A stretch of DNA of 58,691 bases. Origin: an uncultured Acidimicrobiales bacterium. Its GTDB lineage: Bacteria; Actinomycetota; Acidimicrobiia; Acidimicrobiales; SZUA-35. Position numbers and translations under genes: made by a program. A model generated the notes under the pieces. It was not told where the DNA came from. It ran no database searches and was given only the letters and a program-made list of their open reading frames with translations. Location: positions 1 to 58,691 of the forward strand of contig CAKZXA010000062.1 of assembly GCA_937922045.1 (NCBI GenBank). The letters run 5' to 3'. Shown here in pieces: positions 1 to 58,691 of the stretch (the stretch's first letter is position 1; every line of letters begins with the position of its first letter).

Positions 1-3000
1 GCAACAACCCCAGTAGCCCAAGAAGTCTGAGAACGTGGTTGGGTTGGCGAAGGCGTAGAGGTAGTTGTGTTGGGTGGCGGGAACGGTCAGGTCGCCGTCG
101 ATGCGGTCCTGCTGGAAGAACCGGCCCGTCGCCGGGTCATAGGAGCGTGCGTAGAAGTGGACGCGGTCGCCGGAGGGGTCTTGCACCTCGCCGACGAATC
201 CGAACACGCTTCGGTGTGGCGGTTGACCAATCCGGACACCGAAGTCGCTGAACGAGGCCAGTTGGGCGGTGCCGGCGTTTTTGTCGGCGACACCGTAGAT
301 CGTGCCCAACAGATCATGCAGCAGAACCTCGGTCTTGTTCGGCTCAACCGACTGCGACAACAACGCCTGATCGTGATCCCGCACATAGGACTCATTGGTC
401 GAGCCTGTTTGGGCGATCAGCCACAGGTCGTCGTAGATCTGCTCGGAGGAGTCTTTGCGGGTGGACCAGGTCAACGCCCGTCCCATGCCGTCGCGTTCCC
501 ACTGGCTGGTGCCATCGGCGATCAGGTCATCGGCCAAGTTGTAGGAGAACGTCTCGGCCGTCGGCTTACCGACCGCCTCGCCCTTCTTGTTCTGTCGTTG
601 TTCGCTCTGGCGGGTCAGGTTGCCGTTGCCGTCGAAGTGCCGTTCGATCACCGATGAGCGGTTCTTAAACTGCTGGCGTTCGGTCAACAACTGGTCAGCG
701 GCATCAAAGTGATACGACACGTCAAAGGCATCGTTGGGTGAGTTGGTAGTGGGGTCGTCATCGGACCACAACCCAACCCGGTTGCCGGCCAGGTCATAGG
801 TGTAACGAACCGTGCCACCTTTAGCGCCCTGGGCCTCGGTGTGAGACTCGATGAGGCGGTCAACACCGTCGTAGGTGTAGCGGGCCGATTCGCCCTTGTT
901 CTTCTTGAACCAGATATCCCTGGTGTGAACCAGATCATCGGGGGTGTAGGTGTAGTCGAACCGGGCGCCGCTGTTGTTCTTAGGCGAGCGGTGATCAATC
1001 GAGGTGACCTTGCCTTCGGGGTCGTAGGCGAACGCCGAGACCAAACCGTTGGGATGTGACACCTCGGTCGGGCGGCCCATCACGTCGCGATCAAACGAAA
1101 TCGTTCCTGAAGCGTCGGTGACGGTGCGCGGGCGGCTGGCCTTGTCGTAGGTCCGTTCGCTGACAAACCCGTCGGGGTAGGTCAACTCGGTGACGTTGCC
1201 GGCCAGGTCGTAGGCGTGGCCCACCACGTTGCCGTTGGCGTCATCAGCGGTGAGTTCGTTGCCCCGCCAGTCCCTGGTCCAGCTGGTGGTCCCAATCGAA
1301 TCGACCATGGAGGCCTGGAAGTTGTCGGCATCGTAGGTGTAGGTGACAGAGGTGTCATCGGCGTAAAAGATGCCCTGAAGCTGCCCGTCGGGGAAGTACT
1401 CGTACCGGGTCAAGTTGTTGTTGCCGTCAGTGGTGGACGACAGATTGCCGACCTCGTCGTAGGTGTTGGTCTCCACCCGCCTAATCGGGTCGATGGTCTT
1501 CAACAGGCGACCCATAGCGTCGTAGTCGTGCTCGGTCCGCTCGCCGTTGGGATTGACCACCGCTTCAAGGTCACCCGACGGTGACAGCTCGTAGCGGGTG
1601 GTGACATTGACATCAGCCGCCGTGTCAGACCCCGGGGCACCGCCACCGGCGGCCTGCACGTTCTCGATCACTTCGACTAGCTCGTTGCGGCCGTTGTAGA
1701 CCAGACGATCCTCACGTCCGTCAGGCAGGACCCGCCCGGTCACGTTGCCGTTGCCGTCATACAGCGTCTGCTCAACATCGCCAAGCGGCGAGGTGCGAGC
1801 CACCACCCGGTTCATCTCGTCATAGCCGAGCTTCCACTCGTGGCCCTCGGCGTCGACGTGACGAATAGGGTTGCCGGCCAGGTCGTAGAACGTCTTCGAC
1901 TCGGCACCCAACTGGTCCACGCTGCGAACCGGTCGGTTGCGATTGTCATAGAAGGCGGCAACCGTCCCGCCGATGGGGTCGGTGGTGGATTTGATGTTGC
2001 CCACCGCGTCGTAGGCAGTGGTGGACACCCCATCGTCGGGGTTGATGATTCTGACCGGGCGGTTCAGTTCGTCGTAGTCGGTCTTGGTGACGTTGCCCCG
2101 TCGGTCGATCTGTTGGATCGGGTTACCGAAGTCGTCGTAGTCAAAGCTGAGCCGGTTGCCCTCTTCATCAACAATGGCTTCGGTTCGACCCAATGCGTCA
2201 TACTCGGTGCGAACCTCGGTGCCGTCGGGTGCCTGCTCGGCGGTCAGATTGCCGGCGTCGTCAAAGACGGACTTCCACACGTTGTTGAGCGGGTCGGTGC
2301 GTTCCACAACCCGGCCGATGGCGTCATAGGCCAAGCCGATGGTGTTGTCCTCCGGATCGATCAGCTTGGTCGGGTTGCCGACCTCGTCGTAGGTGGTCGT
2401 CCACTGCTCGCCGGTTTCATCGGTGAACACCTCGGGTCGCAACAACTGGTCGTAGTCGGTCTTCGAGACGTTGCCCCGGCGGTCACGGGTTTCGATGATG
2501 TTGTACTCGCCGTCGAGGGTGAACTGCTCGAAGGTGCCATCCGGGTAGTCAACCCTGGTCAGGTTGAGGTTGGAGTCGTAGGTGTATTCGGTGACCCGAC
2601 CGAGCGGGTCGGTTTCCGACGTCATGACGTTGTTGGCGTCGTAGGTGTAGACCCACTCGGCGTCCATGGCGTCGATGACCTTGGTCTGGTTCTCCGCCCG
2701 GTCGTACTCGTAGCGGACGGTGTTGCCGTTGGCGTCGGTCAGCGTTTCGACCTTGTTGAACAGCGTGTAGGTGGCGGTGGCCTCGCCACCCCGAGCGTCG
2801 ATGGTTTTGGTGACGTTACCCCGGTCGTCGAACTCGTAGGTGGTGGTGTTGCCGTTGGCGTCGGTGTGGGTCAGTTGGTCGCCATGCTCATCGAACGTCG
2901 AAGTTTCGAACGTGCCGTCGTCGTAGGTGGTCTTGGTGATCCGCCCCTGATCGTTAACGTCGAAGGTGGTGGTACGCACTCCCCCCAACCCGTCGGGTTG

Positions 3001-5313
3001 TTCGGTCTTGGTGAGGTCGCCGAACTCGTTGTAGGTGTACTCGGTCTCGTTGCCCAACGGATCGGTCCGTTTGGTCGGGCGGCCGTCGTCATCGAAATCG
3101 GTCTTCCACATCTCACCCCGGGCATCGGTTTGCTCCGTGGGGTTGAAGTCGTCGTCAAACTCAGTCGTGGCCGAACCACCCAAGGCATCGATGGTCTCGG
3201 TTACCTGACCCTGGTCGTTGTAGACATAGGTGGTCTCGTTACCCAGGGCGTCGGTGTAGATGGTGCGGTTGTCCTGATAGTCGACCATCCGCTCGTCGCC
3301 TTCGCCGTTGACCTGTCTCGTCACCCGTCCTTCGTCGTCGTAGGTGTTGGAAACGAAGGTCATGTCTTCGCCGTCGGTGATGCGCTCCAGCCAACCGTCA
3401 TCGGTGTAGTTGAACTGCCGGGTGAAGCCCCGGGCATCGGTGATGGCGGTCAGGCGACCCTCGGCGTACTCCAGCTCCCACACCCGGCCGTCGGGGTGGG
3501 TCACTCTGGTGACGTGACCGTCACCGTTGGAATCGAGCTCGACCCGCTGTCCGGCTTCATCGGTGACCGCCTCAAGTGGGTAGAAGGCGCCGAGGCCGCT
3601 TCCAACTCGGCCACCCCAGTCAAACGACATAGTGTTGCCCTGCCGGTCGGTGGCCGATGACATGACCCCAAAGTCGAGCTCCCGCAGCTCAAAACGGACC
3701 TTGAAGAAGGTGTTGAGGGTCAGCTCCAACTCATCGTCGTCAATGCGGGCCAACTCGGCGTTGACCTTTGGCGGCTCATCCCAGCCAGTGCCATTCCATG
3801 GGAAGTAGTAGGTTGCGCCATCGCCCAAACGGACAAAGGCCGAGTTGCTGGTGTCGAGCTGAATCGACGAGTTGTAGGCAAACGACCAGCCGGTACCGAA
3901 AATGCCGGGGCGGTCGTCCTGGCTGTTGTGGGTCAGGGTGAAGTCGATGACCTGGTCGCCGACCCCGGGAAGGGCGAACAGGTACTCGTCGATGATGAAG
4001 TTGCCGGTGGTAAACGAGATGGGGTCGGCGCCATAGGCCTGATAGTTCTGGTAGCCCAGATCCCTCAGCTCGGCGATCTCCTCCTCGGTGGGCGGTTCGG
4101 GGCGGCCGTCATCGCCACCGCAGTCGAAGCCCTGAGACTCAAGCTGGCCGACCATGGCGGCCACGACGGCGTCGACCACCAGGTTGAACTGGTCACGGAT
4201 GACCGGATAATCAAAGTTGTGGTCCAGGAACAGCGCCTCGACATGAGCGTGCGGGCCGGACGCAGCGTCCAGCTCGGCGTAGGGGAGGAGCCCCTCAGGA
4301 TCCTGGACATCCCGGGTGGAGGGGCGGCCGGTGAACTCGGGAATGGTCTCAAGGAAACGCTGAGCGAAGGCCTTGTCGTCGGCGCCCGTGGCCCAGGTGA
4401 GGACACCACCGTTGTCGGCATCGCCGAACGGCTCACCGCTGTCGGCATTGAAAGCCAGGGTCACGGTGAGGTCAGGGTTGGCGTTCTGAGCCACCGCCCC
4501 GCGAACGGCCTTGTCCACGAACGGCTCGTCACCGCGGGTGATGACCACGTTGGCAGCGCAGGCGTTGATTAACTCGGTCTCCACCGCGGCGGCCAGCTGG
4601 AGGTTTCGGGCCAACTCGGACTCCCGACCCTCAGGCCAGTTGGCGAACCCCAGATCGTCGTCGGGGTCCAACACCACGGTCGGGCCGTCGCCAACTTGAG
4701 CTGCAACTCCACCGTCGGTCCCCGCGGCGTCATCATCGGCCGGTGCGAGCACGGCGAACTCACTCAGGTGATCGCTGTCGGCGGTCACCATGCCGGTCGC
4801 CGGATCGTAGGCCGACGGCAGTTTCTCCCACGGTTCGCCGCCGTTGGCCCGGCTGTAAACGGCAATGGTGTGAGCGGCCACGCCGGCCGCCAGTTCGGGG
4901 TCGACGGGCAGCGTTATTGAAACGCCGGCCGTGAAGTTGGAAACCTGGGCCGGCAGCACGTCGGAGGCCGCCTCAATGTCCACGTCGTGGGGGAAATCGG
5001 TGACGGATAGGCCGTTGGCGTCCAAGGCATCGACCACCAACACTTCGGTGCCGACCGCCAACAGTTCTGCGCCTAAGGTGTCCGCGGTAGCGGCATCATC
5101 CAGCGACCGCTGTTCGACGTAGACGTCGAGTTCGGTGGCCTGAGAAGCCTGGGCGGCAAAGTCAATGCTGACCCCCCCATCCAGACTTATCGAGGTCGCC
5201 TGCCCGACCGGTAATACGCCGTCGGGGTCGGACTGTGCCCCCGACACCGCTGGCGTGAGTGCCGCCAACATGGCAGCACAAAACATGACGATCAGAATCC
5301 GCCGAATCCACAT
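1..5313 (-). CDS. Secreted YD-repeat/RHS giant protein, 3' end beyond window
   Basis: An open frame of 1771 codons runs off the left edge without a stop. The ATG at 5313 follows AGGAGG by 9 nt. Residues 1-22 form a Sec signal peptide. Residues about 207-395 read like an N-acetylmuramoyl-L-alanine amidase (Amidase_3) domain: VVLDP, a RESELARN helix, VVITR, VTLAFNA and HVEALFLDHN. However, both usual zinc histidines are replaced. A DUF6531-like segment (ISFTTGNF, residue about 431) follows, then from about residue 600 more than 30 YD repeats with motifs such as TYDDEGRVT. The last visible part is the RHS core end (FYARSYDPATGRFFQQDRI), ending LYAFANPTTFSDFLGYWGCC at base 1. In this family the core is followed by a variable, often toxic tip, which would lie outside the window. 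Probable role: cell-surface or secreted polymorphic toxin or adhesin. No immunity gene is visible here. Confidence 0.93.
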   Translation of the reverse strand, partial: MWIRRILIVMFCAAMLAALTPAVSGAQSDPDGVLPVGQATSISLDGGVSIDFAAQASQATELDVYVEQRSLDDAATADTLGAELLAVGTEVLVVDALDANGLSVTDFPHDVDIEAASDVLPAQVSNFTAGVSITLPVDPELAAGVAAHTIAVYSRANGGEPWEKLPSAYDPATGMVTADSDHLSEFAVLAPADDDAAGTDGGVAAQVGDGPTVVLDPDDDLGFANWPEGRESELARNLQLAAAVETELINACAANVVITRGDEPFVDKAVRGAVAQNANPDLTVTLAFNADSGEPFGDADNGGVLTWATGADDKAFAQRFLETIPEFTGRPSTRDVQDPEGLLPYAELDAASGPHAHVEALFLDHNFDYPVIRDQFNLVVDAVVAAMVGQLESQGFDCGGDDGRPEPPTEEEIAELRDLGYQNYQAYGADPISFTTGNFIIDEYLFALPGVGDQVIDFTLTHNSQDDRPGIFGTGWSFAYNSSIQLDTSNSAFVRLGDGATYYFPWNGTGWDEPPKVNAELARIDDDELELTLNTFFKVRFELRELDFGVMSSATDRQGNTMSFDWGGRVGSGLGAFYPLEAVTDEAGQRVELDSNGDGHVTRVTHPDGRVWELEYAEGRLTAITDARGFTRQFNYTDDGWLERITDGEDMTFVSNTYDDEGRVTRQVNGEGDERMVDYQDNRTIYTDALGNETTYVYNDQGQVTETIDALGGSATTEFDDDFNPTEQTDARGEMWKTDFDDDGRPTKRTDPLGNETEYTYNEFGDLTKTEQPDGLGGVRTTTFDVNDQGRITKTTYDDGTFETSTFDEHGDQLTHTDANGNTTTYEFDDRGNVTKTIDARGGEATATYTLFNKVETLTDANGNTVRYEYDRAENQTKVIDAMDAEWVYTYDANNVMTSETDPLGRVTEYTYDSNLNLTRVDYPDGTFEQFTLDGEYNIIETRDRRGNVSKTDYDQLLRPEVFTDETGEQWTTTYDEVGNPTKLIDPEDNTIGLAYDAIGRVVERTDPLNNVWKSVFDDAGNLTAEQAPDGTEVRTEYDALGRTEAIVDEEGNRLSFDYDDFGNPIQQIDRRGNVTKTDYDELNRPVRIINPDDGVSTTAYDAVGNIKSTTDPIGGTVAAFYDNRNRPVRSVDQLGAESKTFYDLAGNPIRHVDAEGHEWKLGYDEMNRVVARTSPLGDVEQTLYDGNGNVTGRVLPDGREDRLVYNGRNELVEVIENVQAAGGGAPGSDTAADVNVTTRYELSPSGDLEAVVNPNGERTEHDYDAMGRLLKTIDPIRRVETNTYDEVGNLSSTTDGNNNLTRYEYFPDGQLQGIFYADDTSVTYTYDADNFQASMVDSIGTTSWTRDWRGNELTADDANGNVVGHAYDLAGNVTELTYPDGFVSERTYDKASRPRTVTDASGTISFDRDVMGRPTEVSHPNGLVSAFAYDPEGKVTSIDHRSPKNNSGARFDYTYTPDDLVHTRDIWFKKNKGESARYTYDGVDRLIESHTEAQGAKGGTVRYTYDLAGNRVGLWSDDDPTTNSPNDAFDVSYHFDAADQLLTERQQFKNRSSVIERHFDGNGNLTRQSEQRQNKKGEAVGKPTAETFSYNLADDLIADGTSQWERDGMGRALTWSTRKDSSEQIYDDLWLIAQTGSTNESYVRDHDQALLSQSVEPNKTEVLLHDLLGTIYGVADKNAGTAQLASFSDFGVRIGQPPHRSVFGFVGEVQDPSGDRVHFYARSYDPATGRFFQQDRIDGDLTVPATQHNYLYAFANPTTFSDFLGYWGCC

Positions 5314-5321
5314 ATCACCAA

Positions 5322-5370
5322 CCCTCCTGGTTACCCCTTTAGCCCAAAGGGAGGAAACGTAGCCCCTACG
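5322..5370 (-). promoter_or_regulatory. Structured leader in front of the RHS start codon
   Basis: Two hairpins are visible in the minus-strand leader: CGTAG-GGG-CTACG (5370-5358) and CCCTTT-GGGCT-AAAGGG (5351-5335). A CCTCC stretch (5354-5350) can alternatively pair with the GGAGG of the ribosome-binding site (5327-5323). The two pairings exclude each other, so the leader could switch access to the ribosome-binding site. I do not recognise a named riboswitch. Confidence 0.3.
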
Positions 5371-5419
5371 AATTCTCACCCGTGTCGCTATCTCCCCGTT
5401 GGCTGGAGAGACAAATACG

Positions 5420-5448
5420 AAAATAGTCTTGAACCAATACGCCGTCAA
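5420..5448 (-). promoter_or_regulatory. Sigma-70 promoter of the RHS gene
   Basis: On the minus strand TTGACG (5448-5443) and TATTTT (5425-5420) are 17 bp apart, close to the sigma-70 consensus. The predicted transcript starts near 5412 and gives a leader of about 100 nt before the ATG at 5313. The rest of the roughly 400-bp gap between 5313 and 5723 shows no convincing gene. It holds one more inverted repeat, TGTCTAC/GTAGACA, near 5529-5558. Confidence 0.55.
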
Positions 5449-5722
5449 GGGCCTCGTCGCGATATCACCCTGGCTGAAGGTCGCCCCTGGCGGTTCTTCC
5501 CAACCGTTCCGATCCAACCGTTGGCTATTGTCTACACAGCGTCGACAACGTCGTAGACAAGGTGCTGGCCTTGGTAGGCACGCCAACCGCAACGAACCAA
5601 CGTCGGAAATGCTTGACGAGCCCGGGGTGGTCGCCCCACTACGGTCAACTCGACGGAGTGCTCCCAGCCATCCGCTAGCTAGAGAGACCGGACGTCCTCG
5701 TCCTCGGTCCTTCTGATCAGAG

Positions 5723-6496
5723 TTAGCAGCGCTTGCCGTTTCCAATCTTTACTGCCAACGCAGACCCAGACAGAACTGACCTCCCAGCTGCTGTGGTTCC
5801 ACCGATGTCAACGTAAACAATGCTCTCTTCACCATCCAGAATCTGTCTGACCTGGCCAGCAGCGACGGATCCCGAGCAGACTGGAAAGTCGTTGACCTTG
5901 AAACCTTGGGCGACGAGCTTGGCGACGGCTTCGTCGCGGTTGATGCCGAACAGATTCTCTATGGGAAGCGCTTCCGGCCCATTCGCGTCAGACTCGACTC
6001 GGCTAGCTGGCGTGGTGATCGGTTGATCATCGGATGTGCTGGCCTCAGGGGCGGCTGGCTGCTCCGGCGCAGGCGGCCTGATCGTTTCTGGTCCCGCTAG
6101 CTCGGCCGCTGACTCTTCGACGATTCGAGACCCTTCCCGCAATGCTTGCGCCATGTCTGGCGGGATCTGGACTGGACTAGCGTCTTCCAGGATGTCGACT
6201 GCCCAATCTCGTAAATACCGGTCTCGCTCGATCTCGTTCTCGGTCACCGCATGCTGTGCGTTACCAACGCTGATCAGCTTGGCTTCAGGGATTGGTTCGG
6301 AGAGAATTTGAACCGAGATGTTGACGAGGTCCTTCCGTGTCGATTCGGATTCGATGTTCTCCGTAAATCGCCAGCCGAGAAAAAGTGCGATGAACGGCAC
6401 GGTCACTTGGGCGAACGCCGACGATGCGGCCACGGCCTTGTCCCAGAGGCTCGGATCGGTTACGTGAACCTGAACAGGCTGGCCAGTGCTTGTCAT
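5723..6496 (-). CDS. Membrane-anchored PASTA-domain protein
   Basis: 257 residues. The ATG at 6496 is preceded by AGAGGA. A hydrophobic segment at about residues 20-45 is a probable membrane anchor. The middle (about 75-165) is a charged helix followed by a Pro/Glu-rich linker. The C-terminal ~75 residues fit a PASTA domain (NLFGINRDEAVAKLVAQGF ... GQVRQIL) and end in a cysteine, with a second cysteine inside the domain. PASTA domains bind peptidoglycan or beta-lactams and usually sit on Ser/Thr kinases or penicillin-binding proteins. Here the domain stands alone with no kinase. The gene is monocistronic between the RHS gene and two small genes. Its specific role is unknown. Confidence 0.75.
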   Translation of the reverse strand: MTSTGQPVQVHVTDPSLWDKAVAASSAFAQVTVPFIALFLGWRFTENIESESTRKDLVNISVQILSEPIPEAKLISVGNAQHAVTENEIERDRYLRDWAVDILEDASPVQIPPDMAQALREGSRIVEESAAELAGPETIRPPAPEQPAAPEASTSDDQPITTPASRVESDANGPEALPIENLFGINRDEAVAKLVAQGFKVNDFPVCSGSVAAGQVRQILDGEESIVYVDIGGTTAAGRSVLSGSALAVKIGNGKRC

Positions 6497-6624
6497 GATT
6501 TCCTCTATGTGCGGCGAACGGCGGAAAGCAAAATGCTAGACCGGCCGGTGCCCCCGACTAGCCGATATTTACCTTCAAGAAGCTTGTCGCAGCGCTCCGC
6601 TGGTTTGAGATAGGAGCTATCCAG

Positions 6625-6915
6625 CTACCGCATGTTGACCTGGGCGGCTTGAACCTCGACCAGGCCATCGCTCCCACGTCTCCCGATTAGCCATAAGGAC
6701 CCATCAACCCAGTCGGTCGCTTGAAAGCGAGCGGATGGATCACCAGGGAGTCGAAGCGTAAGGCCGTCGAAACTACGGCCCATTCGGTCGAGAGCAGGCA
6801 GTAAGACAAGGGCTAAGAAGTGGCTGTGGGACAGGCCCGCCTCGCCTGATCTACTTGTTGCGAAGGTTCCAGCAATCTGATCAAAGACACCAGGTTCAAC
6901 CCTCGGAAACGTCAC
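6625..6915 (-). CDS. Hypothetical protein, 96 aa
   Basis: GTG start at 6915, only 3 bp after the stop of the upstream small gene, so the two are probably co-transcribed and translationally coupled. The protein is soluble. It has a hydrophobic helix at about residues 30-45 and a C-terminal stretch that looks like beta strands (SLWLIGRRGSDGLVEVQ). I do not recognise a family. A two-gene cassette of about 61 and 96 residues beside a restriction system is compatible with a toxin-antitoxin pair, but nothing in the sequence proves it. Confidence 0.5.
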   Translation of the reverse strand: MTFPRVEPGVFDQIAGTFATSRSGEAGLSHSHFLALVLLPALDRMGRSFDGLTLRLPGDPSARFQATDWVDGSLWLIGRRGSDGLVEVQAAQVNMR

Positions 6916-6918
6916 GAC

Positions 6919-7104
6919 CTAGTCAGCTGAGGCGAACTGGGAACCCCAGGCAATGAGATCGCTCAACTCCTCAGCGGTGAGCTCATCGATACCGAGGTCT
7001 CGGGACGCTTGCAGGTAAGCCCGAACCTCAGCTGAAGAAGAATCGCTCACGATGGCAGCGTCGTCGCCGCTCGCGTGTTCATTGGTTCTGCCCATACACA
7101 TCAT
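6919..7104 (-). CDS. Small hypothetical protein, 61 aa
   Basis: First gene of a two-gene minus-strand cassette. Three in-frame starts lie close together (MMCMGR), so the exact start may be at 7104, 7101 or 7095. The protein is acidic and mostly helical (SAEVRAYLQASRDLGIDELT, then AEELSDLIAWGSQFASAD), the size and character of a small antitoxin or adaptor. No family is recognised. It is divergent from hsdM, with about 190 bp between the starts. Confidence 0.45.
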   Translation of the reverse strand: MMCMGRTNEHASGDDAAIVSDSSSAEVRAYLQASRDLGIDELTAEELSDLIAWGSQFASAD

Positions 7105-7297
7105 CCTACATCACCGCTGTGACAGCCTTGATGGTGGATGACGGCGGTTGCGTAGCAACACCAACCGGCTGGGGACAGTCGCCTTGTTTCGGCAGCTACG
7201 TGCATTGTGCAGGCGACGGTTTGTGCCCGGCGGCTAGGATCGTGGGCATATCCTGCCTGGAACCACCTCCCGGCTGGGCGATAGATGGAGTATCTGG

Positions 7298-9328
7298 TTG
7301 AGCAACGAGTCGATCAATAACCACGCGGCGTTTATTTGGTCGGTGGCCGATCTCCTACGGGGCGACTACAAGCAGTCCGAGTATGGGCGGGTCATCCTGC
7401 CGCTCACCGTGCTTCGTCGCCTCGATTGTGTGATCGCTCCGGTGAAGCCGGACATGCTCGACCGCTACCACCAGGTTGAGGGCACGATCGACAACTACGG
7501 GCCCGTGCTCGATCGGTTTACCGACATCAAGCACCTGTGGAACGTCTCGCAGTTCGACCTGGCGAAGCTGCTGGACGACACCGACAACATCGCCGACAAC
7601 CTCCGGGCCTACATCGCAGGCTTCTCCCCGCAGATCCGCGACATCATCGAGCACTTCGATCTGAACACTCAGATCACCCGCCTCGACCGGTCCAACCTGC
7701 TGTATAAGGTGCTCGGCAAGTTCGTCGATCTTGACCTCCACCCCGACAAGGTCTCGAACCTGGAGATGGGCTACCTCTATGAGGAACTGATCCGCCGCTT
7801 CTCGGAGCTCTCCAACGAGACGGCTGGTGAGCACTTCACCCCTCGTGAGGTCATTCGCCTGATGGTGAACCTGCTGTTCGAGGGCGACGAAGACCGACTG
7901 TCGACACCCGGTATCGCCAAGACCATCTTCGACCCGGCCTGCGGCACCGGTGGCATGTTGAGCGTGGCCGAGAATCAGATCCGCCTGATCAATGAGAACG
8001 CCAACCTTCAGGTGTTCGGCCAGGAGCTGAACCCAGAGACCTACGCCGTCTGCCGCTCCGACATGATGGTGAAGGGCCAGAACGCCGAGAACATCGCCTT
8101 CGGCAACTCGTTCTCCGAAGACGGCCACGAGGGCCAACGGTTCGACTATCTCCTGGCCAATCCACCGTTCGGCGTGGAGTGGAAGAAGGTGAAGGACGAG
8201 GTCGAGGGTGAGCACGAGACAAAGGGATACGCCGGCCGGTTCGGAGCCGGACTGCCCCGGATCAACGACGGCAGCTTCCTATTTCTGCAGCACATGATCT
8301 CGAAGATGAAAGACCCAGCCGACGGCGGCTCACGCCTGGCCATCGTCTTCAACGGCTCGCCGCTGTTCACCGGATCGGCCGGTTCCGGCGAGTCGGAGAT
8401 CCGTCGTTGGATCATCGAGAACGACTGGCTGGAAGCGGTAGTAGCTCTCCCGGACCAGCTGTTCTACAACACCGGAATCTCCACCTACTTCTGGATCGTC
8501 ACCAACCGGAAAGACCCGGCCCGCAAAGGCAAGGTGCAACTGATCGACGCCCGCGAGTCGTTCACCAAGATGCGCAAGAGCCTGGGCGAGAAGCGCAAGG
8601 AGATCTCAGACGAACAACGGGCCGACATCGTCCGCCTCCACCGCAACTTCGATCAGCAGAAGTCCGACGAGGACTCGGCTCGAAGCAAGATCTTCACCAA
8701 CGAGTCGTTCGGCTTTTTGCGGATCACCGTGGAGCGACCCCTGCGTTTGCGGTGGGAGATCAGCCCCGAGGGCATCGAATCATTGCGGGTCGACAAGAAG
8801 TTCGCCAAGCTCACCGACGATCAACAGGAACTGATCCTCAAACGGTTCGCCGACCTCACCGGCCCAATACCGGGCGAGGAGCTGATCGAGACAGTCTCGT
8901 CAGCGATGAAGGAAGCCGGGACAAAAGGCAAACCGCTGCAGACCGCCATCGTCGACGCCTTCGCCGTCAAAGACCCCGACGCCCCGGTCGTGGTCGACAA
9001 GAAGGGCAACCCCGAGCCCGACTCCGACCTGCGTGACAACGAGAACGTGCCGCTCCCCGTAGTTTCGGTGGTCCATGAGCCCGACCCCAGCCATCGCCTG
9101 GAATCAGACGAGTACATCGAAGCAGTCGACAGCTACGTCAAGGCCGAGGTGATCCCCTACGTAGCCGATGCCTGGGTCGACCACGACAAAACCAAGATCG
9201 GCTACGAGATCCCCCTCACCCGCCACTTCTACGTCTACACCCCACCAAGACCCCTCCACGAAATCGACACCGAAATCAAACAACTCGAATCCGAAATCCA
9301 AGATCTCCTCGCCGAGGTCACGCAGTGA
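7298..9328 (+). CDS. hsdM: Type I restriction-modification DNA methyltransferase subunit HsdM
   Basis: 676 residues. TTG start at 7298 with GGAG 7 nt upstream. Residues 8-130 match the helical HsdM N-terminal domain. The SAM-binding motif FDPACGTGGM is at 211-220, and the N6-adenine methylase motif NPPF is at 288-291. The subunit methylates adenine in the target recognised by HsdS and is also needed for restriction. At 676 residues it is longer than the usual ~500. The extra C-terminal ~170 residues end in a charged helix (EIDTEIKQLESEIQDLLAEV), probably for contact with HsdS. It overlaps hsdS by 4 bp and is the first gene of the operon. Confidence 0.95.
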   Translation: MSNESINNHAAFIWSVADLLRGDYKQSEYGRVILPLTVLRRLDCVIAPVKPDMLDRYHQVEGTIDNYGPVLDRFTDIKHLWNVSQFDLAKLLDDTDNIADNLRAYIAGFSPQIRDIIEHFDLNTQITRLDRSNLLYKVLGKFVDLDLHPDKVSNLEMGYLYEELIRRFSELSNETAGEHFTPREVIRLMVNLLFEGDEDRLSTPGIAKTIFDPACGTGGMLSVAENQIRLINENANLQVFGQELNPETYAVCRSDMMVKGQNAENIAFGNSFSEDGHEGQRFDYLLANPPFGVEWKKVKDEVEGEHETKGYAGRFGAGLPRINDGSFLFLQHMISKMKDPADGGSRLAIVFNGSPLFTGSAGSGESEIRRWIIENDWLEAVVALPDQLFYNTGISTYFWIVTNRKDPARKGKVQLIDARESFTKMRKSLGEKRKEISDEQRADIVRLHRNFDQQKSDEDSARSKIFTNESFGFLRITVERPLRLRWEISPEGIESLRVDKKFAKLTDDQQELILKRFADLTGPIPGEELIETVSSAMKEAGTKGKPLQTAIVDAFAVKDPDAPVVVDKKGNPEPDSDLRDNENVPLPVVSVVHEPDPSHRLESDEYIEAVDSYVKAEVIPYVADAWVDHDKTKIGYEIPLTRHFYVYTPPRPLHEIDTEIKQLESEIQDLLAEVTQ

Positions 9329-10527
9329 GCTTTCCCGTTGTGCCGTTGCGGCGCCTGTTCCGAATTGTGAACGGCGGGACACCTAACGGCGATGAGAGAA
9401 ACTGGGGTGGCTCAGTCGAGTGGGCTACGCCAGTAGATCTAGCGAAGCGGAACGGTCGAACGATCAAGAACACCGATCGGCGCCTCACCAAGGTCGGTCT
9501 TGAAACAGGTAGTCGACGTGTCCCACCCCATTCTCTGATTGTGTCCACCCGTGCACCAATCGGCTACGTCGCAGAAAACACCAGTCCGATGGCCTTCAAT
9601 CAGGGCTGTCGTGGTCTGGTTCCAAAGGCTGCCGCCGACACCAGATACTTCCGATATCAGCTAAGTGCTCTCACCGAACAGCTGCAAATGGCTGGGCAAG
9701 GGTCAACCTTTGTCGAGTTGAGTACTGACGGACTCGCTGAAACAGAGATCTGCAGTCCGCTGCTTGAAACTCAGCGGGCGATCGCCGACTACCTCGACAC
9801 CGAAACCGCCCGCATCGACGCCCTCATCACCAAGAAACGCCACCTAATCAAACTCCTCGAAGAGCGCCGGTGGGCGGCTCGTTCCCATGCCATCGGTTGT
9901 GTTCCGTCCGCTCGCTCAGTTCGCCTCCGACATGTGATATCTCGAATTGGGGTGGGAGTTGTGGTGAACCCCTCGTCTTACTTTACGAATGACAGCACCG
10001 GTGTTCCTTTCGTCCACGGCAGCGACATAGCCGATGGGGTGGTCCGCACAAAGGGTCGGAAGCGAATATCACGAGCAGACTCCGACATTCTTTGGAGATC
10101 GCAACTCGAACCTGGGGATGTGCTGGTTGTTCGCGCTGGTTACCCGGGTAGAGCTGCCGTGGTGCCGGATCATCTCGCTGGTGCGAATTGCGCGTCTGTC
10201 CTTATTCTCAAACGCTCCGAAGCCGTCCTGCCGGACTACCTTGCAGCCTTCTTCAACTCCAGTTTGTCGAGGCAACAGATCGAAGCGTGCCAGTACGGCG
10301 CAGCGCAGGAACAGGTGAACGTCGGGCACGTCGTGGACTTCACCATTCCGCTCCCACCGCTCTCCGAACAGAAGCAGATCCTCGCCCGTATCGGAGAAGT
10401 TGATTCGAGGATCACCAAAGTCGAAGAGAAGTCCATTAGGCAGGTTGATCTGCTCATCGAGCACCGGCAAGCCCTCATCACAGCGGCCGTGACCGGAGAC
10501 CTCGAGATCCCAGCAGTCGCAGCATGA
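9325..10527 (+). CDS. hsdS: Type I restriction-modification specificity subunit HsdS
   Basis: 400 residues. GTG start overlaps the hsdM stop (GTGA). There are two target-recognition domains (about 1-150 and 195-340), each followed by a long conserved helix: ETQRAIADYLDTETARIDAL in the middle and LSEQKQILARIGEVDSRITK near the C-terminus. This gives the usual pseudo-dyad that recognises a bipartite DNA site. The first and second TRDs differ in sequence. Codon use in the TRDs is less GC-rich than in hsdM, as often seen for exchanged specificity domains. Confidence 0.93.
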   Translation: MSFPVVPLRRLFRIVNGGTPNGDERNWGGSVEWATPVDLAKRNGRTIKNTDRRLTKVGLETGSRRVPPHSLIVSTRAPIGYVAENTSPMAFNQGCRGLVPKAAADTRYFRYQLSALTEQLQMAGQGSTFVELSTDGLAETEICSPLLETQRAIADYLDTETARIDALITKKRHLIKLLEERRWAARSHAIGCVPSARSVRLRHVISRIGVGVVVNPSSYFTNDSTGVPFVHGSDIADGVVRTKGRKRISRADSDILWRSQLEPGDVLVVRAGYPGRAAVVPDHLAGANCASVLILKRSEAVLPDYLAAFFNSSLSRQQIEACQYGAAQEQVNVGHVVDFTIPLPPLSEQKQILARIGEVDSRITKVEEKSIRQVDLLIEHRQALITAAVTGDLEIPAVAA

Positions 10528-11387
10528 GTCTCCCCTACGTCATTCGCATTCTCGTCACGTCCGGCCACCCGGATGGAGTGCGGGTTGTCGAGAAGTCGAA
10601 TTGGACGGGGCGAGGCGTGGTGTTCGCTCGTACGGATCTGCCATCAGCGGCAGCGGAAGGAACCGACTCACCTGGCGTCTACGTGCTGATTGGTGACGAC
10701 CCTGACGAGACCTTCGATAAGCAGGTCTACATCGGGCAGGGCGAGGACGTTGCCAAGCGGTTGAAGGCCCACCAGCAGGATGACTCGAAGGACTTCTGGA
10801 CCGACACAGCCGTCTTCGTCTCAGCCAGCGCATCGCTGAACCGAGCACACATTCTTCACCTGGAGTCACGACTGGTCGAACTGGCACACGATGCTCGGCG
10901 TGCCCGTGTCGCTAACGGCAATCGACCGACCCGGCCGTCTCTTACCGCATCGGATGAAGCTGAGGCCGAAGGGTTCCTTTCTGAGATGCTGGCCATCTTT
11001 CCGGTGTTGGGCGTCGACGCATTCGTCCGGCCGACACCCACCACTTCCGCCGAGCGTCGGTATGACCTCAAAGGCCCGGATGCCGAAGGGCAGGGTGTCG
11101 AGCGCTCCGACGGATTCCTGGTCTTCGCCGGGGCTACTGCCCGGATCGAGGAAGCGCCTTCGCTCAGTCCAAGTTTCGGTCGGATTCGTAGCAGGCTTGC
11201 AGCCAGCGGAACGTTGGTCGAGGAGGGTGGCCGATACCAGCTCAAGGAAGACGTGCTCTTCAAGTCGCCCTCGACGGCCGCCATGGTGTTGCTCGGCCGT
11301 AACGCCAACGGACGGGTCGAGTGGAAAGACGCTGACGGCGTCACCTTGAAGGAGCATCAGACTCAAGCTGCGGAAGCAGTGTCGTGA
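10524..11387 (+). CDS. GIY-YIG nuclease-fold protein with DUF4357 domain
   Basis: 287 residues, overlapping the end of hsdS by 4 bp (ATGA), so it belongs to the hsd operon. A GIY-YIG domain lies at about 48-135: GVY at 51-53, VYIG at 68-71, R79 (AKRLKAH), E114 (LHLESRLVE) and a trailing Asn in NGNRPTRPS. All expected catalytic positions seem present. The C-terminal part (about 190-285) resembles DUF4357, a domain typically found at the C-terminus of such nucleases. Probable role: accessory endonuclease or processing factor of the type I system. A 54-bp gap with its own ribosome-binding site separates it from hsdR. Confidence 0.8.
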   Translation: MSLPYVIRILVTSGHPDGVRVVEKSNWTGRGVVFARTDLPSAAAEGTDSPGVYVLIGDDPDETFDKQVYIGQGEDVAKRLKAHQQDDSKDFWTDTAVFVSASASLNRAHILHLESRLVELAHDARRARVANGNRPTRPSLTASDEAEAEGFLSEMLAIFPVLGVDAFVRPTPTTSAERRYDLKGPDAEGQGVERSDGFLVFAGATARIEEAPSLSPSFGRIRSRLAASGTLVEEGGRYQLKEDVLFKSPSTAAMVLLGRNANGRVEWKDADGVTLKEHQTQAAEAVS

Positions 11388-11441
11388 GTGTGACCGTCAA
11401 CCAAATACCACTACCTCCCAACCCGTACCTGTGAGGAACTA

Positions 11442-14400
11442 ATGCCAGGCCCTAAAGAGGAAGACTTCGAAGACACGATTGGCCAGTGGCTGATTGAGCA
11501 CGGTGGCTATACCGGTCCGGTCAAGGTCGGCAACGCTCAGGGCAAGCCGCGGGACTTCGATGCCGAGCGGGGTATCGATACCGCCGAACTGTTCGCCTTC
11601 ATCGGCGCCACCCAGGCCGAAGAGTGGGATCGGCTGATCAAGCTTCACGGTGGCGAGCCAAACAAGGCTCAGAGGAACTTTCTCGACCGAGTAGCGGACG
11701 AACTCGACAAACGAGGCACGATCGATGTGCTCCGGAACGGCGTCGTCGACCTCGGCGTGACCATACGCCTCGCGTACTTCGCTCCGGCACACGGGATCAA
11801 CCCCGACATTCAGAAGCTCTACGAAGCCAACCGACTGACCGTCACCCGGCAACTGCCGTACGACCCACCGTCAACCAAGACGCTCGACCTCTGTCTGTTC
11901 GTCAACGGCCTCCCCGTGGCGACCGCAGAACTCAAGACCCACCTGACCGGCCAGAGCGCCGCCGATGCCGTCAAGCAATACAAGGAGACTCGGGATCCGG
12001 CGAATACCACCCTGGCTCGGCGGGCCGTGGTCCACTTCGCCGTCGATACCGAGGTGGCGTGGATGACCACCCGCCTTGACGGAGCCAACACCCGTTTCCT
12101 GCAGTTCAACCAGGGCCGGAACAACGCAGCCGGCAACCCCGATAACCCCAACGGTCACCGCACCTCCTATCTGTGGGAGACCATCTGGCAGCGAGACACC
12201 TGGCTCGACATTCTCGGCCGGTTCGTACACGTCGAAGCGACCAAGAAAGGCCTTCGCCACCAAGGCCTCACCATCTTCCCCCGCTTCCACCAGTGGGATG
12301 CCGTGATCAAGATGAGCGACCATGCCCGAGCCAACGGCGCAGGAACCAACTATTTGGTGCAGCACTCGGCCGGGTCGGGCAAGTCAAACACCATTGCCTG
12401 GCTAGCCCACCGGCTCTCCAACCTGCACGACGAGCACGACACAAAGGTATTCGACAAGATCATCGTGATCACCGACCGAGTGGTGCTCGACCGACAGCTT
12501 CAAGACACCGTCGCCCAGTTCGAAAAGACCGCTGGTGTGGTCCAGAAGATCGACGAGAACTCCCAGCAACTAGCCGATGCCCTGGCTGGTGAACAAGCCC
12601 GGATCATCATCACCACCATCCAGAAGTTCCCGTTTGTGGTTGAGCAAGTGGCCAAGTTGTCCGACCGGACCTACGCCGTGCTGGCCGACGAGGCCCACTC
12701 GTCGCAATCTGGCGAAACAGCGAAGGACCTCAAGAAGGCCCTCGGCACCGGCACAACCGACGCTGCAGCCGAACTGGCTGCAGCCGAAGCGGCCGAGATC
12801 TCTCTAACCGACGAGCCAGCCAACGAAGTTGAAGATGCCCTAGCGGTAGAAGTTGCGGCCAGAGGCCGCCAAACCAACCTCAGCTTCTTTGCCTTCACGG
12901 CTACGCCCAAAGCGAAAACCCTTGAACTGTTCGGTACCCCCAACCCCAGCAACGGGGTGCACGAAGCGTTCCACCTCTACTCGATGCGCCAAGCCATCGA
13001 AGAGCGCTACATCCATGACGTTCTGGCCAACTACACCACGTACCAGACCTACTGGAAGCTGGAGAAGGCCATCGAGGACGACCCGGAATACGATCCCGGT
13101 CGAGCGAAAGCCGCGATCGCCCGGTTCGTCAGCCTCAACGAACACAACCTGGAACAGAAGTCTGAGATCATCGTCGAGCACTTCCGAGCCAAAGTGGCTC
13201 GTGAGGTCGGGGGTAAGGCAAAGGCCATGGTGGTCACCTCCTCACGGCTTCACGCTCTCCGCTACGGGCTGGCCCTCCGCAAATTCTGCGCCGACAACGG
13301 CATCACCGACGTCGGCGTGCTGGTCGCGTTCTCCGGCACCCTGAACGACCGAGGCATCGACTACACCGAGACTGTGATAAACGGTTTCGGCGAATCACAG
13401 ACCCCGGCCCAGTTCGACACCGACAAGTGGCAAATCATGGTGGTGGCCGAGAAGTACCAGACCGGCTTCGACCAGCCCAAGCTTCACACCATGTACGTCG
13501 ACAAACCACTCAAGGGCTTAGCCGCAGTTCAGACCCTGTCGCGGCTCAACCGACGACACCCCGAGAAAGACTCGACCTTCGTGCTCGACTTCCGCAACGA
13601 GGCCGAAGACATTCGGGAGGCCTTCTCCCCCTGGTACGTGCAGACCGTGGCTCCGCCGACCAGTCCCAACCTCATGTACGACGCCCACCGGGAGCTGGGC
13701 CACTACGACATCATCCGGCCCGACGAAACCGAAGCCTTCGTGCAGGTGTTTCTGGCCGATCCAAAGAACACCGCCCGCATCCACGGAATGCTGGAGCCGG
13801 CCAAGAGTCGGTTCGAGTCTGATCTGGATGAAGACGAGCAGGGCAGGTTCCGAGACGCGCTCAAGAAGTTCGTGAGCGCGTATGGCTACCTCTCCCAGAT
13901 CGCTCCGTTCGGCGACTCAAAGCTGGAGCGCGACTACATCTTCTGCCGCTACCTCGCGCCGTTCATCCGGCCACCGATGGAGTCGATCCCGAGCCTCGAC
14001 GACGAAGTTGCGCTCACCCACCTGGCAACCAAACTCACCTTCGAAGGCGACATCAGCCTGGGCACCGAAGTCGGCGAGGTCAGCGGCCCCGGTGAAATAG
14101 GCATGCGCCCCGGTGTGCCCGATCAGGAGGCGCTATCCGAGATCATCGCCCGGCTCAATGAACGCTACGGCACAGACTTCGACCCGGCCGACCGGCTGAT
14201 CCTCGACGGCATGATCGAGAAGATGGCTGCCCGGCGAGAGGTGCAACAGGCTGCTGTCGCAAATGATCCGGCTGCGTTCCGTAGGACAATGACTGAACCA
14301 TTCCAGGCGGCGATCATCGACCAGATGGATGTCACCCAGGACATCGCCAAGCAATATCTCGACAACACCGAGTTCGCTGGCACAGTCCTCGACGCCTACA

Positions 14401-14987
14401 TGCCGCTGCTGCAAACCAAAGCCAAGGTCGCCCACCAACACCACTGCGATATTCGCGAGCTGCTCGCCCGAGGCGAAGACTCGTGGCTGGAGTTCAAATC
14501 GACGTTCCGGGTTGACTCGACGTCTGGCGAGAAGCACAAGGGGGTGGAGACCGCCGCTCTCAAATCGGTAGCGGCGTTCCTCAACTCCTACGACGGCGGA
14601 ACCTTACTGCTCGGTGTAGCCGAAGACGAGAGCCGTCGTGGTGTTCCCTTCGGCCTGACTCTCGACTATGCCACGGTGACTAAGGATGGCAAGAGCGACG
14701 CCGACCAGTTCGAACTCATGCTCTTTGATGTGATGAAGAACTCGATGGGGCCAGCAGCAATCGCCAACGTCACATCAGAGATCATCACCATCGACGGAGT
14801 CGACGTGTGTCGAGTCCACGTGAAACCCAGCGGTTCCCACGTCAACGCCAACGTCACCATCATCGACAAGAACGGCCAGCACCGAAAAGAAACCAAGTTC
14901 TACGTGCGCATCGGCCCCAGCACCGAAGATTTCACCGGCAAAGACGACGAAAAGCAGAAGTACCTCGCCCAACGCTGGGCAACTTAA
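11442..14987 (+). CDS. hsdR: Type I restriction endonuclease HsdR with C-terminal Schlafen AlbA_2 domain
   Basis: 1181 residues. ATG with GAGGA 6 nt upstream. The PD-(D/E)xK nuclease is D149 ... E163-L-K165 plus the following QY. The SF2 motor has Walker A SAGSGKS (309-315), DEAH (416-419), motif III (FAFTATP) and motif VI (QTLSRLNRRHP). It cleaves DNA after ATP-driven translocation together with HsdM and HsdS. Beyond the normal HsdR end, residues about 1005-1140 form an AlbA_2/Schlafen-type module: SWLEFKS, then AAFLNSYDGGTLLLGV. That domain is found in schlafen proteins and divergent AAA_4 regulators. The fusion is unusual, and its nucleic-acid or nuclease role in HsdR is unknown. The gene ends the operon. 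Confidence 0.93.
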   Translation: MPGPKEEDFEDTIGQWLIEHGGYTGPVKVGNAQGKPRDFDAERGIDTAELFAFIGATQAEEWDRLIKLHGGEPNKAQRNFLDRVADELDKRGTIDVLRNGVVDLGVTIRLAYFAPAHGINPDIQKLYEANRLTVTRQLPYDPPSTKTLDLCLFVNGLPVATAELKTHLTGQSAADAVKQYKETRDPANTTLARRAVVHFAVDTEVAWMTTRLDGANTRFLQFNQGRNNAAGNPDNPNGHRTSYLWETIWQRDTWLDILGRFVHVEATKKGLRHQGLTIFPRFHQWDAVIKMSDHARANGAGTNYLVQHSAGSGKSNTIAWLAHRLSNLHDEHDTKVFDKIIVITDRVVLDRQLQDTVAQFEKTAGVVQKIDENSQQLADALAGEQARIIITTIQKFPFVVEQVAKLSDRTYAVLADEAHSSQSGETAKDLKKALGTGTTDAAAELAAAEAAEISLTDEPANEVEDALAVEVAARGRQTNLSFFAFTATPKAKTLELFGTPNPSNGVHEAFHLYSMRQAIEERYIHDVLANYTTYQTYWKLEKAIEDDPEYDPGRAKAAIARFVSLNEHNLEQKSEIIVEHFRAKVAREVGGKAKAMVVTSSRLHALRYGLALRKFCADNGITDVGVLVAFSGTLNDRGIDYTETVINGFGESQTPAQFDTDKWQIMVVAEKYQTGFDQPKLHTMYVDKPLKGLAAVQTLSRLNRRHPEKDSTFVLDFRNEAEDIREAFSPWYVQTVAPPTSPNLMYDAHRELGHYDIIRPDETEAFVQVFLADPKNTARIHGMLEPAKSRFESDLDEDEQGRFRDALKKFVSAYGYLSQIAPFGDSKLERDYIFCRYLAPFIRPPMESIPSLDDEVALTHLATKLTFEGDISLGTEVGEVSGPGEIGMRPGVPDQEALSEIIARLNERYGTDFDPADRLILDGMIEKMAARREVQQAAVANDPAAFRRTMTEPFQAAIIDQMDVTQDIAKQYLDNTEFAGTVLDAYMPLLQTKAKVAHQHHCDIRELLARGEDSWLEFKSTFRVDSTSGEKHKGVETAALKSVAAFLNSYDGGTLLLGVAEDESRRGVPFGLTLDYATVTKDGKSDADQFELMLFDVMKNSMGPAAIANVTSEIITIDGVDVCRVHVKPSGSHVNANVTIIDKNGQHRKETKFYVRIGPSTEDFTGKDDEKQKYLAQRWAT

Positions 14988-15094
14988 TCGACGCTGGGAC
15001 AATTTCCGCTCAACGAGTATCGAGCACTCTTATCTACAGCTTTCTTGTCGTATTGATACTTCAGTGATGTTGCTCTATTTCCGACAGCACGATT

Positions 15095-16312
15095 ATGGGT
15101 TCGAATCGCCTCGCCATTGATCACCTCGGCCGAGCTCGCTGCTGGAACTGTGGCGGCAACCAGTTTGTCGAAAAAGGTCTTCTGCGGACCAAACCGCTAG
15201 ACCTCCAATCGGTCCACACCACCAAGCGAACCGTGTCATGCGCCAGCTGCAAGAAGCAGAACAACAACAAGTCGACTCAGAACTACAAGGCGCCGGCTTC
15301 CAAACGCGCCGCGCGCAAATCAGGAGCGAACGAACTCGACAGTTCAGCCCCACTAGCACCTGTCCATTTACCGCACTCGAATGCCTCCACAAGCAATCAG
15401 GAAAAGCAAACCTTCTCATCTGATGGCCAGCTCGGAGCGTTACTAGGTGCAGCCAGCCGTCCGCTGAAGGCGGCGCAGAACAGGGGAACTCGGAAGCAGG
15501 TATGGATCTGGGGCGCCGTTGGCTTCACCGCCATAGCCGCTATCGGGTCGCTGGGCAGCGATCCGCTACCACCCCAGCCTCAAGAGCTGGCGTTGACAGC
15601 CACCGAGACCAACGACGTCCAGGCCGAGACCGAGACTCCCGTCGAAACCACCAAACCTCGGAGCAACCAGACAAGCGTGACCGTCGAGCCCGACGACGAT
15701 CAAGAAGAATCCCAACCTACACCGGCCTACGAGGTCATAGTCGCTGAAGAGCTGCCTGGCATCAAGCTCAGTCTTGACGTCATCCTGGCCGACAAACCGA
15801 CTACAGAGGCCTTGGAGGTCATTGCCCGAGAGATCTACGATCACCGGCGGGGCGACCAGTACGACCTTGTCTTCATCGTGCACTACCTGCCAGGCATGGT
15901 GATCGACTCGGGCGGTTGGGCCACGACACACTACAGAGACGGCACACTCTCGGTGAACGTTCGCGGTATCTCTGAAGAGGAGGAGTTGAGCGTTCGCTCG
16001 CAACCGAGCGCTCTGGCCAATGATGACGTTATTGGAACGTGGCACTCGCCAGGGTTCCCGTGGGTCGCAAGAATTGTCGTCGCAAAAACCGCCGACGGCG
16101 TAAAGGTAGAAGAGACCTACGACGATGGAACCTCCAACCTCTACGTAGCCAAAATCAGCAGCGAGGGAGACGGAACACGTATTGATGTAGAAGATGCGGG
16201 ATATTCAGCCGAAACCGATGAACATCTGCTGATCACCACAGACGGCTATCTGGAATGGCGCGACTTCGAAGAAACATTCCACCGCTCCGTTACACCATCT
16301 GAGACGACGTAG
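15095..16312 (+). CDS. Zinc-ribbon single-pass membrane protein of unknown function
   Basis: 405 residues. The N-terminus holds a four-cysteine zinc ribbon (CWNCGG at 16-21 and CASCKK at about 49-54). A basic Lys/Arg linker follows, then one membrane helix at about 134-153 (WIWGAVGFTAIAAIGSL). After a Thr/Glu-rich, low-complexity linker (about 160-210) there is a folded outer domain of ~190 residues. This places the zinc ribbon in the cytoplasm and the C-terminal domain outside. I recognise no family. It lies 107 bp downstream of hsdR on the same strand and convergent with the TIR-helicase gene, so it may be an accessory membrane component of the defence cluster. The start has only a weak ribosome-binding site. 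Confidence 0.65.
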   Translation: MGSNRLAIDHLGRARCWNCGGNQFVEKGLLRTKPLDLQSVHTTKRTVSCASCKKQNNNKSTQNYKAPASKRAARKSGANELDSSAPLAPVHLPHSNASTSNQEKQTFSSDGQLGALLGAASRPLKAAQNRGTRKQVWIWGAVGFTAIAAIGSLGSDPLPPQPQELALTATETNDVQAETETPVETTKPRSNQTSVTVEPDDDQEESQPTPAYEVIVAEELPGIKLSLDVILADKPTTEALEVIAREIYDHRRGDQYDLVFIVHYLPGMVIDSGGWATTHYRDGTLSVNVRGISEEEELSVRSQPSALANDDVIGTWHSPGFPWVARIVVAKTADGVKVEETYDDGTSNLYVAKISSEGDGTRIDVEDAGYSAETDEHLLITTDGYLEWRDFEETFHRSVTPSETT

Positions 16313-16433
16313 CGAACGACACCAGAAGCCAGTGGGTCATTTCTCACGATCCATCGCTCCGCTTCGGGCCGTCCATCCCCGGCACGCTCTCTGGCCACTC
16401 GGTGAGGTCGTTGGGAGCCGAAAGAACGTTCCG

Positions 16434-19400
16434 TCAGTTGATTGCCTGTGCGTAGGTTGCAAGTCGGCCGATCGGGGTAGAAGCCTCGAAAGCAGTTCGG
16501 TCGCCGACAACGATGAACCGGTGTCGCGCCCGTGTCACTGCAACATTGACCAGATGCCGGTCGTTCACGAAACGTTGACGGCCGGGCTTCGCCAAAGGGC
16601 GCAGAACTGGTGAAAACACAATGACAGAGCGTTCGCTGCCCTGGAACGTGTGCACGGTACCCACCGTGACCCCGCTGTCAGCTTCTGCCTTTGCCAACCG
16701 TCTCTTCAACAGCGCACTCTGATCCACAAAAGGTGCGATAATCCCGATGTCGTTGATCCCCTGGCTGGACAGCTCCTGAACGAGTTCGACAATTCGCTCA
16801 GCCTCGGCTTCGTTTACTCTGCCATCCGTACTGGCCCCGTTGTGGCAGTCCACCCAGAAAATGCCGCCGCCCTCATTGTCATCGGCAGTGGTGCAAACAA
16901 CCATGCGGCCGTCATAGAACACGTCGTTGGCGAACTCGGCGATGTGGGGGTGGCATCGGAAATGGCGATCGAGAAAGAGCGGCTTCTCATCGCTGGCAGC
17001 AGCGGCCAGGTCATACAGGGTGGCATCGCCGGTCAACCGCTTGAGGAAAGCTGGGTCGAGGCCAGAGGCGAGACCTAAAAGATGTCGCTCGCTTTCATCG
17101 ACGGTATCGACCATAGGGAGCTGGTGCGGATCACCGACGATCATCGCCCGCCGGGCTCTCGCGAGCAGTGGCGCCGCCGTCGACAGGTGACATTGTGAGG
17201 CCTCATCGATGATGACGAGGTCAATGTCTTCAGGGATCATCTCGAAGTAGCGTCGCGCCGAGTGAAGCGTGGTCGCCCACGCGGGGAGGGCCGCTCTGAC
17301 CACCCTCCCCGTCTCAGGTATCTGACTCTTCCGGCTATCCACGGCACGCTCGAACGCAGCCATACCCTGTCGCGCACTCGACGGGGCTGATGCGTAGCGT
17401 CGACCGAGAACATGCCCTGCTCTCGCTTGCGATACAGCGGCCCGCTGGCTCGAATTCTCGCTCAGCCACGCATCGAGTTGCATCAAAGGCGGAAACCCAC
17501 CAAGACTCGTATCGAGATCGTCGATCATCGCCCACTCGTTCACAAGTTGCGCCAGGAGGGCCGCCACTTCCGGCGTGAAGGAAGATGGTTCGATCTCAAG
17601 TAGTTGACAGAGCTCGACCCGGATCGCCCGCTCTGCTCGCCTCAGCCAAAATCGTTTGATCAGCCGCCAGTTCCGACAAGAGCTGTAGGCGTGCTGAGCG
17701 GCCTGGGCTCTAACCGAAAGGCTTTCAACTACATCGGGGTCCGCCACAATTACAGCCTGAGTGGCGGGGGCGAGACGGTCGAGTATGGCAGCGGTCCGGT
17801 CTTTGGCCCGCTCACTCTGAACCTCAAGAGTTCGGCGATGGTCAGCGAGGTCGTAGACGGGGCGAACCCGCTCGCCGAGCTGATCCCACTCCTGCGACCA
17901 CGTCTCTTCCGAGCCATCTGGGTCGAGGGACCGGAACGGAGCCAACTGGGCTAGAACCGTCTGATCCTTAGCTTTCGACCCACCGACAAGTATTGCGGTC
18001 AGGCCGCAGTCGAGCCTGGCCTTCTCCTGCACGGCCTCGATTGCAGCGTTGTTCGTTGAAGCGATCACGACCGTCTGCCCCGCCTCGACCGCGGCCTGGG
18101 CCGTGTTCACGATGAGCTGCGATTTGCCCGTTCCAGGTGGGCCGGTCACAACGGTAAGTCTTCGCTTCGCTGAGCACTGGCGTGCCTCTTCCTGCGTCAG
18201 AGTCGCCTGGCCGATCGACGGACCAAACGTGATTCGAGGCACCACATCCGCGTCGGGAAGGCGGCCTGCCGCGAGCAATGGGCCCAAGCTGGAGGCGGCG
18301 ATCCGTTCACTTGACCAACTAGAAAGATCGTCATAGTCGGCCCGAAGACTTCGAGTTGCGTTACTTGTTCCCGGTTGAAAGAGGACAGCGGTGTTGTGAA
18401 CCGGACCCTGCCGAGAGCCGTCTAGCATGTCTGGTTTCAAGACGTCGTGGTCCAATCCGTAGTTGTCGAGCGCCGCTCTGATTTCGTCCAGTCCGGTTCG
18501 GTCAGGCCGTGGCCGTGGAAGCTCGCTCGGATCCAAACCCAGGGCTTTAACTGCCGATTGGTTCCAGGAGATCGTCGCATCCAGCGATCGGACAACAAAG
18601 CGGCTGTTGCTCCGCGCCGAGCGCATGATGCCAACCGCCATCATCGCCAACGGCTGGACATCCTCGGCCGCGATCCTGATGAGCGGATAGCCGACGAATA
18701 GCGACGTGGATCGTTGCTCGAGGAGGAACCGAAACAGTTTGGCATTCTCCTCAGTCGTCAGCTTGCCTACTTCGAGGTTTGCGTAGGAGCCAGGCATCGG
18801 CGTAACAACCGGTTCTTGGGATCGAAGATGCAGAACGTGCTCAAGCTCACAGATATTCAATCCGGACCGGTCAGCGCTGGCGACATACCGCTCGAGATAG
18901 CTGATCGATGCCCTGGTTTGGTCGTCAGGTCGATATGGCTCCTGGACCTTGCTCCTCGAAACTTGCAGCCTCCGTTTCTCTCGATATCGGTTTACGCTGC
19001 CGACTGCTTCGATGACCGACCCCGTGCTGGCGAAGACGTCTGTATCCCACTGAACACACGCGATAGGGCCACCCTCGGTCAAAATCGAGAAACGGACATA
19101 TGGTGCGCCCTTTTTGGTGGTGCTGGCGATGATGTCGGTCATCAGTCCGACGACGGTCAGCTGCTCACCATCACCAAAAGCATCAAGCGGGTTCTCATAC
19201 CAGCCAGTACCTACATCCGGCTCGGGCCATCGTCCTCCCGCAATCTCAGCGGCCCGGTGCATGAGCTCAGCAATTGGGATCGAGAGTTCAAGCGAAGAGA
19301 AATCTACGTCCACGGTGTGGAGGTGGGCGAAAGCAACCGGGAGTATGCAGGTGCTCAGCTTTAGTGGCAAGAGCGTTCCTGCCTCCATTGCCAACGCCGC

Positions 19401-19655
19401 CTCCTTCGCCACCCATGCGCTGTTGACGGCATGCGGCGACCAGCAAACAACGGTAACCGCCGCCGCCTGTATGGCAGCAGCCAATTCTAGTGAAAAGATC
19501 TGCCCTCCCCGAAGGTCTTGATCCCAAAAGACCCGGAAGCCGCGTGCCTCAAACACTGCGCACAGCTTCTCGGCCGATGCTACGTCTTCTCGTGCATAGC
19601 TCAGAAAGACGTCGTGAGGCGAGCCGCTATCATCGCCGTTAAACGACTTGTCCAC
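16434..19655 (-). CDS. TIR-domain SF1 helicase fusion, probable anti-phage effector
   Basis: 1073 residues. GTG start at 19655 with GAGGG 5 nt upstream. The TIR domain is at about 14-130: DVFLSYAREDVASAEKL, VFWDQDL, then SAWVAKEAAL, where E85 corresponds to the catalytic glutamate of TIR NADases. Residues about 165-235 look like an OB-type beta domain (VVGLMTDIIAS ... ACVQWDTDVF). The Upf1/COG1112-like SF1 helicase has Walker A GPPGTGKS (505-512), Walker B DEAS (817-820), GDPHQLP (841-847), VHTFQGSE (1001-1008) and VAVTRAR (1038-1044). A ~300-residue insertion separates Walker A and B. By family logic, the helicase part would sense foreign nucleic acid and the TIR part would deplete NAD+. No separate partner gene is seen on its strand. 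Confidence 0.9.
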   Translation of the reverse strand: MDKSFNGDDSGSPHDVFLSYAREDVASAEKLCAVFEARGFRVFWDQDLRGGQIFSLELAAAIQAAAVTVVCWSPHAVNSAWVAKEAALAMEAGTLLPLKLSTCILPVAFAHLHTVDVDFSSLELSIPIAELMHRAAEIAGGRWPEPDVGTGWYENPLDAFGDGEQLTVVGLMTDIIASTTKKGAPYVRFSILTEGGPIACVQWDTDVFASTGSVIEAVGSVNRYREKRRLQVSRSKVQEPYRPDDQTRASISYLERYVASADRSGLNICELEHVLHLRSQEPVVTPMPGSYANLEVGKLTTEENAKLFRFLLEQRSTSLFVGYPLIRIAAEDVQPLAMMAVGIMRSARSNSRFVVRSLDATISWNQSAVKALGLDPSELPRPRPDRTGLDEIRAALDNYGLDHDVLKPDMLDGSRQGPVHNTAVLFQPGTSNATRSLRADYDDLSSWSSERIAASSLGPLLAAGRLPDADVVPRITFGPSIGQATLTQEEARQCSAKRRLTVVTGPPGTGKSQLIVNTAQAAVEAGQTVVIASTNNAAIEAVQEKARLDCGLTAILVGGSKAKDQTVLAQLAPFRSLDPDGSEETWSQEWDQLGERVRPVYDLADHRRTLEVQSERAKDRTAAILDRLAPATQAVIVADPDVVESLSVRAQAAQHAYSSCRNWRLIKRFWLRRAERAIRVELCQLLEIEPSSFTPEVAALLAQLVNEWAMIDDLDTSLGGFPPLMQLDAWLSENSSQRAAVSQARAGHVLGRRYASAPSSARQGMAAFERAVDSRKSQIPETGRVVRAALPAWATTLHSARRYFEMIPEDIDLVIIDEASQCHLSTAAPLLARARRAMIVGDPHQLPMVDTVDESERHLLGLASGLDPAFLKRLTGDATLYDLAAAASDEKPLFLDRHFRCHPHIAEFANDVFYDGRMVVCTTADDNEGGGIFWVDCHNGASTDGRVNEAEAERIVELVQELSSQGINDIGIIAPFVDQSALLKRRLAKAEADSGVTVGTVHTFQGSERSVIVFSPVLRPLAKPGRQRFVNDRHLVNVAVTRARHRFIVVGDRTAFEASTPIGRLATYAQAIN

Positions 19656-19753
19656 CAGTTCCCTCGTTGTTTATCACCCTGCCCGCTTGTTGCTCGACAA
19701 TAGTCGACGGTCGCGGCGGCCACCCATGTCGGTAGCGGCCGTGGCTTCGCTGG

Positions 19754-19831
19754 TCACAGGATGACGTCACCGTCGCCGCCAGCCGAAGCCATCAGCTCAC
19801 CGTGAGGACTGAACTCGGTGGCCTCCAGTCG
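19754..19831 (-). pseudogene. WD40-repeat fragment
   Basis: Directly after the DUF302 stop, the minus strand in another frame encodes ATEFSPHGELMASAGGDGDV followed by IL and TGA. This is the typical core of a WD40 blade (FSPDGxxLASxGGDGxV). No start codon or other blades are present, so it is best read as the tail of a lost WD40 gene. The remaining ~100 bp up to 19656 shows nothing. Confidence 0.35.
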
Positions 19832-19833
19832 AC

Positions 19834-20790
19834 CTAGCCCGCGGCTACCGCAACAAAGTTGCTGACGGCTCCACCGATCGCTTCGAGTTGGCGCTTGGGG
19901 ATGCGGTGGCGGCGAGCGAGCGTCTCATCGTTGGTGGTGACATACGTCTGGCCGTCGGCGGCCTCCCACACCAGAATCTTGACCGGCAAATCGAGGCCGG
20001 CCGTCGCTCTCTTCTGCATCAGCGGCGTCCCGAGTTTCGGATTGCCGAACACGACGAGGCGCGTGGGCCGCAGATCCAAACCGACCGAGGCCGCACCGGC
20101 CTGATGGTTGACGGTGAAGGCCACATTGGCGGGCGAGGCTTCAATCGCGGCCAGCAAACGATCCCAGGTCACATCAACATCAGCGTTGGAGGCTACGGTA
20201 ACCAGGCCCGAGCGCTTGGCGAAACGCTTCACGCCGTAGGTGGTGTCGTCGGCGTCGACCTCGGTATCGGTGGCGACCGATGCCAGGTTCCGCAGCGCCC
20301 CGGCGATCACGTCGAGCGTAGCGACGTCACCAAGATGGTGGCGAGCTTGGAGGTAGGTCGCATCGTTGAACCCAACCCACACTCGCCCGTGCTGTTCCAG
20401 GACGTGAATCTTCTGCGGCAGGTCGATACCTACCGTCTGGTTGACCTGCATCAGCGGGGTGCCAAGGCGTGGGTTGCCAAACACCACAAGCCGGTTGGCC
20501 TCAAGTTCCAAACCAACAGAGGCCGCAGCCGCTGCGTGATCGATGGTCGCTACCACCCTGATGTTGGGGTTGGCCTCAAGCGCACCAACGAGCGTGTCCC
20601 AGGTCTCGTCGACACTGCGGTCGCTCTCCACATAGACAACGCCCGGAACGTGAGGGGGCGCCGACGCCTTGCCCGACGCCGAGGCCGGGGTCGCGGCCAG
20701 CAGGCAGAGAATGGCCACCACCGGCGCAAGCCACATCGACGATGCAACCTTCGACTTCTTCGACAGCCGACTTCTACTTGGATTCCACAT
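19834..20790 (-). CDS. Exported protein with two DUF302 domains
   Basis: 318 residues from the ATG at 20790, which has AAGGA about 10 nt upstream and gives a proper signal peptide (basic start, then LAPVVAILCLLAATPASASG). A longer frame starts at 20847 but would bury the signal. Two tandem copies of the DUF302 fold follow (about 50-165 and 185-300). Both carry the same core motifs, VGLxLxxxRLVVFGNPxLGT and TPLMQ, then LPxKIxV. DUF302 proteins are exported proteins of unknown function with a possible lipid- or ligand-binding fold. The two copies are about half identical by eye, so an old internal duplication is likely. Confidence 0.85.
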   Translation of the reverse strand: MWNPSRSRLSKKSKVASSMWLAPVVAILCLLAATPASASGKASAPPHVPGVVYVESDRSVDETWDTLVGALEANPNIRVVATIDHAAAAASVGLELEANRLVVFGNPRLGTPLMQVNQTVGIDLPQKIHVLEQHGRVWVGFNDATYLQARHHLGDVATLDVIAGALRNLASVATDTEVDADDTTYGVKRFAKRSGLVTVASNADVDVTWDRLLAAIEASPANVAFTVNHQAGAASVGLDLRPTRLVVFGNPKLGTPLMQKRATAGLDLPVKILVWEAADGQTYVTTNDETLARRHRIPKRQLEAIGGAVSNFVAVAAG

Positions 20791-20937
20791 GATCACGCAG
20801 TCCTTTTCCCTCGGTGCCGCGACCAAACCACCCGCTTGTCGCAGCATGTCCTACGTCGACCCTACATCACCGGCAGAACCGTGTCGTCCACTACGAAATG
20901 TTGCCTAACCGGCGACTGTCAAGGTAAATTGATCTTT

Positions 20938-21084
20938 GTGGATCCGGTGATTATTGCGAGTGCTCGAAAGCACGGGATCCAAGACGACGACATGCTTCAC
21001 GCTTACCGCAACCCGATTCGAGTTTTTGAAAGTTTCTGGAGTAGCGATGCCACGATCAATCCAAGAGATCCTCGATCATGCTGA
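20938..21084 (+). pseudogene. Truncated toxin of a toxin-antitoxin module
   Basis: From GTG 20938 the frame reads VDPVIIASARKHGI, then QDDDMLHAYRNPIRVFE. This is the N-terminal half of a small actinobacterial toxin family, with the typical KHGI.DEDMLHA.RNPIRVF motif. Right after IRVFE it changes into unrelated codons and stops at 21084, inside the antitoxin reading frame. The usual ~40-50 C-terminal residues are missing. This suggests a deletion that joined the toxin's 5' half to the antitoxin gene. Confidence 0.5.
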
Positions 21085-21319
21085 CGAACTAGCCTCCAAG
21101 CTGGAATCGTATGATCCACAAGCCGAAGACGAGCGTTCGGTCGAAGAGTACATGCTTGAGCGAGCCGCCTTGACCCGAGCTCATAGCGAACGCCAAGTTG
21201 TTGACGCCGTTGTATCCGCTCGCCAGAACGCTGTCTCCTGGCAACGTATCGGTCAAATCCTGGGCACCTCAGCACAGGCAGCTCAACAGCGCTACGGGCC
21301 GGTCGTCGAGTCCGTCTGA
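21047..21319 (+). CDS. HTH-type antitoxin-like protein
   Basis: 91 residues from ATG 21047, with GGAG 5 nt upstream (a longer frame from 20954 has no such signal). An N-terminal helix (MPRSIQEILDHADELASKLE) and an acidic middle lead to a C-terminal helix-turn-helix (SWQRIGQILGTSAQAAQQRYG). This layout is typical of actinobacterial antitoxins encoded directly after a small KHGI-type toxin. Here the toxin upstream is truncated, so the antitoxin is probably an orphan. It could still repress its own promoter or protect against related toxins. Confidence 0.65.
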   Translation: MPRSIQEILDHADELASKLESYDPQAEDERSVEEYMLERAALTRAHSERQVVDAVVSARQNAVSWQRIGQILGTSAQAAQQRYGPVVESV

Positions 21320-21338
21320 CACCCCGGCTCCAACCGGG

Positions 21339-23132
21339 CTACACCCGGCCGCCGGTTCCGGGGTGGACAACGCCGGGCGCCTCGTAGCCTGGCAACGTCC
21401 ACGTCACGGTGTGCGGGATCGGACCGTTTGGCAGCCAGGGCTGTTCGTTGTACGCATCGTCGTTGTGGTACCAGCCCTTCTCGATCGTGCCGAGGGCAGC
21501 ATCGATCACCCGGTACTGCACCTTCTTAGTGAAGGCTGGTTGAGACTCGGTCCACGCAATCACCACGTCGCCCGGCTCGTACTGGCACCGCTCCTGCAAG
21601 GCCTCGATCAGGCGCTCGTCGAGACAATGCCCGTCACCGAAGTTCCAGCCGGTCAGCACGTTGGAAACGAACTCACCCTCCCGCGTAACCCGGGTCTCCA
21701 TGCTGTCGACGTGGCGCATCAATGCCGAGATGTGCATACGCCCCATCGGATGCATCATGCGGAACGCCACCGCCTTCTGGATGAAGATCTCCGAGATCTC
21801 CTTGCCAAACAGTGGTTCCAACTGATCGATCTGGTTCTCAGCCGACTTCACGATCTTCTCGTTGATCCGGTCCTCTTTCTCCTTGTCTTTGAACGAGAAC
21901 GTGGCCGCCGCCCAGTTGCCCGCGTACTGCTTCATCCCCACCAGAAACGAGACGTACTGCGGGCGTAAAGCGCCGAGCACGATCGGGAAGAGACCGGCCA
22001 CCACCACGAGAGCCAACAATGCCGGGTTCATGTCGGTCACCGCGTAGCCGTCGCCTGCGTGGAAGTTGGCGAACAGGAAGGCCACACAGAAGATGAAGAA
22101 GACGTTCCACTCCAACGGCACCGCCAGCGGGAACGTGGAGATAATAAAGGTGTGGAGCATCCAGATCGACACGATCGCGATCCACGTCGCCCACGGCCAC
22201 GGCGAAAACAGCAGCACCAACGGCATGACCAGTTCGCACGTCGTCCCCCCGATGTGGGCCAGAGCGTGGGTTACCTTCGAGGGCCGAATGTCGTTGGGAT
22301 AGTCCTTCACCGTGGCCTTGCGGAACTTGTCCCACACCACCCACGGCGTGTTCTGCACCATGATCGCCACCGTGGAGGAGAAGCCGTGGTTGAACTTGGA
22401 GAACCCGGCCCCCATCCAGATGATCACGATGAAAATCTTGGCCGCGATCACCATGTCGACGAAGTTGGTGAACAGGGCGAAACACAGCAATGTCGGCACG
22501 TACTGTTCGGCCCGCGACGACAGGAACACGATCTTGTCTCGGAAGGCCATGGTTATGATCAACCCGCAGTAAATCAGAACCGCCCATTGAGGCAGGATGC
22601 CCGCGCTCCCTTCCGGCAACCCGTCGACCTGCTCCCCCGACAGGAAGAACAACAACACGAGGCTGGCCAGGATCAGCTTGTATAAGCCGGTGTCCCACGG
22701 GGTGCGACGATTGCCTTTCGTGAACGGCACATGGTTGGGGTAGGGCGGCACGCGGATCGTGTCGTTCTGCCACCAGTAGAGAATCCCCCCGATCGGCGGA
22801 TCGAAATGGAAGGCCAACGGACCACACGTTGCGGCCAGGCCCATGACCTCCAACAGGATCGTCCAGATCATCAGCTTCTGATAGAGGATCGGCTCGTCCC
22901 ACCAGCCCCCGATGTCGCTGAACTCCAACCCGGCGGTGAAGGCCCCGGCAAAGATCAGACCAAAGAGCCCGTAGAAGAAGATCTTCCAGGCGTAGAACAT
23001 GCCGGTCTGCTTCGGCGTGCCGAAACCGTGCTCCACCCAATGAAGCTGCAACAGTTTCATCCGTTCAAAGAACGGAATATCGGCAAACTCGTCGAGATCG
23101 ACCGGTGGTAGTTCCGCGGTTCGATAGCCCAT
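21339..23132 (-). CDS. DUF3556 multi-spanning membrane protein
   Basis: 597 residues. At least eight membrane helices lie between about residue 45 and 400. A soluble C-terminal half follows, with motifs such as FMMHPMGRMH-type and GWNFGDGHCLDERLIEALQ. The N-terminus (GYRTAELPPVDLDEFADIPF) matches the DUF3556 family of transmembrane proteins common in mycobacteria and other actinobacteria that live on lipids or steroids. The biochemical role is unknown. The gene starts 6 bp downstream of the LivF-like ATPase on the same strand, so it is probably co-transcribed with the transporter. Confidence 0.85.
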   Translation of the reverse strand: MGYRTAELPPVDLDEFADIPFFERMKLLQLHWVEHGFGTPKQTGMFYAWKIFFYGLFGLIFAGAFTAGLEFSDIGGWWDEPILYQKLMIWTILLEVMGLAATCGPLAFHFDPPIGGILYWWQNDTIRVPPYPNHVPFTKGNRRTPWDTGLYKLILASLVLLFFLSGEQVDGLPEGSAGILPQWAVLIYCGLIITMAFRDKIVFLSSRAEQYVPTLLCFALFTNFVDMVIAAKIFIVIIWMGAGFSKFNHGFSSTVAIMVQNTPWVVWDKFRKATVKDYPNDIRPSKVTHALAHIGGTTCELVMPLVLLFSPWPWATWIAIVSIWMLHTFIISTFPLAVPLEWNVFFIFCVAFLFANFHAGDGYAVTDMNPALLALVVVAGLFPIVLGALRPQYVSFLVGMKQYAGNWAAATFSFKDKEKEDRINEKIVKSAENQIDQLEPLFGKEISEIFIQKAVAFRMMHPMGRMHISALMRHVDSMETRVTREGEFVSNVLTGWNFGDGHCLDERLIEALQERCQYEPGDVVIAWTESQPAFTKKVQYRVIDAALGTIEKGWYHNDDAYNEQPWLPNGPIPHTVTWTLPGYEAPGVVHPGTGGRV

Positions 23133-23138
23133 AATCAG

Positions 23139-24095
23139 TTATCCCCTCTCGACCTTCGTCTTGTCGCTGCTGCTCGCAGCGCGAGCCTTGTTGGCGGCTC
23201 GGGCTTTGGCTCGAAGACGCTCGCCCGTGTCACGCCGATGGCGTTCCAGCTCGAAATAGAAGTCATCGTCCTCGATCTTCCTGGTGGACGCAACGTTGCC
23301 GGTGAGCCGCTCAAGCTCTCGTTCCCGCACCCGCTGACGCCGCCACGCCTTGCGCTTACCCTTGCGCCGCTGCCGTTCGAGATGATCTTCCTCGGTCTCC
23401 GACGTTCCATCCAGGTAAGCGTCCTCGATCTCGTCGAGGCGTTCGATGGCTTCATCGGCCGGAAGCTCCATCAGGATCTGGCCCCGCGCCATGAGATACA
23501 TCCGGTCGGCGTAGCGCAACGCCTTGCGGGCGTGCTGCTCAACGATCAGAGCCCCCGTACCGTGCTCGTCGGCCGCGGCCCGCACCGCGCCCAACAACCG
23601 ATCAACGATTTTCGGAGCCAACCCCAGCGACAGTTCATCAGCCAGCAGCAGCGACGGGTTACGGCTGAGCGCCCTGGCCAACGCCAGCATCTGTTGTTCG
23701 CCGCCCGACAACATCCCGCCTCGAACCGATAATCTCGGCTCAAGTTCCGGGAACAACGTGAGCGCGGCTTCGACGTTGCCACCACCGATCCGCAGGTTGT
23801 CACGAGCCGACATCTTGGTGAACACCAAGCGTTCCTCGGTCACCAGGCCAATGCCGCCATCGCGCACTCGCTGATGCATGGGCGTCCAGGTCGGCACGTT
23901 GTTGAACATGACCAGACCATCGACCGGAGCGAGCTCGCCTGCGATCGTGAGCAGCGTCGTGGTCTTGCCCGCCCCGTTCGGCCCGAGCAGGCAGACCACT
24001 TCACCGGCGTTGACCTGAAGGTCGACGGCACGAACCACCTCTCGACCTAGGTAGCCGGCCTTGAGACTGCGGGTTTGGAGCAGGGGCCTCTTCAT
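23139..24095 (-). CDS. LivF-type ABC transporter ATPase with charged C-terminal tail
   Basis: 318 residues. ATG overlaps the end of the upstream fused transporter gene by 4 bp. Walker A GPNGAGKTT (about 38-46), signature LSGGEQQM and Walker B LLLADELSLGL give a complete ATPase of the branched-chain amino acid (LivF) group. The normal LivF ends near residue 235. The last ~80 residues are a strongly charged, helix-forming tail rich in Arg, Lys and Glu, not seen in classic LivF. It could bind membrane lipids or a partner such as the DUF3556 protein next door. Confidence 0.9.
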   Translation of the reverse strand: MKRPLLQTRSLKAGYLGREVVRAVDLQVNAGEVVCLLGPNGAGKTTTLLTIAGELAPVDGLVMFNNVPTWTPMHQRVRDGGIGLVTEERLVFTKMSARDNLRIGGGNVEAALTLFPELEPRLSVRGGMLSGGEQQMLALARALSRNPSLLLADELSLGLAPKIVDRLLGAVRAAADEHGTGALIVEQHARKALRYADRMYLMARGQILMELPADEAIERLDEIEDAYLDGTSETEEDHLERQRRKGKRKAWRRQRVRERELERLTGNVASTRKIEDDDFYFELERHRRDTGERLRAKARAANKARAASSSDKTKVERG

Positions 24096-26887
24096 GCTCC
24101 ACCTCCCACCGGCGACGATGCAGACGACGATGATGCAGACGCGGTTGTCGACGCCAGCTCTTCGCTGGCTCGATCCCCATACCCATCAGCGTCGGACTCA
24201 TCCCCGAGGTAGGCGGCGATGACGGCCGGGTTCGAACGAACATCGCCGGGCGATCCGGAAGCGATCAGCTTGCCGAAGTCGAGCACGATCACCTCGTCAC
24301 AAACCTCCATCACAAAGTTCATGTCGTGCTCGACCAACAGCACGGCCATGCCCCACTCCTCCGCCAAGCGGCGTACCACCACAGCCAGCTCTTCGCTCTC
24401 GACAGCGCTAAGCCCAGCGGCCGGTTCATCGAGCAGCAGCACGCTCGGGTGCATGGCCACCGCCCGAGCGATCGCGAGCAGACGTCGCTTGCCATAGGAC
24501 AGATCTTTCACATCGCGGTGAAGCTCCTGATCGAGCTGGAACTCGACGATGGCCCGTACCACCTCGGGCGGGAAGGGCGGATTGATCGGACGGACGAGGT
24601 CGAGGAGATAGGACCCGAAGTCTTGCGGATCGGCGGCCACACTCAAGTTCTCAAACACCGTCGAGTCCTCGAACAGCTCCAACGACTGGAAGGATCGGGC
24701 CACCCCAGCCCGCGCCCGTTTCGCCGGCGGCTCGTTCGACAGATCTTCACCACCGTCGAGAAGCACCCGACCTGTTGCCGGAGCGAAGCCGCTGATGGCG
24801 TCGATCAGCGAGGTCTTGCCCGCTCCGTTCGGGCCGATAAGGCCGGTGACGGTACCGGGTCGCAGCTCACAGCTCACATTGTCGACGGCGACCACCGCTC
24901 CGTAACGAACGGTCAAACCGTCGACGGTCAAGGTCCGGGGTGGAACTCGACCTCCCACCGAATTGTCGGTGAGATCAATGTTGAGTTCGGCGACATCCTC
25001 CAAGTCGATGGCGTAGCTCTCGCCCCACTTGCGCAGCTTCTTGACGAAGCGGAACATCTTGACCCACTCGGCGGCCACACCATCCTGATACATCAACACC
25101 ATGAGCAGAATCGAGATACCGCTGATCAGCTGGATGTAACGACCAACCCCATCCCAGTTCGATTCGAGCACTTCCTGGTTGAAGCCAGCGGTGGCCATCG
25201 TGCCCCCAACAAAGGCACCGAGTAGGTGGCCGACCCCACCGACCAGCGTCAAACCAACGTAGGTGATGGAGGTGAAGTTGGTGAACGACTGGTAGCTGAT
25301 GGAGCTGAGTCGGAAGGCGAGAAGGATGCCACCGAGGGCCGCTATTCCCGCCGATAGGGCAAAGGCGAAAAGCTTGGCCGCCATCACGTTGATGCCGAGA
25401 GCGGCCGCCGCTCGCTCGTTGGTTCGCACCGCTATCAGACGACGACCGCTGCGACCCTGTCGCATATTCGACACCATCCACACCGTGGCCAGCGTCATCA
25501 CCAACACAAAGATGCCGTAGCGAGCCGGGTAGGTGATCGAGCCGACGTCGTAGCCGAAAAGGTCGGGGTTACCGACCTGGGTGCCTTGCACCCCGCCGGT
25601 GTAGTTCCGGTTTCGGAACAGCATCAGCTCCATCGTCGTGCCTAACCCAAGAGTCACGATGGCGAGGTTGATGCCTCGGGTCCGCACCGCGGGCAGACCG
25701 AAGGCCAAGCCGAGCGGGACGGTGGCGGCAACGCCGGCGACCAATCCCAGCAGGAACGGGATGTCGTAGACGGCCACCAACCGGCCAGCCACGTAGGCCC
25801 CAAACCCGGCAAACGCGTACTGAGCCAAAGACAGCTGCCCGGCGTAACCGGTGAGCACCACGATCGACAACAACACGATGGCCACACCGAGCGAGACCGT
25901 GATGGCATCGATCCACTTGGCGTCCTTGGTCAAGAGCAAGAACACGATGGCACCGCAGCCGAACAACGTCCAGTCCCACGACATGCGCCCGTTGCCGAGC
26001 ATCGGCATTTCCTTCAAGAAGTAATCGCGCAGGGGCAGCGACCGGCCGCGGAACACCAGGAACACGATGATGACCAGGAAGGGTAGAGACGGACCGAGGC
26101 CTTGCTGATCGATGAATCGTGAAACCAGTGTCTGGCCGATGCCGAGGGCAAACCCCGCTGCCGTGGCCAGGGGGAACGATCGGAAGTCGGCGACGAGTGC
26201 GGCCGCCAGCGCAGCCAGAACCAGGGCCGTCATCGAGGTGATCTGAAGCGTGATAATCGGCACCACCAGGATGCCGGCCACGGTGGCGATGGCCGAACCG
26301 AGCGCCCAGTTCAACACGGCGACGCGATTGGTGGAGATGCCGACAGCCGAAGCCGATCGTTCACTCTCCGACACCGCCTCGGTGGCGAGTCCGAACTGGC
26401 TCGACCGATAAAGCATCCACAGGCCAGCAGCCGAAGCGCTGGCGATGAACAACAGGATGAAGCGATCAACCGTTGTACCCACCTCGGCCCACAGGTTGAC
26501 CCGGTTGGTCGGGAGCCAGCTGTCGACCTGGCGGGGTTGGGATCCGTAGCGAAGAACCGTGCCTGCTTGAACGGTGACCAACACCCCCAGGGTTGCGATC
26601 ACCCGCACCAACGAGCTAGCACGCCGCAGTGGTCTCATGATCCACCAGTGGGTTAGCACCCCCAGAAAGGCCGACGCCGCGATGCCAACGACAGCGGCGG
26701 CGAGGAAGGGCCAGCCCTGCTCATTCTGTAGCTCCCATTGGATGTAGACGCCGACGATGGCGGTGGCACCCAAGGAGAAATTCAAGACCCCCGTCCCGCG
26801 ATAGATCACGATGAGACCCTGGGAGGCGAAGGCGTACAACGCGCCAACACCAAGCCCGAGTAACGCGAATCGGATTACCTCGTCCAT
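24092..26887 (-). CDS. Fused LivH-LivM-LivG ABC transporter (two permeases plus ATPase)
   Basis: 931 residues from ATG 26887, which has GGGGGG 2-7 nt upstream (an upstream in-frame start at 26911 lacks a signal). Residues 1-290 form the LivH-type permease, about 305-640 the LivM-type permease (TGYAGQLSLAQYAFAGFGAY), and about 670-910 the LivG-type ATPase with Walker A GPNGAGKTS, signature LSYGKRRLLAIARA and Walker B LLLDEPAAGLS. A Ser-rich tail ends the protein. All three parts are normally separate. Together with LivF and the LivJ lipoprotein this makes a complete importer. The substrate could be an amino acid, or an amide or carboxylic acid as for many Liv-like systems. Confidence 0.92.
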   Translation of the reverse strand: MDEVIRFALLGLGVGALYAFASQGLIVIYRGTGVLNFSLGATAIVGVYIQWELQNEQGWPFLAAAVVGIAASAFLGVLTHWWIMRPLRRASSLVRVIATLGVLVTVQAGTVLRYGSQPRQVDSWLPTNRVNLWAEVGTTVDRFILLFIASASAAGLWMLYRSSQFGLATEAVSESERSASAVGISTNRVAVLNWALGSAIATVAGILVVPIITLQITSMTALVLAALAAALVADFRSFPLATAAGFALGIGQTLVSRFIDQQGLGPSLPFLVIIVFLVFRGRSLPLRDYFLKEMPMLGNGRMSWDWTLFGCGAIVFLLLTKDAKWIDAITVSLGVAIVLLSIVVLTGYAGQLSLAQYAFAGFGAYVAGRLVAVYDIPFLLGLVAGVAATVPLGLAFGLPAVRTRGINLAIVTLGLGTTMELMLFRNRNYTGGVQGTQVGNPDLFGYDVGSITYPARYGIFVLVMTLATVWMVSNMRQGRSGRRLIAVRTNERAAAALGINVMAAKLFAFALSAGIAALGGILLAFRLSSISYQSFTNFTSITYVGLTLVGGVGHLLGAFVGGTMATAGFNQEVLESNWDGVGRYIQLISGISILLMVLMYQDGVAAEWVKMFRFVKKLRKWGESYAIDLEDVAELNIDLTDNSVGGRVPPRTLTVDGLTVRYGAVVAVDNVSCELRPGTVTGLIGPNGAGKTSLIDAISGFAPATGRVLLDGGEDLSNEPPAKRARAGVARSFQSLELFEDSTVFENLSVAADPQDFGSYLLDLVRPINPPFPPEVVRAIVEFQLDQELHRDVKDLSYGKRRLLAIARAVAMHPSVLLLDEPAAGLSAVESEELAVVVRRLAEEWGMAVLLVEHDMNFVMEVCDEVIVLDFGKLIASGSPGDVRSNPAVIAAYLGDESDADGYGDRASEELASTTASASSSSASSPVGGGA

Positions 26888-27022
26888 TGCCCCCCTTGCA
26901 GCGAAACGCACGCTCCACGCAATGAACCTGGAGTGCTCGTTGTCACTGCAGATAGTAGTAGTGGGTCGCTGCTAGCTGTCCAATTGAGGTACGAGACGAA
27001 GCTCAGTAGGCTTGCGCCGGTC

Positions 27023-27991
27023 ATGGCTGATACCTGCGAAATCACCGACCCCTATGACGCTGGCGACTTACCGGTCGGCGACGGACACACCCTCCACTGG
27101 ACCGTGTCGGGCAACCCAAACGGCAAGCCTGCGGTCCTGTTGCACGGAGGGCCAGGCACCGGGTCGTCTCCACGCCATCGAGGCTTGTTCAATCCGTCGC
27201 ACTACCAGATCGTGCAGTTCGACCAGCGCAACTGCGGACAAAGCTCACCGTACGCTGGCAATCCCTCGGTCGATCTCTCGTCCAACACCACCGCTCACCT
27301 GATCGCCGACATCGAAACGCTCCGCCTGGATCTCGGCATCGAACAATGGCTCGTCTGGGGTGGGTCGTGGGGCACCACGCTCGGCCTCGCCTACGCCCAA
27401 GCCCACCCAACGTCGGTGAGCGAACTCGTGCTTTCCAGCGTGGTCACCACCAGTACGGCCGACGTTGCCTGGATCACGCGCTCGATGGGGCGGTTGTTCC
27501 CGGAACGGTGGCAGGCGTTCCAAGAACACCTCCCAAGGAACCGGCGAGACGGAAACCTCGCTCGGGCCTACAACGAGTTACTCATGAACCCCGATCCCAC
27601 GATTCACAACCCCGCCGCGCTGGCCTGGTGCGATTGGGAAGACGCCCACGTGTCGTTGGTCAATGGCTACCAGCCTTACCTGAGGGATCAGGAACCCGCC
27701 TTCAGGCTGTGCTTTGCACGGCTCGTCACCCACTACTGGGCCAACGCAGCCTTCCTCGATGACGGTCAACTCCTCGCCAACGCCACCACGCTGGCAGCCA
27801 TCCCAACGTTTCTTTGCCACGGCCGACAAGACGTAAGCGCACCCTCAGATGTGCCGGTAGCACTCGCAGCCGCGATTCCTGGCGCCGAACTATTCATCGC
27901 TGAGCACAACGGCCACGGCGGACCGGCGATGAGCGGTTGGACCCGCTCCATCACCGACCGCCTCGTGGCCGATCGAACCTCGTTGGACTAG
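27023..27991 (+). CDS. pip: Prolyl aminopeptidase (proline iminopeptidase)
   Basis: 322 residues from ATG 27023, the usual size (a longer frame begins at 26933). An alpha/beta hydrolase with HGGPGTGSS as oxyanion loop, FDQRNCGQS, nucleophile elbow GGSWGTTL, an acid in HGRQDVSAP and a final His in EHNGHG. It releases N-terminal proline from peptides in the cytoplasm. It sits between the LivJ and LivHMG genes on the opposite strand. Its stop codon is 4 bp from that of the lipoprotein gene in a CTAGCTAGCTAG palindrome. Confidence 0.9.
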   Translation: MADTCEITDPYDAGDLPVGDGHTLHWTVSGNPNGKPAVLLHGGPGTGSSPRHRGLFNPSHYQIVQFDQRNCGQSSPYAGNPSVDLSSNTTAHLIADIETLRLDLGIEQWLVWGGSWGTTLGLAYAQAHPTSVSELVLSSVVTTSTADVAWITRSMGRLFPERWQAFQEHLPRNRRDGNLARAYNELLMNPDPTIHNPAALAWCDWEDAHVSLVNGYQPYLRDQEPAFRLCFARLVTHYWANAAFLDDGQLLANATTLAAIPTFLCHGRQDVSAPSDVPVALAAAIPGAELFIAEHNGHGGPAMSGWTRSITDRLVADRTSLD

Positions 27992-27995
27992 CTAG

Positions 27996-29282
27996 CTAGC
28001 CAGCCTTGCCGGTAGCCAGATCGCCGACGTCTTCGAACTCGGTGGTTAGCGGAACCACTTCGCCGTTCTCCAAGGTGCTGAATACAACGCTGCGGTTGAA
28101 GAGCCGCTCGTAGCCCTCAAGGCCATCGGTCCACTCCTGCGTGAAGTCGAGCACCGGCACCATGCCGCCGAGATCCAGACTCGACGTGTTCGACGCGGCC
28201 TCGAAGAACGAGGCTGCGGTGATCTCGCCGTCGATCGTCTCGGCGATCTGGGCGAACCCCACAAACGCCGCCCACGTGCCGAGGCCACCCAAGCTGTTGT
28301 AGTCGAGTTCGGTGGTGTCGAGCCCGGCCTCGTCGAGTGCAACCCGGTACTCGCTGAACGCGTCGGTGGAGATGTCCGGATACATGCCGCCGATGACGTC
28401 GCCATCGGTGGCTTCTTCGTTGCCAGCGGCTGAAACGCTGTTCAAGTTACCCTGCGGGCCGTACTGGCGAGCCTCGGTGCCCGACTGGGTCCACGCTGTG
28501 TTCCACGTTATATAAGGTGTCTCGGAGACGACGGTTACGACGCAGTCAGCATCGTTGCTGGTGGCTCGGGCCACCTCCGCCGAATAGTCCTGGGCCGTGG
28601 CCGGAAGACTGATCACTTCGCCGAACTCCATGCCGAGCGCCCTTATGGCGTTCTCCATGGGCGGAATGAAGATCTCGGCACCCTCGATGATGACCGCATT
28701 GATGGATTCACAACCGTCGTCGATCGCACGCTTCACACTGCCAACCGCGTACATCGGCTGGTTGCCGATCGGGAAGGAGTGAGGGTTCGTGAGTTCCGAT
28801 GGGGTGATCGGACAACACGGTCCGAACCAGGTGATGTCGGACTCGGCGATAACGGGCACGATGCTTTCAGCGAAGAAGGTAAACGAGCCGACGATTGAAA
28901 CCATGTCGCCTTCGACCGCGTCACGGGCGCATGTCGTGGCCACCGCCGGGTCGAACTGTTCGTCACACACCGTCACTTCGAGCGGTCGGCCGGCGATCCC
29001 GCCCCGAGAGTTGATGTAGCTCTCGTAAGCGTTCGCTGTGTTTGCGATGTTCTGATAGGTCGGGCCTGCCGCATTGAGCGTGGTAACCGTCATTACCTTT
29101 ATCGGGTCGCCGGTTGGCGCTTCAGCTGTTTCGGTTGGGCTCGCCGGGTCACTATCGTCGGCAGCGTCGTCGTTGCTACCGCAGGCCGAAGCGAGCAGGG
29201 CAAAGGTGGCCAAGACAGCCAACGTCAACCGCATCATCCGCCAGCTCGAAAGCCGAGCGTTTCCGTCGTCTCTTCTATACAT
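27996..29282 (-). CDS. Branched-chain-type ABC substrate-binding lipoprotein (LivJ-like)
   Basis: 428 residues from ATG 29282, with AGGGGG 6 nt upstream. A lipoprotein signal peptide ends in the lipobox LASAC. A type I periplasmic-binding fold follows (about 60-410), with VTVCDEQFDPAVATTCARDAV, a SITFFAES-like section and a hinge region, as in LivJ/amide-binding receptors. It delivers substrate to the fused LivHMG/LivF transporter encoded 1.1 kb further on, beyond the oppositely oriented pip gene. Cysteine pairs (CCPITPS and others) suggest disulfides in the outer domain. Confidence 0.9.
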   Translation of the reverse strand: MYRRDDGNARLSSWRMMRLTLAVLATFALLASACGSNDDAADDSDPASPTETAEAPTGDPIKVMTVTTLNAAGPTYQNIANTANAYESYINSRGGIAGRPLEVTVCDEQFDPAVATTCARDAVEGDMVSIVGSFTFFAESIVPVIAESDITWFGPCCPITPSELTNPHSFPIGNQPMYAVGSVKRAIDDGCESINAVIIEGAEIFIPPMENAIRALGMEFGEVISLPATAQDYSAEVARATSNDADCVVTVVSETPYITWNTAWTQSGTEARQYGPQGNLNSVSAAGNEEATDGDVIGGMYPDISTDAFSEYRVALDEAGLDTTELDYNSLGGLGTWAAFVGFAQIAETIDGEITAASFFEAASNTSSLDLGGMVPVLDFTQEWTDGLEGYERLFNRSVVFSTLENGEVVPLTTEFEDVGDLATGKAG

Positions 29283-29492
29283 AGGTTTCCCCCTGGGAAG
29301 AAGCAGCCGGCAACTCACCGGTCCGCCGTTCAGACAGACCACCCCCGGCAGCCTGTCGACTATCGGTCATCACAGCACATCGACCAGTCACCTGCCAGTT
29401 GATCAAGCCTTGCCGCTCTTGCCCCGTGAGCCCCGACTCATCACAACCTGCCGTAGGGTGGGACCTAGACCACCAGTCAAAGGATGTCCTCG

Positions 29493-29862
29493 GTGCGCAA
29501 ATTCTGGCTCATGAATCAACACGGTGCTGATGGCCCAACCGCTCTCGTCGAAACCGATGGACGCCTACAGGTGGTGAACATTGTGCAGTTCGGCGCGTCG
29601 ATAACCGAGCTCGATGATCAGCAGAAAATCTGGAACGACGTGATCGGTAAGATCGCCCCCACGTTGAAGCCCTTTGTCGACGCATCGACGGTCGACGAGA
29701 CCGGCATTGAACCCCACGCCGATCTGCGCCGCACCGGTCCCGGAGGCTCGGGCGCCACAAATCGTGCGTCTCGGCGTGACGGTGGACAACAAGGCGGTGG
29801 GGCTGGCCGTGCAAGCAGTGGGCCAACACGAACCGGCAGCCGCGGCGAGCGGTAACCCTTAG
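29493..29862 (+). pseudogene. Hypothetical gene interrupted by a frameshift
   Basis: Starting with GTG 29493 (AAGGA 8 nt upstream), the frame encodes RKFWLMNQHGADGPTALVE and about 60 more residues with normal GC-rich third positions. From about 29700 the third-position pattern moves to the +1 frame, which reads APQIVRLGVTVDNKAVGLAV and stops at 29862. The first frame becomes Gly/Arg-rich nonsense and stops at 29855. I infer one indel between about 29674 and 29735. The combined product would be ~122 residues and matches no family I know. It could be a pseudogene or an assembly error. Its end overlaps that of the dppF-like gene by 4 bp. Confidence 0.45.
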
Positions 29863-30632
29863 CGACGAGAAGCGGCTAAAAGCGCCTGGGTGTAGGGGTG
29901 CTCCGGGTTCACAAACAGATCGTTGGTAGCCCTAATCTCCACGATCTCGCCCGAGCGCATTACCGCTATGCGATCAGCGAGATGCTGGGCGACGCCCAAG
30001 TCATGGGTGATGAAGACATAGGTCAGCGCCTGATCGGTTCTGATCTGTTGCAGCAGGTTGAGCACGCCGGCTTGCACCGAAACATCGAGCGCTGAGGTCG
30101 GCTCGTCGAACACGATCAGCGAAGGTTCGAGGCTCAACGCTCGAGCGAGAACCACCCGTTGGGCCTGACCGCCGCTCAACTCATGAGGAAACCGCTCCCT
30201 CACCGCGGCACTGAGCTCCAACGATGCCAGCAGTTCATCAACGCGGGCCCGCCGGGCCGTGGCGTCGAGATCGGTGTGAACTCGCAGCGGTTCCTCGATC
30301 TGCCATCCGACCTGCCGCCTCGGGCTGAGCGACAGCAAGGGGTTTTGGAACACGAGTTGCATTTGGCGCTGAATCGGCTTTCGGGCCTTCCCTCGGAGAC
30401 CTATCACTTCCGTTCCGTCGAACCGGATCGAGCCGCCAACTCGCTCGACCAGGCCAAGGATCGCTCCGGCCAGGGTTGACTTTCCGCTTCCCGACTCGCC
30501 GACCACGCCAAGCACCTCGCCAGGAAATACCTCCAGATCAAGACCATCGATCACTCGGACGAGCTTCCGTCGACCCGCCTCGCGGACGCGGTAGTCAACC
30601 GTCAGATCTCTCACGTCAAGGAGAGGGTTCAC
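29859..30632 (-). CDS. Oligopeptide/dipeptide ABC transporter ATPase (DppF/OppF type)
   Basis: 257 residues. GTG 30632 has GGAGGT 5 nt upstream and overlaps the previous stop (GTGA). A longer frame from 30728 would lie inside the previous gene. Walker A GESGSGKST, signature LSGGQAQRVVLARAL and Walker B LIVFDEPTSALD are intact. The short C-terminal NPEHPYTQALLAASRR is the start of the oligopeptide C-terminal motif, without the Fe-S cysteines of some DppF proteins. Last gene of the dppABCDF-like operon. Confidence 0.9.
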   Translation of the reverse strand: MNPLLDVRDLTVDYRVREAGRRKLVRVIDGLDLEVFPGEVLGVVGESGSGKSTLAGAILGLVERVGGSIRFDGTEVIGLRGKARKPIQRQMQLVFQNPLLSLSPRRQVGWQIEEPLRVHTDLDATARRARVDELLASLELSAAVRERFPHELSGGQAQRVVLARALSLEPSLIVFDEPTSALDVSVQAGVLNLLQQIRTDQALTYVFITHDLGVAQHLADRIAVMRSGEIVEIRATNDLFVNPEHPYTQALLAASRR

Positions 30633-31579
30633 GGCGAACCTCCCACGAGAACACAGGCCGCTGTATGACTCACGCCGGGAGTAATGCTGGATTCGACCGA
30701 TCGATGTTCTGGCCCCTCGACCCTGCATTCATCGACCGCCTGGGGGCAACGTGGGGCAAAGGAACAGCCGACGATGGGTTCTCGACCATCGGGGACCATG
30801 CCCGGAATCGACGCTAGCTTTCGGCCCAGGTTCTCCGGTCGCGGTGTGGAGGCCAACAGAGCCCGGGTATAGGGGTGTTGTGGCTCCTGAAGAATCGCAG
30901 AGGCCGCTCCCACCTCCACAACGTTGCCTGCGTAGAGAACGGCAATCCGATCGCAGACTCGCCGGATTACTTCCAGATCATGACTCACCAATACCACCGT
31001 CAAAGCGGTTCGATCCCTGATCTCTAACAACAGGTCGAGGATCTGAGCTTGCGTCGTCACATCCAATGCGGTGGTCGGCTCGTCAGCAATCAAGAGCTTC
31101 GGAGATTGGGCGAGAGCGAAAGCGATCACGGCGCGCTGTCGCATACCGCCAGAGAATTCGTGAGGGTAGGCGTCGAGCGATCGGTCAGGTTCAGGGAGAC
31201 CGACCTGATCGAGGAGCTCGGCCAGCTCGGCCCGGTCGTTGGTGCCTGCAACCAGTTCAAGTTGTTGACCGATGGTGAATACCGGGTTCAACGCAGCGCC
31301 TGGGTTCTGATAGATCATCGACGCTTCGGCCCGTAGCTCCCCGTCGAACCTCATCGTCTTGCCCTCGAAGAACAAGGAGCCTTCGACGAGAGCCGACGGT
31401 GGCGTCAAACCGACCAGAGATCGAAAGGCCACCGATTTCCCGCACCCCGATTCGCCGACGACCCCGAGGATCTCGCCCTCAGCAATGTCTAGCGAGATTC
31501 CACGAACAGCTCGGACCACGCCGAGTGGCGTTTGGAAGGTGACGTGCAGATCTTCGACCTTGACCAGTGGAGGGGTCAT
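30629..31579 (-). CDS. Oligopeptide/dipeptide ABC transporter ATPase (DppD/OppD type)
   Basis: 316 residues from ATG 31579 (GGAG 5 nt upstream). An ATG at 31594, overlapping the permease stop, is the alternative. Walker A GESGCGKSV, signature FSGGMRQRAVIAFAL and Walker B LLIADEPTTALD are complete. The C-terminus carries the typical peptide-transporter tail with GCSFAPRCPQAVDEC, whose cysteines form the usual cluster-like motif of DppD/OppD. Works as a heterodimer with the DppF-type ATPase. Confidence 0.92.
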   Translation of the reverse strand: MTPPLVKVEDLHVTFQTPLGVVRAVRGISLDIAEGEILGVVGESGCGKSVAFRSLVGLTPPSALVEGSLFFEGKTMRFDGELRAEASMIYQNPGAALNPVFTIGQQLELVAGTNDRAELAELLDQVGLPEPDRSLDAYPHEFSGGMRQRAVIAFALAQSPKLLIADEPTTALDVTTQAQILDLLLEIRDRTALTVVLVSHDLEVIRRVCDRIAVLYAGNVVEVGAASAILQEPQHPYTRALLASTPRPENLGRKLASIPGMVPDGREPIVGCSFAPRCPQAVDECRVEGPEHRSVESSITPGVSHTAACVLVGGSP

Positions 31580-31593
31580 CCCGGCTCCACCCA

Positions 31594-32511
31594 TCACTGA
31601 TCTCCTCGGGTCTTCGGGTCGGCCACGTCGCGAATGACGTCGCCGCAAAGGTTGAAGGCCAACGCCAGAATCGTGATGGCAGCACCAGCAAACACGGCGA
31701 TCCACCACTGCCCGGAGAGCACGAACTGGCGGCCGTCGGCGATCATCACACCCCAGTCTGGTGTTGGCGGCCTCGGCCCGAGGCCAACGAAACTAAGACC
31801 GGCAGCGGTCAAGATCGATGCGCCGAGGTCGGCCGTTGCCTGCACCCACACCGGCGCCATCGCGTTTGGGATGATGTGTTGGCGAATGATCTTGTGGCTT
31901 GGCACCCCGATGGCCTGCACTGCCTTGACATAGCTGCGCTCGCGCAGGCTCAACACCTGGGCCCGGATCTGACGGGCATACCACGGCCACCACGAAACGG
32001 CGATGGCAACGATCGTGTTCTGCAGGCTCGCCCCAAGGGCAGCGGCGACGATCACCGCCAACAGCAAGGGAGGGAAGGCAAGAAAGGTATCGGTGATTCG
32101 CATCAGGATCTCGTCGACCCAGCCGCCGAAGTAGCCAGCGATCGCACCAACGAGCACACCGACGACCACGGCCAGCACGACAACGCCGATCGCAACCAGC
32201 AGGGCGGTGCGGGCCCCAAACAGAACCCGGGCAAGCACATCGCGACCGAGTTCGTCGGTGCCCATCCAATGCGACCCGTTCGGACCCTTCAAACGTTGGG
32301 GAAGGTCGGGAACACCGCGGCCTTGCTCGGCGTAGGGGGTCAGCCATGGAGCGAAGATCGCGGCGATGACGAAGGCTCCTACGATGCAAGCCGCCACCAT
32401 CCCAAGCCAATTCCGGCGGTAGTACCAGACCGCGCTTCCGGGTGTCACCGGCCCGAGGCCAAGCAACCGCCGCGCCGGGCTCGTTGGGGGCGTTGGCGTG
32501 GGGGCAGCCAT
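31594..32511 (-). CDS. Peptide ABC transporter permease (DppC type)
   Basis: 305 residues. Six membrane helices, an N-terminal tail rich in Pro/Thr, and the DppC signature HWMGTDELGRDVLARVLFGAR-like region before the second helix. The EAA loop is SYVKAVQAIGVPSHKIIRQH. It overlaps the preceding permease stop by one base, so translation is coupled. It forms the transport channel with the DppB-type protein. Confidence 0.93.
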   Translation of the reverse strand: MAAPTPTPPTSPARRLLGLGPVTPGSAVWYYRRNWLGMVAACIVGAFVIAAIFAPWLTPYAEQGRGVPDLPQRLKGPNGSHWMGTDELGRDVLARVLFGARTALLVAIGVVVLAVVVGVLVGAIAGYFGGWVDEILMRITDTFLAFPPLLLAVIVAAALGASLQNTIVAIAVSWWPWYARQIRAQVLSLRERSYVKAVQAIGVPSHKIIRQHIIPNAMAPVWVQATADLGASILTAAGLSFVGLGPRPPTPDWGVMIADGRQFVLSGQWWIAVFAGAAITILALAFNLCGDVIRDVADPKTRGDQ

Positions 32512-33512
32512 CAGCTGAGCTCCACCCGCGGGTCGATCTTGGCGTGCACCAGATCGAGCGCCAGGTTGACCACAACATAGATCACGGTGATCACCAACGT
32601 GGCAGCCGTGATGACGGGGAAGTCAACCCGAACGATTGCGTCGGTGAGGTATTTGCCGAGGCCTGGCCAGTTGAAGACGGCCTCAACAAGAAAGGCGCTG
32701 GAGACCGAGTACGCAAACGTCAAACCAAGAATGGTGAGCGCTGGTGCCAGCGCATTCTTCAGCGCCAGCTGGTAGAGAATGGTGCGCTCCGGAATCTGGC
32801 CGACTCGGGCCGCTTCGATGTAGGGCTCGCCGAGCACCTCCAGCATCGAACCCCGTATCAAACGCACGGTAAGACCGGTTGGGTAGGCGGCCATCACCGT
32901 CACCGGTAGCGCCAGATGTCGAACGACATCCCAAACATTCGATGGGCTACCCGACAAGATCGAGTCGATCACGAAAAACCCGGTCGGTTCACCAAACTCG
33001 ACGTTTGATGAAGTGCGACCCGAAAGCGGCAGCCAGCCGAGCTTGCTGGCAAAGAAAAGCTGCAAGATGAGGGCTGACCAGAAAACGGGAACAGAAACGC
33101 TGGTCACGGCGAACAACCGAACGACGCTGTCCTTAGGCTTGCCGCGTCTCGACGACGCCAGCACCCCGAGCGGGATGCCGATAGCCATCGACAGAGCGGT
33201 GGCTAGCAGTGCCAGTTCAAGGGTGGCGGGCAGAAAGGATCGCAGGTCGCCCAGGATTGGGCGACGGGTAGCGAACGATATGCCTAGGTCTCCTCGTGTG
33301 AGATCGCCCAGATACGAAACGTATTGAGTCAGCACCGGGTCGTCGAGTTTGAGGTCCTGGCGAACCTGTTCCACTTGGGCTGGCCGCGCCCTCGGTCCCG
33401 CGTACAGCGAGGCGGGATCCGAAGGCACAACTCTCGACACGACAAACGTGATGGTGACCACGCCCAGGATTACAACAAGGCTGGTCCCGGCACGGCGCAG
33501 CAAATAGCGCAC
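32511..33512 (-). CDS. Peptide ABC transporter permease (DppB type)
   Basis: 333 residues, six membrane helices. The start MRYLLRRAGTSLVVILGVVT is typical of DppB/OppB first helices, and DPVLTQYVSYLGDLTRGDLG precedes helix two. The EAA loop is EPYIEAARVGQIPERTILYQ. Directly followed by the DppC-type gene. The gap to the upstream solute-binding gene is only 19 bp. Confidence 0.93.
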   Translation of the reverse strand: MRYLLRRAGTSLVVILGVVTITFVVSRVVPSDPASLYAGPRARPAQVEQVRQDLKLDDPVLTQYVSYLGDLTRGDLGISFATRRPILGDLRSFLPATLELALLATALSMAIGIPLGVLASSRRGKPKDSVVRLFAVTSVSVPVFWSALILQLFFASKLGWLPLSGRTSSNVEFGEPTGFFVIDSILSGSPSNVWDVVRHLALPVTVMAAYPTGLTVRLIRGSMLEVLGEPYIEAARVGQIPERTILYQLALKNALAPALTILGLTFAYSVSSAFLVEAVFNWPGLGKYLTDAIVRVDFPVITAATLVITVIYVVVNLALDLVHAKIDPRVELS

Positions 33513-33531
33513 GTCGGTACGGTACTTCTCG

Positions 33532-35106
33532 CTATTCGTTCCGACTCAACTCGTGGAAGCGAATCACGCCGGCATAGGCCGGGTTCGGGGTGTAGCCCTC
33601 AACGTTGGACTGAACCACGTTCACATTTGGCACGTCGAGCATGAAGACAGCGGAGTTGTCGTCGATCAACGTTTGACCGGCCTGTTGGAAAAGCTCGATC
33701 GCCGCTTCCCGATCGGTGCCGCTGAGTGCGTCAGCCTCGTCGATGAGGTCATCGAATGCAGGGTTGCTGTAGTAGCCGAGGTTGAAGAACGGCGCCTCTT
33801 CGCTACGGAACAAGGAGAACATGAAGTCGTAGGGTGTGACGAAGGTCGGAAACCAGAACAGGGTGAAGATGTCTTGAGCGTTGGCCGGGTCGGCTTGGGC
33901 CAGCTCCCATCGAGCGTCGAACGTCAAAGGCTCGAGGACCAGGTCGATGCCGATGGTGGCCAGGTTCGCCTTCCAAACCTCACCGATCTGCTGCTGCTCA
34001 GTGGTGCCGGCATCAAAGCTGTAGGTGACCGATAGGTCGGTGGTGCCCGCATCGGCCAGGAGCTTGGCCGCAGCGTCGAGGTCGGTCTCGGGAAGATCCA
34101 GGTCGGTGGATGATCCCCAGACAGCCTGCGGAATGATGCCCTGGGCTCGGGTGGCTTCGCCACCGTAGAGGTTCTCGGCCACCTCGTCGTAGGGGAACGA
34201 AAGCACGAGCGCTTCACGAACCTCGGGAGAGAGCCGTTCGTGATTCAGCAGCCCGAAGAGGTTCTGCATCGACTCACCCTTAACAACCGAAAGGCTCTCC
34301 TCTTCGGCGAGGGCAGCGTAGGAATCGAAGGGGAGGTTGTTCGTCGCGTCAGCGTCGCCGGCTCGAATCATCTGCTCGGCCAACACCGGATCTTCTACTA
34401 GCTGAATATCGATCTCGCTGAACTGGCCGTCGGCCCATCCACCCCAGTAGTCATCGTATCGGCTGAGCTTCGTACCCTCGTTGGGGCTGAACGCTGAGAT
34501 CGTGTAGGGACCGGTGCCTGCGTCATTGCCTTCGTTGAACCAGGCTGCGTCTTGGGTGCTGCCGTCGATACTCATGATCGAGGCGCCGTAGTTGGATGAC
34601 ATCACGATGTCGAGCGGTGCTGGATAGCCAAGCGTGAAGGTGATCGTCAGGTCATCGACGACGTCCATCGACTCGATCGGTAGCAAGATGAAGGCTGCGC
34701 CGAGATCGAGGTCGATCGTCCGCTGCAGTGATGCTCGCACCGCTTCAGCATTCAACGGTGTGCCATCGTGGAAGGTGACACCTTCACGAAGGGTGAAGGT
34801 CCATTCGGTTGCGTCATCGTTAGAAGTCCACGACTCGGCCAATGATGGCGAGAGTAGCTCGGCGGATCCAGGCGGGTTGAACGTGGTCAGCGACTCATAG
34901 ACGTTTTGGAGCACGACGTTCTCCGAGGAGAAGGCGCTCGCCGGGTCGAGGTCGGTGATAGCGAAGGGAAAGGCGTAGACGAAACTTCCGTCAGTGGCGG
35001 CCCCGCCGGTTTCTCCCGCGTCTCCATCAGCGGTGTCACTGCTACCACAGGCCGCAGCGGCGAATGTCAGCGCTACTAGCACAGCGATCAAGCGAAATCT
35101 CTTCAT
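33532..35106 (-). CDS. Peptide-type ABC substrate-binding lipoprotein (SBP family 5)
   Basis: 524 residues from ATG 35106, with GGAGAGG 7 nt upstream. Signal peptide with lipobox AAAAC, then a low-complexity Asp/Gly/Thr spacer. The family 5 solute-binding fold follows, with ALVLSFPYDEVAENLYGGEA and the ESLTTFNPPGSAEL-type first strand. Members bind di- and oligopeptides, but also opines, nickel or other small ligands. First gene of the operon and divergent from the Lrp-type regulator, which probably controls it. Confidence 0.93.
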   Translation of the reverse strand: MKRFRLIAVLVALTFAAAACGSSDTADGDAGETGGAATDGSFVYAFPFAITDLDPASAFSSENVVLQNVYESLTTFNPPGSAELLSPSLAESWTSNDDATEWTFTLREGVTFHDGTPLNAEAVRASLQRTIDLDLGAAFILLPIESMDVVDDLTITFTLGYPAPLDIVMSSNYGASIMSIDGSTQDAAWFNEGNDAGTGPYTISAFSPNEGTKLSRYDDYWGGWADGQFSEIDIQLVEDPVLAEQMIRAGDADATNNLPFDSYAALAEEESLSVVKGESMQNLFGLLNHERLSPEVREALVLSFPYDEVAENLYGGEATRAQGIIPQAVWGSSTDLDLPETDLDAAAKLLADAGTTDLSVTYSFDAGTTEQQQIGEVWKANLATIGIDLVLEPLTFDARWELAQADPANAQDIFTLFWFPTFVTPYDFMFSLFRSEEAPFFNLGYYSNPAFDDLIDEADALSGTDREAAIELFQQAGQTLIDDNSAVFMLDVPNVNVVQSNVEGYTPNPAYAGVIRFHELSRNE

Positions 35107-35180
35107 CGAACGACCTCTCCAGGTTCTTGAACAGCCGTACACCGAGCGCGCCAGCCCCAAGTCCAGCCAAGTGTAGTGTA

Positions 35181-35210
35181 TTGAGGATCTTGCAACTCAG
35201 GAAGTAAAAT
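35181..35210 (+). promoter_or_regulatory. Promoter of the Lrp-type gene
   Basis: TTGAGG (35181-35186) and TAAAAT (35205-35210) with an 18-bp spacer, about 40 bp ahead of the TTG start at 35251. The first TGCAACTC repeat lies inside the spacer. For the divergent peptide-transporter operon the best -10 on the minus strand is TACACT (35180-35175), with no clear -35. Confidence 0.45.
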
Positions 35211-35258
35211 AGTGACGGTTCTGCAACTCAAATGACCGGAGATCACCGTCTTGCAACT
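35190..35258. promoter_or_regulatory. Three phased TGCAACT repeats, probable Lrp operator
   Basis: TTGCAACTC at 35190-35198, CTGCAACTC at 35221-35229 and TTGCAACTG at 35251-35259 lie 31 and 30 bp apart, about three helical turns. They occupy the promoter spacer, the start region of the transcript and the start codon of the Lrp gene. Lrp/AsnC octamers bind several sites on one face of DNA, so autoregulation and control of the divergent transporter are likely. Confidence 0.5.
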
Positions 35259-35721
35259 GGATGCCACAGATCAGGCCATTCTTCGATTCCTGACCACTGA
35301 CGGCCGAGCGAGCTACAGCGAGATCTCCAAATCGGTCGGTGTGTCGGTCGGAACCGTCCGCAACCGCATAACCCACATGCGCGAAAGCGGTGCTCTCCAT
35401 CTCAACGTGTGGATCGACCCCTACGTCGTCGGGCTTGGTATCGCCGCCACCTTCCTGGTCCGAGTTCAAGCAGGTCAGATCGAAGCTGTCATGGATGCTC
35501 TCGTGCCGCTCGACTCGGTCGGCTACATCGCCTCGGTTGCCGGGGATCACGACCTCGTGGTCGACGCGTTCTGTCGAGATGTACCTCACATGAACGATGT
35601 TCTCCGAAACGAGATCGAACCCATCGATGGCGTTCTCTCGGTGAACTCTTACCTCATCACCAAGATCAAGTACGACTCGACGGTCAACGTCGCCGCCCTC
35701 CTCGATGAGGACCCCTCGTAA
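35251..35721 (+). CDS. Lrp/AsnC family transcription regulator
   Basis: 156 residues. TTG start with GGAG 9 nt upstream. No in-frame ATG lies nearby, and the helix LDATDQAILRFLTTDGRASY needs this start. N-terminal winged HTH (about 2-55: YSEISKSVGVSVGTVRNRIT) and C-terminal RAM ligand-binding domain (about 68-145: VIAATFLVRV-like strand, GDHDLVVDAFCRD). It is divergent from the peptide-type ABC operon and convergent with the DUF917/hydantoinase genes, and probably senses an amino acid-like ligand for one or both. Confidence 0.88.
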   Translation: MQLDATDQAILRFLTTDGRASYSEISKSVGVSVGTVRNRITHMRESGALHLNVWIDPYVVGLGIAATFLVRVQAGQIEAVMDALVPLDSVGYIASVAGDHDLVVDAFCRDVPHMNDVLRNEIEPIDGVLSVNSYLITKIKYDSTVNVAALLDEDPS

Positions 35722-35730
35722 AGCTGAAAA

Positions 35731-36843
35731 TCAGCCCTCGATATCGAGGTGATGGGTTGACAGCTCTTCGATCGGAACAAAGTCGATGTCGAATCCGAAA
35801 CAGCGTGGTTCCACTACCGCCAAAGCGTTCGGGCGTCGATAAAACTCGGGACATCCAATGCCGTAGACGGTCACCCGCTGTCCGTAGCGCAACCGTTCAG
35901 CATTGATCGGCGTTGCCGTTTCATAGTCGAGAACCGTGATCAGATCCGGCACCGAACCCACCACCTGGTCGCCGATACGCGCAACCAAATACTCGTTCTT
36001 GATGTCGATGGTGAGCGGCGGAGCGTCTCGGTCGAACGATTCGATCGTGGCCTGACCAACGTCGTAGCCACCCACGATCGAGCTGGCATAATCAACGATC
36101 TTGCCGGTGTAGAGGTGGAACATCTCGCCATAGAGCGACGAGGCAAACGCTTGACGCAAGGGGTCAGCGATACGTTGAGCGTTGCCGCGGTTCTCGCGAA
36201 GCACTCGACCGAGTTCGATCGAGAAACTAATCGTGTCGCGCACGATCGAATGCTTCAGTTGGCGGCCCGTCATCGGATGCTCAACGGCGGTGATCATGCC
36301 GCCCATAGCGCCGGCCATGGCTCGGATATGCCGTTCGTAGGTTGCGGTGGAGTCCGTCTCAAAGATTGCGACATTGCCGGCATAGTCGAGCGCCAACGCC
36401 GGTGTGGGAGACACACCGGCTATCGCATAGGTCATCATCTGTGCCTCTGGAAGCGCTCGCCCCATCCCGTCGCCGTCGACCACCGGCACGCCTCGGGCCG
36501 AAGCTGCCGCTAGTGGGATGAGGGAGTTCCCACCTCCGATCTCGAACGACACGATCGCATCCACCGTTCGACCAACATGTTTTTCGAAAGCCAGAAGCGC
36601 CTTCTCAGGATCATCCACCGATGGCAGAAGTTCCAAGCTGACCGACGGAGCGCCGACCGCTCCGATCGTGACGACGTAAGCGTCGTCGTCCAGGTCGTCG
36701 ATCGAGATGAGTTCGGTTGGCCCTCGGTCCTCAAGAACTTCTCTCGTCGCAAGGTACGACACGTAGGGGTCGCCGCCGCCTCCGGTAGCTAGGAAGGCCG
36801 CTCCCAAGGAAAGGTCCTCCAGCGATTCCGCTCCGAGCATCAT
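35731..36843 (-). CDS. DUF917 (S-Me-THD) family protein
   Basis: 370 residues. Typical start SLEDLSLGAAFLATGGGGDP, then FEIGGGNSLIPLAAASARGV, PVVDGDGMGRALPEAQM and the C-terminal GYDVGQATIESFD region. The family pairs with hydantoinase/oxoprolinase-like proteins and includes enzymes acting on S-methyl-thiohydantoins. The ATG overlaps the end of the HyuA-like gene by 4 bp, so the two are translated together and probably act as one enzyme or pathway. Metal-binding His residues lie near the ends. Confidence 0.88.
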   Translation of the reverse strand: MMLGAESLEDLSLGAAFLATGGGGDPYVSYLATREVLEDRGPTELISIDDLDDDAYVVTIGAVGAPSVSLELLPSVDDPEKALLAFEKHVGRTVDAIVSFEIGGGNSLIPLAAASARGVPVVDGDGMGRALPEAQMMTYAIAGVSPTPALALDYAGNVAIFETDSTATYERHIRAMAGAMGGMITAVEHPMTGRQLKHSIVRDTISFSIELGRVLRENRGNAQRIADPLRQAFASSLYGEMFHLYTGKIVDYASSIVGGYDVGQATIESFDRDAPPLTIDIKNEYLVARIGDQVVGSVPDLITVLDYETATPINAERLRYGQRVTVYGIGCPEFYRRPNALAVVEPRCFGFDIDFVPIEELSTHHLDIEG

Positions 36844-38414
36844 GTCGACGCCGTCCTGTCGCTCGATCGATCAAGGCCGGCAATCTCGCCGACCACCTTG
36901 ACCCGCAGCCGCGTGGTGTTGCCGTCCATATACGACATGGCGACCTCCTCAATATCGGCCACTCGAATCGTGGCCCGTTCAGCTCCCGCGGCAACGGCCG
37001 CTTCGGCGGCTTCGGCCCTCACCATCTCGATCGCTGCCTCCCGTGGGGTCTGATCGTAGGACACGAGCCGCTCGGTTTCGCCCCCGATCTGAGCAATAGC
37101 AGCACCGATTGCGTTGGCGACACCAGCGTGTTCGGGATGCAACATCGTTGAGGCTGCGGCGAGCTTCTCGGTAACCAGCACCGAGCCGCCACCGACGAGA
37201 ACGACGGGAAGCGGATCACTGCTCGGTTTCATCTTCTCGATGCCGAGGTTAAGCATCTCGGTTATCCGGCTCGTGGCCGTGGCGATAACCTCCGGATCGA
37301 GGTGGGCGACCCGGCCAGCATCGCCGACCGCCGCCTTACCGGCGGCCACCACGACATCGGTGGCGGTCAGCGTTTCGCCTCCGAACACGAGGCCTTCACC
37401 AACCAACTTGTGACCGACCGAACGCGGCCCAACGACAGCACCGTCATCTGAGACGATGCTCCCACCGCCGAGACCCAAGGCGAGCAGATCCGGCATCCGG
37501 AAGTTTGTTCGCACGCCGCCGACTTCGATAACGACGTTCGATTCTCGAGGAAAGCCGCCTTGCAGGATTCCAATGTCAGATGTGGTACCGCCGATGTCCA
37601 CCACGATCGCGTCCTGGAGTCCGGTGAGCTTGCTCGCACCGCGCAGCGAATTGGTGGGACCCGAGGCAAAGGTCAATGCCGGATAGTGGCGAGCGAACTC
37701 GGCGTCCATCAGCGTGCCATCGTTTTGGCTGACGAAGAACCGGCAGTTCAGCCCCCGGCCTCGCACTGCTTGCACAAAGGAGGTAACTACCCGATCGGCG
37801 AAATGGAGAAGGCTGGTGTTGAGCAATGCAGCGTTTTCCCGCTCGAGGATGCCTAGCCGACCCACACGATGGCTGAGCGTGATGTGGCTCGTGGGTAGGG
37901 CCGCCCGAACTCGTTTCGCTACGGCTTGTTCGGGCTCGGGGTTCATCGGCGAAAAGGCCGACGAGATACACACCGCTTCAACCTTCTTACTCACCAGATC
38001 ATCGATGACGGCTGCTACTTCTGCCTCGTCGAGGTCGGCGATCGGCCAACCGTCGAAAAGGTGGCCGCCTCGGATCGAGTACGAGTTGTCGCCGAGGCAG
38101 GCGGCAATGTCGTCAGGCCATCCGACCTTGGGGGCGAGACCACGACCCGATGGCATGCCGATGCGCACAGCGGCCACCTCTGAAAGCTCCCGTCGCTCGA
38201 TGACCGCATTGGTGAACTGGGTTGTTCCCAGCATTACTGCTTCGATGGAGTCCTCTTGGCCGACATGGTCGGTGAGGATGGCTTCAAGCGCTTCCATGAT
38301 TCCCGACAGGACGTCGGCCGAGGTCAAGGCCTTCGTTTCCGCCATGACTGCGTCACCATCGAGCAGCACAGCATCCGTATGGGTGCCACCAACATCGATT
38401 CCAATTCTCAACAT
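36840..38414 (-). CDS. Hydantoinase/oxoprolinase A-like protein (HyuA type)
   Basis: 524 residues. N-terminal Hydant_A_N domain with GIDVGGTHTDAVLLDG (phosphate-binding loop of the ASKHA fold). The central Hydantoinase_A domain has VVDIGGTTSDIGILQGGFP and LALGLGGGSIVSDDG. Such proteins hydrolyse hydantoin, 5-oxoproline or related rings with ATP. It lacks the separate HyuB subunit gene, and DUF917 takes the neighbouring place. It probably works in catabolism of a ring-containing amino acid derivative imported by the peptide-type transporter nearby. The start lies 90 bp after the CoA ligase gene. Confidence 0.88.
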   Translation of the reverse strand: MLRIGIDVGGTHTDAVLLDGDAVMAETKALTSADVLSGIMEALEAILTDHVGQEDSIEAVMLGTTQFTNAVIERRELSEVAAVRIGMPSGRGLAPKVGWPDDIAACLGDNSYSIRGGHLFDGWPIADLDEAEVAAVIDDLVSKKVEAVCISSAFSPMNPEPEQAVAKRVRAALPTSHITLSHRVGRLGILERENAALLNTSLLHFADRVVTSFVQAVRGRGLNCRFFVSQNDGTLMDAEFARHYPALTFASGPTNSLRGASKLTGLQDAIVVDIGGTTSDIGILQGGFPRESNVVIEVGGVRTNFRMPDLLALGLGGGSIVSDDGAVVGPRSVGHKLVGEGLVFGGETLTATDVVVAAGKAAVGDAGRVAHLDPEVIATATSRITEMLNLGIEKMKPSSDPLPVVLVGGGSVLVTEKLAAASTMLHPEHAGVANAIGAAIAQIGGETERLVSYDQTPREAAIEMVRAEAAEAAVAAGAERATIRVADIEEVAMSYMDGNTTRLRVKVVGEIAGLDRSSDRTAST

Positions 38415-38503
38415 GGGACATCCCTATTCCAACAGACTCACCCGGCGGCAATCGCTGAGGAGGATCGTACAGCGCCAAGGTCACGACACTGCCACGGCCA
38501 AAC

Positions 38504-40000
38504 TCAAGGCGAGAGAAACAACTCTCGCAAGGTGTGCTTGCGAACCTTGCCGAGCGAGGTTCGCGGCAACTCCTCGACGAGCACGACATCGCTCGGTTGT
38601 TTGAACCGGGCCAGCCGTTCGTCGCACCATGATCGCAACGCATCGATCGCCAGCGTTTCGCGATCGGCGCCAACACGAGGCACAATGACGGCGACCGGCG
38701 TCTCGCCCCACCGTTCATTGGGGCGGCCGATGAGGGCGGCGTCGGCGATCGCCGGGTGAAGGGCGAGCACGGCTTCCACCTCGGAGGGATAAATGTTTTC
38801 CCCACCGCTGATGATCAGGTCGGTGACGCGGTCGACAATGGTGAGATACGCATCCTTGTCGAGATAGCCGATATCTCCGGTTCGGTACCAGCCGTCGGCG
38901 AACGCGTCCTTGGTCGCCGTCTCGTTGCGCCAGTAATACCCGAAGAGGTTTGTTCCCTTCAACCACACCTCGCCGGTCGTGCCCGGCTCACAGTCGCGGC
39001 CGGTGTCGTCCACCACCCGGAGCTCGGTATGAGGTGCCGCCTGCCCGCACGATCCGACTCGAACCATGGCGTCTTCATTGCTCAACACCACCGATGTCGG
39101 TCCGGTCTCGGTCGTGCCGTAAACCTGGCAGACCGGCAAGCCTCGCTCGAAGTAGGGGCGCATCACCTCGTCGGGCACGACCGAAGACCCGGTGGAAACC
39201 GACACCAGCGATGAGACATCGGTAGACAAAAAGTCGGGATGATCCGACACGGCTCGCAGCATGGCGGGAACCAGAATGGTGTGCGTCGGCCGGTGATCGG
39301 TGATGAGCTGGAGGAAAGCACCGGGTGAGAACCGACGCTGAATGATGACGGTGCCGCCTACCAGCAAGGTCGGCAGGGTCTGGATGTTGAGGCCACCAAC
39401 GTGAAACATCGGAAGGGGGGCCAGCGTGATCGCGTGGGCATCGAGGTTTTGGTAGGCGATGCCGTTTTCCCAGGTGTGCAACAGCGCTTCCTGGGTGAGC
39501 ACCGCACCTTTAGGTGTGCCGGTGGTTCCCGAGGTGTAGACGATGAGGACCGGGTCGTCGATCGATCCAGAACGCGGCGGGACCGGGGCAGACGACTCAG
39601 CCAGAGGTGTGGTGTCGAGGTCGACCAAGGGGGCGGCCGCCACAGCTGAAGCGTTGATGGCGGCCGCTTTGGCCAGCAATGCAGCGAAGCCATCGGTAGC
39701 AAGCAGAAGCGACGGTTCGGCGTCGGCCAGGTGGAAGGCGATCTCGGAAGCGGTGAGTCGATTGTTGACCGGGCTCAGCATCGCTCCCAGGCGGGAACAG
39801 GCCAGAAGTGCTTCGAGCATCTCCACCCGGTTGAGCCCACAGAAGATCACGCGATCGCCGTGACCAACACCGTGATCGGCCATGCCAGCGGCCGTGGCTT
39901 CGATCCGTTTGCGCATCTGGTCGAACCCATAGTCGGCGTCTTCGGTGATCACCGCTGGCCGGTCGGCCGTCAACCATGGGTCGAGTAGAGCGTCGAGCAT
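38504..40000 (-). CDS. AMP-forming acyl-CoA synthetase/ligase
   Basis: 498 residues. ATP/AMP loop YTSGTTGTPKGAVLT (about 154-168), acyl pocket region APLPMFHVGGLN, YGTTETGPTSVV (about 296), YRTGDIGYLD and the C-terminal lysine in PRTSLGKVRKH. It activates a carboxylic acid to acyl-AMP and then to acyl-CoA. The substrate is not readable from sequence. The ATG lies 59 bp from the divergent start of the Fe-S protein gene. It may start the transcription unit that continues into the HyuA-like and DUF917 genes. Confidence 0.92.
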   Translation of the reverse strand: MLDALLDPWLTADRPAVITEDADYGFDQMRKRIEATAAGMADHGVGHGDRVIFCGLNRVEMLEALLACSRLGAMLSPVNNRLTASEIAFHLADAEPSLLLATDGFAALLAKAAAINASAVAAAPLVDLDTTPLAESSAPVPPRSGSIDDPVLIVYTSGTTGTPKGAVLTQEALLHTWENGIAYQNLDAHAITLAPLPMFHVGGLNIQTLPTLLVGGTVIIQRRFSPGAFLQLITDHRPTHTILVPAMLRAVSDHPDFLSTDVSSLVSVSTGSSVVPDEVMRPYFERGLPVCQVYGTTETGPTSVVLSNEDAMVRVGSCGQAAPHTELRVVDDTGRDCEPGTTGEVWLKGTNLFGYYWRNETATKDAFADGWYRTGDIGYLDKDAYLTIVDRVTDLIISGGENIYPSEVEAVLALHPAIADAALIGRPNERWGETPVAVIVPRVGADRETLAIDALRSWCDERLARFKQPSDVVLVEELPRTSLGKVRKHTLRELFLSP

Positions 40001-40059
40001 GGCAACAAACTACTCGCCACAACTACGCACAGCGAGGTCCACCAACTAGCGTCGAGCCC

Positions 40060-41073
40060 ATGAGCCCTCGCCGGATACAGCGTCGGATGGAACGCAAGAC
40101 CCCCGTGTGGGATGCCCCGCCGGACGTGGTCGAGCTCATGGGTGATGTCTCGGGCAACGAGCTCAACGGCTGGGGTGAGAGCGGCGAACGGCAGCCGACG
40201 CTCGTGATGTGGGCCAACCCGTCGAAGCTGGCCCACGGCCGGGTGCAGGAACGCATGACCCGCGAGTTCCTCGATCACCCCGAGTTGAGCGGTGTGCTGC
40301 GCACCGATGACCGCCACGAGCCTGAGCCCATCGCTCCCACCGCCTTACAGATCAACCCTGAGCGGTGGCTCCACGATCTCACCGAACGCGCCATCGGCGG
40401 GAGTGGCGAGAACGGCGAGGGCCAGGTCGAGCTGGTCGGTGTGGCTCGGGTACGCCCTGAATGGTTCTTCGAGGGACGCTCATCGCCCCTGTCAACCATC
40501 GTGATCCTCGGGGTTGTTATGGACCACGCCGAGTTGAACACCGCACCCGAACACACGTCGGCCATCGAGGTGCACAAGCAGTACAACCGGGGTACAGCCG
40601 CCGCTCGGCTTCTCGCCGATTGGATCAGGGCCAGGGGCTATGACGCCATCGGCCACGGCGGCCCAGGTGCCGGGCCGATCCAGATGGTTCCGGCCGCCAT
40701 CGCCGCCGGGCTAGGCGAGTTAGGCAAGCACGGTTCGCTCATCAACCGGGACTATGGGTCGTCGTTTCGTCTGGCCGCCGTGCTGACCGACGCACCCATC
40801 GCCGAAACCTCACCCGACAGTTTCGGTGTCGACGACTTCTGCTACGGCTGTCGGGTCTGCACCGACGCTTGCCCTCCGGATGCCATCGCCCCCGACAAAC
40901 GCCTCGTTCGAGGCGCAACGAAGTGGGCTGTCGACTTCGACCGCTGCCTCCCCTATTTCGCCGTGAGCTATGGCTGCGGCATCTGCATCGCCGTCTGCCC
41001 CTGGTCCAAGCCCGACGCCGCGCCCCGCCTGGCCGAAATCATGACCCGCCGGCTCGCCGAACGAGCCGACTAG
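40060..41073 (+). CDS. Reductive dehalogenase/QueG-like Fe-S protein
   Basis: 337 residues from ATG 40060 (a frame from 39976 runs through the divergent ligase start). No Tat or Sec signal, so cytoplasmic. The middle has the cobalamin-domain motifs of reductive dehalogenases and QueG (GYDAIGHGGPGAGPIQMVPA and GELGKHGSLINRDYGSSFR). The C-terminus has two 4Fe-4S motifs, CYGCRVCTDACP and CGICIAVCPW. Respiratory RdhA enzymes carry a Tat signal. This form resembles the cytoplasmic, catabolic or uncharacterised group. Activity on halogenated substrates is not proven. Confidence 0.82.
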   Translation: MSPRRIQRRMERKTPVWDAPPDVVELMGDVSGNELNGWGESGERQPTLVMWANPSKLAHGRVQERMTREFLDHPELSGVLRTDDRHEPEPIAPTALQINPERWLHDLTERAIGGSGENGEGQVELVGVARVRPEWFFEGRSSPLSTIVILGVVMDHAELNTAPEHTSAIEVHKQYNRGTAAARLLADWIRARGYDAIGHGGPGAGPIQMVPAAIAAGLGELGKHGSLINRDYGSSFRLAAVLTDAPIAETSPDSFGVDDFCYGCRVCTDACPPDAIAPDKRLVRGATKWAVDFDRCLPYFAVSYGCGICIAVCPWSKPDAAPRLAEIMTRRLAERAD

Positions 41074-41372
41074 CGCCCGAGCAGCTGCCAGGCTCGTACC
41101 CCGGCTACCACAGCAAACCCGATCCCGAAAAGAACGAGCATGCCGGTGCTTCCAGCATCGACGCATTGGGTGTTGCCCACGGCTTGACATTGAGCCACCA
41201 GGCGATCTGAGGTGTAGTGCGTAATGGCCATGAGCATGCCGACGACCCCAACGCCTATTACAAAGTTGCGGAACGTCTGCATCTTCGCTCGACGGCGAGC
41301 GAGTATGAACACGGGGGTGGCCAGCGCCGACAACACGCCGCCGTAAAGAAGAAACAACAAGAGAAATGTCAT
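41070..41372 (-). CDS. Small three-helix membrane protein
   Basis: 100 residues with three hydrophobic segments (about 2-24, 36-53 and 75-95) and a loop with two cysteines (QCQAVGNTQCVDAG) between helices 2 and 3. Its stop overlaps that of the Fe-S protein gene on the other strand by 4 bp. No family recognised. Confidence 0.6.
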   Translation of the reverse strand: MTFLLLFLLYGGVLSALATPVFILARRRAKMQTFRNFVIGVGVVGMLMAITHYTSDRLVAQCQAVGNTQCVDAGSTGMLVLFGIGFAVVAGVRAWQLLGR

Positions 41373-41477
41373 GGACGAGAACCCCCCTTCGCCTAAAACC
41401 GTAGGCGTCGTAGACGTGATGCGTCGGGCAATTTCTGGGTTGCTAGCGTTGAAGCAACCGACCGAGGCGGTTTAGTA

Positions 41478-42875
41478 GTGCACGTGGCAGTAGTAGACGA
41501 CCGCTACGAGCTGATCGAGACGATCGGCTCCGGTGGCATGGGAACGGTGTGGCGCGCTCGCGATCGCCGTCTCGACCGCATCGTCGCGCTGAAGCGATCA
41601 AACCCGGCCCCTACCAACGACATCGGTCTCGGCGCCGACGACAACCAGGTGCGCATCGAGCGTGAGGCCAAGGTGGCGGCATCCATCTCGCACCCTCATC
41701 TGGTGACGGTGCACGACACGGGCCGCGACCATGTCGGCCCCTACCTCATCATGGAGTTCATCGACGCTCCGTCGATCGCTGACGCAGCCGACAGGCTACG
41801 CCCGGAACAGGTCTCCACTATCGGCAGCCAGATCGCTGATGCGCTGGCGGCCGTTCATAGGGCCGGCGTCGTCCACCGAGATGTAAAGCCGGGCAACATA
41901 TTGCTGGCCGAGCGAGGCGCCGTTCTCGTAGATTTCGGGATCGCCTCAACCGGGGCCACCGATCACACGATCACCCAACCCGGCATGGTGGTGGCCACAC
42001 CAAACTATGCCGCACCCGAAGTGCTGGCCGGCGCCGAGGCCACACCAGCCAGCGATGTGTACTCTCTCGCCTCCACGCTCGACTGGTTGCTGCGGCCGCA
42101 CCGTGCCACCGGCGCTGTGCCTTCGGACGCCACCGGCGCTGTGCTTTCGGACGCGGCCACCGCTGTGCTTTGGAAGGCAATGAGCAACGACCCCGACCAC
42201 CGGCCGGACGCTGCCACCTTGGCGACCGCTCTTCGAAGTAGCCGCACCACCGTCGACGTCCACAACCCAGACGCGGCCGGTGCCGCTCCGGCTGCTGCTC
42301 GGCCAAGCGACGCAACCGTTGTGATGCCGGCCGCCAATCAGCATCACAAGGTTGGGGTGCAGACCGGTGAGCCGTTCGATGCCGATCCGCCATCGAGGCC
42401 AACCCTCATCCCGTATGTGGTCGCCGCCCTCGGCGCCGCCGCGCTGGTCGTCGTCGCCCTGCTGATCTCCACCCTGCTCAACGACCAAACGCTGGAGGTT
42501 TCGAACGAAACGGCCCAGTCGTCAACCGCGGTCACGCTTCCGACCACCTCGACAACAGATCCGCCATCCACAACATCAACCACCACAACCACGGCGCCTC
42601 CGACCACGGCGTCGATCTTCGCCGCACCCAGCGACCGTATGCGCGATCTCGCCGACCAGGTGAGAGAACGCGACCCCAAGGCCGCCGAGCAGATCGAGAA
42701 ACTAGCCGAGCGGGTTGACAAGGCCTCCGAAGAGTTAGCCAAGGGCGATTCCGACAAGGCCCGCGAGGAACTTGAAGAAGCGGTAGAGAAGGCCCGCGAA
42801 GAGCTACGCGGCCGCGAGCGTCGCTCAGCCATCAACCTGCTCTCCCAGATTGCCACCGATCTCGGCCTGACCTAA
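41478..42875 (+). CDS. Membrane-bound Ser/Thr protein kinase
   Basis: 465 residues. GTG start with GAGGCGG 7 nt upstream. Hanks-type kinase domain (about 9-260): GSGGMG (17-22), K39, HRDVKPGN (133-140), DFG (152-154), APE (179-181). A short repeat ATGAVPSD-ATGAVLSD-AATAVLWK sits in the C-lobe. One membrane helix (about 313-333) follows, then a Thr-rich linker and an outer charged coiled coil (about 388-450, many Glu/Lys/Arg). There are no PASTA repeats. The outer helix could sense a partner or envelope stress. Autophosphorylation in the activation loop is likely by family. Confidence 0.93.
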   Translation: MHVAVVDDRYELIETIGSGGMGTVWRARDRRLDRIVALKRSNPAPTNDIGLGADDNQVRIEREAKVAASISHPHLVTVHDTGRDHVGPYLIMEFIDAPSIADAADRLRPEQVSTIGSQIADALAAVHRAGVVHRDVKPGNILLAERGAVLVDFGIASTGATDHTITQPGMVVATPNYAAPEVLAGAEATPASDVYSLASTLDWLLRPHRATGAVPSDATGAVLSDAATAVLWKAMSNDPDHRPDAATLATALRSSRTTVDVHNPDAAGAAPAAARPSDATVVMPAANQHHKVGVQTGEPFDADPPSRPTLIPYVVAALGAAALVVVALLISTLLNDQTLEVSNETAQSSTAVTLPTTSTTDPPSTTSTTTTTAPPTTASIFAAPSDRMRDLADQVRERDPKAAEQIEKLAERVDKASEELAKGDSDKAREELEEAVEKAREELRGRERRSAINLLSQIATDLGLT

Positions 42876-42901
42876 CACCTGGTGCGGCTAGTTTTAGGGT
42901 T

Positions 42902-45220
42902 GTGCCTCGAACCAGCTCGCTCGCGTCAACCGATCTTCTCCCCTTCCTTCCCTTTATCTACCTGGCCTGGTCCGATGGTGATCTGGCCGAATCGGAGGTG
43001 ACCTCGATCTGTGGTGAGATGACGGCTGCTGGCCTAGGCGGTGATTGCCAGCAAGCATTCAGCGAATGGCTCAACCCGGCTGATCCTCCAACTCCTGACG
43101 AGCTGGCAGCGATCCTCGATCTCATCCGGTCCAGCACCGTCGATGTGGACGAGACCAGCCAGCTCGATCTCGAGTCGTTCGCCGAAGTACTGGCCGCCAC
43201 CGGCCGCAAAGAGAGCCAGCTGACCCCAACCGAGCGGGATGCGGTTCGGGCGATCGGTCAACGGCTCGGCTTCGAAGGGTCGGAACCGACACGGGTGCTC
43301 ACAGGCGCATCGGCAACCGTTGTTGCTCCTCCATCTGTCGATACCACGATCGACGTCGCTGCTCTCACGGAAATGCGCGATGGCCCACGTTTCGAGATTC
43401 GCCAACGGGTTCGTGCACTTCTGACCGAGCCGGAATTCGCCCATAAACCGGGCCTGTCTGTTTCCGACTACCGCACGCGGGTGCTAACCCAGACCCACCG
43501 GTTGGCTGATGAGGGTCTCGGTCGGCTCGGCTTTCCCGAGGCCCAAGGCGGGGTGGGAACCCAGAGCGATTTCGTTGGCGCCTTCTCCGTGTTCGCTCAT
43601 CACGATCTCAGCTTGCTCACGAAGTTTGGTGTCCAGTTCGGCTTGTTCGGCGGGGCGATCATGCGCGTCGGTACGGCTCATCATCACGAGAGCCTGCTCG
43701 GTCCCATGATGTCGATGGCGTTGCCCGGCTGCTTCGCTATGACCGAAACCGACCATGGTTCCAACGTGCAAGCCCTCGCTACCACCGCCACCTTCGATCC
43801 CGCCACCGACGAGTTCATCATCCACACACCCAACCGGGGCGCCCGCAAGGACTACATCGGCAACGCTGCCATCGACGGCCAGGTCGCTGTGGTGTTCGCC
43901 CAGCTGATCACCGGCGATCAGGGTTATGGCGTCCACGCCTTCGTCGTCCCGATCCGCGATCAGACAGGCGGTGAGTTAGCCGGTGAGACAGGCGACATCC
44001 GGCCCGGCGTTTCCATCGAAGACAACGGCCCGAAGGCTGGCCTCAACGGTGTCGACAATGGTCGCATCAGTTTCGATCAGGTCCGGGTTCCTCGCACCGC
44101 ACTACTGGATCGTTTCGCCTCCGTGGATGCTTCCGGCCACTACACCTCGCCGATCCCCAGTCAGAACAAGCGGTTCTTCACCACCATCGGCACGCTGGTC
44201 GGCGGCAGGATCGGGGTTGGCACGGCTGCGGTCTCGGCGGCCGAGACCGCGCTTGCGATCGCGGTGCGCTACGGTCTGCGGCGCCGCCAGTTCGGTCCCG
44301 ACAAGGGGGCCGAGACCGTGCTGTTGGACTACCCCCAACATCAGCGCCGCCTCATGCCCTTGCTGGCCACCATCTACGCTCACCGATTCGCGATGGAACA
44401 CCTCGCCGACGACTACTCCTTGGAGCGGGTCGATTCCCGAACCCTCGAAGGCCACGCGGCCGGGCTCAAAACGTGGGCCACCTGGAACGCCAACCAGACG
44501 ATCCAGGAATGCCGGGAAGCCTGTGGTGGAGCCGGGTTCCTCGCCGAAAACCGCCTTGGCCCGCTGAAGGCAGATGCCGACATTCTGCAAACCTACGAGG
44601 GCGACAACACGGTGCTGGCCCAGCTGGTGGCACGGGGCCTCTTGACCAACTATGCCCAGCAGTTCAACGACCTCGGGCTGTTGGGAACCGTTCGCTTCCT
44701 TGCCGAGCGGGCGGTCGAGACCGTGCGCGAGGCCAACCCCATCGTTGTGGGCGGTGCCGACGAGGACGATCTGCGCGACGCCGAGCGCTACCTGGATCTC
44801 TTGCGCTGGCGCGAAGAGCACCTCGTGGCCACGTTGGCCGCCCGGCTGCGCAAGCGAATCAAGGGTGGGATGGATTCGACCGCAGCCTTCGTCGAGGTGC
44901 AGGATCATGCCATCGAAGCGGCCAGAGCCCATGTGGCCCATCTCGTGGTGAAACGTTTCGTTGATGTCGTCGCCGCCATGGAAGCGGGCGTCGAACAAGA
45001 CGCGATGCGGCTGCTGTGCGATCTCCATGCCCTAAGCCAACTCGAAGCGGATCGGGCTTGGTTCATGGAGCACGGGAAGCTCTCCGGCGCGGCATCTAAG
45101 GCGCTACGCAAGGTCACCACCAGCCTGTGCGCCGATGCGAGAGCAATCTGTCGGCCGCTGGTCGACGCTTTCGGCATCCCCGACGAGGTACTAGGGGCCG
45201 AGGCCCTCATCGCCGACTAG
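42902..45220 (+). CDS. Acyl-CoA oxidase/dehydrogenase with N-terminal TerB-like domain
   Basis: 772 residues. GTG start 26 bp after the kinase stop. Residues about 10-125 are a helical TerB-type domain (LPFIYLAWSDGDLAESEVTS ... LTPTERDAVRAIGQRLGFEG), normally a tellurite/stress protein module. From about 150 a complete acyl-CoA oxidase follows: MTETDHGSNVQAL, TPNRGARKDYIGNAA, GTAAVSAAETALAIAVRYG, RRQFGPDKG and the catalytic-loop region CGGAGFLAENRL with YEGDNTV. It oxidises acyl-CoA to enoyl-CoA in fatty acid breakdown. The domain combination is unusual. The kinase upstream may share the transcript. Confidence 0.88.
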   Translation: MPRTSSLASTDLLPFLPFIYLAWSDGDLAESEVTSICGEMTAAGLGGDCQQAFSEWLNPADPPTPDELAAILDLIRSSTVDVDETSQLDLESFAEVLAATGRKESQLTPTERDAVRAIGQRLGFEGSEPTRVLTGASATVVAPPSVDTTIDVAALTEMRDGPRFEIRQRVRALLTEPEFAHKPGLSVSDYRTRVLTQTHRLADEGLGRLGFPEAQGGVGTQSDFVGAFSVFAHHDLSLLTKFGVQFGLFGGAIMRVGTAHHHESLLGPMMSMALPGCFAMTETDHGSNVQALATTATFDPATDEFIIHTPNRGARKDYIGNAAIDGQVAVVFAQLITGDQGYGVHAFVVPIRDQTGGELAGETGDIRPGVSIEDNGPKAGLNGVDNGRISFDQVRVPRTALLDRFASVDASGHYTSPIPSQNKRFFTTIGTLVGGRIGVGTAAVSAAETALAIAVRYGLRRRQFGPDKGAETVLLDYPQHQRRLMPLLATIYAHRFAMEHLADDYSLERVDSRTLEGHAAGLKTWATWNANQTIQECREACGGAGFLAENRLGPLKADADILQTYEGDNTVLAQLVARGLLTNYAQQFNDLGLLGTVRFLAERAVETVREANPIVVGGADEDDLRDAERYLDLLRWREEHLVATLAARLRKRIKGGMDSTAAFVEVQDHAIEAARAHVAHLVVKRFVDVVAAMEAGVEQDAMRLLCDLHALSQLEADRAWFMEHGKLSGAASKALRKVTTSLCADARAICRPLVDAFGIPDEVLGAEALIAD

Positions 45221-45238
45221 GCCAGCGTCTACCCGAAG

Positions 45239-45283
45239 CTATATACCTCGAAACTACACACCTCGAAACTACATACCTTGAAG
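45239..45283. repeat. Three tandem 15-bp repeats over the TetR stop codon
   Basis: CTATATACCTCGAAA, CTACACACCTCGAAA and CTACATACCTTGAAG follow each other without gaps. On the minus strand every unit encodes (L/F)(Q/R)G(M/V/I) and ends with TAG in the TetR frame. The C-terminal codons and stop have therefore been triplicated. Confidence 0.8.
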
Positions 45284-45835
45284 TCCGGCGACCACAAAGT
45301 CGATCATCCGCTGAATCTCGGCATCGTCGGGTGGCTCGTGAGGGTGCATCATGACGTTGGCCAAGAAGGGAGATTCGGCCAACTCGGTGGCAACCAGCGG
45401 ATCGAGATCGCTGGGAATTTCGCCGCGGGCCATCGCCAATTCGACCACGGTACGAATCGGGCCCATCCGTTCGGCCAGCATCGATTCCTTGATCTCGGTG
45501 AGGCTCTCGCTGTTGGCCGAAGCGGCGAGGAGTTCGAGCATCAGCACCCTGAATCGGGGCTCGCAGACGATCTGGGATGTGGTCTCGGCATAGAGCCGCA
45601 AATCACTATCGAGCGACCCCGTGTTGGGGGTGGGGAAAGGCGCTATCGACGCATCGAGAGCGGTCACCATCAGAAGGTCGGAGCTGTCAAAGTGCCGATA
45701 GATCGTGGTTTTGGCCACGCCCGACCGGCGCGCCACCTCGTCGGCGGTGAAGCCGCTCACGCCCAGCTCGAAAAGAACTTCTCCTGCGGTTGAGAGAATC
45801 TTCTCCCTCGCCTTGGAAGACAGTGGGCGTGCCAT
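45269..45835 (-). CDS. TetR family transcriptional regulator
   Basis: 188 residues. N-terminal HTH (about 8-52): KILSTAGEVLFELGVSGFTA, then VARRSGVAKTTIYRHFDSSD. The C-terminal ligand domain is diverse. Divergent from mmpL, with ~190 bp between starts, so it probably represses this exporter and itself. It ends in a tandem repeat that supplies three in-frame stops. Confidence 0.9.
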   Translation of the reverse strand: MARPLSSKAREKILSTAGEVLFELGVSGFTADEVARRSGVAKTTIYRHFDSSDLLMVTALDASIAPFPTPNTGSLDSDLRLYAETTSQIVCEPRFRVLMLELLAASANSESLTEIKESMLAERMGPIRTVVELAMARGEIPSDLDPLVATELAESPFLANVMMHPHEPPDDAEIQRMIDFVVAGLQGM

Positions 45836-45841
45836 AACACT

Positions 45842-45864
45842 ACGGGAGTGTAGCGCTATCCCGT
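45842..45864. promoter_or_regulatory. Inverted repeat before tetR
   Basis: ACGGGA (45842-45847) and TCCCGT (45859-45864) flank the 8-bp palindrome TAGCGCTA (45851-45858), just upstream of the TetR start. A TetR self-binding site would fit this place. Confidence 0.35.
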
Positions 45865-45917
45865 CACAAGTTCATAACGAAACAGTAACAGGCCACTATG
45901 CCATCCGACACAAATCC

Positions 45918-45947
45918 TTGCTTTTCAATCACTCTGATGCCTATAAC
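45918..45947 (+). promoter_or_regulatory. Promoter of mmpL
   Basis: TTGCTT (45918-45923), 18-bp spacer, TATAAC (45942-45947). It gives a transcript start near 45954 and a leader of about 75 nt. The ribosome-binding site GAGGAGG lies 7 nt before ATG 46028. Confidence 0.45.
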
Positions 45948-45957
45948 GCTACTAGCT

Positions 45958-45980
45958 GGTATCGAAACCTGAGGGATACC
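45958..45980. promoter_or_regulatory. Inverted repeat just after the mmpL promoter
   Basis: GGTATC (45958-45963) and GATACC (45975-45980) are separated by 11 bp and lie about 5-25 bp after the predicted transcript start, a position where a bound TetR dimer would block transcription. Confidence 0.35.
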
Positions 45981-46027
45981 TACGAGATACTGCACGCCAC
46001 GACTTCAGCTGCCTGAGGAGGCACATC

Positions 46028-48505
46028 ATGCTCGCCCGCATCACCGCCTGGTGTTTTGATCACAAACGATCCGCTCTCGGCCTCTGGCTGCTCGCGCTGG
46101 TCGCTGTCTTTGGCTCAGCCATCACGGTTGGCGCTGGCTACGACGGCGCCTTCGACATCCCCGACTCCGACAGTGCCGACGGCTTCGCCGTCCTCGAGGA
46201 GCACTTCTCCGATCTCGGCGCCGGCGGCATGTCTGGCACCATCGTCTTCGAGGCTGAACAAGGGGTCGACGACCCCGAAGTCATCGCTGCCATGGAGGAA
46301 CTCTTCGCCCTGGTCAACGCCGGCTTCCCCGATGACAGCGGCGTCCCCGCTCACCCGGGCGCCACCGTAATCTCTCCCTACTCACCCCAAGGCCAAACCC
46401 AGGTAGCCCAGCAAGGCCCCTTGGCCGGTCAGCTCGCCTACGCCCAGGTAAATCTTGCGGCCGATGTCGACCAGACCGAATCAGCCTTGCTCGGTGAAGC
46501 CATCAACGAACACGCCCCCGAAATCGACGGGCTCGAAGTCCTACCTGGTGGTGCTGCGCTCGGCCTGTTCGAACCGCCAGAGACCGAACTGATCGGCCTG
46601 GCCTTCGCCGTCGTCGTGCTCATCCTCGCCTTCGGTTCCGTGCTGGCCATGGGTCTACCGATCGCGGTGGCGCTTGGCGGCGTTGGCGCTGGCATCGCCT
46701 CCATTGTCTTGCTCAGCAACGTTCTCACCATCCCCGATTTTGCCCCAACCCTCGGCGCCATGATCGGTCTCGGTGTCGGCATCGACTACGCCCTGTTCAT
46801 CGTGACCCGCTACCGCGAAGGCCTCCACAACGGCCTCGACCCACGAGCGGCCACCCTGGCCGCTATGGACACCGCCGGTCGGGCCGTGATCTTTGCTGGC
46901 ATCACGGTTGTCGTCTCCCTCCTCGGCATGCTGCTCATGGGCCTCCGTTTCATCTCCGGCCTTGGCATCGGGGCCTCGGTCACCGTGCTGCTGACCATGA
47001 TCAGCACCGTCACCCTGTTGCCGGCCCTCCTCGGGTTCGCCAGGGAGCGGGTCGAGGTAACCCGCTGGCGAGGCCTCATCATGGCCGGCTTTATTGCGCT
47101 CGCTCTGCTCGGTCTCGGCATCGGCGCTGGCCCAACGGTCGAGATTGGCTCCAGCGGCATCGAACTCCCACTGCTGACCGTTGCCAGCCTTGGTCTAGCC
47201 CTCGCAACCCTGCTGGTCAGTTTCGTTGTCCGGCCGCTTCGCAACGAGGTGCCGCGCCGGAAGACCAAGCCGATCCGCGACACCTGGGCCTACCGGTGGA
47301 GCCGCACCATCCAGCGCAACCCATGGCTGTGGCTGGCCGCTGGCACCATCGCTCTGCTGATCCTGGCCTCACCTATCCTCAGCCTGCGTCTCGGCTTCTC
47401 CGACGAGGGCAACTTCCCCGAAGAAACCTACACCCGCCAGGCCTACGATCGATTGGCTGAAGGTTTCGGCGATGGGTTCAACGGCCCCTTCCTTCTCACC
47501 GTCGAGCCCGGCGCTGGCGACCCGACCGAAGCCCTCCAGAGTCTGAGCGCAGCCCTGGCCCAGACCGAAGGCGTCGCCTTCGTCTCGCCTCCGTTCCCCA
47601 ACGATCCGGCTGCGCCCGAAGCCTTCCTGATGAATCTCGTGCCCACCACCTCCCCTCAGGACGAGGCGACGGCCGAACTGGTCAACACCCTTCGAGACGA
47701 GGTGATCCCCGCCGCGGTGGCCGGGACCGATCTCGATGTCAAGGTCAGCGGTATGGCCGCAGCCAACATCGACTTCACCTCGTTCCTGTCTCGCCGGGTC
47801 TTCGTGTTCTTCGGCGCCGTATTGGCCCTCTCGTTCGTGCTGCTGATGATGGTGTTCCGCTCACTGCTCGTGCCGCTGAAGGCGGTCATCATGAACGTGT
47901 TGTCGATCGCCGCCGCCTATGGCGTTGTCGTCGCCGTGTTCCAGTGGGGCTGGGCTGGCGACCTGCTCGGCATAGCGGGCGCCCCTATCGAACCCTTCGT
48001 TCCAATGATGCTGTTCGCCATCGTCTTCGGCCTGTCGATGGATTATGAAGTGTTCCTACTCTCCCGGGTGCGGGAAGAGTTCATCCACACCGGCGACGCC
48101 CGCAACTCGGTGGCCGACGGCCTGGCCGCAACCGCCCGAGTGATCACGGCCGCTGCCGCCATCATGGTCGTCGTGTTCGGCTCGTTCATGTTCGAAGACA
48201 ACCGCATCATCAAGCTCTTCGGCCTCGGTCTGGCCCTCGCCATTCTGCTCGACGCAACCCTGGTCCGCATGCTCTTAGTGCCAGCCACCATGGAACTCCT
48301 CGGCGACCGCAACTGGTGGATGCCGAAGTGGCTCGACCGGATCCTGCCCCAGCTCAACGTGGAAGGCACAAGCGACCATGGGGTCGTAGGCGGCGTCGCC
48401 GGGGCCGAGAAGAGCCAAGGCCACGAGTCGCTCAACGGTGACCAACCCGAAACCGAAGAGGAGACAGACCCGTCGCTCGACGAACTCGACCCGGTCGACG
48501 TGTAG
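46028..48505 (+). CDS. MmpL/RND-type membrane exporter
   Basis: 825 residues, about 12 membrane helices in two halves (helix 1 at about 15-35, then 185-370 and 590-760), each after a large outer loop. Typical motifs: GLGVGIDYALFIVTRYREGL in the first half and FGLSMDYEVFLLSRVREEF in the second, with the Asp-Tyr pairs of the proton relay. A charged tail (about 770-825) is cytoplasmic. The family exports lipids, glycolipids or drugs by proton motive force. It is controlled by the divergent TetR gene. Confidence 0.93.
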   Translation: MLARITAWCFDHKRSALGLWLLALVAVFGSAITVGAGYDGAFDIPDSDSADGFAVLEEHFSDLGAGGMSGTIVFEAEQGVDDPEVIAAMEELFALVNAGFPDDSGVPAHPGATVISPYSPQGQTQVAQQGPLAGQLAYAQVNLAADVDQTESALLGEAINEHAPEIDGLEVLPGGAALGLFEPPETELIGLAFAVVVLILAFGSVLAMGLPIAVALGGVGAGIASIVLLSNVLTIPDFAPTLGAMIGLGVGIDYALFIVTRYREGLHNGLDPRAATLAAMDTAGRAVIFAGITVVVSLLGMLLMGLRFISGLGIGASVTVLLTMISTVTLLPALLGFARERVEVTRWRGLIMAGFIALALLGLGIGAGPTVEIGSSGIELPLLTVASLGLALATLLVSFVVRPLRNEVPRRKTKPIRDTWAYRWSRTIQRNPWLWLAAGTIALLILASPILSLRLGFSDEGNFPEETYTRQAYDRLAEGFGDGFNGPFLLTVEPGAGDPTEALQSLSAALAQTEGVAFVSPPFPNDPAAPEAFLMNLVPTTSPQDEATAELVNTLRDEVIPAAVAGTDLDVKVSGMAAANIDFTSFLSRRVFVFFGAVLALSFVLLMMVFRSLLVPLKAVIMNVLSIAAAYGVVVAVFQWGWAGDLLGIAGAPIEPFVPMMLFAIVFGLSMDYEVFLLSRVREEFIHTGDARNSVADGLAATARVITAAAAIMVVVFGSFMFEDNRIIKLFGLGLALAILLDATLVRMLLVPATMELLGDRNWWMPKWLDRILPQLNVEGTSDHGVVGGVAGAEKSQGHESLNGDQPETEEETDPSLDELDPVDV

Positions 48506-48506
48506 C

Positions 48507-48521
48507 GGTCTGGTTCAGACC
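48507..48521 (+). terminator. Short hairpin after mmpL
   Basis: GGTCTG-GTT-CAGACC directly after the mmpL stop. No T-run follows, so it is a weak or Rho-assisted terminator at best. The remaining ~120 bp to the DUF1989 gene shows nothing. Confidence 0.3.
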
Positions 48522-48645
48522 AGGCTCGTCAGTTGCTGTTGGAACAGCCCTGGATTCTGAACCTGCGCCAACCAACAATCAACGCTGGCGACAGCACCCT
48601 TAGCGCTGCTTCCCTCGCGTGATGCGGAGTTAGTCGTTCGCCGAA

Positions 48646-49503
48646 CTAGGCCTGTAGGCCGTGGCCACCGCGGTAACCAGAGCGCACGGTCGGGGCCCAG
48701 GACTCGGGAAGGTCGGGGGCGTCAAAGATTTCAACCAGCAGTGGGTAGCAGGTTGTTGCGTCGTCTGAGTGAGAGGCGGAGCAGTCACCGCCGGGGCAGG
48801 CCGATAGGGCGCCGAGTAGATCGATATCGGCAACGAATTCGATGAAGTCGCCGGGGCGCACCGGGCTGGCCTTCATGAAGTACTGATGGGTGTCGGCGGT
48901 AAACCCCGTGCACATGAACACGTTCAACACATCGTGCACGTGCAACTCGGCCTCAGCCAACGACATGCCGGTACCGGCGGCCAGAGCGCGGGTGAGGTTC
49001 GAATGACAGCAGTAGTGGTAGTCGACACCCTTGAGCATGTGGTTGGTGTACGGATCGCAGCGGGTACCGATCACGTCGTGGATGCCGCCACCGTCTTCGT
49101 CCCAGCCGTACCAACCGAGGGTGTCGTGGGTGATGGTGGCCATCGGGCGTAGACCCGGCAGCGACGACCAGAGGCGGTCGCCGGTGGAGACATGGGTGGC
49201 GTGCAGCTGACGGGTCTTACCGCTGAAGAAGCGCTCGGTTAGATCACGGGCATTCCACAAATTCAGATCGCCGACCTGAGGACCGTCGACCCCGGTAATC
49301 CGGAAGTACTGGCCGGCGGAGACGGTGAACGTCCGAGCATCACGCGGTGGTACAAGCACCTCGTCTGTTTTGACCAAGCTCCGGCGAACGTTGCCCATGA
49401 GCGCAGAATCGACGGCCGGTAGCTGATCGACCTCGTAGCAGACGACGACGGGTCGAGACCTGTCCGCCACCGACTCAGCCGACGTCGGCTCACCCGAACT
49501 CAT
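48646..49503 (-). CDS. DUF1989 (urea carboxylase-associated family) protein
   Basis: 285 residues. The core begins with VPPRDARTFTVSAGQYFRIT, then DLNLWNARD, GTRCDPYTNHML, CCHSNLTRAL and NVFMCTGF. The family includes the two subunits of carboxyguanidine deiminase (guanidine breakdown) and other amidine-processing proteins. Only one DUF1989 gene is present here. The start overlaps the stop of the last permease gene by 4 bp (ATGA), so it belongs to the polyamine-type ABC operon. Substrate of transporter and enzyme is probably a nitrogen-rich cation such as a guanidino compound or polyamine. Confidence 0.88.
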   Translation of the reverse strand: MSSGEPTSAESVADRSRPVVVCYEVDQLPAVDSALMGNVRRSLVKTDEVLVPPRDARTFTVSAGQYFRITGVDGPQVGDLNLWNARDLTERFFSGKTRQLHATHVSTGDRLWSSLPGLRPMATITHDTLGWYGWDEDGGGIHDVIGTRCDPYTNHMLKGVDYHYCCHSNLTRALAAGTGMSLAEAELHVHDVLNVFMCTGFTADTHQYFMKASPVRPGDFIEFVADIDLLGALSACPGGDCSASHSDDATTCYPLLVEIFDAPDLPESWAPTVRSGYRGGHGLQA

Positions 49504-50384
49504 CCTGGGGTCAGCCCACGGATACGTTCGTTGCGGCGGCGCAACAGCTCAAGCGTGGCGAGCAGCAGGATCGACAAGATCACCATCATGGTTGCGACCG
49601 CCAGGATCGTCAACGAGATCTGCTCTCTCAAACCGACAAACATCTGCCACGGCAAGGTCTGCACCTTCTGAGACCCGATGATGGTAATCACCACGACCTC
49701 ATCGAAGCTGGTGATGAAGGCGAACAGGGCGCCGGAAATCACACCGGGCAGGATGAGCGGCATCTGCACCTTAAAGAAGGTGCGAACCGGACCGGCCCCC
49801 ATGCTGGCCGCCGCTCGCGTTAAGGAACGATCGAACCCAACGAGCGTTGCGGTCACCGTGATGATCACGAAGGGCACACCCAACACCGAATGAGCCAACA
49901 CCACCTTGATGTACTCGACAAGGCCTTGCGACAAGCCGACCGTGTCCTCCAGGAAGTTTCCGAGCTGTGAGTAGAAGAAGAACATGCCGAGAGCCGAGAT
50001 GATCAGTGGCACGATCATCGGTGAGATCAGGATGGCCATGATGGCCCGCCGACCCGGCACATGCGATTGAGACAAGCCCATGGCGGCCAAGGTTCCCAGC
50101 GTGACGGCGATCATGGTGGCTGGGATGGCGATGCGGAACGAGTTCCATACCGCCGTCGTCCACTCGGGGTTCGTCAGCGCATCCTCATAATGTTTCAGTG
50201 AGTAGGCGCCGTCGGAGAACGTGAGCATCTCTTCGGTGTAGGTGAAGTACTCACCGCCGGAGAAGCTGAGCGGAATGATGGCGAAGATCGGGGCGACCAG
50301 AAAGAAAAAGATGACGGCACACAGCATCCGGAAGCTGTAGTGCCAGAACTTCTGTCCGGTAGACGCATAGGGAGGGAGAGCCAT
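49500..50384 (-). CDS. Polyamine-type ABC permease (PotC type)
   Basis: 294 residues, six membrane helices. SFRIAIPATMIAVTLGTLAAMG before helix two, and an EAA-type loop with AAASMGAGPVRTFFKVQMPL. N-terminal ~15 residues precede the first helix. ATG 30 bp after the PotB-type stop. Forms the channel with it. Confidence 0.92.
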   Translation of the reverse strand: MALPPYASTGQKFWHYSFRMLCAVIFFFLVAPIFAIIPLSFSGGEYFTYTEEMLTFSDGAYSLKHYEDALTNPEWTTAVWNSFRIAIPATMIAVTLGTLAAMGLSQSHVPGRRAIMAILISPMIVPLIISALGMFFFYSQLGNFLEDTVGLSQGLVEYIKVVLAHSVLGVPFVIITVTATLVGFDRSLTRAAASMGAGPVRTFFKVQMPLILPGVISGALFAFITSFDEVVVITIIGSQKVQTLPWQMFVGLREQISLTILAVATMMVILSILLLATLELLRRRNERIRGLTPG

Positions 50385-50414
50385 GATGAATCCTGCTTGC
50401 TTCCTGTCGGAGCC

Positions 50415-51683
50415 CTATCCGAGCTTCACGTTGTCGATGCCGACAACTCGGTCGTAGATCCAATACAGCACCATCACCATGATCAGCAGCATCCCGCCGA
50501 GCGCAGCGGCAAGACCCCAGTTGAGCGTTGACGAGATGTTGTAGGCAATGCGGTTCGAGATGAAAATGCCGGTGCTGCCACCGACGATCTCAGGCGTGAT
50601 GTAGTAGCCGATCGACAGGATGAAGGTAAGGATCGCTCCGGCTCCGATTCCCGGCACCGACTGGGGGAAGTAGACCCGGCGGAAGGCGGTGATGTCGTTG
50701 GCGCCGAGCGACTTGGCCGCCCGTAGGTACGACGGCGGAATGGTCTTCATCACCGAATACATCGGCAAGATCATGAAGGGCAGCAGGATGTGGGTCATGG
50801 CCACGATCGTGCCGAACTGGTTGTACATGAGTGGCAGCGGGGAATCGATGATGCCGATCGACTCCAGCGTGCTGTTGATCACGCCTTGTTCCTGCAGAAG
50901 GACCTTCCAGGCCGAGGTTCGCACCAGCAGCGATGTCCAGAAGGGAAGCAGGACGAGGATCAGGAGAAGGTTGGCGTAGCGGTCGAGCGTGTTCGACAAC
51001 ATCCAGGCGATCGGGTAGCCAAGCAGGGCACACATGCAGGTGATGATCAGCGACATGAGGATGGTTCGCCAGAAGAGCCGTAGATAAATTGCCTCGTCCG
51101 CATCGCGGGCGACGACCCCCTCTGAGGTCAGTCGGCGATCGACGGAGCTGGCGTAGTAGCCGGTGGTGTAACCGCCGGAGTAGGTCTTGATCGTTTCCCA
51201 GATGAACAGCTCACCCCAGGCCTCATCTTCGGCGATCAGCTTCTCTTTGAAGGGGCCATCGTTTTCGAGATCCCAGCCCTTCACCTCACGACCGAGCTGA
51301 CGGAACTTCGAGGCAATGCCTGGGGTCTCGTAGTTAAGTCGGCCGCCTACCACGGTGTGGGTTCGTTCGTCAGCCGCCACCTGCATGTCGGCAGCAAAGG
51401 CAGCGTAGACCGCTTCGGGCGGGGTGTCGGTCGGGCCCGTCGGGCTCCACGACTCCATGGCCGCCACCGTCTTCGGCAACGTTTCTGGGACAACGCTGTT
51501 GTCGACCGAGCGAAACAGCATGCCGATGATCGGCCACACGAACGTGATGAGCACGAACAACAGCAGGGGCGCGATCAGCATCAGGGCCCGCATTTTTTGC
51601 CGGAACAGCGCCTTGCGCAAAGCCACCGACAACGGCTTGTCGTCGGCGGTGAGGATCGGGCCGTCTTCAAGCTCTGTGGTCAT
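50415..51683 (-). CDS. Polyamine-type ABC permease (PotB type)
   Basis: 422 residues, longer than usual PotB (~290) because a ~130-residue outer insertion lies between helix one (about 35-55) and helix two (about 205). The rest has LGYPIAWMLSNTLDRYANLL and the EAA loop AKSLGANDITAFRRVYFPQS. The ATG 51683 has no ribosome-binding site of its own. Two 5-codon mini-ORFs directly upstream overlap it by ATGA, so start by coupled translation is likely. Confidence 0.9.
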   Translation of the reverse strand: MTTELEDGPILTADDKPLSVALRKALFRQKMRALMLIAPLLLFVLITFVWPIIGMLFRSVDNSVVPETLPKTVAAMESWSPTGPTDTPPEAVYAAFAADMQVAADERTHTVVGGRLNYETPGIASKFRQLGREVKGWDLENDGPFKEKLIAEDEAWGELFIWETIKTYSGGYTTGYYASSVDRRLTSEGVVARDADEAIYLRLFWRTILMSLIITCMCALLGYPIAWMLSNTLDRYANLLLILVLLPFWTSLLVRTSAWKVLLQEQGVINSTLESIGIIDSPLPLMYNQFGTIVAMTHILLPFMILPMYSVMKTIPPSYLRAAKSLGANDITAFRRVYFPQSVPGIGAGAILTFILSIGYYITPEIVGGSTGIFISNRIAYNISSTLNWGLAAALGGMLLIMVMVLYWIYDRVVGIDNVKLG

Positions 51684-51711
51684 GAGATCGTGGTCATGAG
51701 ATCGTGCTCAT
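51680..51711 (-). repeat. Two 5-codon mini-ORFs from a 14-bp duplication before potB
   Basis: ATG codons at 51711, 51697 and 51683 (the potB start) are 14 bp apart in a repeated CACGATCTCATGAC unit. The first two open mini-frames, M-S-T-I-S-stop (51711-51694) and M-T-T-I-S-stop (51697-51680), whose ATGA stops overlap the next start. AAGGGG (about 11 nt before the first ATG) is the only ribosome-binding site. A stepwise re-initiation leader. Confidence 0.55.
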
Positions 51712-51738
51712 CGTTTCAGGTTCCCCTTGGTGTCGGTC

Positions 51739-51758
51739 GGGGGGTCTGAAGACCCCCC
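51739..51758 (-). terminator. Strong hairpin between the potD- and potB-like genes
   Basis: Perfect 8-bp stem GGGGGGTC/GACCCCCC with a 4-nt loop, 38 bp after the solute-binding gene stop on its strand and before the permease genes. No long T-run follows, so partial termination or mRNA-end protection is likely, which fits the usual excess of binding protein over permease. Confidence 0.55.
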
Positions 51759-51795
51759 AACCTCACACATACATTTTGCTAGCTACGAGTAACGA

Positions 51796-53061
51796 CTAGC
51801 CGGCCAGCCAGGACTGGTACTTGGCGTCGATGTCGTCGCGGTAGTCAGACCAGAAGTCGTACTGGGTGACGAAGATGTTCTCGGCGTTGGCCGGATCGGT
51901 CGGCATGTGCTGAGCCATGTCGATGCCGAGGTCGGCGTGCTTGCCAACCAGCGGAGCTGACGAGGCGCGAGCCGGGCCGTAGGAGATCCACTGGGATTGA
52001 TCGGCGAGACGCTGGGTGTCGGTTGCGAAGAAGACGAAATCGAGCACCTTGTCGAGGCGATCCTGGGGCAGGCCAGCGGGAATGATCCAGCCGTCGAAGT
52101 CGAACATCTGAGCGTCCCAGAGCATGCTGATCGGCTGACCATCTTCTTCGATGGCGGAGAAGAGGCGACCGTTGTAGGTGGATCCCATCACGACTTCACC
52201 GTCGGCCAGAAGCTGAGGTGTGTCGGCACCGGCGCTCCAGAAGACAATGTCGTCCTTGATGGTATCGAGCTTGGCGATGGCCTGATCCTGGCCTTCTTCG
52301 GTCGCCAGCACGTCGTAGATGTCGGCCTTAGCCACACCGTCACAGAGCAGGGCCCATTCCATGTTGTTCAACGGACGAGACTCAAGTGCCCGCTTGCCGG
52401 GGTACTTGTCGGTGTCGAACAGGGCGCAGATGTCGGTTGGCGCATCGTCACCGACGAGGTCGTCGCGGAAGCCGACCGTGGTCGAGTAAACGATCTGCGG
52501 AATGAAGCAGTCGGAGACAAGGTAGTCGCCGAAGTCTTCGGTGGCCGACGAACCATCGTCGCCCTCAGCCAGCATCGTGTCGAAGTCGATCTCCATGGCG
52601 AGGCCCTCGTCGCAGAGGCGGATGGCGTCAGCGCCAACCACGTCGACAAGGTCCCAGGTGATGTTGCCGGCTTCGTTCATTGCCCGAAGCTTGGCCACCG
52701 CGTCAGCCGAGCTCTCGTCCCAGATGAACTCCTGGCCAGTGGCCTCGGTGTAGGGATCGGAGTAAGCGTTCTGCTGCGACGTCTGGTAGGCGCCGCCCCA
52801 TGACACGAGGGTCAGGGCGTCGCCGTCGGAGGCAGGGGCGGCTTCATCGTCGCCCTCGTCTTCCATGGCGTCTTCGTCGTCGCCAGCATCGTCGGAACCG
52901 GCGTCATCGCCAGCATCGTCAGAAGCAGCGTCATCGCCGGCATCATCGGTCGATGCTCCAGCGTCGGTATCTGCATCGGAGGAGCCGCAAGCTGAAGCCA
53001 GCAAGCCCATCGTGGTTATCAACGCCAGTAAGGCGAAGATGCGTTTAAGGTTTTCGGTCAT
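51796..53061 (-). CDS. Polyamine-type ABC substrate-binding lipoprotein (PotD type)
   Basis: 421 residues. ATG 53061 with GGGGAGAAGA just upstream. Signal peptide with lipobox LASAC. A long acidic spacer (about 24-75: Asp/Ala/Gly-rich, repeats of DDAGDDA) precedes the spermidine/putrescine-binding fold: LTLVSWGGAYQTSQQNAYSD, then FVFFATDTQRLADQSQWISYGPA. The acidic linker may lift the receptor from the membrane and concentrate cations. Confidence 0.92.
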   Translation of the reverse strand: MTENLKRIFALLALITTMGLLASACGSSDADTDAGASTDDAGDDAASDDAGDDAGSDDAGDDEDAMEDEGDDEAAPASDGDALTLVSWGGAYQTSQQNAYSDPYTEATGQEFIWDESSADAVAKLRAMNEAGNITWDLVDVVGADAIRLCDEGLAMEIDFDTMLAEGDDGSSATEDFGDYLVSDCFIPQIVYSTTVGFRDDLVGDDAPTDICALFDTDKYPGKRALESRPLNNMEWALLCDGVAKADIYDVLATEEGQDQAIAKLDTIKDDIVFWSAGADTPQLLADGEVVMGSTYNGRLFSAIEEDGQPISMLWDAQMFDFDGWIIPAGLPQDRLDKVLDFVFFATDTQRLADQSQWISYGPARASSAPLVGKHADLGIDMAQHMPTDPANAENIFVTQYDFWSDYRDDIDAKYQSWLAG

Positions 53062-53071
53062 TCTTCTCCCC

Positions 53072-53097
53072 TATTTCTAGGTTTGTATTTCTAGGTT
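53072..53097. repeat. 12-bp direct repeat in the potD leader
   Basis: TATTTCTAGGTT at 53072-53083 and again at 53086-53097, period 14 bp, just upstream of the solute-binding gene on the minus strand. Its function is unknown. Confidence 0.6.
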
Positions 53098-53140
53098 GTT
53101 CTGTTCTCTTATGTTCTGGTTGGTTGTTTTTTGATCATTG

Positions 53141-54247
53141 CTAGGCCGCAACCTCAGCGTGATCGAGAGCGCGGCAGTCTTGTGTGCTCCAGCTGATGCT
53201 GGTCTCGCCACCGACCTCCGGAACCTTCTGATTGGAAGCATTCGGTACCTTTACGACGAACTCGTCATTGCCGAGAACATCGAGACGGCACCGAATGTGG
53301 TCGCCCAAGTAGATCAATTCGCAGACCTTAGCATCAACGACGTTGTCGCCGAGCTCGCCAATAGTGACGCGCTCAGGTCGAATCGAAAGCTGTGAAAGGT
53401 CACCCTTGCCGCCACAGTTGACGGCGAGAGCCTTGATAGTGGTGTCGCCCACCGAAACGTGAGCGACATCGCCGACGAGCTCTTCAACTCGACCGGTGAA
53501 CTTGTTGTTTTCGCCAATGAACTGGGCCACGAACGAGGTTTCGGGCTTCTCGTAAAGTTCGGATGGGCCGGCCAGCTGCTGGATGCGGCCGTCGTCGAAG
53601 ACCGCTATGCGGTCCGACATTGTCAGGGCTTCGCTCTGGTCGTGGGTGACGTAGACAACGGTGACTCCGAGGTTCTCATGGATGCGCTTGATCTCATACT
53701 GCATCTCCTCGCGAAGCTGCTTATCAAGGGCGCCAAGGGGTTCGTCCATCAGCACCAGCTCGGCATCGAAGACAAGGGCTCGGGCCACAGCGATTCGTTG
53801 CTGCTGGCCGCCGGAAAGCTGGGCCGGACGGCGGCTACCAAACTCGCCCATGCGGACCATGTCGAGCGCTCGCTGCACCTTGTCTTGTCGTGTGCTTTTG
53901 TCCATGCCTCGTACCTCGAGGGGGAACGACAGGTTCTCACCCACGGTCATGTGAGGAAAGAGGGCGTAGTTCTGAAACACCATGCCGATGCCACGCTTGT
54001 GGGGCGGGATGTTGTTGATCGAAACACCGTCGAGCAAAATCTGGCCGTGGGTGGCGGTTTCAAATCCAGCCAACATCATCAGGCATGTCGTCTTGCCCGA
54101 ACCTGACGGCCCGAGCATCGTGACGAATTCGCCCTTTTCGATCTTGAGATTGAGATCCTTGACAACGAGTGTTTTGCCGTCGTAGCTTTTCTGCACGCCG
54201 TCAAAGGCGACATACGCGCTGCTGTCGGTCATGCTGGTTTCGGTCAC
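53141..54247 (-). CDS. Polyamine-type ABC transporter ATPase (PotA type)
   Basis: 368 residues. Three starts are close: ATG 54250 (too near the GGAGA site), GTG 54247 (3 nt after it, chosen) and ATG 54232. Walker A GPSGSGKTT, Q-loop VFQNYALFPHMTVGENL, signature LSGGQQQRIAVARAL, Walker B LVLMDEPLGALD, switch His in VTHDQSEAL. A C-terminal TOBE domain (about 275-355) has RPERVTIGE. It powers the PotBC-type permeases encoded downstream. Confidence 0.93.
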   Translation of the reverse strand: MTETSMTDSSAYVAFDGVQKSYDGKTLVVKDLNLKIEKGEFVTMLGPSGSGKTTCLMMLAGFETATHGQILLDGVSINNIPPHKRGIGMVFQNYALFPHMTVGENLSFPLEVRGMDKSTRQDKVQRALDMVRMGEFGSRRPAQLSGGQQQRIAVARALVFDAELVLMDEPLGALDKQLREEMQYEIKRIHENLGVTVVYVTHDQSEALTMSDRIAVFDDGRIQQLAGPSELYEKPETSFVAQFIGENNKFTGRVEELVGDVAHVSVGDTTIKALAVNCGGKGDLSQLSIRPERVTIGELGDNVVDAKVCELIYLGDHIRCRLDVLGNDEFVVKVPNASNQKVPEVGGETSISWSTQDCRALDHAEVAA

Positions 54248-54310
54248 CATTCTCCGCTCGTCAGCTGGTACGCGCGGTGCCGCCTGCAACGCGCTTCTCC
54301 GCGAAGGTAG

Positions 54311-54324
54311 TGCCGAATTCGGCA
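54311..54324. promoter_or_regulatory. 14-bp perfect palindrome upstream of potA
   Basis: TGCCGAATTCGGCA is its own reverse complement and lies ~65 bp ahead of the ATPase gene start, in the 158-bp gap after the selenoprotein-like gene. Probable operator for a dimeric repressor. A CGCG-cttctc-CGCG hairpin is close by (54290-54303). Confidence 0.45.
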
Positions 54325-54369
54325 ATTTTCCACCACCTCGCAGCATTGGCATACAACGTGAAACTCCGT

Positions 54370-54392
54370 GAGTGCTACCTGTGGAGTGCTAC
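54370..54392. repeat. Direct repeat GAGTGCTAC, period 14
   Basis: GAGTGCTAC at 54370-54378 and 54384-54392, in the same gap near the end of the selenoprotein-like gene. Could be part of an operator, or just a small duplication. Confidence 0.5.
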
Positions 54393-54405
54393 GAAGCCCG
54401 TCGAG

Positions 54406-54705
54406 CTAGATTTCGCAGGTCGAAGGATCGCGGTAGATCACGGCGACAAGGCTCGATCCTATCAACCGCTTTTTGGCCACAAGGTGAACCTCATCGGCCA
54501 AGCGTTGAATAGTAGGTGCAACGAGGACGGTGATGTCCTCGTGCTGAACCTTGCGATAGCTTTGTGTCTTCTTGCCCTTGAGGTAGGTGTCGACCGACAC
54601 CGAATCAACGCCGCTTCAACCGTGCTTCGGAATCCAGTCGATCGCGGCGGTGCCACCCTTGCGTCGCACAAGCTCAGCGGCTTCGGGCGTTACTTCAACC
54701 TGCAT
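54406..54705 (-). CDS. Probable selenoprotein, HesB-like (CC/Se motif) type, with in-frame UGA
   Basis: From ATG 54705 the frame runs 29 codons (MQVEVTPEAAELVRRKGG ... IDWIPKHG) to TGA (54618-54616). It continues in the same frame for 69 codons (SGVDSVSVDTYLKGKKTQSY ... ITVLVAPTIQRLADEV) to TAG 54406. Both halves have normal codon use and together form one ~99-residue alpha/beta domain. The shape (M-x-VEVT start, GG-x-x-ID strand, G-U-x-G turn, ITVLV strand) resembles the small HesB-like/CC-Se motif selenoproteins as I recall them, with Sec at the place of the first Cys. A SECIS-like hairpin follows the UGA. If UGA is a real stop, only a 64-residue fragment from GTG 54600 would remain. Role: unknown redox protein, possibly co-transcribed with the polyamine-type ABC operon. 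Confidence 0.6.
54586..54618 (-). promoter_or_regulatory. UGA codon with bacterial SECIS-like hairpin
   Basis: After UGA (54618-54616) come 20 nt to the apical loop of GGUGUC-GGUC-GACACC (54601-54586): a 6-bp stem with loop GGUC. The loop is the same as in E. coli fdhF, and the distance is similar (18 nt there). The G at the start of the loop agrees with the bacterial SECIS rule. No bulged U is visible in the stem. Confidence 0.55.
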
Positions 54706-54711
54706 CACAAC

Positions 54712-54718
54712 TAGCGTA
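54712..54718. promoter_or_regulatory. Shared -10 element of a bidirectional leaderless promoter
   Basis: The sequence TAGCGTA lies between two divergent ATGs. On the plus strand TAGCGT is 6 nt before ATG 54724; on the minus strand TACGCT is 7 nt before ATG 54705. Both fit the actinobacterial leaderless pattern TANNNT-N6/7-ATG. Neither gene has a good ribosome-binding site. Confidence 0.5.
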
Positions 54719-54723
54719 GAGCA

Positions 54724-56019
54724 ATGCAGGCGATCAGCGACAACCCGGCCCGCGCCGGGTGGTTAGCTTGGCTTCCGGTCGCGGCCCTCGGGTTATACAC
54801 CATCACCTCCTACGGCACGTGGGCCTACGGCTTCGGCGTGCTGATCGAAGCCATCAGCATCGACACGGGATGGTCGACCTCTTCCTTGGGTGCCACCTTT
54901 GGCGTGGCGATGATGCTGAGCGGCCTGCTCGCCTTCGCTGCAGGCCGGCTCCTCGACCGCTTCGGCCCGCTCATGCCCTTCGCCATTCACGCCACGATTG
55001 CCAGCGGGCTTCTCCTGGCCGCCTTCTCGGTTCACAACGAGGTGGCCTTCGGTGTTCTCTACGGCATCGGGGGCGGTTTGAGTGGTGCCACCGGGTTCTA
55101 CGCCATGACTACGGTGATGGCAGCCCGGGCTCGGCCGGACCGCCCCGATCGAGCCATCGCCATCCTCACCATGATCGGCGCCTTGTGTAGCCCCATCTAT
55201 CTCCCCTTGACCGCATGGCTCTTGACCCTCTGGCACTGGCGCACCGTCGGCCGGGCCCTCGTCGTGGCCGGAGTGGTCGGCGCCGTACTCGCCGCCATCG
55301 CTACGCGGCTGACTGAAAGCCAGGCCGTCGACCTAGGCACACCAGCGCCCTCAGCCAATCCGTTCAGCGCTCTGGCCGCCGCTATTCGGGTGCCGTCGAT
55401 TCGCCGAATGCTCGCCGTGTACGCCTTGGCGGGCGCTGCGGCGTCGACCGTTTGGGTCTACCAGGTGCCGATCATGGCCGGTACCGGCCTGGCCTTGCGC
55501 ACCGCCGGTGTTCTCGGCGGGTTGCGCGGATTCTGCCAGCTGTTCGGCCGTATGGGGTTGACGGCGGCCGTTGAACGGTTCGGCTCAGGAGCGCTGCTGC
55601 GCGGCGCCTACCTCACCACAGCAATCGGCTCGACCGCCCTCCTGGCCTCGGGGCTTGGCTGGTTTGGCGCCAGCACCAACGCTCTCGCTGGAGCCGCTGT
55701 CTGCTTTGCCGTTCTCGGAGGTGTTGGGCTCGGCGCCTCCAGTCCACTGCAGGCCATCTACTCGCGTTCGCTTTTCGACCCGGCCGACCTTGGCCTGCTG
55801 ATGGGGATGCAAGGTGCCGTGCTCGGACTTGCAGGCGGTGCCGGCCCCTTCATCGGCGCACTCCTTCGGGATGCCACTGGCGGGTGGTCGGCCACCGTCG
55901 GCGCAGTCATCGTTGCCCTGCTCATCGGTGGTGTCCTGCTCCGTCCTGGTTACCAGCCTCCCGTGCCGGGTTCGCCCTTGAAGGGGCCGACGAGTTCGGC
56001 GGTTACCCAGCCCCCGTAG
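54724..56019 (+). CDS. MFS transporter
   Basis: 431 residues, 12 membrane helices. The loop 2-3 motif is AAGRLLDRFGPLMPFA (like G-x-x-x-D-R-x-G). Similar to monocarboxylate/oxalate-type MFS proteins of actinobacteria, but the substrate cannot be told. Only 18 bp separate its ATG from the divergent selenoprotein-like gene. The end overlaps the convergent DUF427 gene by 70 bp. Confidence 0.88.
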   Translation: MQAISDNPARAGWLAWLPVAALGLYTITSYGTWAYGFGVLIEAISIDTGWSTSSLGATFGVAMMLSGLLAFAAGRLLDRFGPLMPFAIHATIASGLLLAAFSVHNEVAFGVLYGIGGGLSGATGFYAMTTVMAARARPDRPDRAIAILTMIGALCSPIYLPLTAWLLTLWHWRTVGRALVVAGVVGAVLAAIATRLTESQAVDLGTPAPSANPFSALAAAIRVPSIRRMLAVYALAGAAASTVWVYQVPIMAGTGLALRTAGVLGGLRGFCQLFGRMGLTAAVERFGSGALLRGAYLTTAIGSTALLASGLGWFGASTNALAGAAVCFAVLGGVGLGASSPLQAIYSRSLFDPADLGLLMGMQGAVLGLAGGAGPFIGALLRDATGGWSATVGAVIVALLIGGVLLRPGYQPPVPGSPLKGPTSSAVTQPP

Positions 56020-56513
56020 AAGCCGCCGGGTTGAGGCTGGACGATCTCTCCGTCGACGGTGCAGAGGACACGTCCGGGGTAGAAGGCGAGATGATCCACA
56101 AGGTCGGCGTACTCGGGGAACGGCTCGGGGTAGTCCCAACCGATCGGCGTCGATCCATCCGAGCCCAGGGCCCAGTAGCGAGCCTGGCCTTTCCATTCAC
56201 AAACGCTGGTCCCCGCCACCTCGACGAGTCGGCCCATGTCGATCTCGGCCAGCGGCAGATAGAAGGTGGGGGGCCCGGCCGTTTCCAAGACCCGCACGGC
56301 CTGGCGTGAGGAAGCCACCGGATTGGTCGGGTCGCCTACCACTACATGCCGGGAATCGGGCACGACGGCAGGGGGGCGAGGATAATCCCACACCGATTCC
56401 TGACCGGCGACCGGTTCAATGGCGAACGGCGGCCGCTCCGACCCGGTATGGGTCCATTTGTCTCGGGCCGCCCGAAGCCAATCGGGAACATCGCCGTTCG
56501 ATGCCGCCTTCAT
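55950..56513 (-). CDS. DUF427 domain protein
   Basis: 187 residues. The DUF427 core lies at about 60-160 (RQAVRVLETAGPPTFYLPLA, CEWKGQARYWAL, FPEYADLVDHLAFYPGRV). A beta-rich small protein of unknown function, common in actinobacteria. ATGA overlap with the upstream potassium channel gene, so the two are translated together. Confidence 0.85.
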   Translation of the reverse strand: MKAASNGDVPDWLRAARDKWTHTGSERPPFAIEPVAGQESVWDYPRPPAVVPDSRHVVVGDPTNPVASSRQAVRVLETAGPPTFYLPLAEIDMGRLVEVAGTSVCEWKGQARYWALGSDGSTPIGWDYPEPFPEYADLVDHLAFYPGRVLCTVDGEIVQPQPGGFYGGWVTAELVGPFKGEPGTGGW

Positions 56514-57310
56514 CGGTCCATACCAGTTGCGTCCGGTTGGGCCAGCAACAGGTCGAGTTTCTGCTCCAACCGGTCCAATCGTTCGTGGAGTTGAAACTCT
56601 GTCATCTGTTCGCCTCGATCTGTTCCGGTGGGCACCTTGGAAAAGTCCTCGCTGGACTCAACGTCGTTCTCCACAAAATAGGCGGCAATGTTGGCCGTTA
56701 CCACCGACACCCCAGCGATACCGGTCAGCATCAGAAACACAGCGATTACCCGACCGGTTGCGGTCACCGGGAACTCATCTCCGTAGCCGACGGTGGTGCA
56801 GGTAACCAGGGCCCACCACAGCCCATCGCCAAAGTGGTCAATGGTGCTCCCGGCTTGCTCATCCTCCGCGATGGCTACCAGACCGCCCGACGCGACCATG
56901 ATGGCTCCCACAACCCCAAGTGCTGAACCGAATCCCGATCGACCAGCGATTCGACCGACCATCCCGCGAGCCCGAGCGAAAACCGTTCCGGCCTGAGCCA
57001 GGCGCACGAGGCGAACCAGCCGGAGAGGGCGCAGCACTGGCGCGAGCACCATCAGAAGATCAAGCTTGTGGGTCATCACCATGCGCCGTCGGTCCGGCGC
57101 CAGCCAGAGGCGCACCAGGTACTCGGCGACAAACATCAACCAGATCGCCGTGCCAAGCACCGTCAACGCTCGTAGGGATGAAGCACTCAGATCTTCAATG
57201 GCGGGCATGACCAACACCGGCACAAGCAACAGTGCAGCTACCAACATCGGCAACTCGACTCGCTCGGAAAAGCGGTTATAGCGATCCTGCCTAGCGTCGC
57301 TTTCGACCAT
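56510..57310 (-). CDS. Voltage-gated-type potassium channel
   Basis: 266 residues from ATG 57310, preceded by TATGCT and 7 nt, a leaderless promoter pattern (a longer frame starts at 57367). Helices S1-S4, the last with repeated Arg (RPLRLVRLVRLAQAG, a voltage sensor-like segment), then pore helix and selectivity filter TTVGYGD, and S6. A C-terminal coiled coil (LHERLDRLEQKLDLLL) for tetramer formation. Transports K+ across the membrane. Confidence 0.92.
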   Translation of the reverse strand: MVESDARQDRYNRFSERVELPMLVAALLLVPVLVMPAIEDLSASSLRALTVLGTAIWLMFVAEYLVRLWLAPDRRRMVMTHKLDLLMVLAPVLRPLRLVRLVRLAQAGTVFARARGMVGRIAGRSGFGSALGVVGAIMVASGGLVAIAEDEQAGSTIDHFGDGLWWALVTCTTVGYGDEFPVTATGRVIAVFLMLTGIAGVSVVTANIAAYFVENDVESSEDFSKVPTGTDRGEQMTEFQLHERLDRLEQKLDLLLAQPDATGMDR

Positions 57311-57394
57311 CGTCCAGAGCATAACGAGGCCAGCGTCGACGCTCACTCCGAAGGCCCGGCCCACCACTCCCCGCTACCGGAACAAGCAACGCCG

Positions 57395-58659
57395 GTGATG
57401 AAGGCGGTCTTCATCGACCACCACGACCCTCAACGGTTGCCAGCCGAGACCAGCGAGACCTGCGCGAGCAATGACGCAGCCGGATACCCGTGTAACAACA
57501 TCGATCTTGAATCCTTCATGCCGCTCCTCGCCCTCGGCGCATCGGAAACCGAAGAGGTGAACGACATCTGGGGATGGACTGACGCGGCAACCGGCAGTAA
57601 ATATGCCCTGATCGGCATGACGTTCGGCACCGCCTTCGTCGATATCTCGGTACCGACCGCGCCCGTGTATCTCGGCGAGCTTCCAACCCACGGAGCCTTC
57701 GGTTCAAACTGGCGAGACGTCAAGACCTACAACGACCACGCCTTCATCGTGTCTAAAGCAAAGGGTCACGGCATACAGGTTTTCGACCTCACCCAGCTGC
57801 GCGGATTGACCGGGACTCGCATTTTCGACGTGACCGACCTTGATAACCCAACGCTGGCCGGCCAGTACACATCGAGCGAAGCCGCCATCGACCACAACCA
57901 GTATGTGAAGGGTGACTACAGCTACCAGGCCAACTATCGGGCCGGGCTGCGCATCCTCGATATCTCCGATGTGGCCAACGGCAATCTTTCCGAAGTCGGC
58001 TACTTCGACGTGTGGCCTGCCGATAACAATGCCGAGTTCAACGGGGCCTGGAGCAACTACCCCTACTTCGATTCTGGCGTCGTGATCATCAGCGGCATCG
58101 AGCAGGGTCTCTTCGTTGTTCGGCCCAATCTCGGCGGCGACAACGGCGTCACCCAGGTTGAATCCTGGTGGACGGTTCATCGATCGGCGTCGACACCGAC
58201 GGTTCCGATGGGTGGTCGGCCTCGTGGGACACGACGACAACCGCCGACGGGGCAGCAGCCGTTAGCGCTAAGGCCACCGACACAAGCGGGCAAACAGCGA
58301 TGAGCGCCGTCAACGTGACCGTGGACAATGTCGCCAACCCAACGATGCACCTCGCCTCCTTGAGCGGCTCTTCCGCTACGGCCGGTAGAGGTGGCAAGTG
58401 AGACGCAACGGTCTCGGTAGCCGTTCACGAAAGTGGCCACGGGTCGCTCAGCGGGGCTGTCGTTGTCGGCACCTGGAGCAACGGAGATAGCGACTCATGT
58501 CAAACCGGAGCCGACGGCACATGCTCGCTCTTCTTGGTCGGCAATCGGCGAAATCTATCGTCGGTTCAGTTCACCGTTTCCACCATTACGGCTTCCGGCA
58601 GTTCTTATGCGCCCGGCGACAATGAGGTGTCGTCGACCGTGAACATAGCGGCCCCCTAG
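57395..58659 (+). pseudogene. Decayed choice-of-anchor B family protein
   Basis: The N-terminal part (CASNDAAGYPCNNIDLESFM, then NDIWGWTDAATGSKYALIGM) belongs to the secreted choice-of-anchor B family, but there is no signal peptide. After QVFDLTQLRGLTG (about 57812) it jumps directly to TRIFDVTDLDNP. The ~150 residues that normally lie between, with the LVIVD-type repeats, are missing. A missing T at 58163 (GAA-TCC for GAA-TTC-C) shifts the frame; after it VDGSSIGVDTDGSDGWSASW follows, an Ig-like domain. TGA at 58399 stands where TGG is expected (GRGGK-W-DATV), and the same frame continues to TAG 58659. Three lesions argue for a pseudogene. Confidence 0.8.
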
Positions 58660-58691
58660 CTGCGTCTGATTGCGGGTCGAGCGCGGCAATC

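What the first reader, a model, noticed from the sequence alone, without database searches (positions are those of the whole stretch)
54406..54705. Candidate selenoprotein with UGA-Sec codon and GGUC-loop SECIS
An in-frame UGA splits an otherwise continuous 99-codon gene. A 6-bp stem with a GGUC loop starts at the right distance, like E. coli fdhF. The protein resembles the HesB-like/CC-Se motif family as I recall it. Gene finders would call only the 64-residue 3' part or nothing. Sec is rare in Acidimicrobiia-like lineages, so the host would need SelABCD.
Basis: partly seen in the sequence, partly recalled or inferred. Interest (0 to 1): 0.85.

Follow-up and report, generated by a model that had tools for sequence, protein, structure and literature searches.

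The report
Selenium protein with IscA-like fold
A stop codon inside a small actinobacterial gene is very probably read as the selenium amino acid selenocysteine; the protein resembles iron-sulphur carrier proteins, and some of its relatives seem to carry a second selenocysteine almost at their end.

Summary
On the minus strand, 54705-54406 is a 99-codon gene with one in-frame UGA (codon 30) and, 20 nt after it, a 6-bp hairpin with a GGUC loop. The genome holds selA-selB, a Sec-type selD and tRNA-Sec, and two more UGA genes, SelD and FdhA-like. Of 395 class genomes 31 have a homologue, each with an in-frame TGA. In 44 distinct loci read, the UGA sits at one column and the hairpin pairs fully in 41; four distant homologues have Cys there and no hairpin. 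Hairpin codons are frozen, most others are not. UGA = Sec is strongly supported, not shown by experiment. The predicted fold matches IscA/SufA/HesB-type proteins; a profile alignment puts Sec30 on their first conserved Cys. Unexpected: 16 of the 44 have a second UGA at the C-terminal Cys, with its own covarying hairpin in the 3' untranslated region. The family is a divergent branch of NCBIfam NF041239, below its cut-off. Its role, Fe-S/metal carrier or selenol redox protein, is inferred.

The parts
54406..54705 (-). Selenoprotein gene, 99 codons plus TAG stop, UGA read as Sec
   Evidence: Translation with TGA=U, no other stop; 44 distinct loci with the same reading; NF041239 match E 2.1e-8, 34.1 bits
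54616..54618 (-). In-frame UGA, codon 30, Sec30 (at the first IscA-type ligand Cys in the profile alignment)
   Evidence: UGA in 44 of 44 distinct loci, Cys in 4 of 4 distant homologues; profile alignment with 24 PF01521 proteins
54586..54601 (-). bSECIS apical hairpin, 6-bp stem with GGUC loop (loop 54592-54595)
   Evidence: fully paired in 41 of 44 loci; codons frozen; absent in 4 of 4 Cys homologues
54415..54417 (-). Cys97 codon (TGC), the position that is a second UGA in 16 of the 44 loci
54406..54600 (-). 64-aa ORF that a standard ORF list gives instead of the gene

Best explanation
The gene encodes a small selenoprotein. Shown by computation: the ribosome would stop at codon 30 unless SelB and tRNA-Sec read the UGA as selenocysteine, and the mRNA carries the SECIS hairpin that SelB needs 20 nt further on, in a genome with the whole Sec machinery. 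The protein is predicted to have the fold of the A-type iron-sulphur carriers (IscA/SufA/HesB), with Sec30 at the place of their first conserved Cys and Cys97 at the place of the first Cys of their C-terminal CxC. In one third of the relatives read, Cys97 is itself replaced by a second Sec, with a second SECIS in the 3' untranslated region. Inferred: Sec30 and Cys/Sec97 (with a His two residues later in 27 of the 44 loci) form one site that binds a metal or an Fe-S cluster, or holds and passes on a sulphur or selenium atom, in an A-type-carrier manner. Odds for the parts: UGA = Sec 0.97; IscA-like fold 0.85; second UGA of relatives = Sec 0.9; metal or cluster site rather than pure redox pair 0.45.
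For: Machinery: selA and selB adjacent on C103, tRNA-Sec with anticodon TCA, selD with its own in-frame TGA in SHGAG-U-AAK; an FdhA-like gene with NRT-U-HAPSV and a GGUCU-loop hairpin 18 nt on. Homologues: 31 of 395 class genomes, each with TGA inside; all 31 also have SelA (hypergeometric 2.9e-6, relatedness ignored), as has the host of L067. UGA at one column in 44 of 44 distinct loci, no UAA or UAG there. Cys at that column in L061, L062, L063, L066, with no hairpin in any of the 4. Codons 35-40 (GAG GTG TCG GTC GAC ACC) identical in 37/37, 44/44, 40/40, 44/44, 42/43, 41/44, no simulation of 3000 reaching any of these. Two double compensations: L053 GGUGGC-GGUC-GCCACC, which changes two residues to keep the stem, and L043 CGUGUC..GACACG. 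Second UGA: 16 loci; 15 of 16 with a GG/GU-loop hairpin of >=6 bp, loop 17-22 nt on, against 1 of 23 loci with Cys there (Fisher 9.8e-9); 6 of 6 pairs change on both sides, 0 of 500 shuffles reach the covariation score; followed by x-His in 16 of 16. Fold: AlphaFold2 pLDDT 86, pTM 0.78; ranks 1-12 of Foldseek are IscA/SufA/HesB/DsrR-type entries (best E 2.9e-4); VIA-align Z 8.6 (2.8 A over 85 residues) for SufA, ten such entries Z 3.9-8.6, next row 2.1.
Against: No protein or 75Se evidence exists here. L020, L097 and L098, close relatives of the window, have one G.A mismatch in the stem. The UGA1 stem varies so little that its covariation test is weak (6 distinct rows, 26 of 500 shuffles as high). 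Fold energy of the single sequence is ordinary. The structure model used 6 sequences and Cys for Sec, its C-terminal ten residues have pLDDT 71, and Foldseek TM-scores are 0.5-0.6. Sequence support for the IscA relation is modest: hhalign P 4.2e-4, probability 34%; it does not reach Cys97, and MAFFT with one IscA-type row put the two first Cys three columns apart. No Pfam PF01521 match. The second CxC Cys of IscA is missing (Ile in the window). L029 has no Cys97. No conserved gene neighbour was seen that would name a partner (by eye).
Confidence: 0.9

Rival explanations
1. Function rival: same selenoprotein, but the pair Sec30/Cys97 (or Sec30/Sec97) works as a redox couple (selenenyl-sulphide or diselenide), for instance reducing peroxides or disulphides, and binds no metal.
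For: Most selenoproteins with a known role are oxidoreductases (review PMC13188914, section 7 part 2 read). Cys97 is replaced by Sec in 16 of 44 loci, as expected of a partner residue; on the tree this takes 3 changes.
Against: The fold that matches is that of Fe-S carriers, not of thioredoxin-like proteins. A His two residues after Cys/Sec97 in 27 of 44 loci looks like a ligand.
Confidence: 0.4
2. The in-frame UGA is a true stop or a recent nonsense mutation; the 64-aa ORF or nothing is made.
For: A standard ORF list gives two pieces.
Against: 44 of 44 distinct loci keep UGA at the same codon, with the frame open on both sides and residues conserved downstream; four Cys homologues; frozen hairpin codons.
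Confidence: 0.01
3. The UGA is read as another residue (Trp, or Cys by near-cognate readthrough) by a changed code or leaky stop.
For: None specific.
Against: 15 of 32 ORFs of 250 aa or more in the window end in TGA, so UGA is a stop here; Sec machinery is present; the homologues have Cys, not Trp; the hairpin goes with UGA and not with Cys.
Confidence: 0.02
4. In the 16 two-UGA relatives the second UGA is the real stop, and the hairpins behind it are transcription terminators.
For: Hairpins just behind stop codons are common; the protein would lose only 3-4 residues.
Against: 12 of 16 hairpins have exactly GGUC in the loop and the other four GGU or GUU, at 17-22 nt, against 1 of 23 Cys loci with any GG/GU-loop hairpin; UGA aligns with the conserved C-terminal Cys and is followed by x-His in 16 of 16, as Cys is in eleven of the Cys loci; I see no U-run behind the stems printed.
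Confidence: 0.08

Closest known systems
NCBIfam NF041239, CC/Se motif family (seleno)protein (Moor_selen_rel)
   Same: Best sequence match of the window protein (E 2.1e-8, residues 1-73) and of five of the six relatives scanned, L034, L047, L041, L067, L061 (L047 only E 0.015; the piece of L053 given, 66 aa, matched nothing). Listed in the 2026 review as a selenoprotein family first predicted in Moorella thermoacetica (PMC13188914, passage).
   Different: Score 34.1 against a cut-off of 40. The typical members found here have GCCGG (L055-L059), the window GUSG. The review gives the motif CxxU and one Sec; the window has Lys at -3, and 16 relatives have two UGAs.
A-type Fe-S carriers (IscA, SufA, ErpA, HesB; Pfam PF01521)
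   Same: Predicted fold; the first Cys aligned with Sec30 in the profile alignment; the C-terminal Cys aligned with Cys97 by MAFFT.
   Different: No PF01521 match; no CxC at the C-terminus; the genome has a separate PF01521 protein with GGCSGF and TCGCG.
HesB-like selenoprotein (NCBIfam TIGR01911)
   Same: Also a Sec-bearing HesB relative; the review gives its motif as UxGP (PMC13188914, passage); in Methanococcus maripaludis 75Se-labelled, function not clear, distantly related to IscA (PMC11097638, passages).
   Different: TIGR01911 did not match the window protein at E <= 10. Its details beyond these passages were not compared.

Membership tests
Bacterial selenoprotein gene (SelB/SECIS-dependent) | In-frame UGA with Cys or Sec at the position in homologues | tested here: met
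   UGA in 44 of 44 distinct loci, Cys in 4 of 4 distant homologues
Bacterial selenoprotein gene (SelB/SECIS-dependent) | bSECIS hairpin 16-37 nt after the UGA, G at the start of a small loop | tested here: met
   20 nt, 6 bp, GGUC, -15.3 kcal/mol; limits from PMC13188914 section 5
Bacterial selenoprotein gene (SelB/SECIS-dependent) | Host has selA, selB, selC, selD | tested here: met
Bacterial selenoprotein gene (SelB/SECIS-dependent) | Sec in the protein | not testable with these tools
   Needs 75Se labelling or mass spectrometry
NF041239 CC/Se motif family | Score over the curated cut-off (40 bits) | tested here: not met
   34.1 bits; 27.4 in the genome search
NF041239 CC/Se motif family | CC (or C/U) motif | tested here: not met
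   GUSG in the window; typical members found here have GCCGG
A-type Fe-S carrier (IscA/SufA/HesB) | Fold | tested here: met
   Predicted model only: Foldseek E 2.9e-4 to IscA, VIA Z 8.6 to SufA
A-type Fe-S carrier (IscA/SufA/HesB) | Pfam PF01521 sequence match | tested here: not met
   No match up to E 10 for the window protein, up to E 1 for the 6 members of A1
A-type Fe-S carrier (IscA/SufA/HesB) | Three conserved Cys (one inner, CxC at the C-terminus; recalled, seen in L068) | tested here: not met
   Sec30 and Cys97 only; Ile at 99 in the window, His in 27 of 44 loci
A-type Fe-S carrier (IscA/SufA/HesB) | Binds and transfers Fe or an Fe-S cluster | not testable with these tools
   Needs reconstitution
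HesB-like selenoprotein TIGR01911 | Match to the NCBIfam model | tested here: not met
   Not among matches up to E 10

The most novel reading that the evidence does not exclude
An A-type-carrier-like protein whose metal or Fe-S site is held by selenium instead of sulphur: one Sec ligand in the window's lineage, two Sec ligands in other Acidimicrobiia-like lineages, the second put in by a SECIS that lies wholly in the 3' untranslated region of a bacterial mRNA. If so, it is a natural Se-ligated Fe-S or soft-metal carrier.
Probability: 0.35. Interest if true: 0.8.

Novelty: new variant of a known kind. Interest (0 to 1): 0.6.

Why it matters
A gene that ordinary annotation would cut short is a real selenoprotein of a little-studied but widespread actinobacterial class in which two thirds of the sampled genomes have SelA. 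Its branch has Sec at a place where Fe-S carriers have a cluster ligand, and in part of the branch a second Sec at the other ligand place, with a second SECIS behind the stop codon. That gives a 100-residue, easily expressed protein in which Se against S, and one against two Sec, can be compared at a natural candidate metal site. The residue swap D39A with S37A in L053, which keeps the RNA stem at the cost of two otherwise conserved residues, also suggests how far the SECIS dictates protein sequence.

Tried and rejected
Rfam scan of 54000-55200: nothing relevant. No tRNA in the window. Plasmid and phage records hold no relative at E 1e-5. The PDB holds no sequence relative up to E 1. Pfam gave Rap_GAP at E 0.02, under its cut-off, dismissed as chance. 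'Hypothetical protein DG' (motif GUxG, NF049953 in the review table; PMC12013277, passages) looked like a candidate for the same family; it was reported from Desulfosediminicola, and the window protein did not match NF049953 up to E 10 (whether that model is in the NCBIfam release used was not checked), so I set it aside without having seen its sequence. A conserved operon partner: neighbours read by eye only; nothing shared across families was seen. First scan of the homologues read minus-strand loci on the wrong strand and was redone. A4 was a mixed alignment with L036 shifted and was not used.

Literature: no paper found that ties Sec to Acidimicrobiia selenoproteins or to a two-Sec form of this family. 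This library lacks most subscription journals, and PMC12013261 (Haft and Tolstoy 2025) and PMC9879109 (Haft and Gwadz 2023), the two most likely places, are not held. PMC5649159 (passage) notes SelA and SelB in most sponge-symbiont bins of various phyla. So 'new' means not found here.

Rows left out: G205 (hit with 1 TGA, no locus fetched); L095 (same coding sequence as L020); L065 (the window again). L055-L060 and L064 (typical CC members) were read but not put in the tree. The Cys97 control used 23 loci; eight later ones (L096-L103) were not scanned. The hairpin scan for position 97 used loop starts 14-24 nt, the shuffle control 17-20 nt, so the shuffle rates (0.5-3.5%) are somewhat low for the wider range. 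SelA was not tested in the nine genomes added. Of the four Cys homologues' hosts two have SelA (G533, G707) and two do not (G513, G552).

Full report
What is there. The gene lies on the minus strand, 54705-54406: ATG, UGA at codon 30 (54618-54616), TAG stop, 99 codons in all. The standard code leaves only a 64-codon ORF. The hairpin GGUGUC-GGUC-GACACC (54601-54586) begins its loop 20 nt after the UGA and meets the published limits of bacterial SECIS elements (PMC13188914, section 5). Alone this is suggestive and no more: shuffled windows give such a TGA-hairpin pair in 4 of 20 cases, and the fold energy has z -1.46.

The host can make Sec. One SelA hit (E 1.6e-98) and the best SelB hit (over the cut-off) are neighbours on contig C103, as a 431-aa and a 567-aa ORF. 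tRNA-Sec with anticodon TCA stands at the end of C89. selD (E 1.6e-107) has one in-frame TGA itself, read as SHGAG-U-AAK, with a hairpin GGCGCAG-GUU-CUGCGCC whose loop begins 33 nt on. A third UGA gene is an FdhA-like ORF with NRT-U-HAPSV and a GGUCU-loop hairpin, loop 18 nt on; its match to TIGR01553 is in pieces and below that model's cut-off. UGA is also an ordinary stop here: 15 of 32 long ORFs of the window end in TGA.

The relatives decide it. A scan of public genome contigs gave five relatives, 47-80% identical, all with TGA at the same codon. A profile search of 395 genomes of the class gave 31 with a match, each with at least one TGA inside; all 31 also have SelA, which 267 of the 395 have at E 0.001 and 263 over the cut-off (chance 2.9e-6 if genomes were independent, which they are not). 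Among 21 nearest relatives 11 have it, again each with a TGA; within the genus 9 of 12. Reading these loci gave 44 distinct sequences with UGA at one alignment column and with the frame open on both sides. A search of 396 genomes of the phylum with NF041239 found 12 genomes, among them four homologues outside the class that align throughout and have Cys at this column (L061, L062, L063, L066), and one more UGA form (L067).

The hairpin goes with the UGA. It is fully paired in 41 of 44 loci; L020, L097 and L098, near relatives of the window, have one G.A mismatch. None of the four Cys homologues has it. The six codons that make it are almost frozen (GAG 37/37, GTG 44/44, TCG 40/40, GTC 44/44, GAC 42/43, ACC 41/44; 0 of 3000 simulations each), whereas of 14 other conserved columns only Gly17 and Gly31 (p 3e-4, 2e-3) and weakly Gly44 and Lys45 (0.03, 0.05) stand out. 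L053 changes both arms (and with them Ser37 and Asp39 to Ala), L043 swaps an outer G-C for C-G. With only six distinct rows the formal covariation test is weak (26 of 500 shuffles as high).

A second selenocysteine in relatives. In 16 of the 44 loci (L030-L040, L045, L046, L047, L049, L050) the conserved C-terminal Cys97 is a second UGA, followed by x-His and, at once or one residue later, a stop. Fifteen of the 16 have a hairpin of 6 bp or more with a loop that begins GG or GU, 17-22 nt after this UGA; the sixteenth, L033, has it with one mismatch by my reading. In most of them the stem lies behind the stop codon. Of 23 loci with Cys at this place one (L067, 5 bp, GGACA) scores in the same scan (Fisher 9.8e-9 without regard to relatedness). 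In the 12 with a GGUC loop (10 distinct; L038 and L049 pair in another register and count against), all six pairs change on both sides, 86.7% of cells pair, and no shuffle of 500 reaches the score. So the stems keep their shape and loop, not their letters, which is what SelB would ask for. On a tree of 48 sequences the C/U state at 97 needs 3 changes (2 at least by the well-supported branches), and the four Cys30 forms are one side of one branch (support 90/66).

What kind of protein. AlphaFold2 on six sequences (Cys for Sec) gives pLDDT 86, pTM 0.78. Foldseek ranks 1-12 in the PDB are IscA, SufA, HI1723, AQ_1857, DsrR and a YneR model, the best E 2.9e-4; unrelated entries follow. VIA-align gives SufA Z 8.6 (2.8 A, 85 residues), ten entries of this kind at 3.9-8.6, then 2.1. 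A profile alignment with 24 PF01521 proteins of relatives has P 4.2e-4, probability 34%, and puts Sec30 on their first Cys, in GGCSGF; it ends before Cys97. A MAFFT alignment with the genome's own PF01521 protein puts Cys97 on the first Cys of its TCGCG but the inner Cys three columns off. Pfam PF01521 does not match. I take the fold as likely (0.85) and the ligand places as a good guess.

How it most likely works. Shown by sequence: a UGA, a SECIS, the machinery, conservation. Inferred: Sec30 and Cys97 (or Sec97), with His99 in 27 of 44 loci, face each other as the ligand Cys of IscA do (those residues recalled) and hold a metal, a cluster or a chalcogen atom. The strongest rival is a redox pair. 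Nothing in the neighbourhood helps: the gene sits 18 bp from a divergent transporter-like ORF and 53 bp from an ABC-ATPase-like ORF on its own strand (names by eye), and relatives sit next to other genes. It is not a fixed part of Sec synthesis, since most SelA-bearing genomes of the class lack it (31 of 267).

What is known. NF041239 is a described (seleno)protein family; the window protein scores 34.1 bits against its cut-off of 40, and its motif differs. The 2026 review lists that family with one Sec and motif CxxU (PMC13188914, passage). I found no paper on a two-Sec form or on selenoproteins of this class (searches named under Tried and rejected), but the most likely papers are not held. 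Hence: new variant of a known kind.

Noticed in passing
L010 (own genome C14:85125-86042, minus): selD of this genome has its own in-frame UGA (SHGAG-U-AAK) with a GUU-loop hairpin 33 nt downstream: a Sec-type selenophosphate synthetase.
   Followed up: partly
L104 (own genome C36:6988-7437, minus): FdhA-like gene with NRT-U-HAPSV and a hairpin with GGUCU loop 18 nt downstream; probable third selenoprotein of the genome.
   Followed up: partly
L030-L040, L045-L047, L049, L050: Relatives with a second UGA at the C-terminal Cys and a SECIS-like hairpin mostly behind the stop codon.
   Followed up: yes
L069:11592-11912 (own genome C103): The only PF01521 (IscA/HesB) gene of the genome lies about 1.3 kb upstream of selA-selB on the same strand.
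   Followed up: no
window 54705-54724: Start codons of the selenoprotein gene (minus) and of a divergent transporter-like ORF (plus, 54724) lie 18 bp apart, little room for two promoters; one of the starts may be wrong or transcripts leaderless.
   Followed up: no
L058 and L067 (genome G667): One genome outside the class holds both a typical GCCGG member of NF041239 and a UGA form like the window's.
   Followed up: no
L029: A UGA30 relative without Cys or Sec at 97 and with a long acidic C-terminal extension.
   Followed up: no
L062, behind the stop of the Cys homologue: A short tandem repeat (GTGAGGCCCGGCGGCTGC...) right at and after the stop codon.
   Followed up: no
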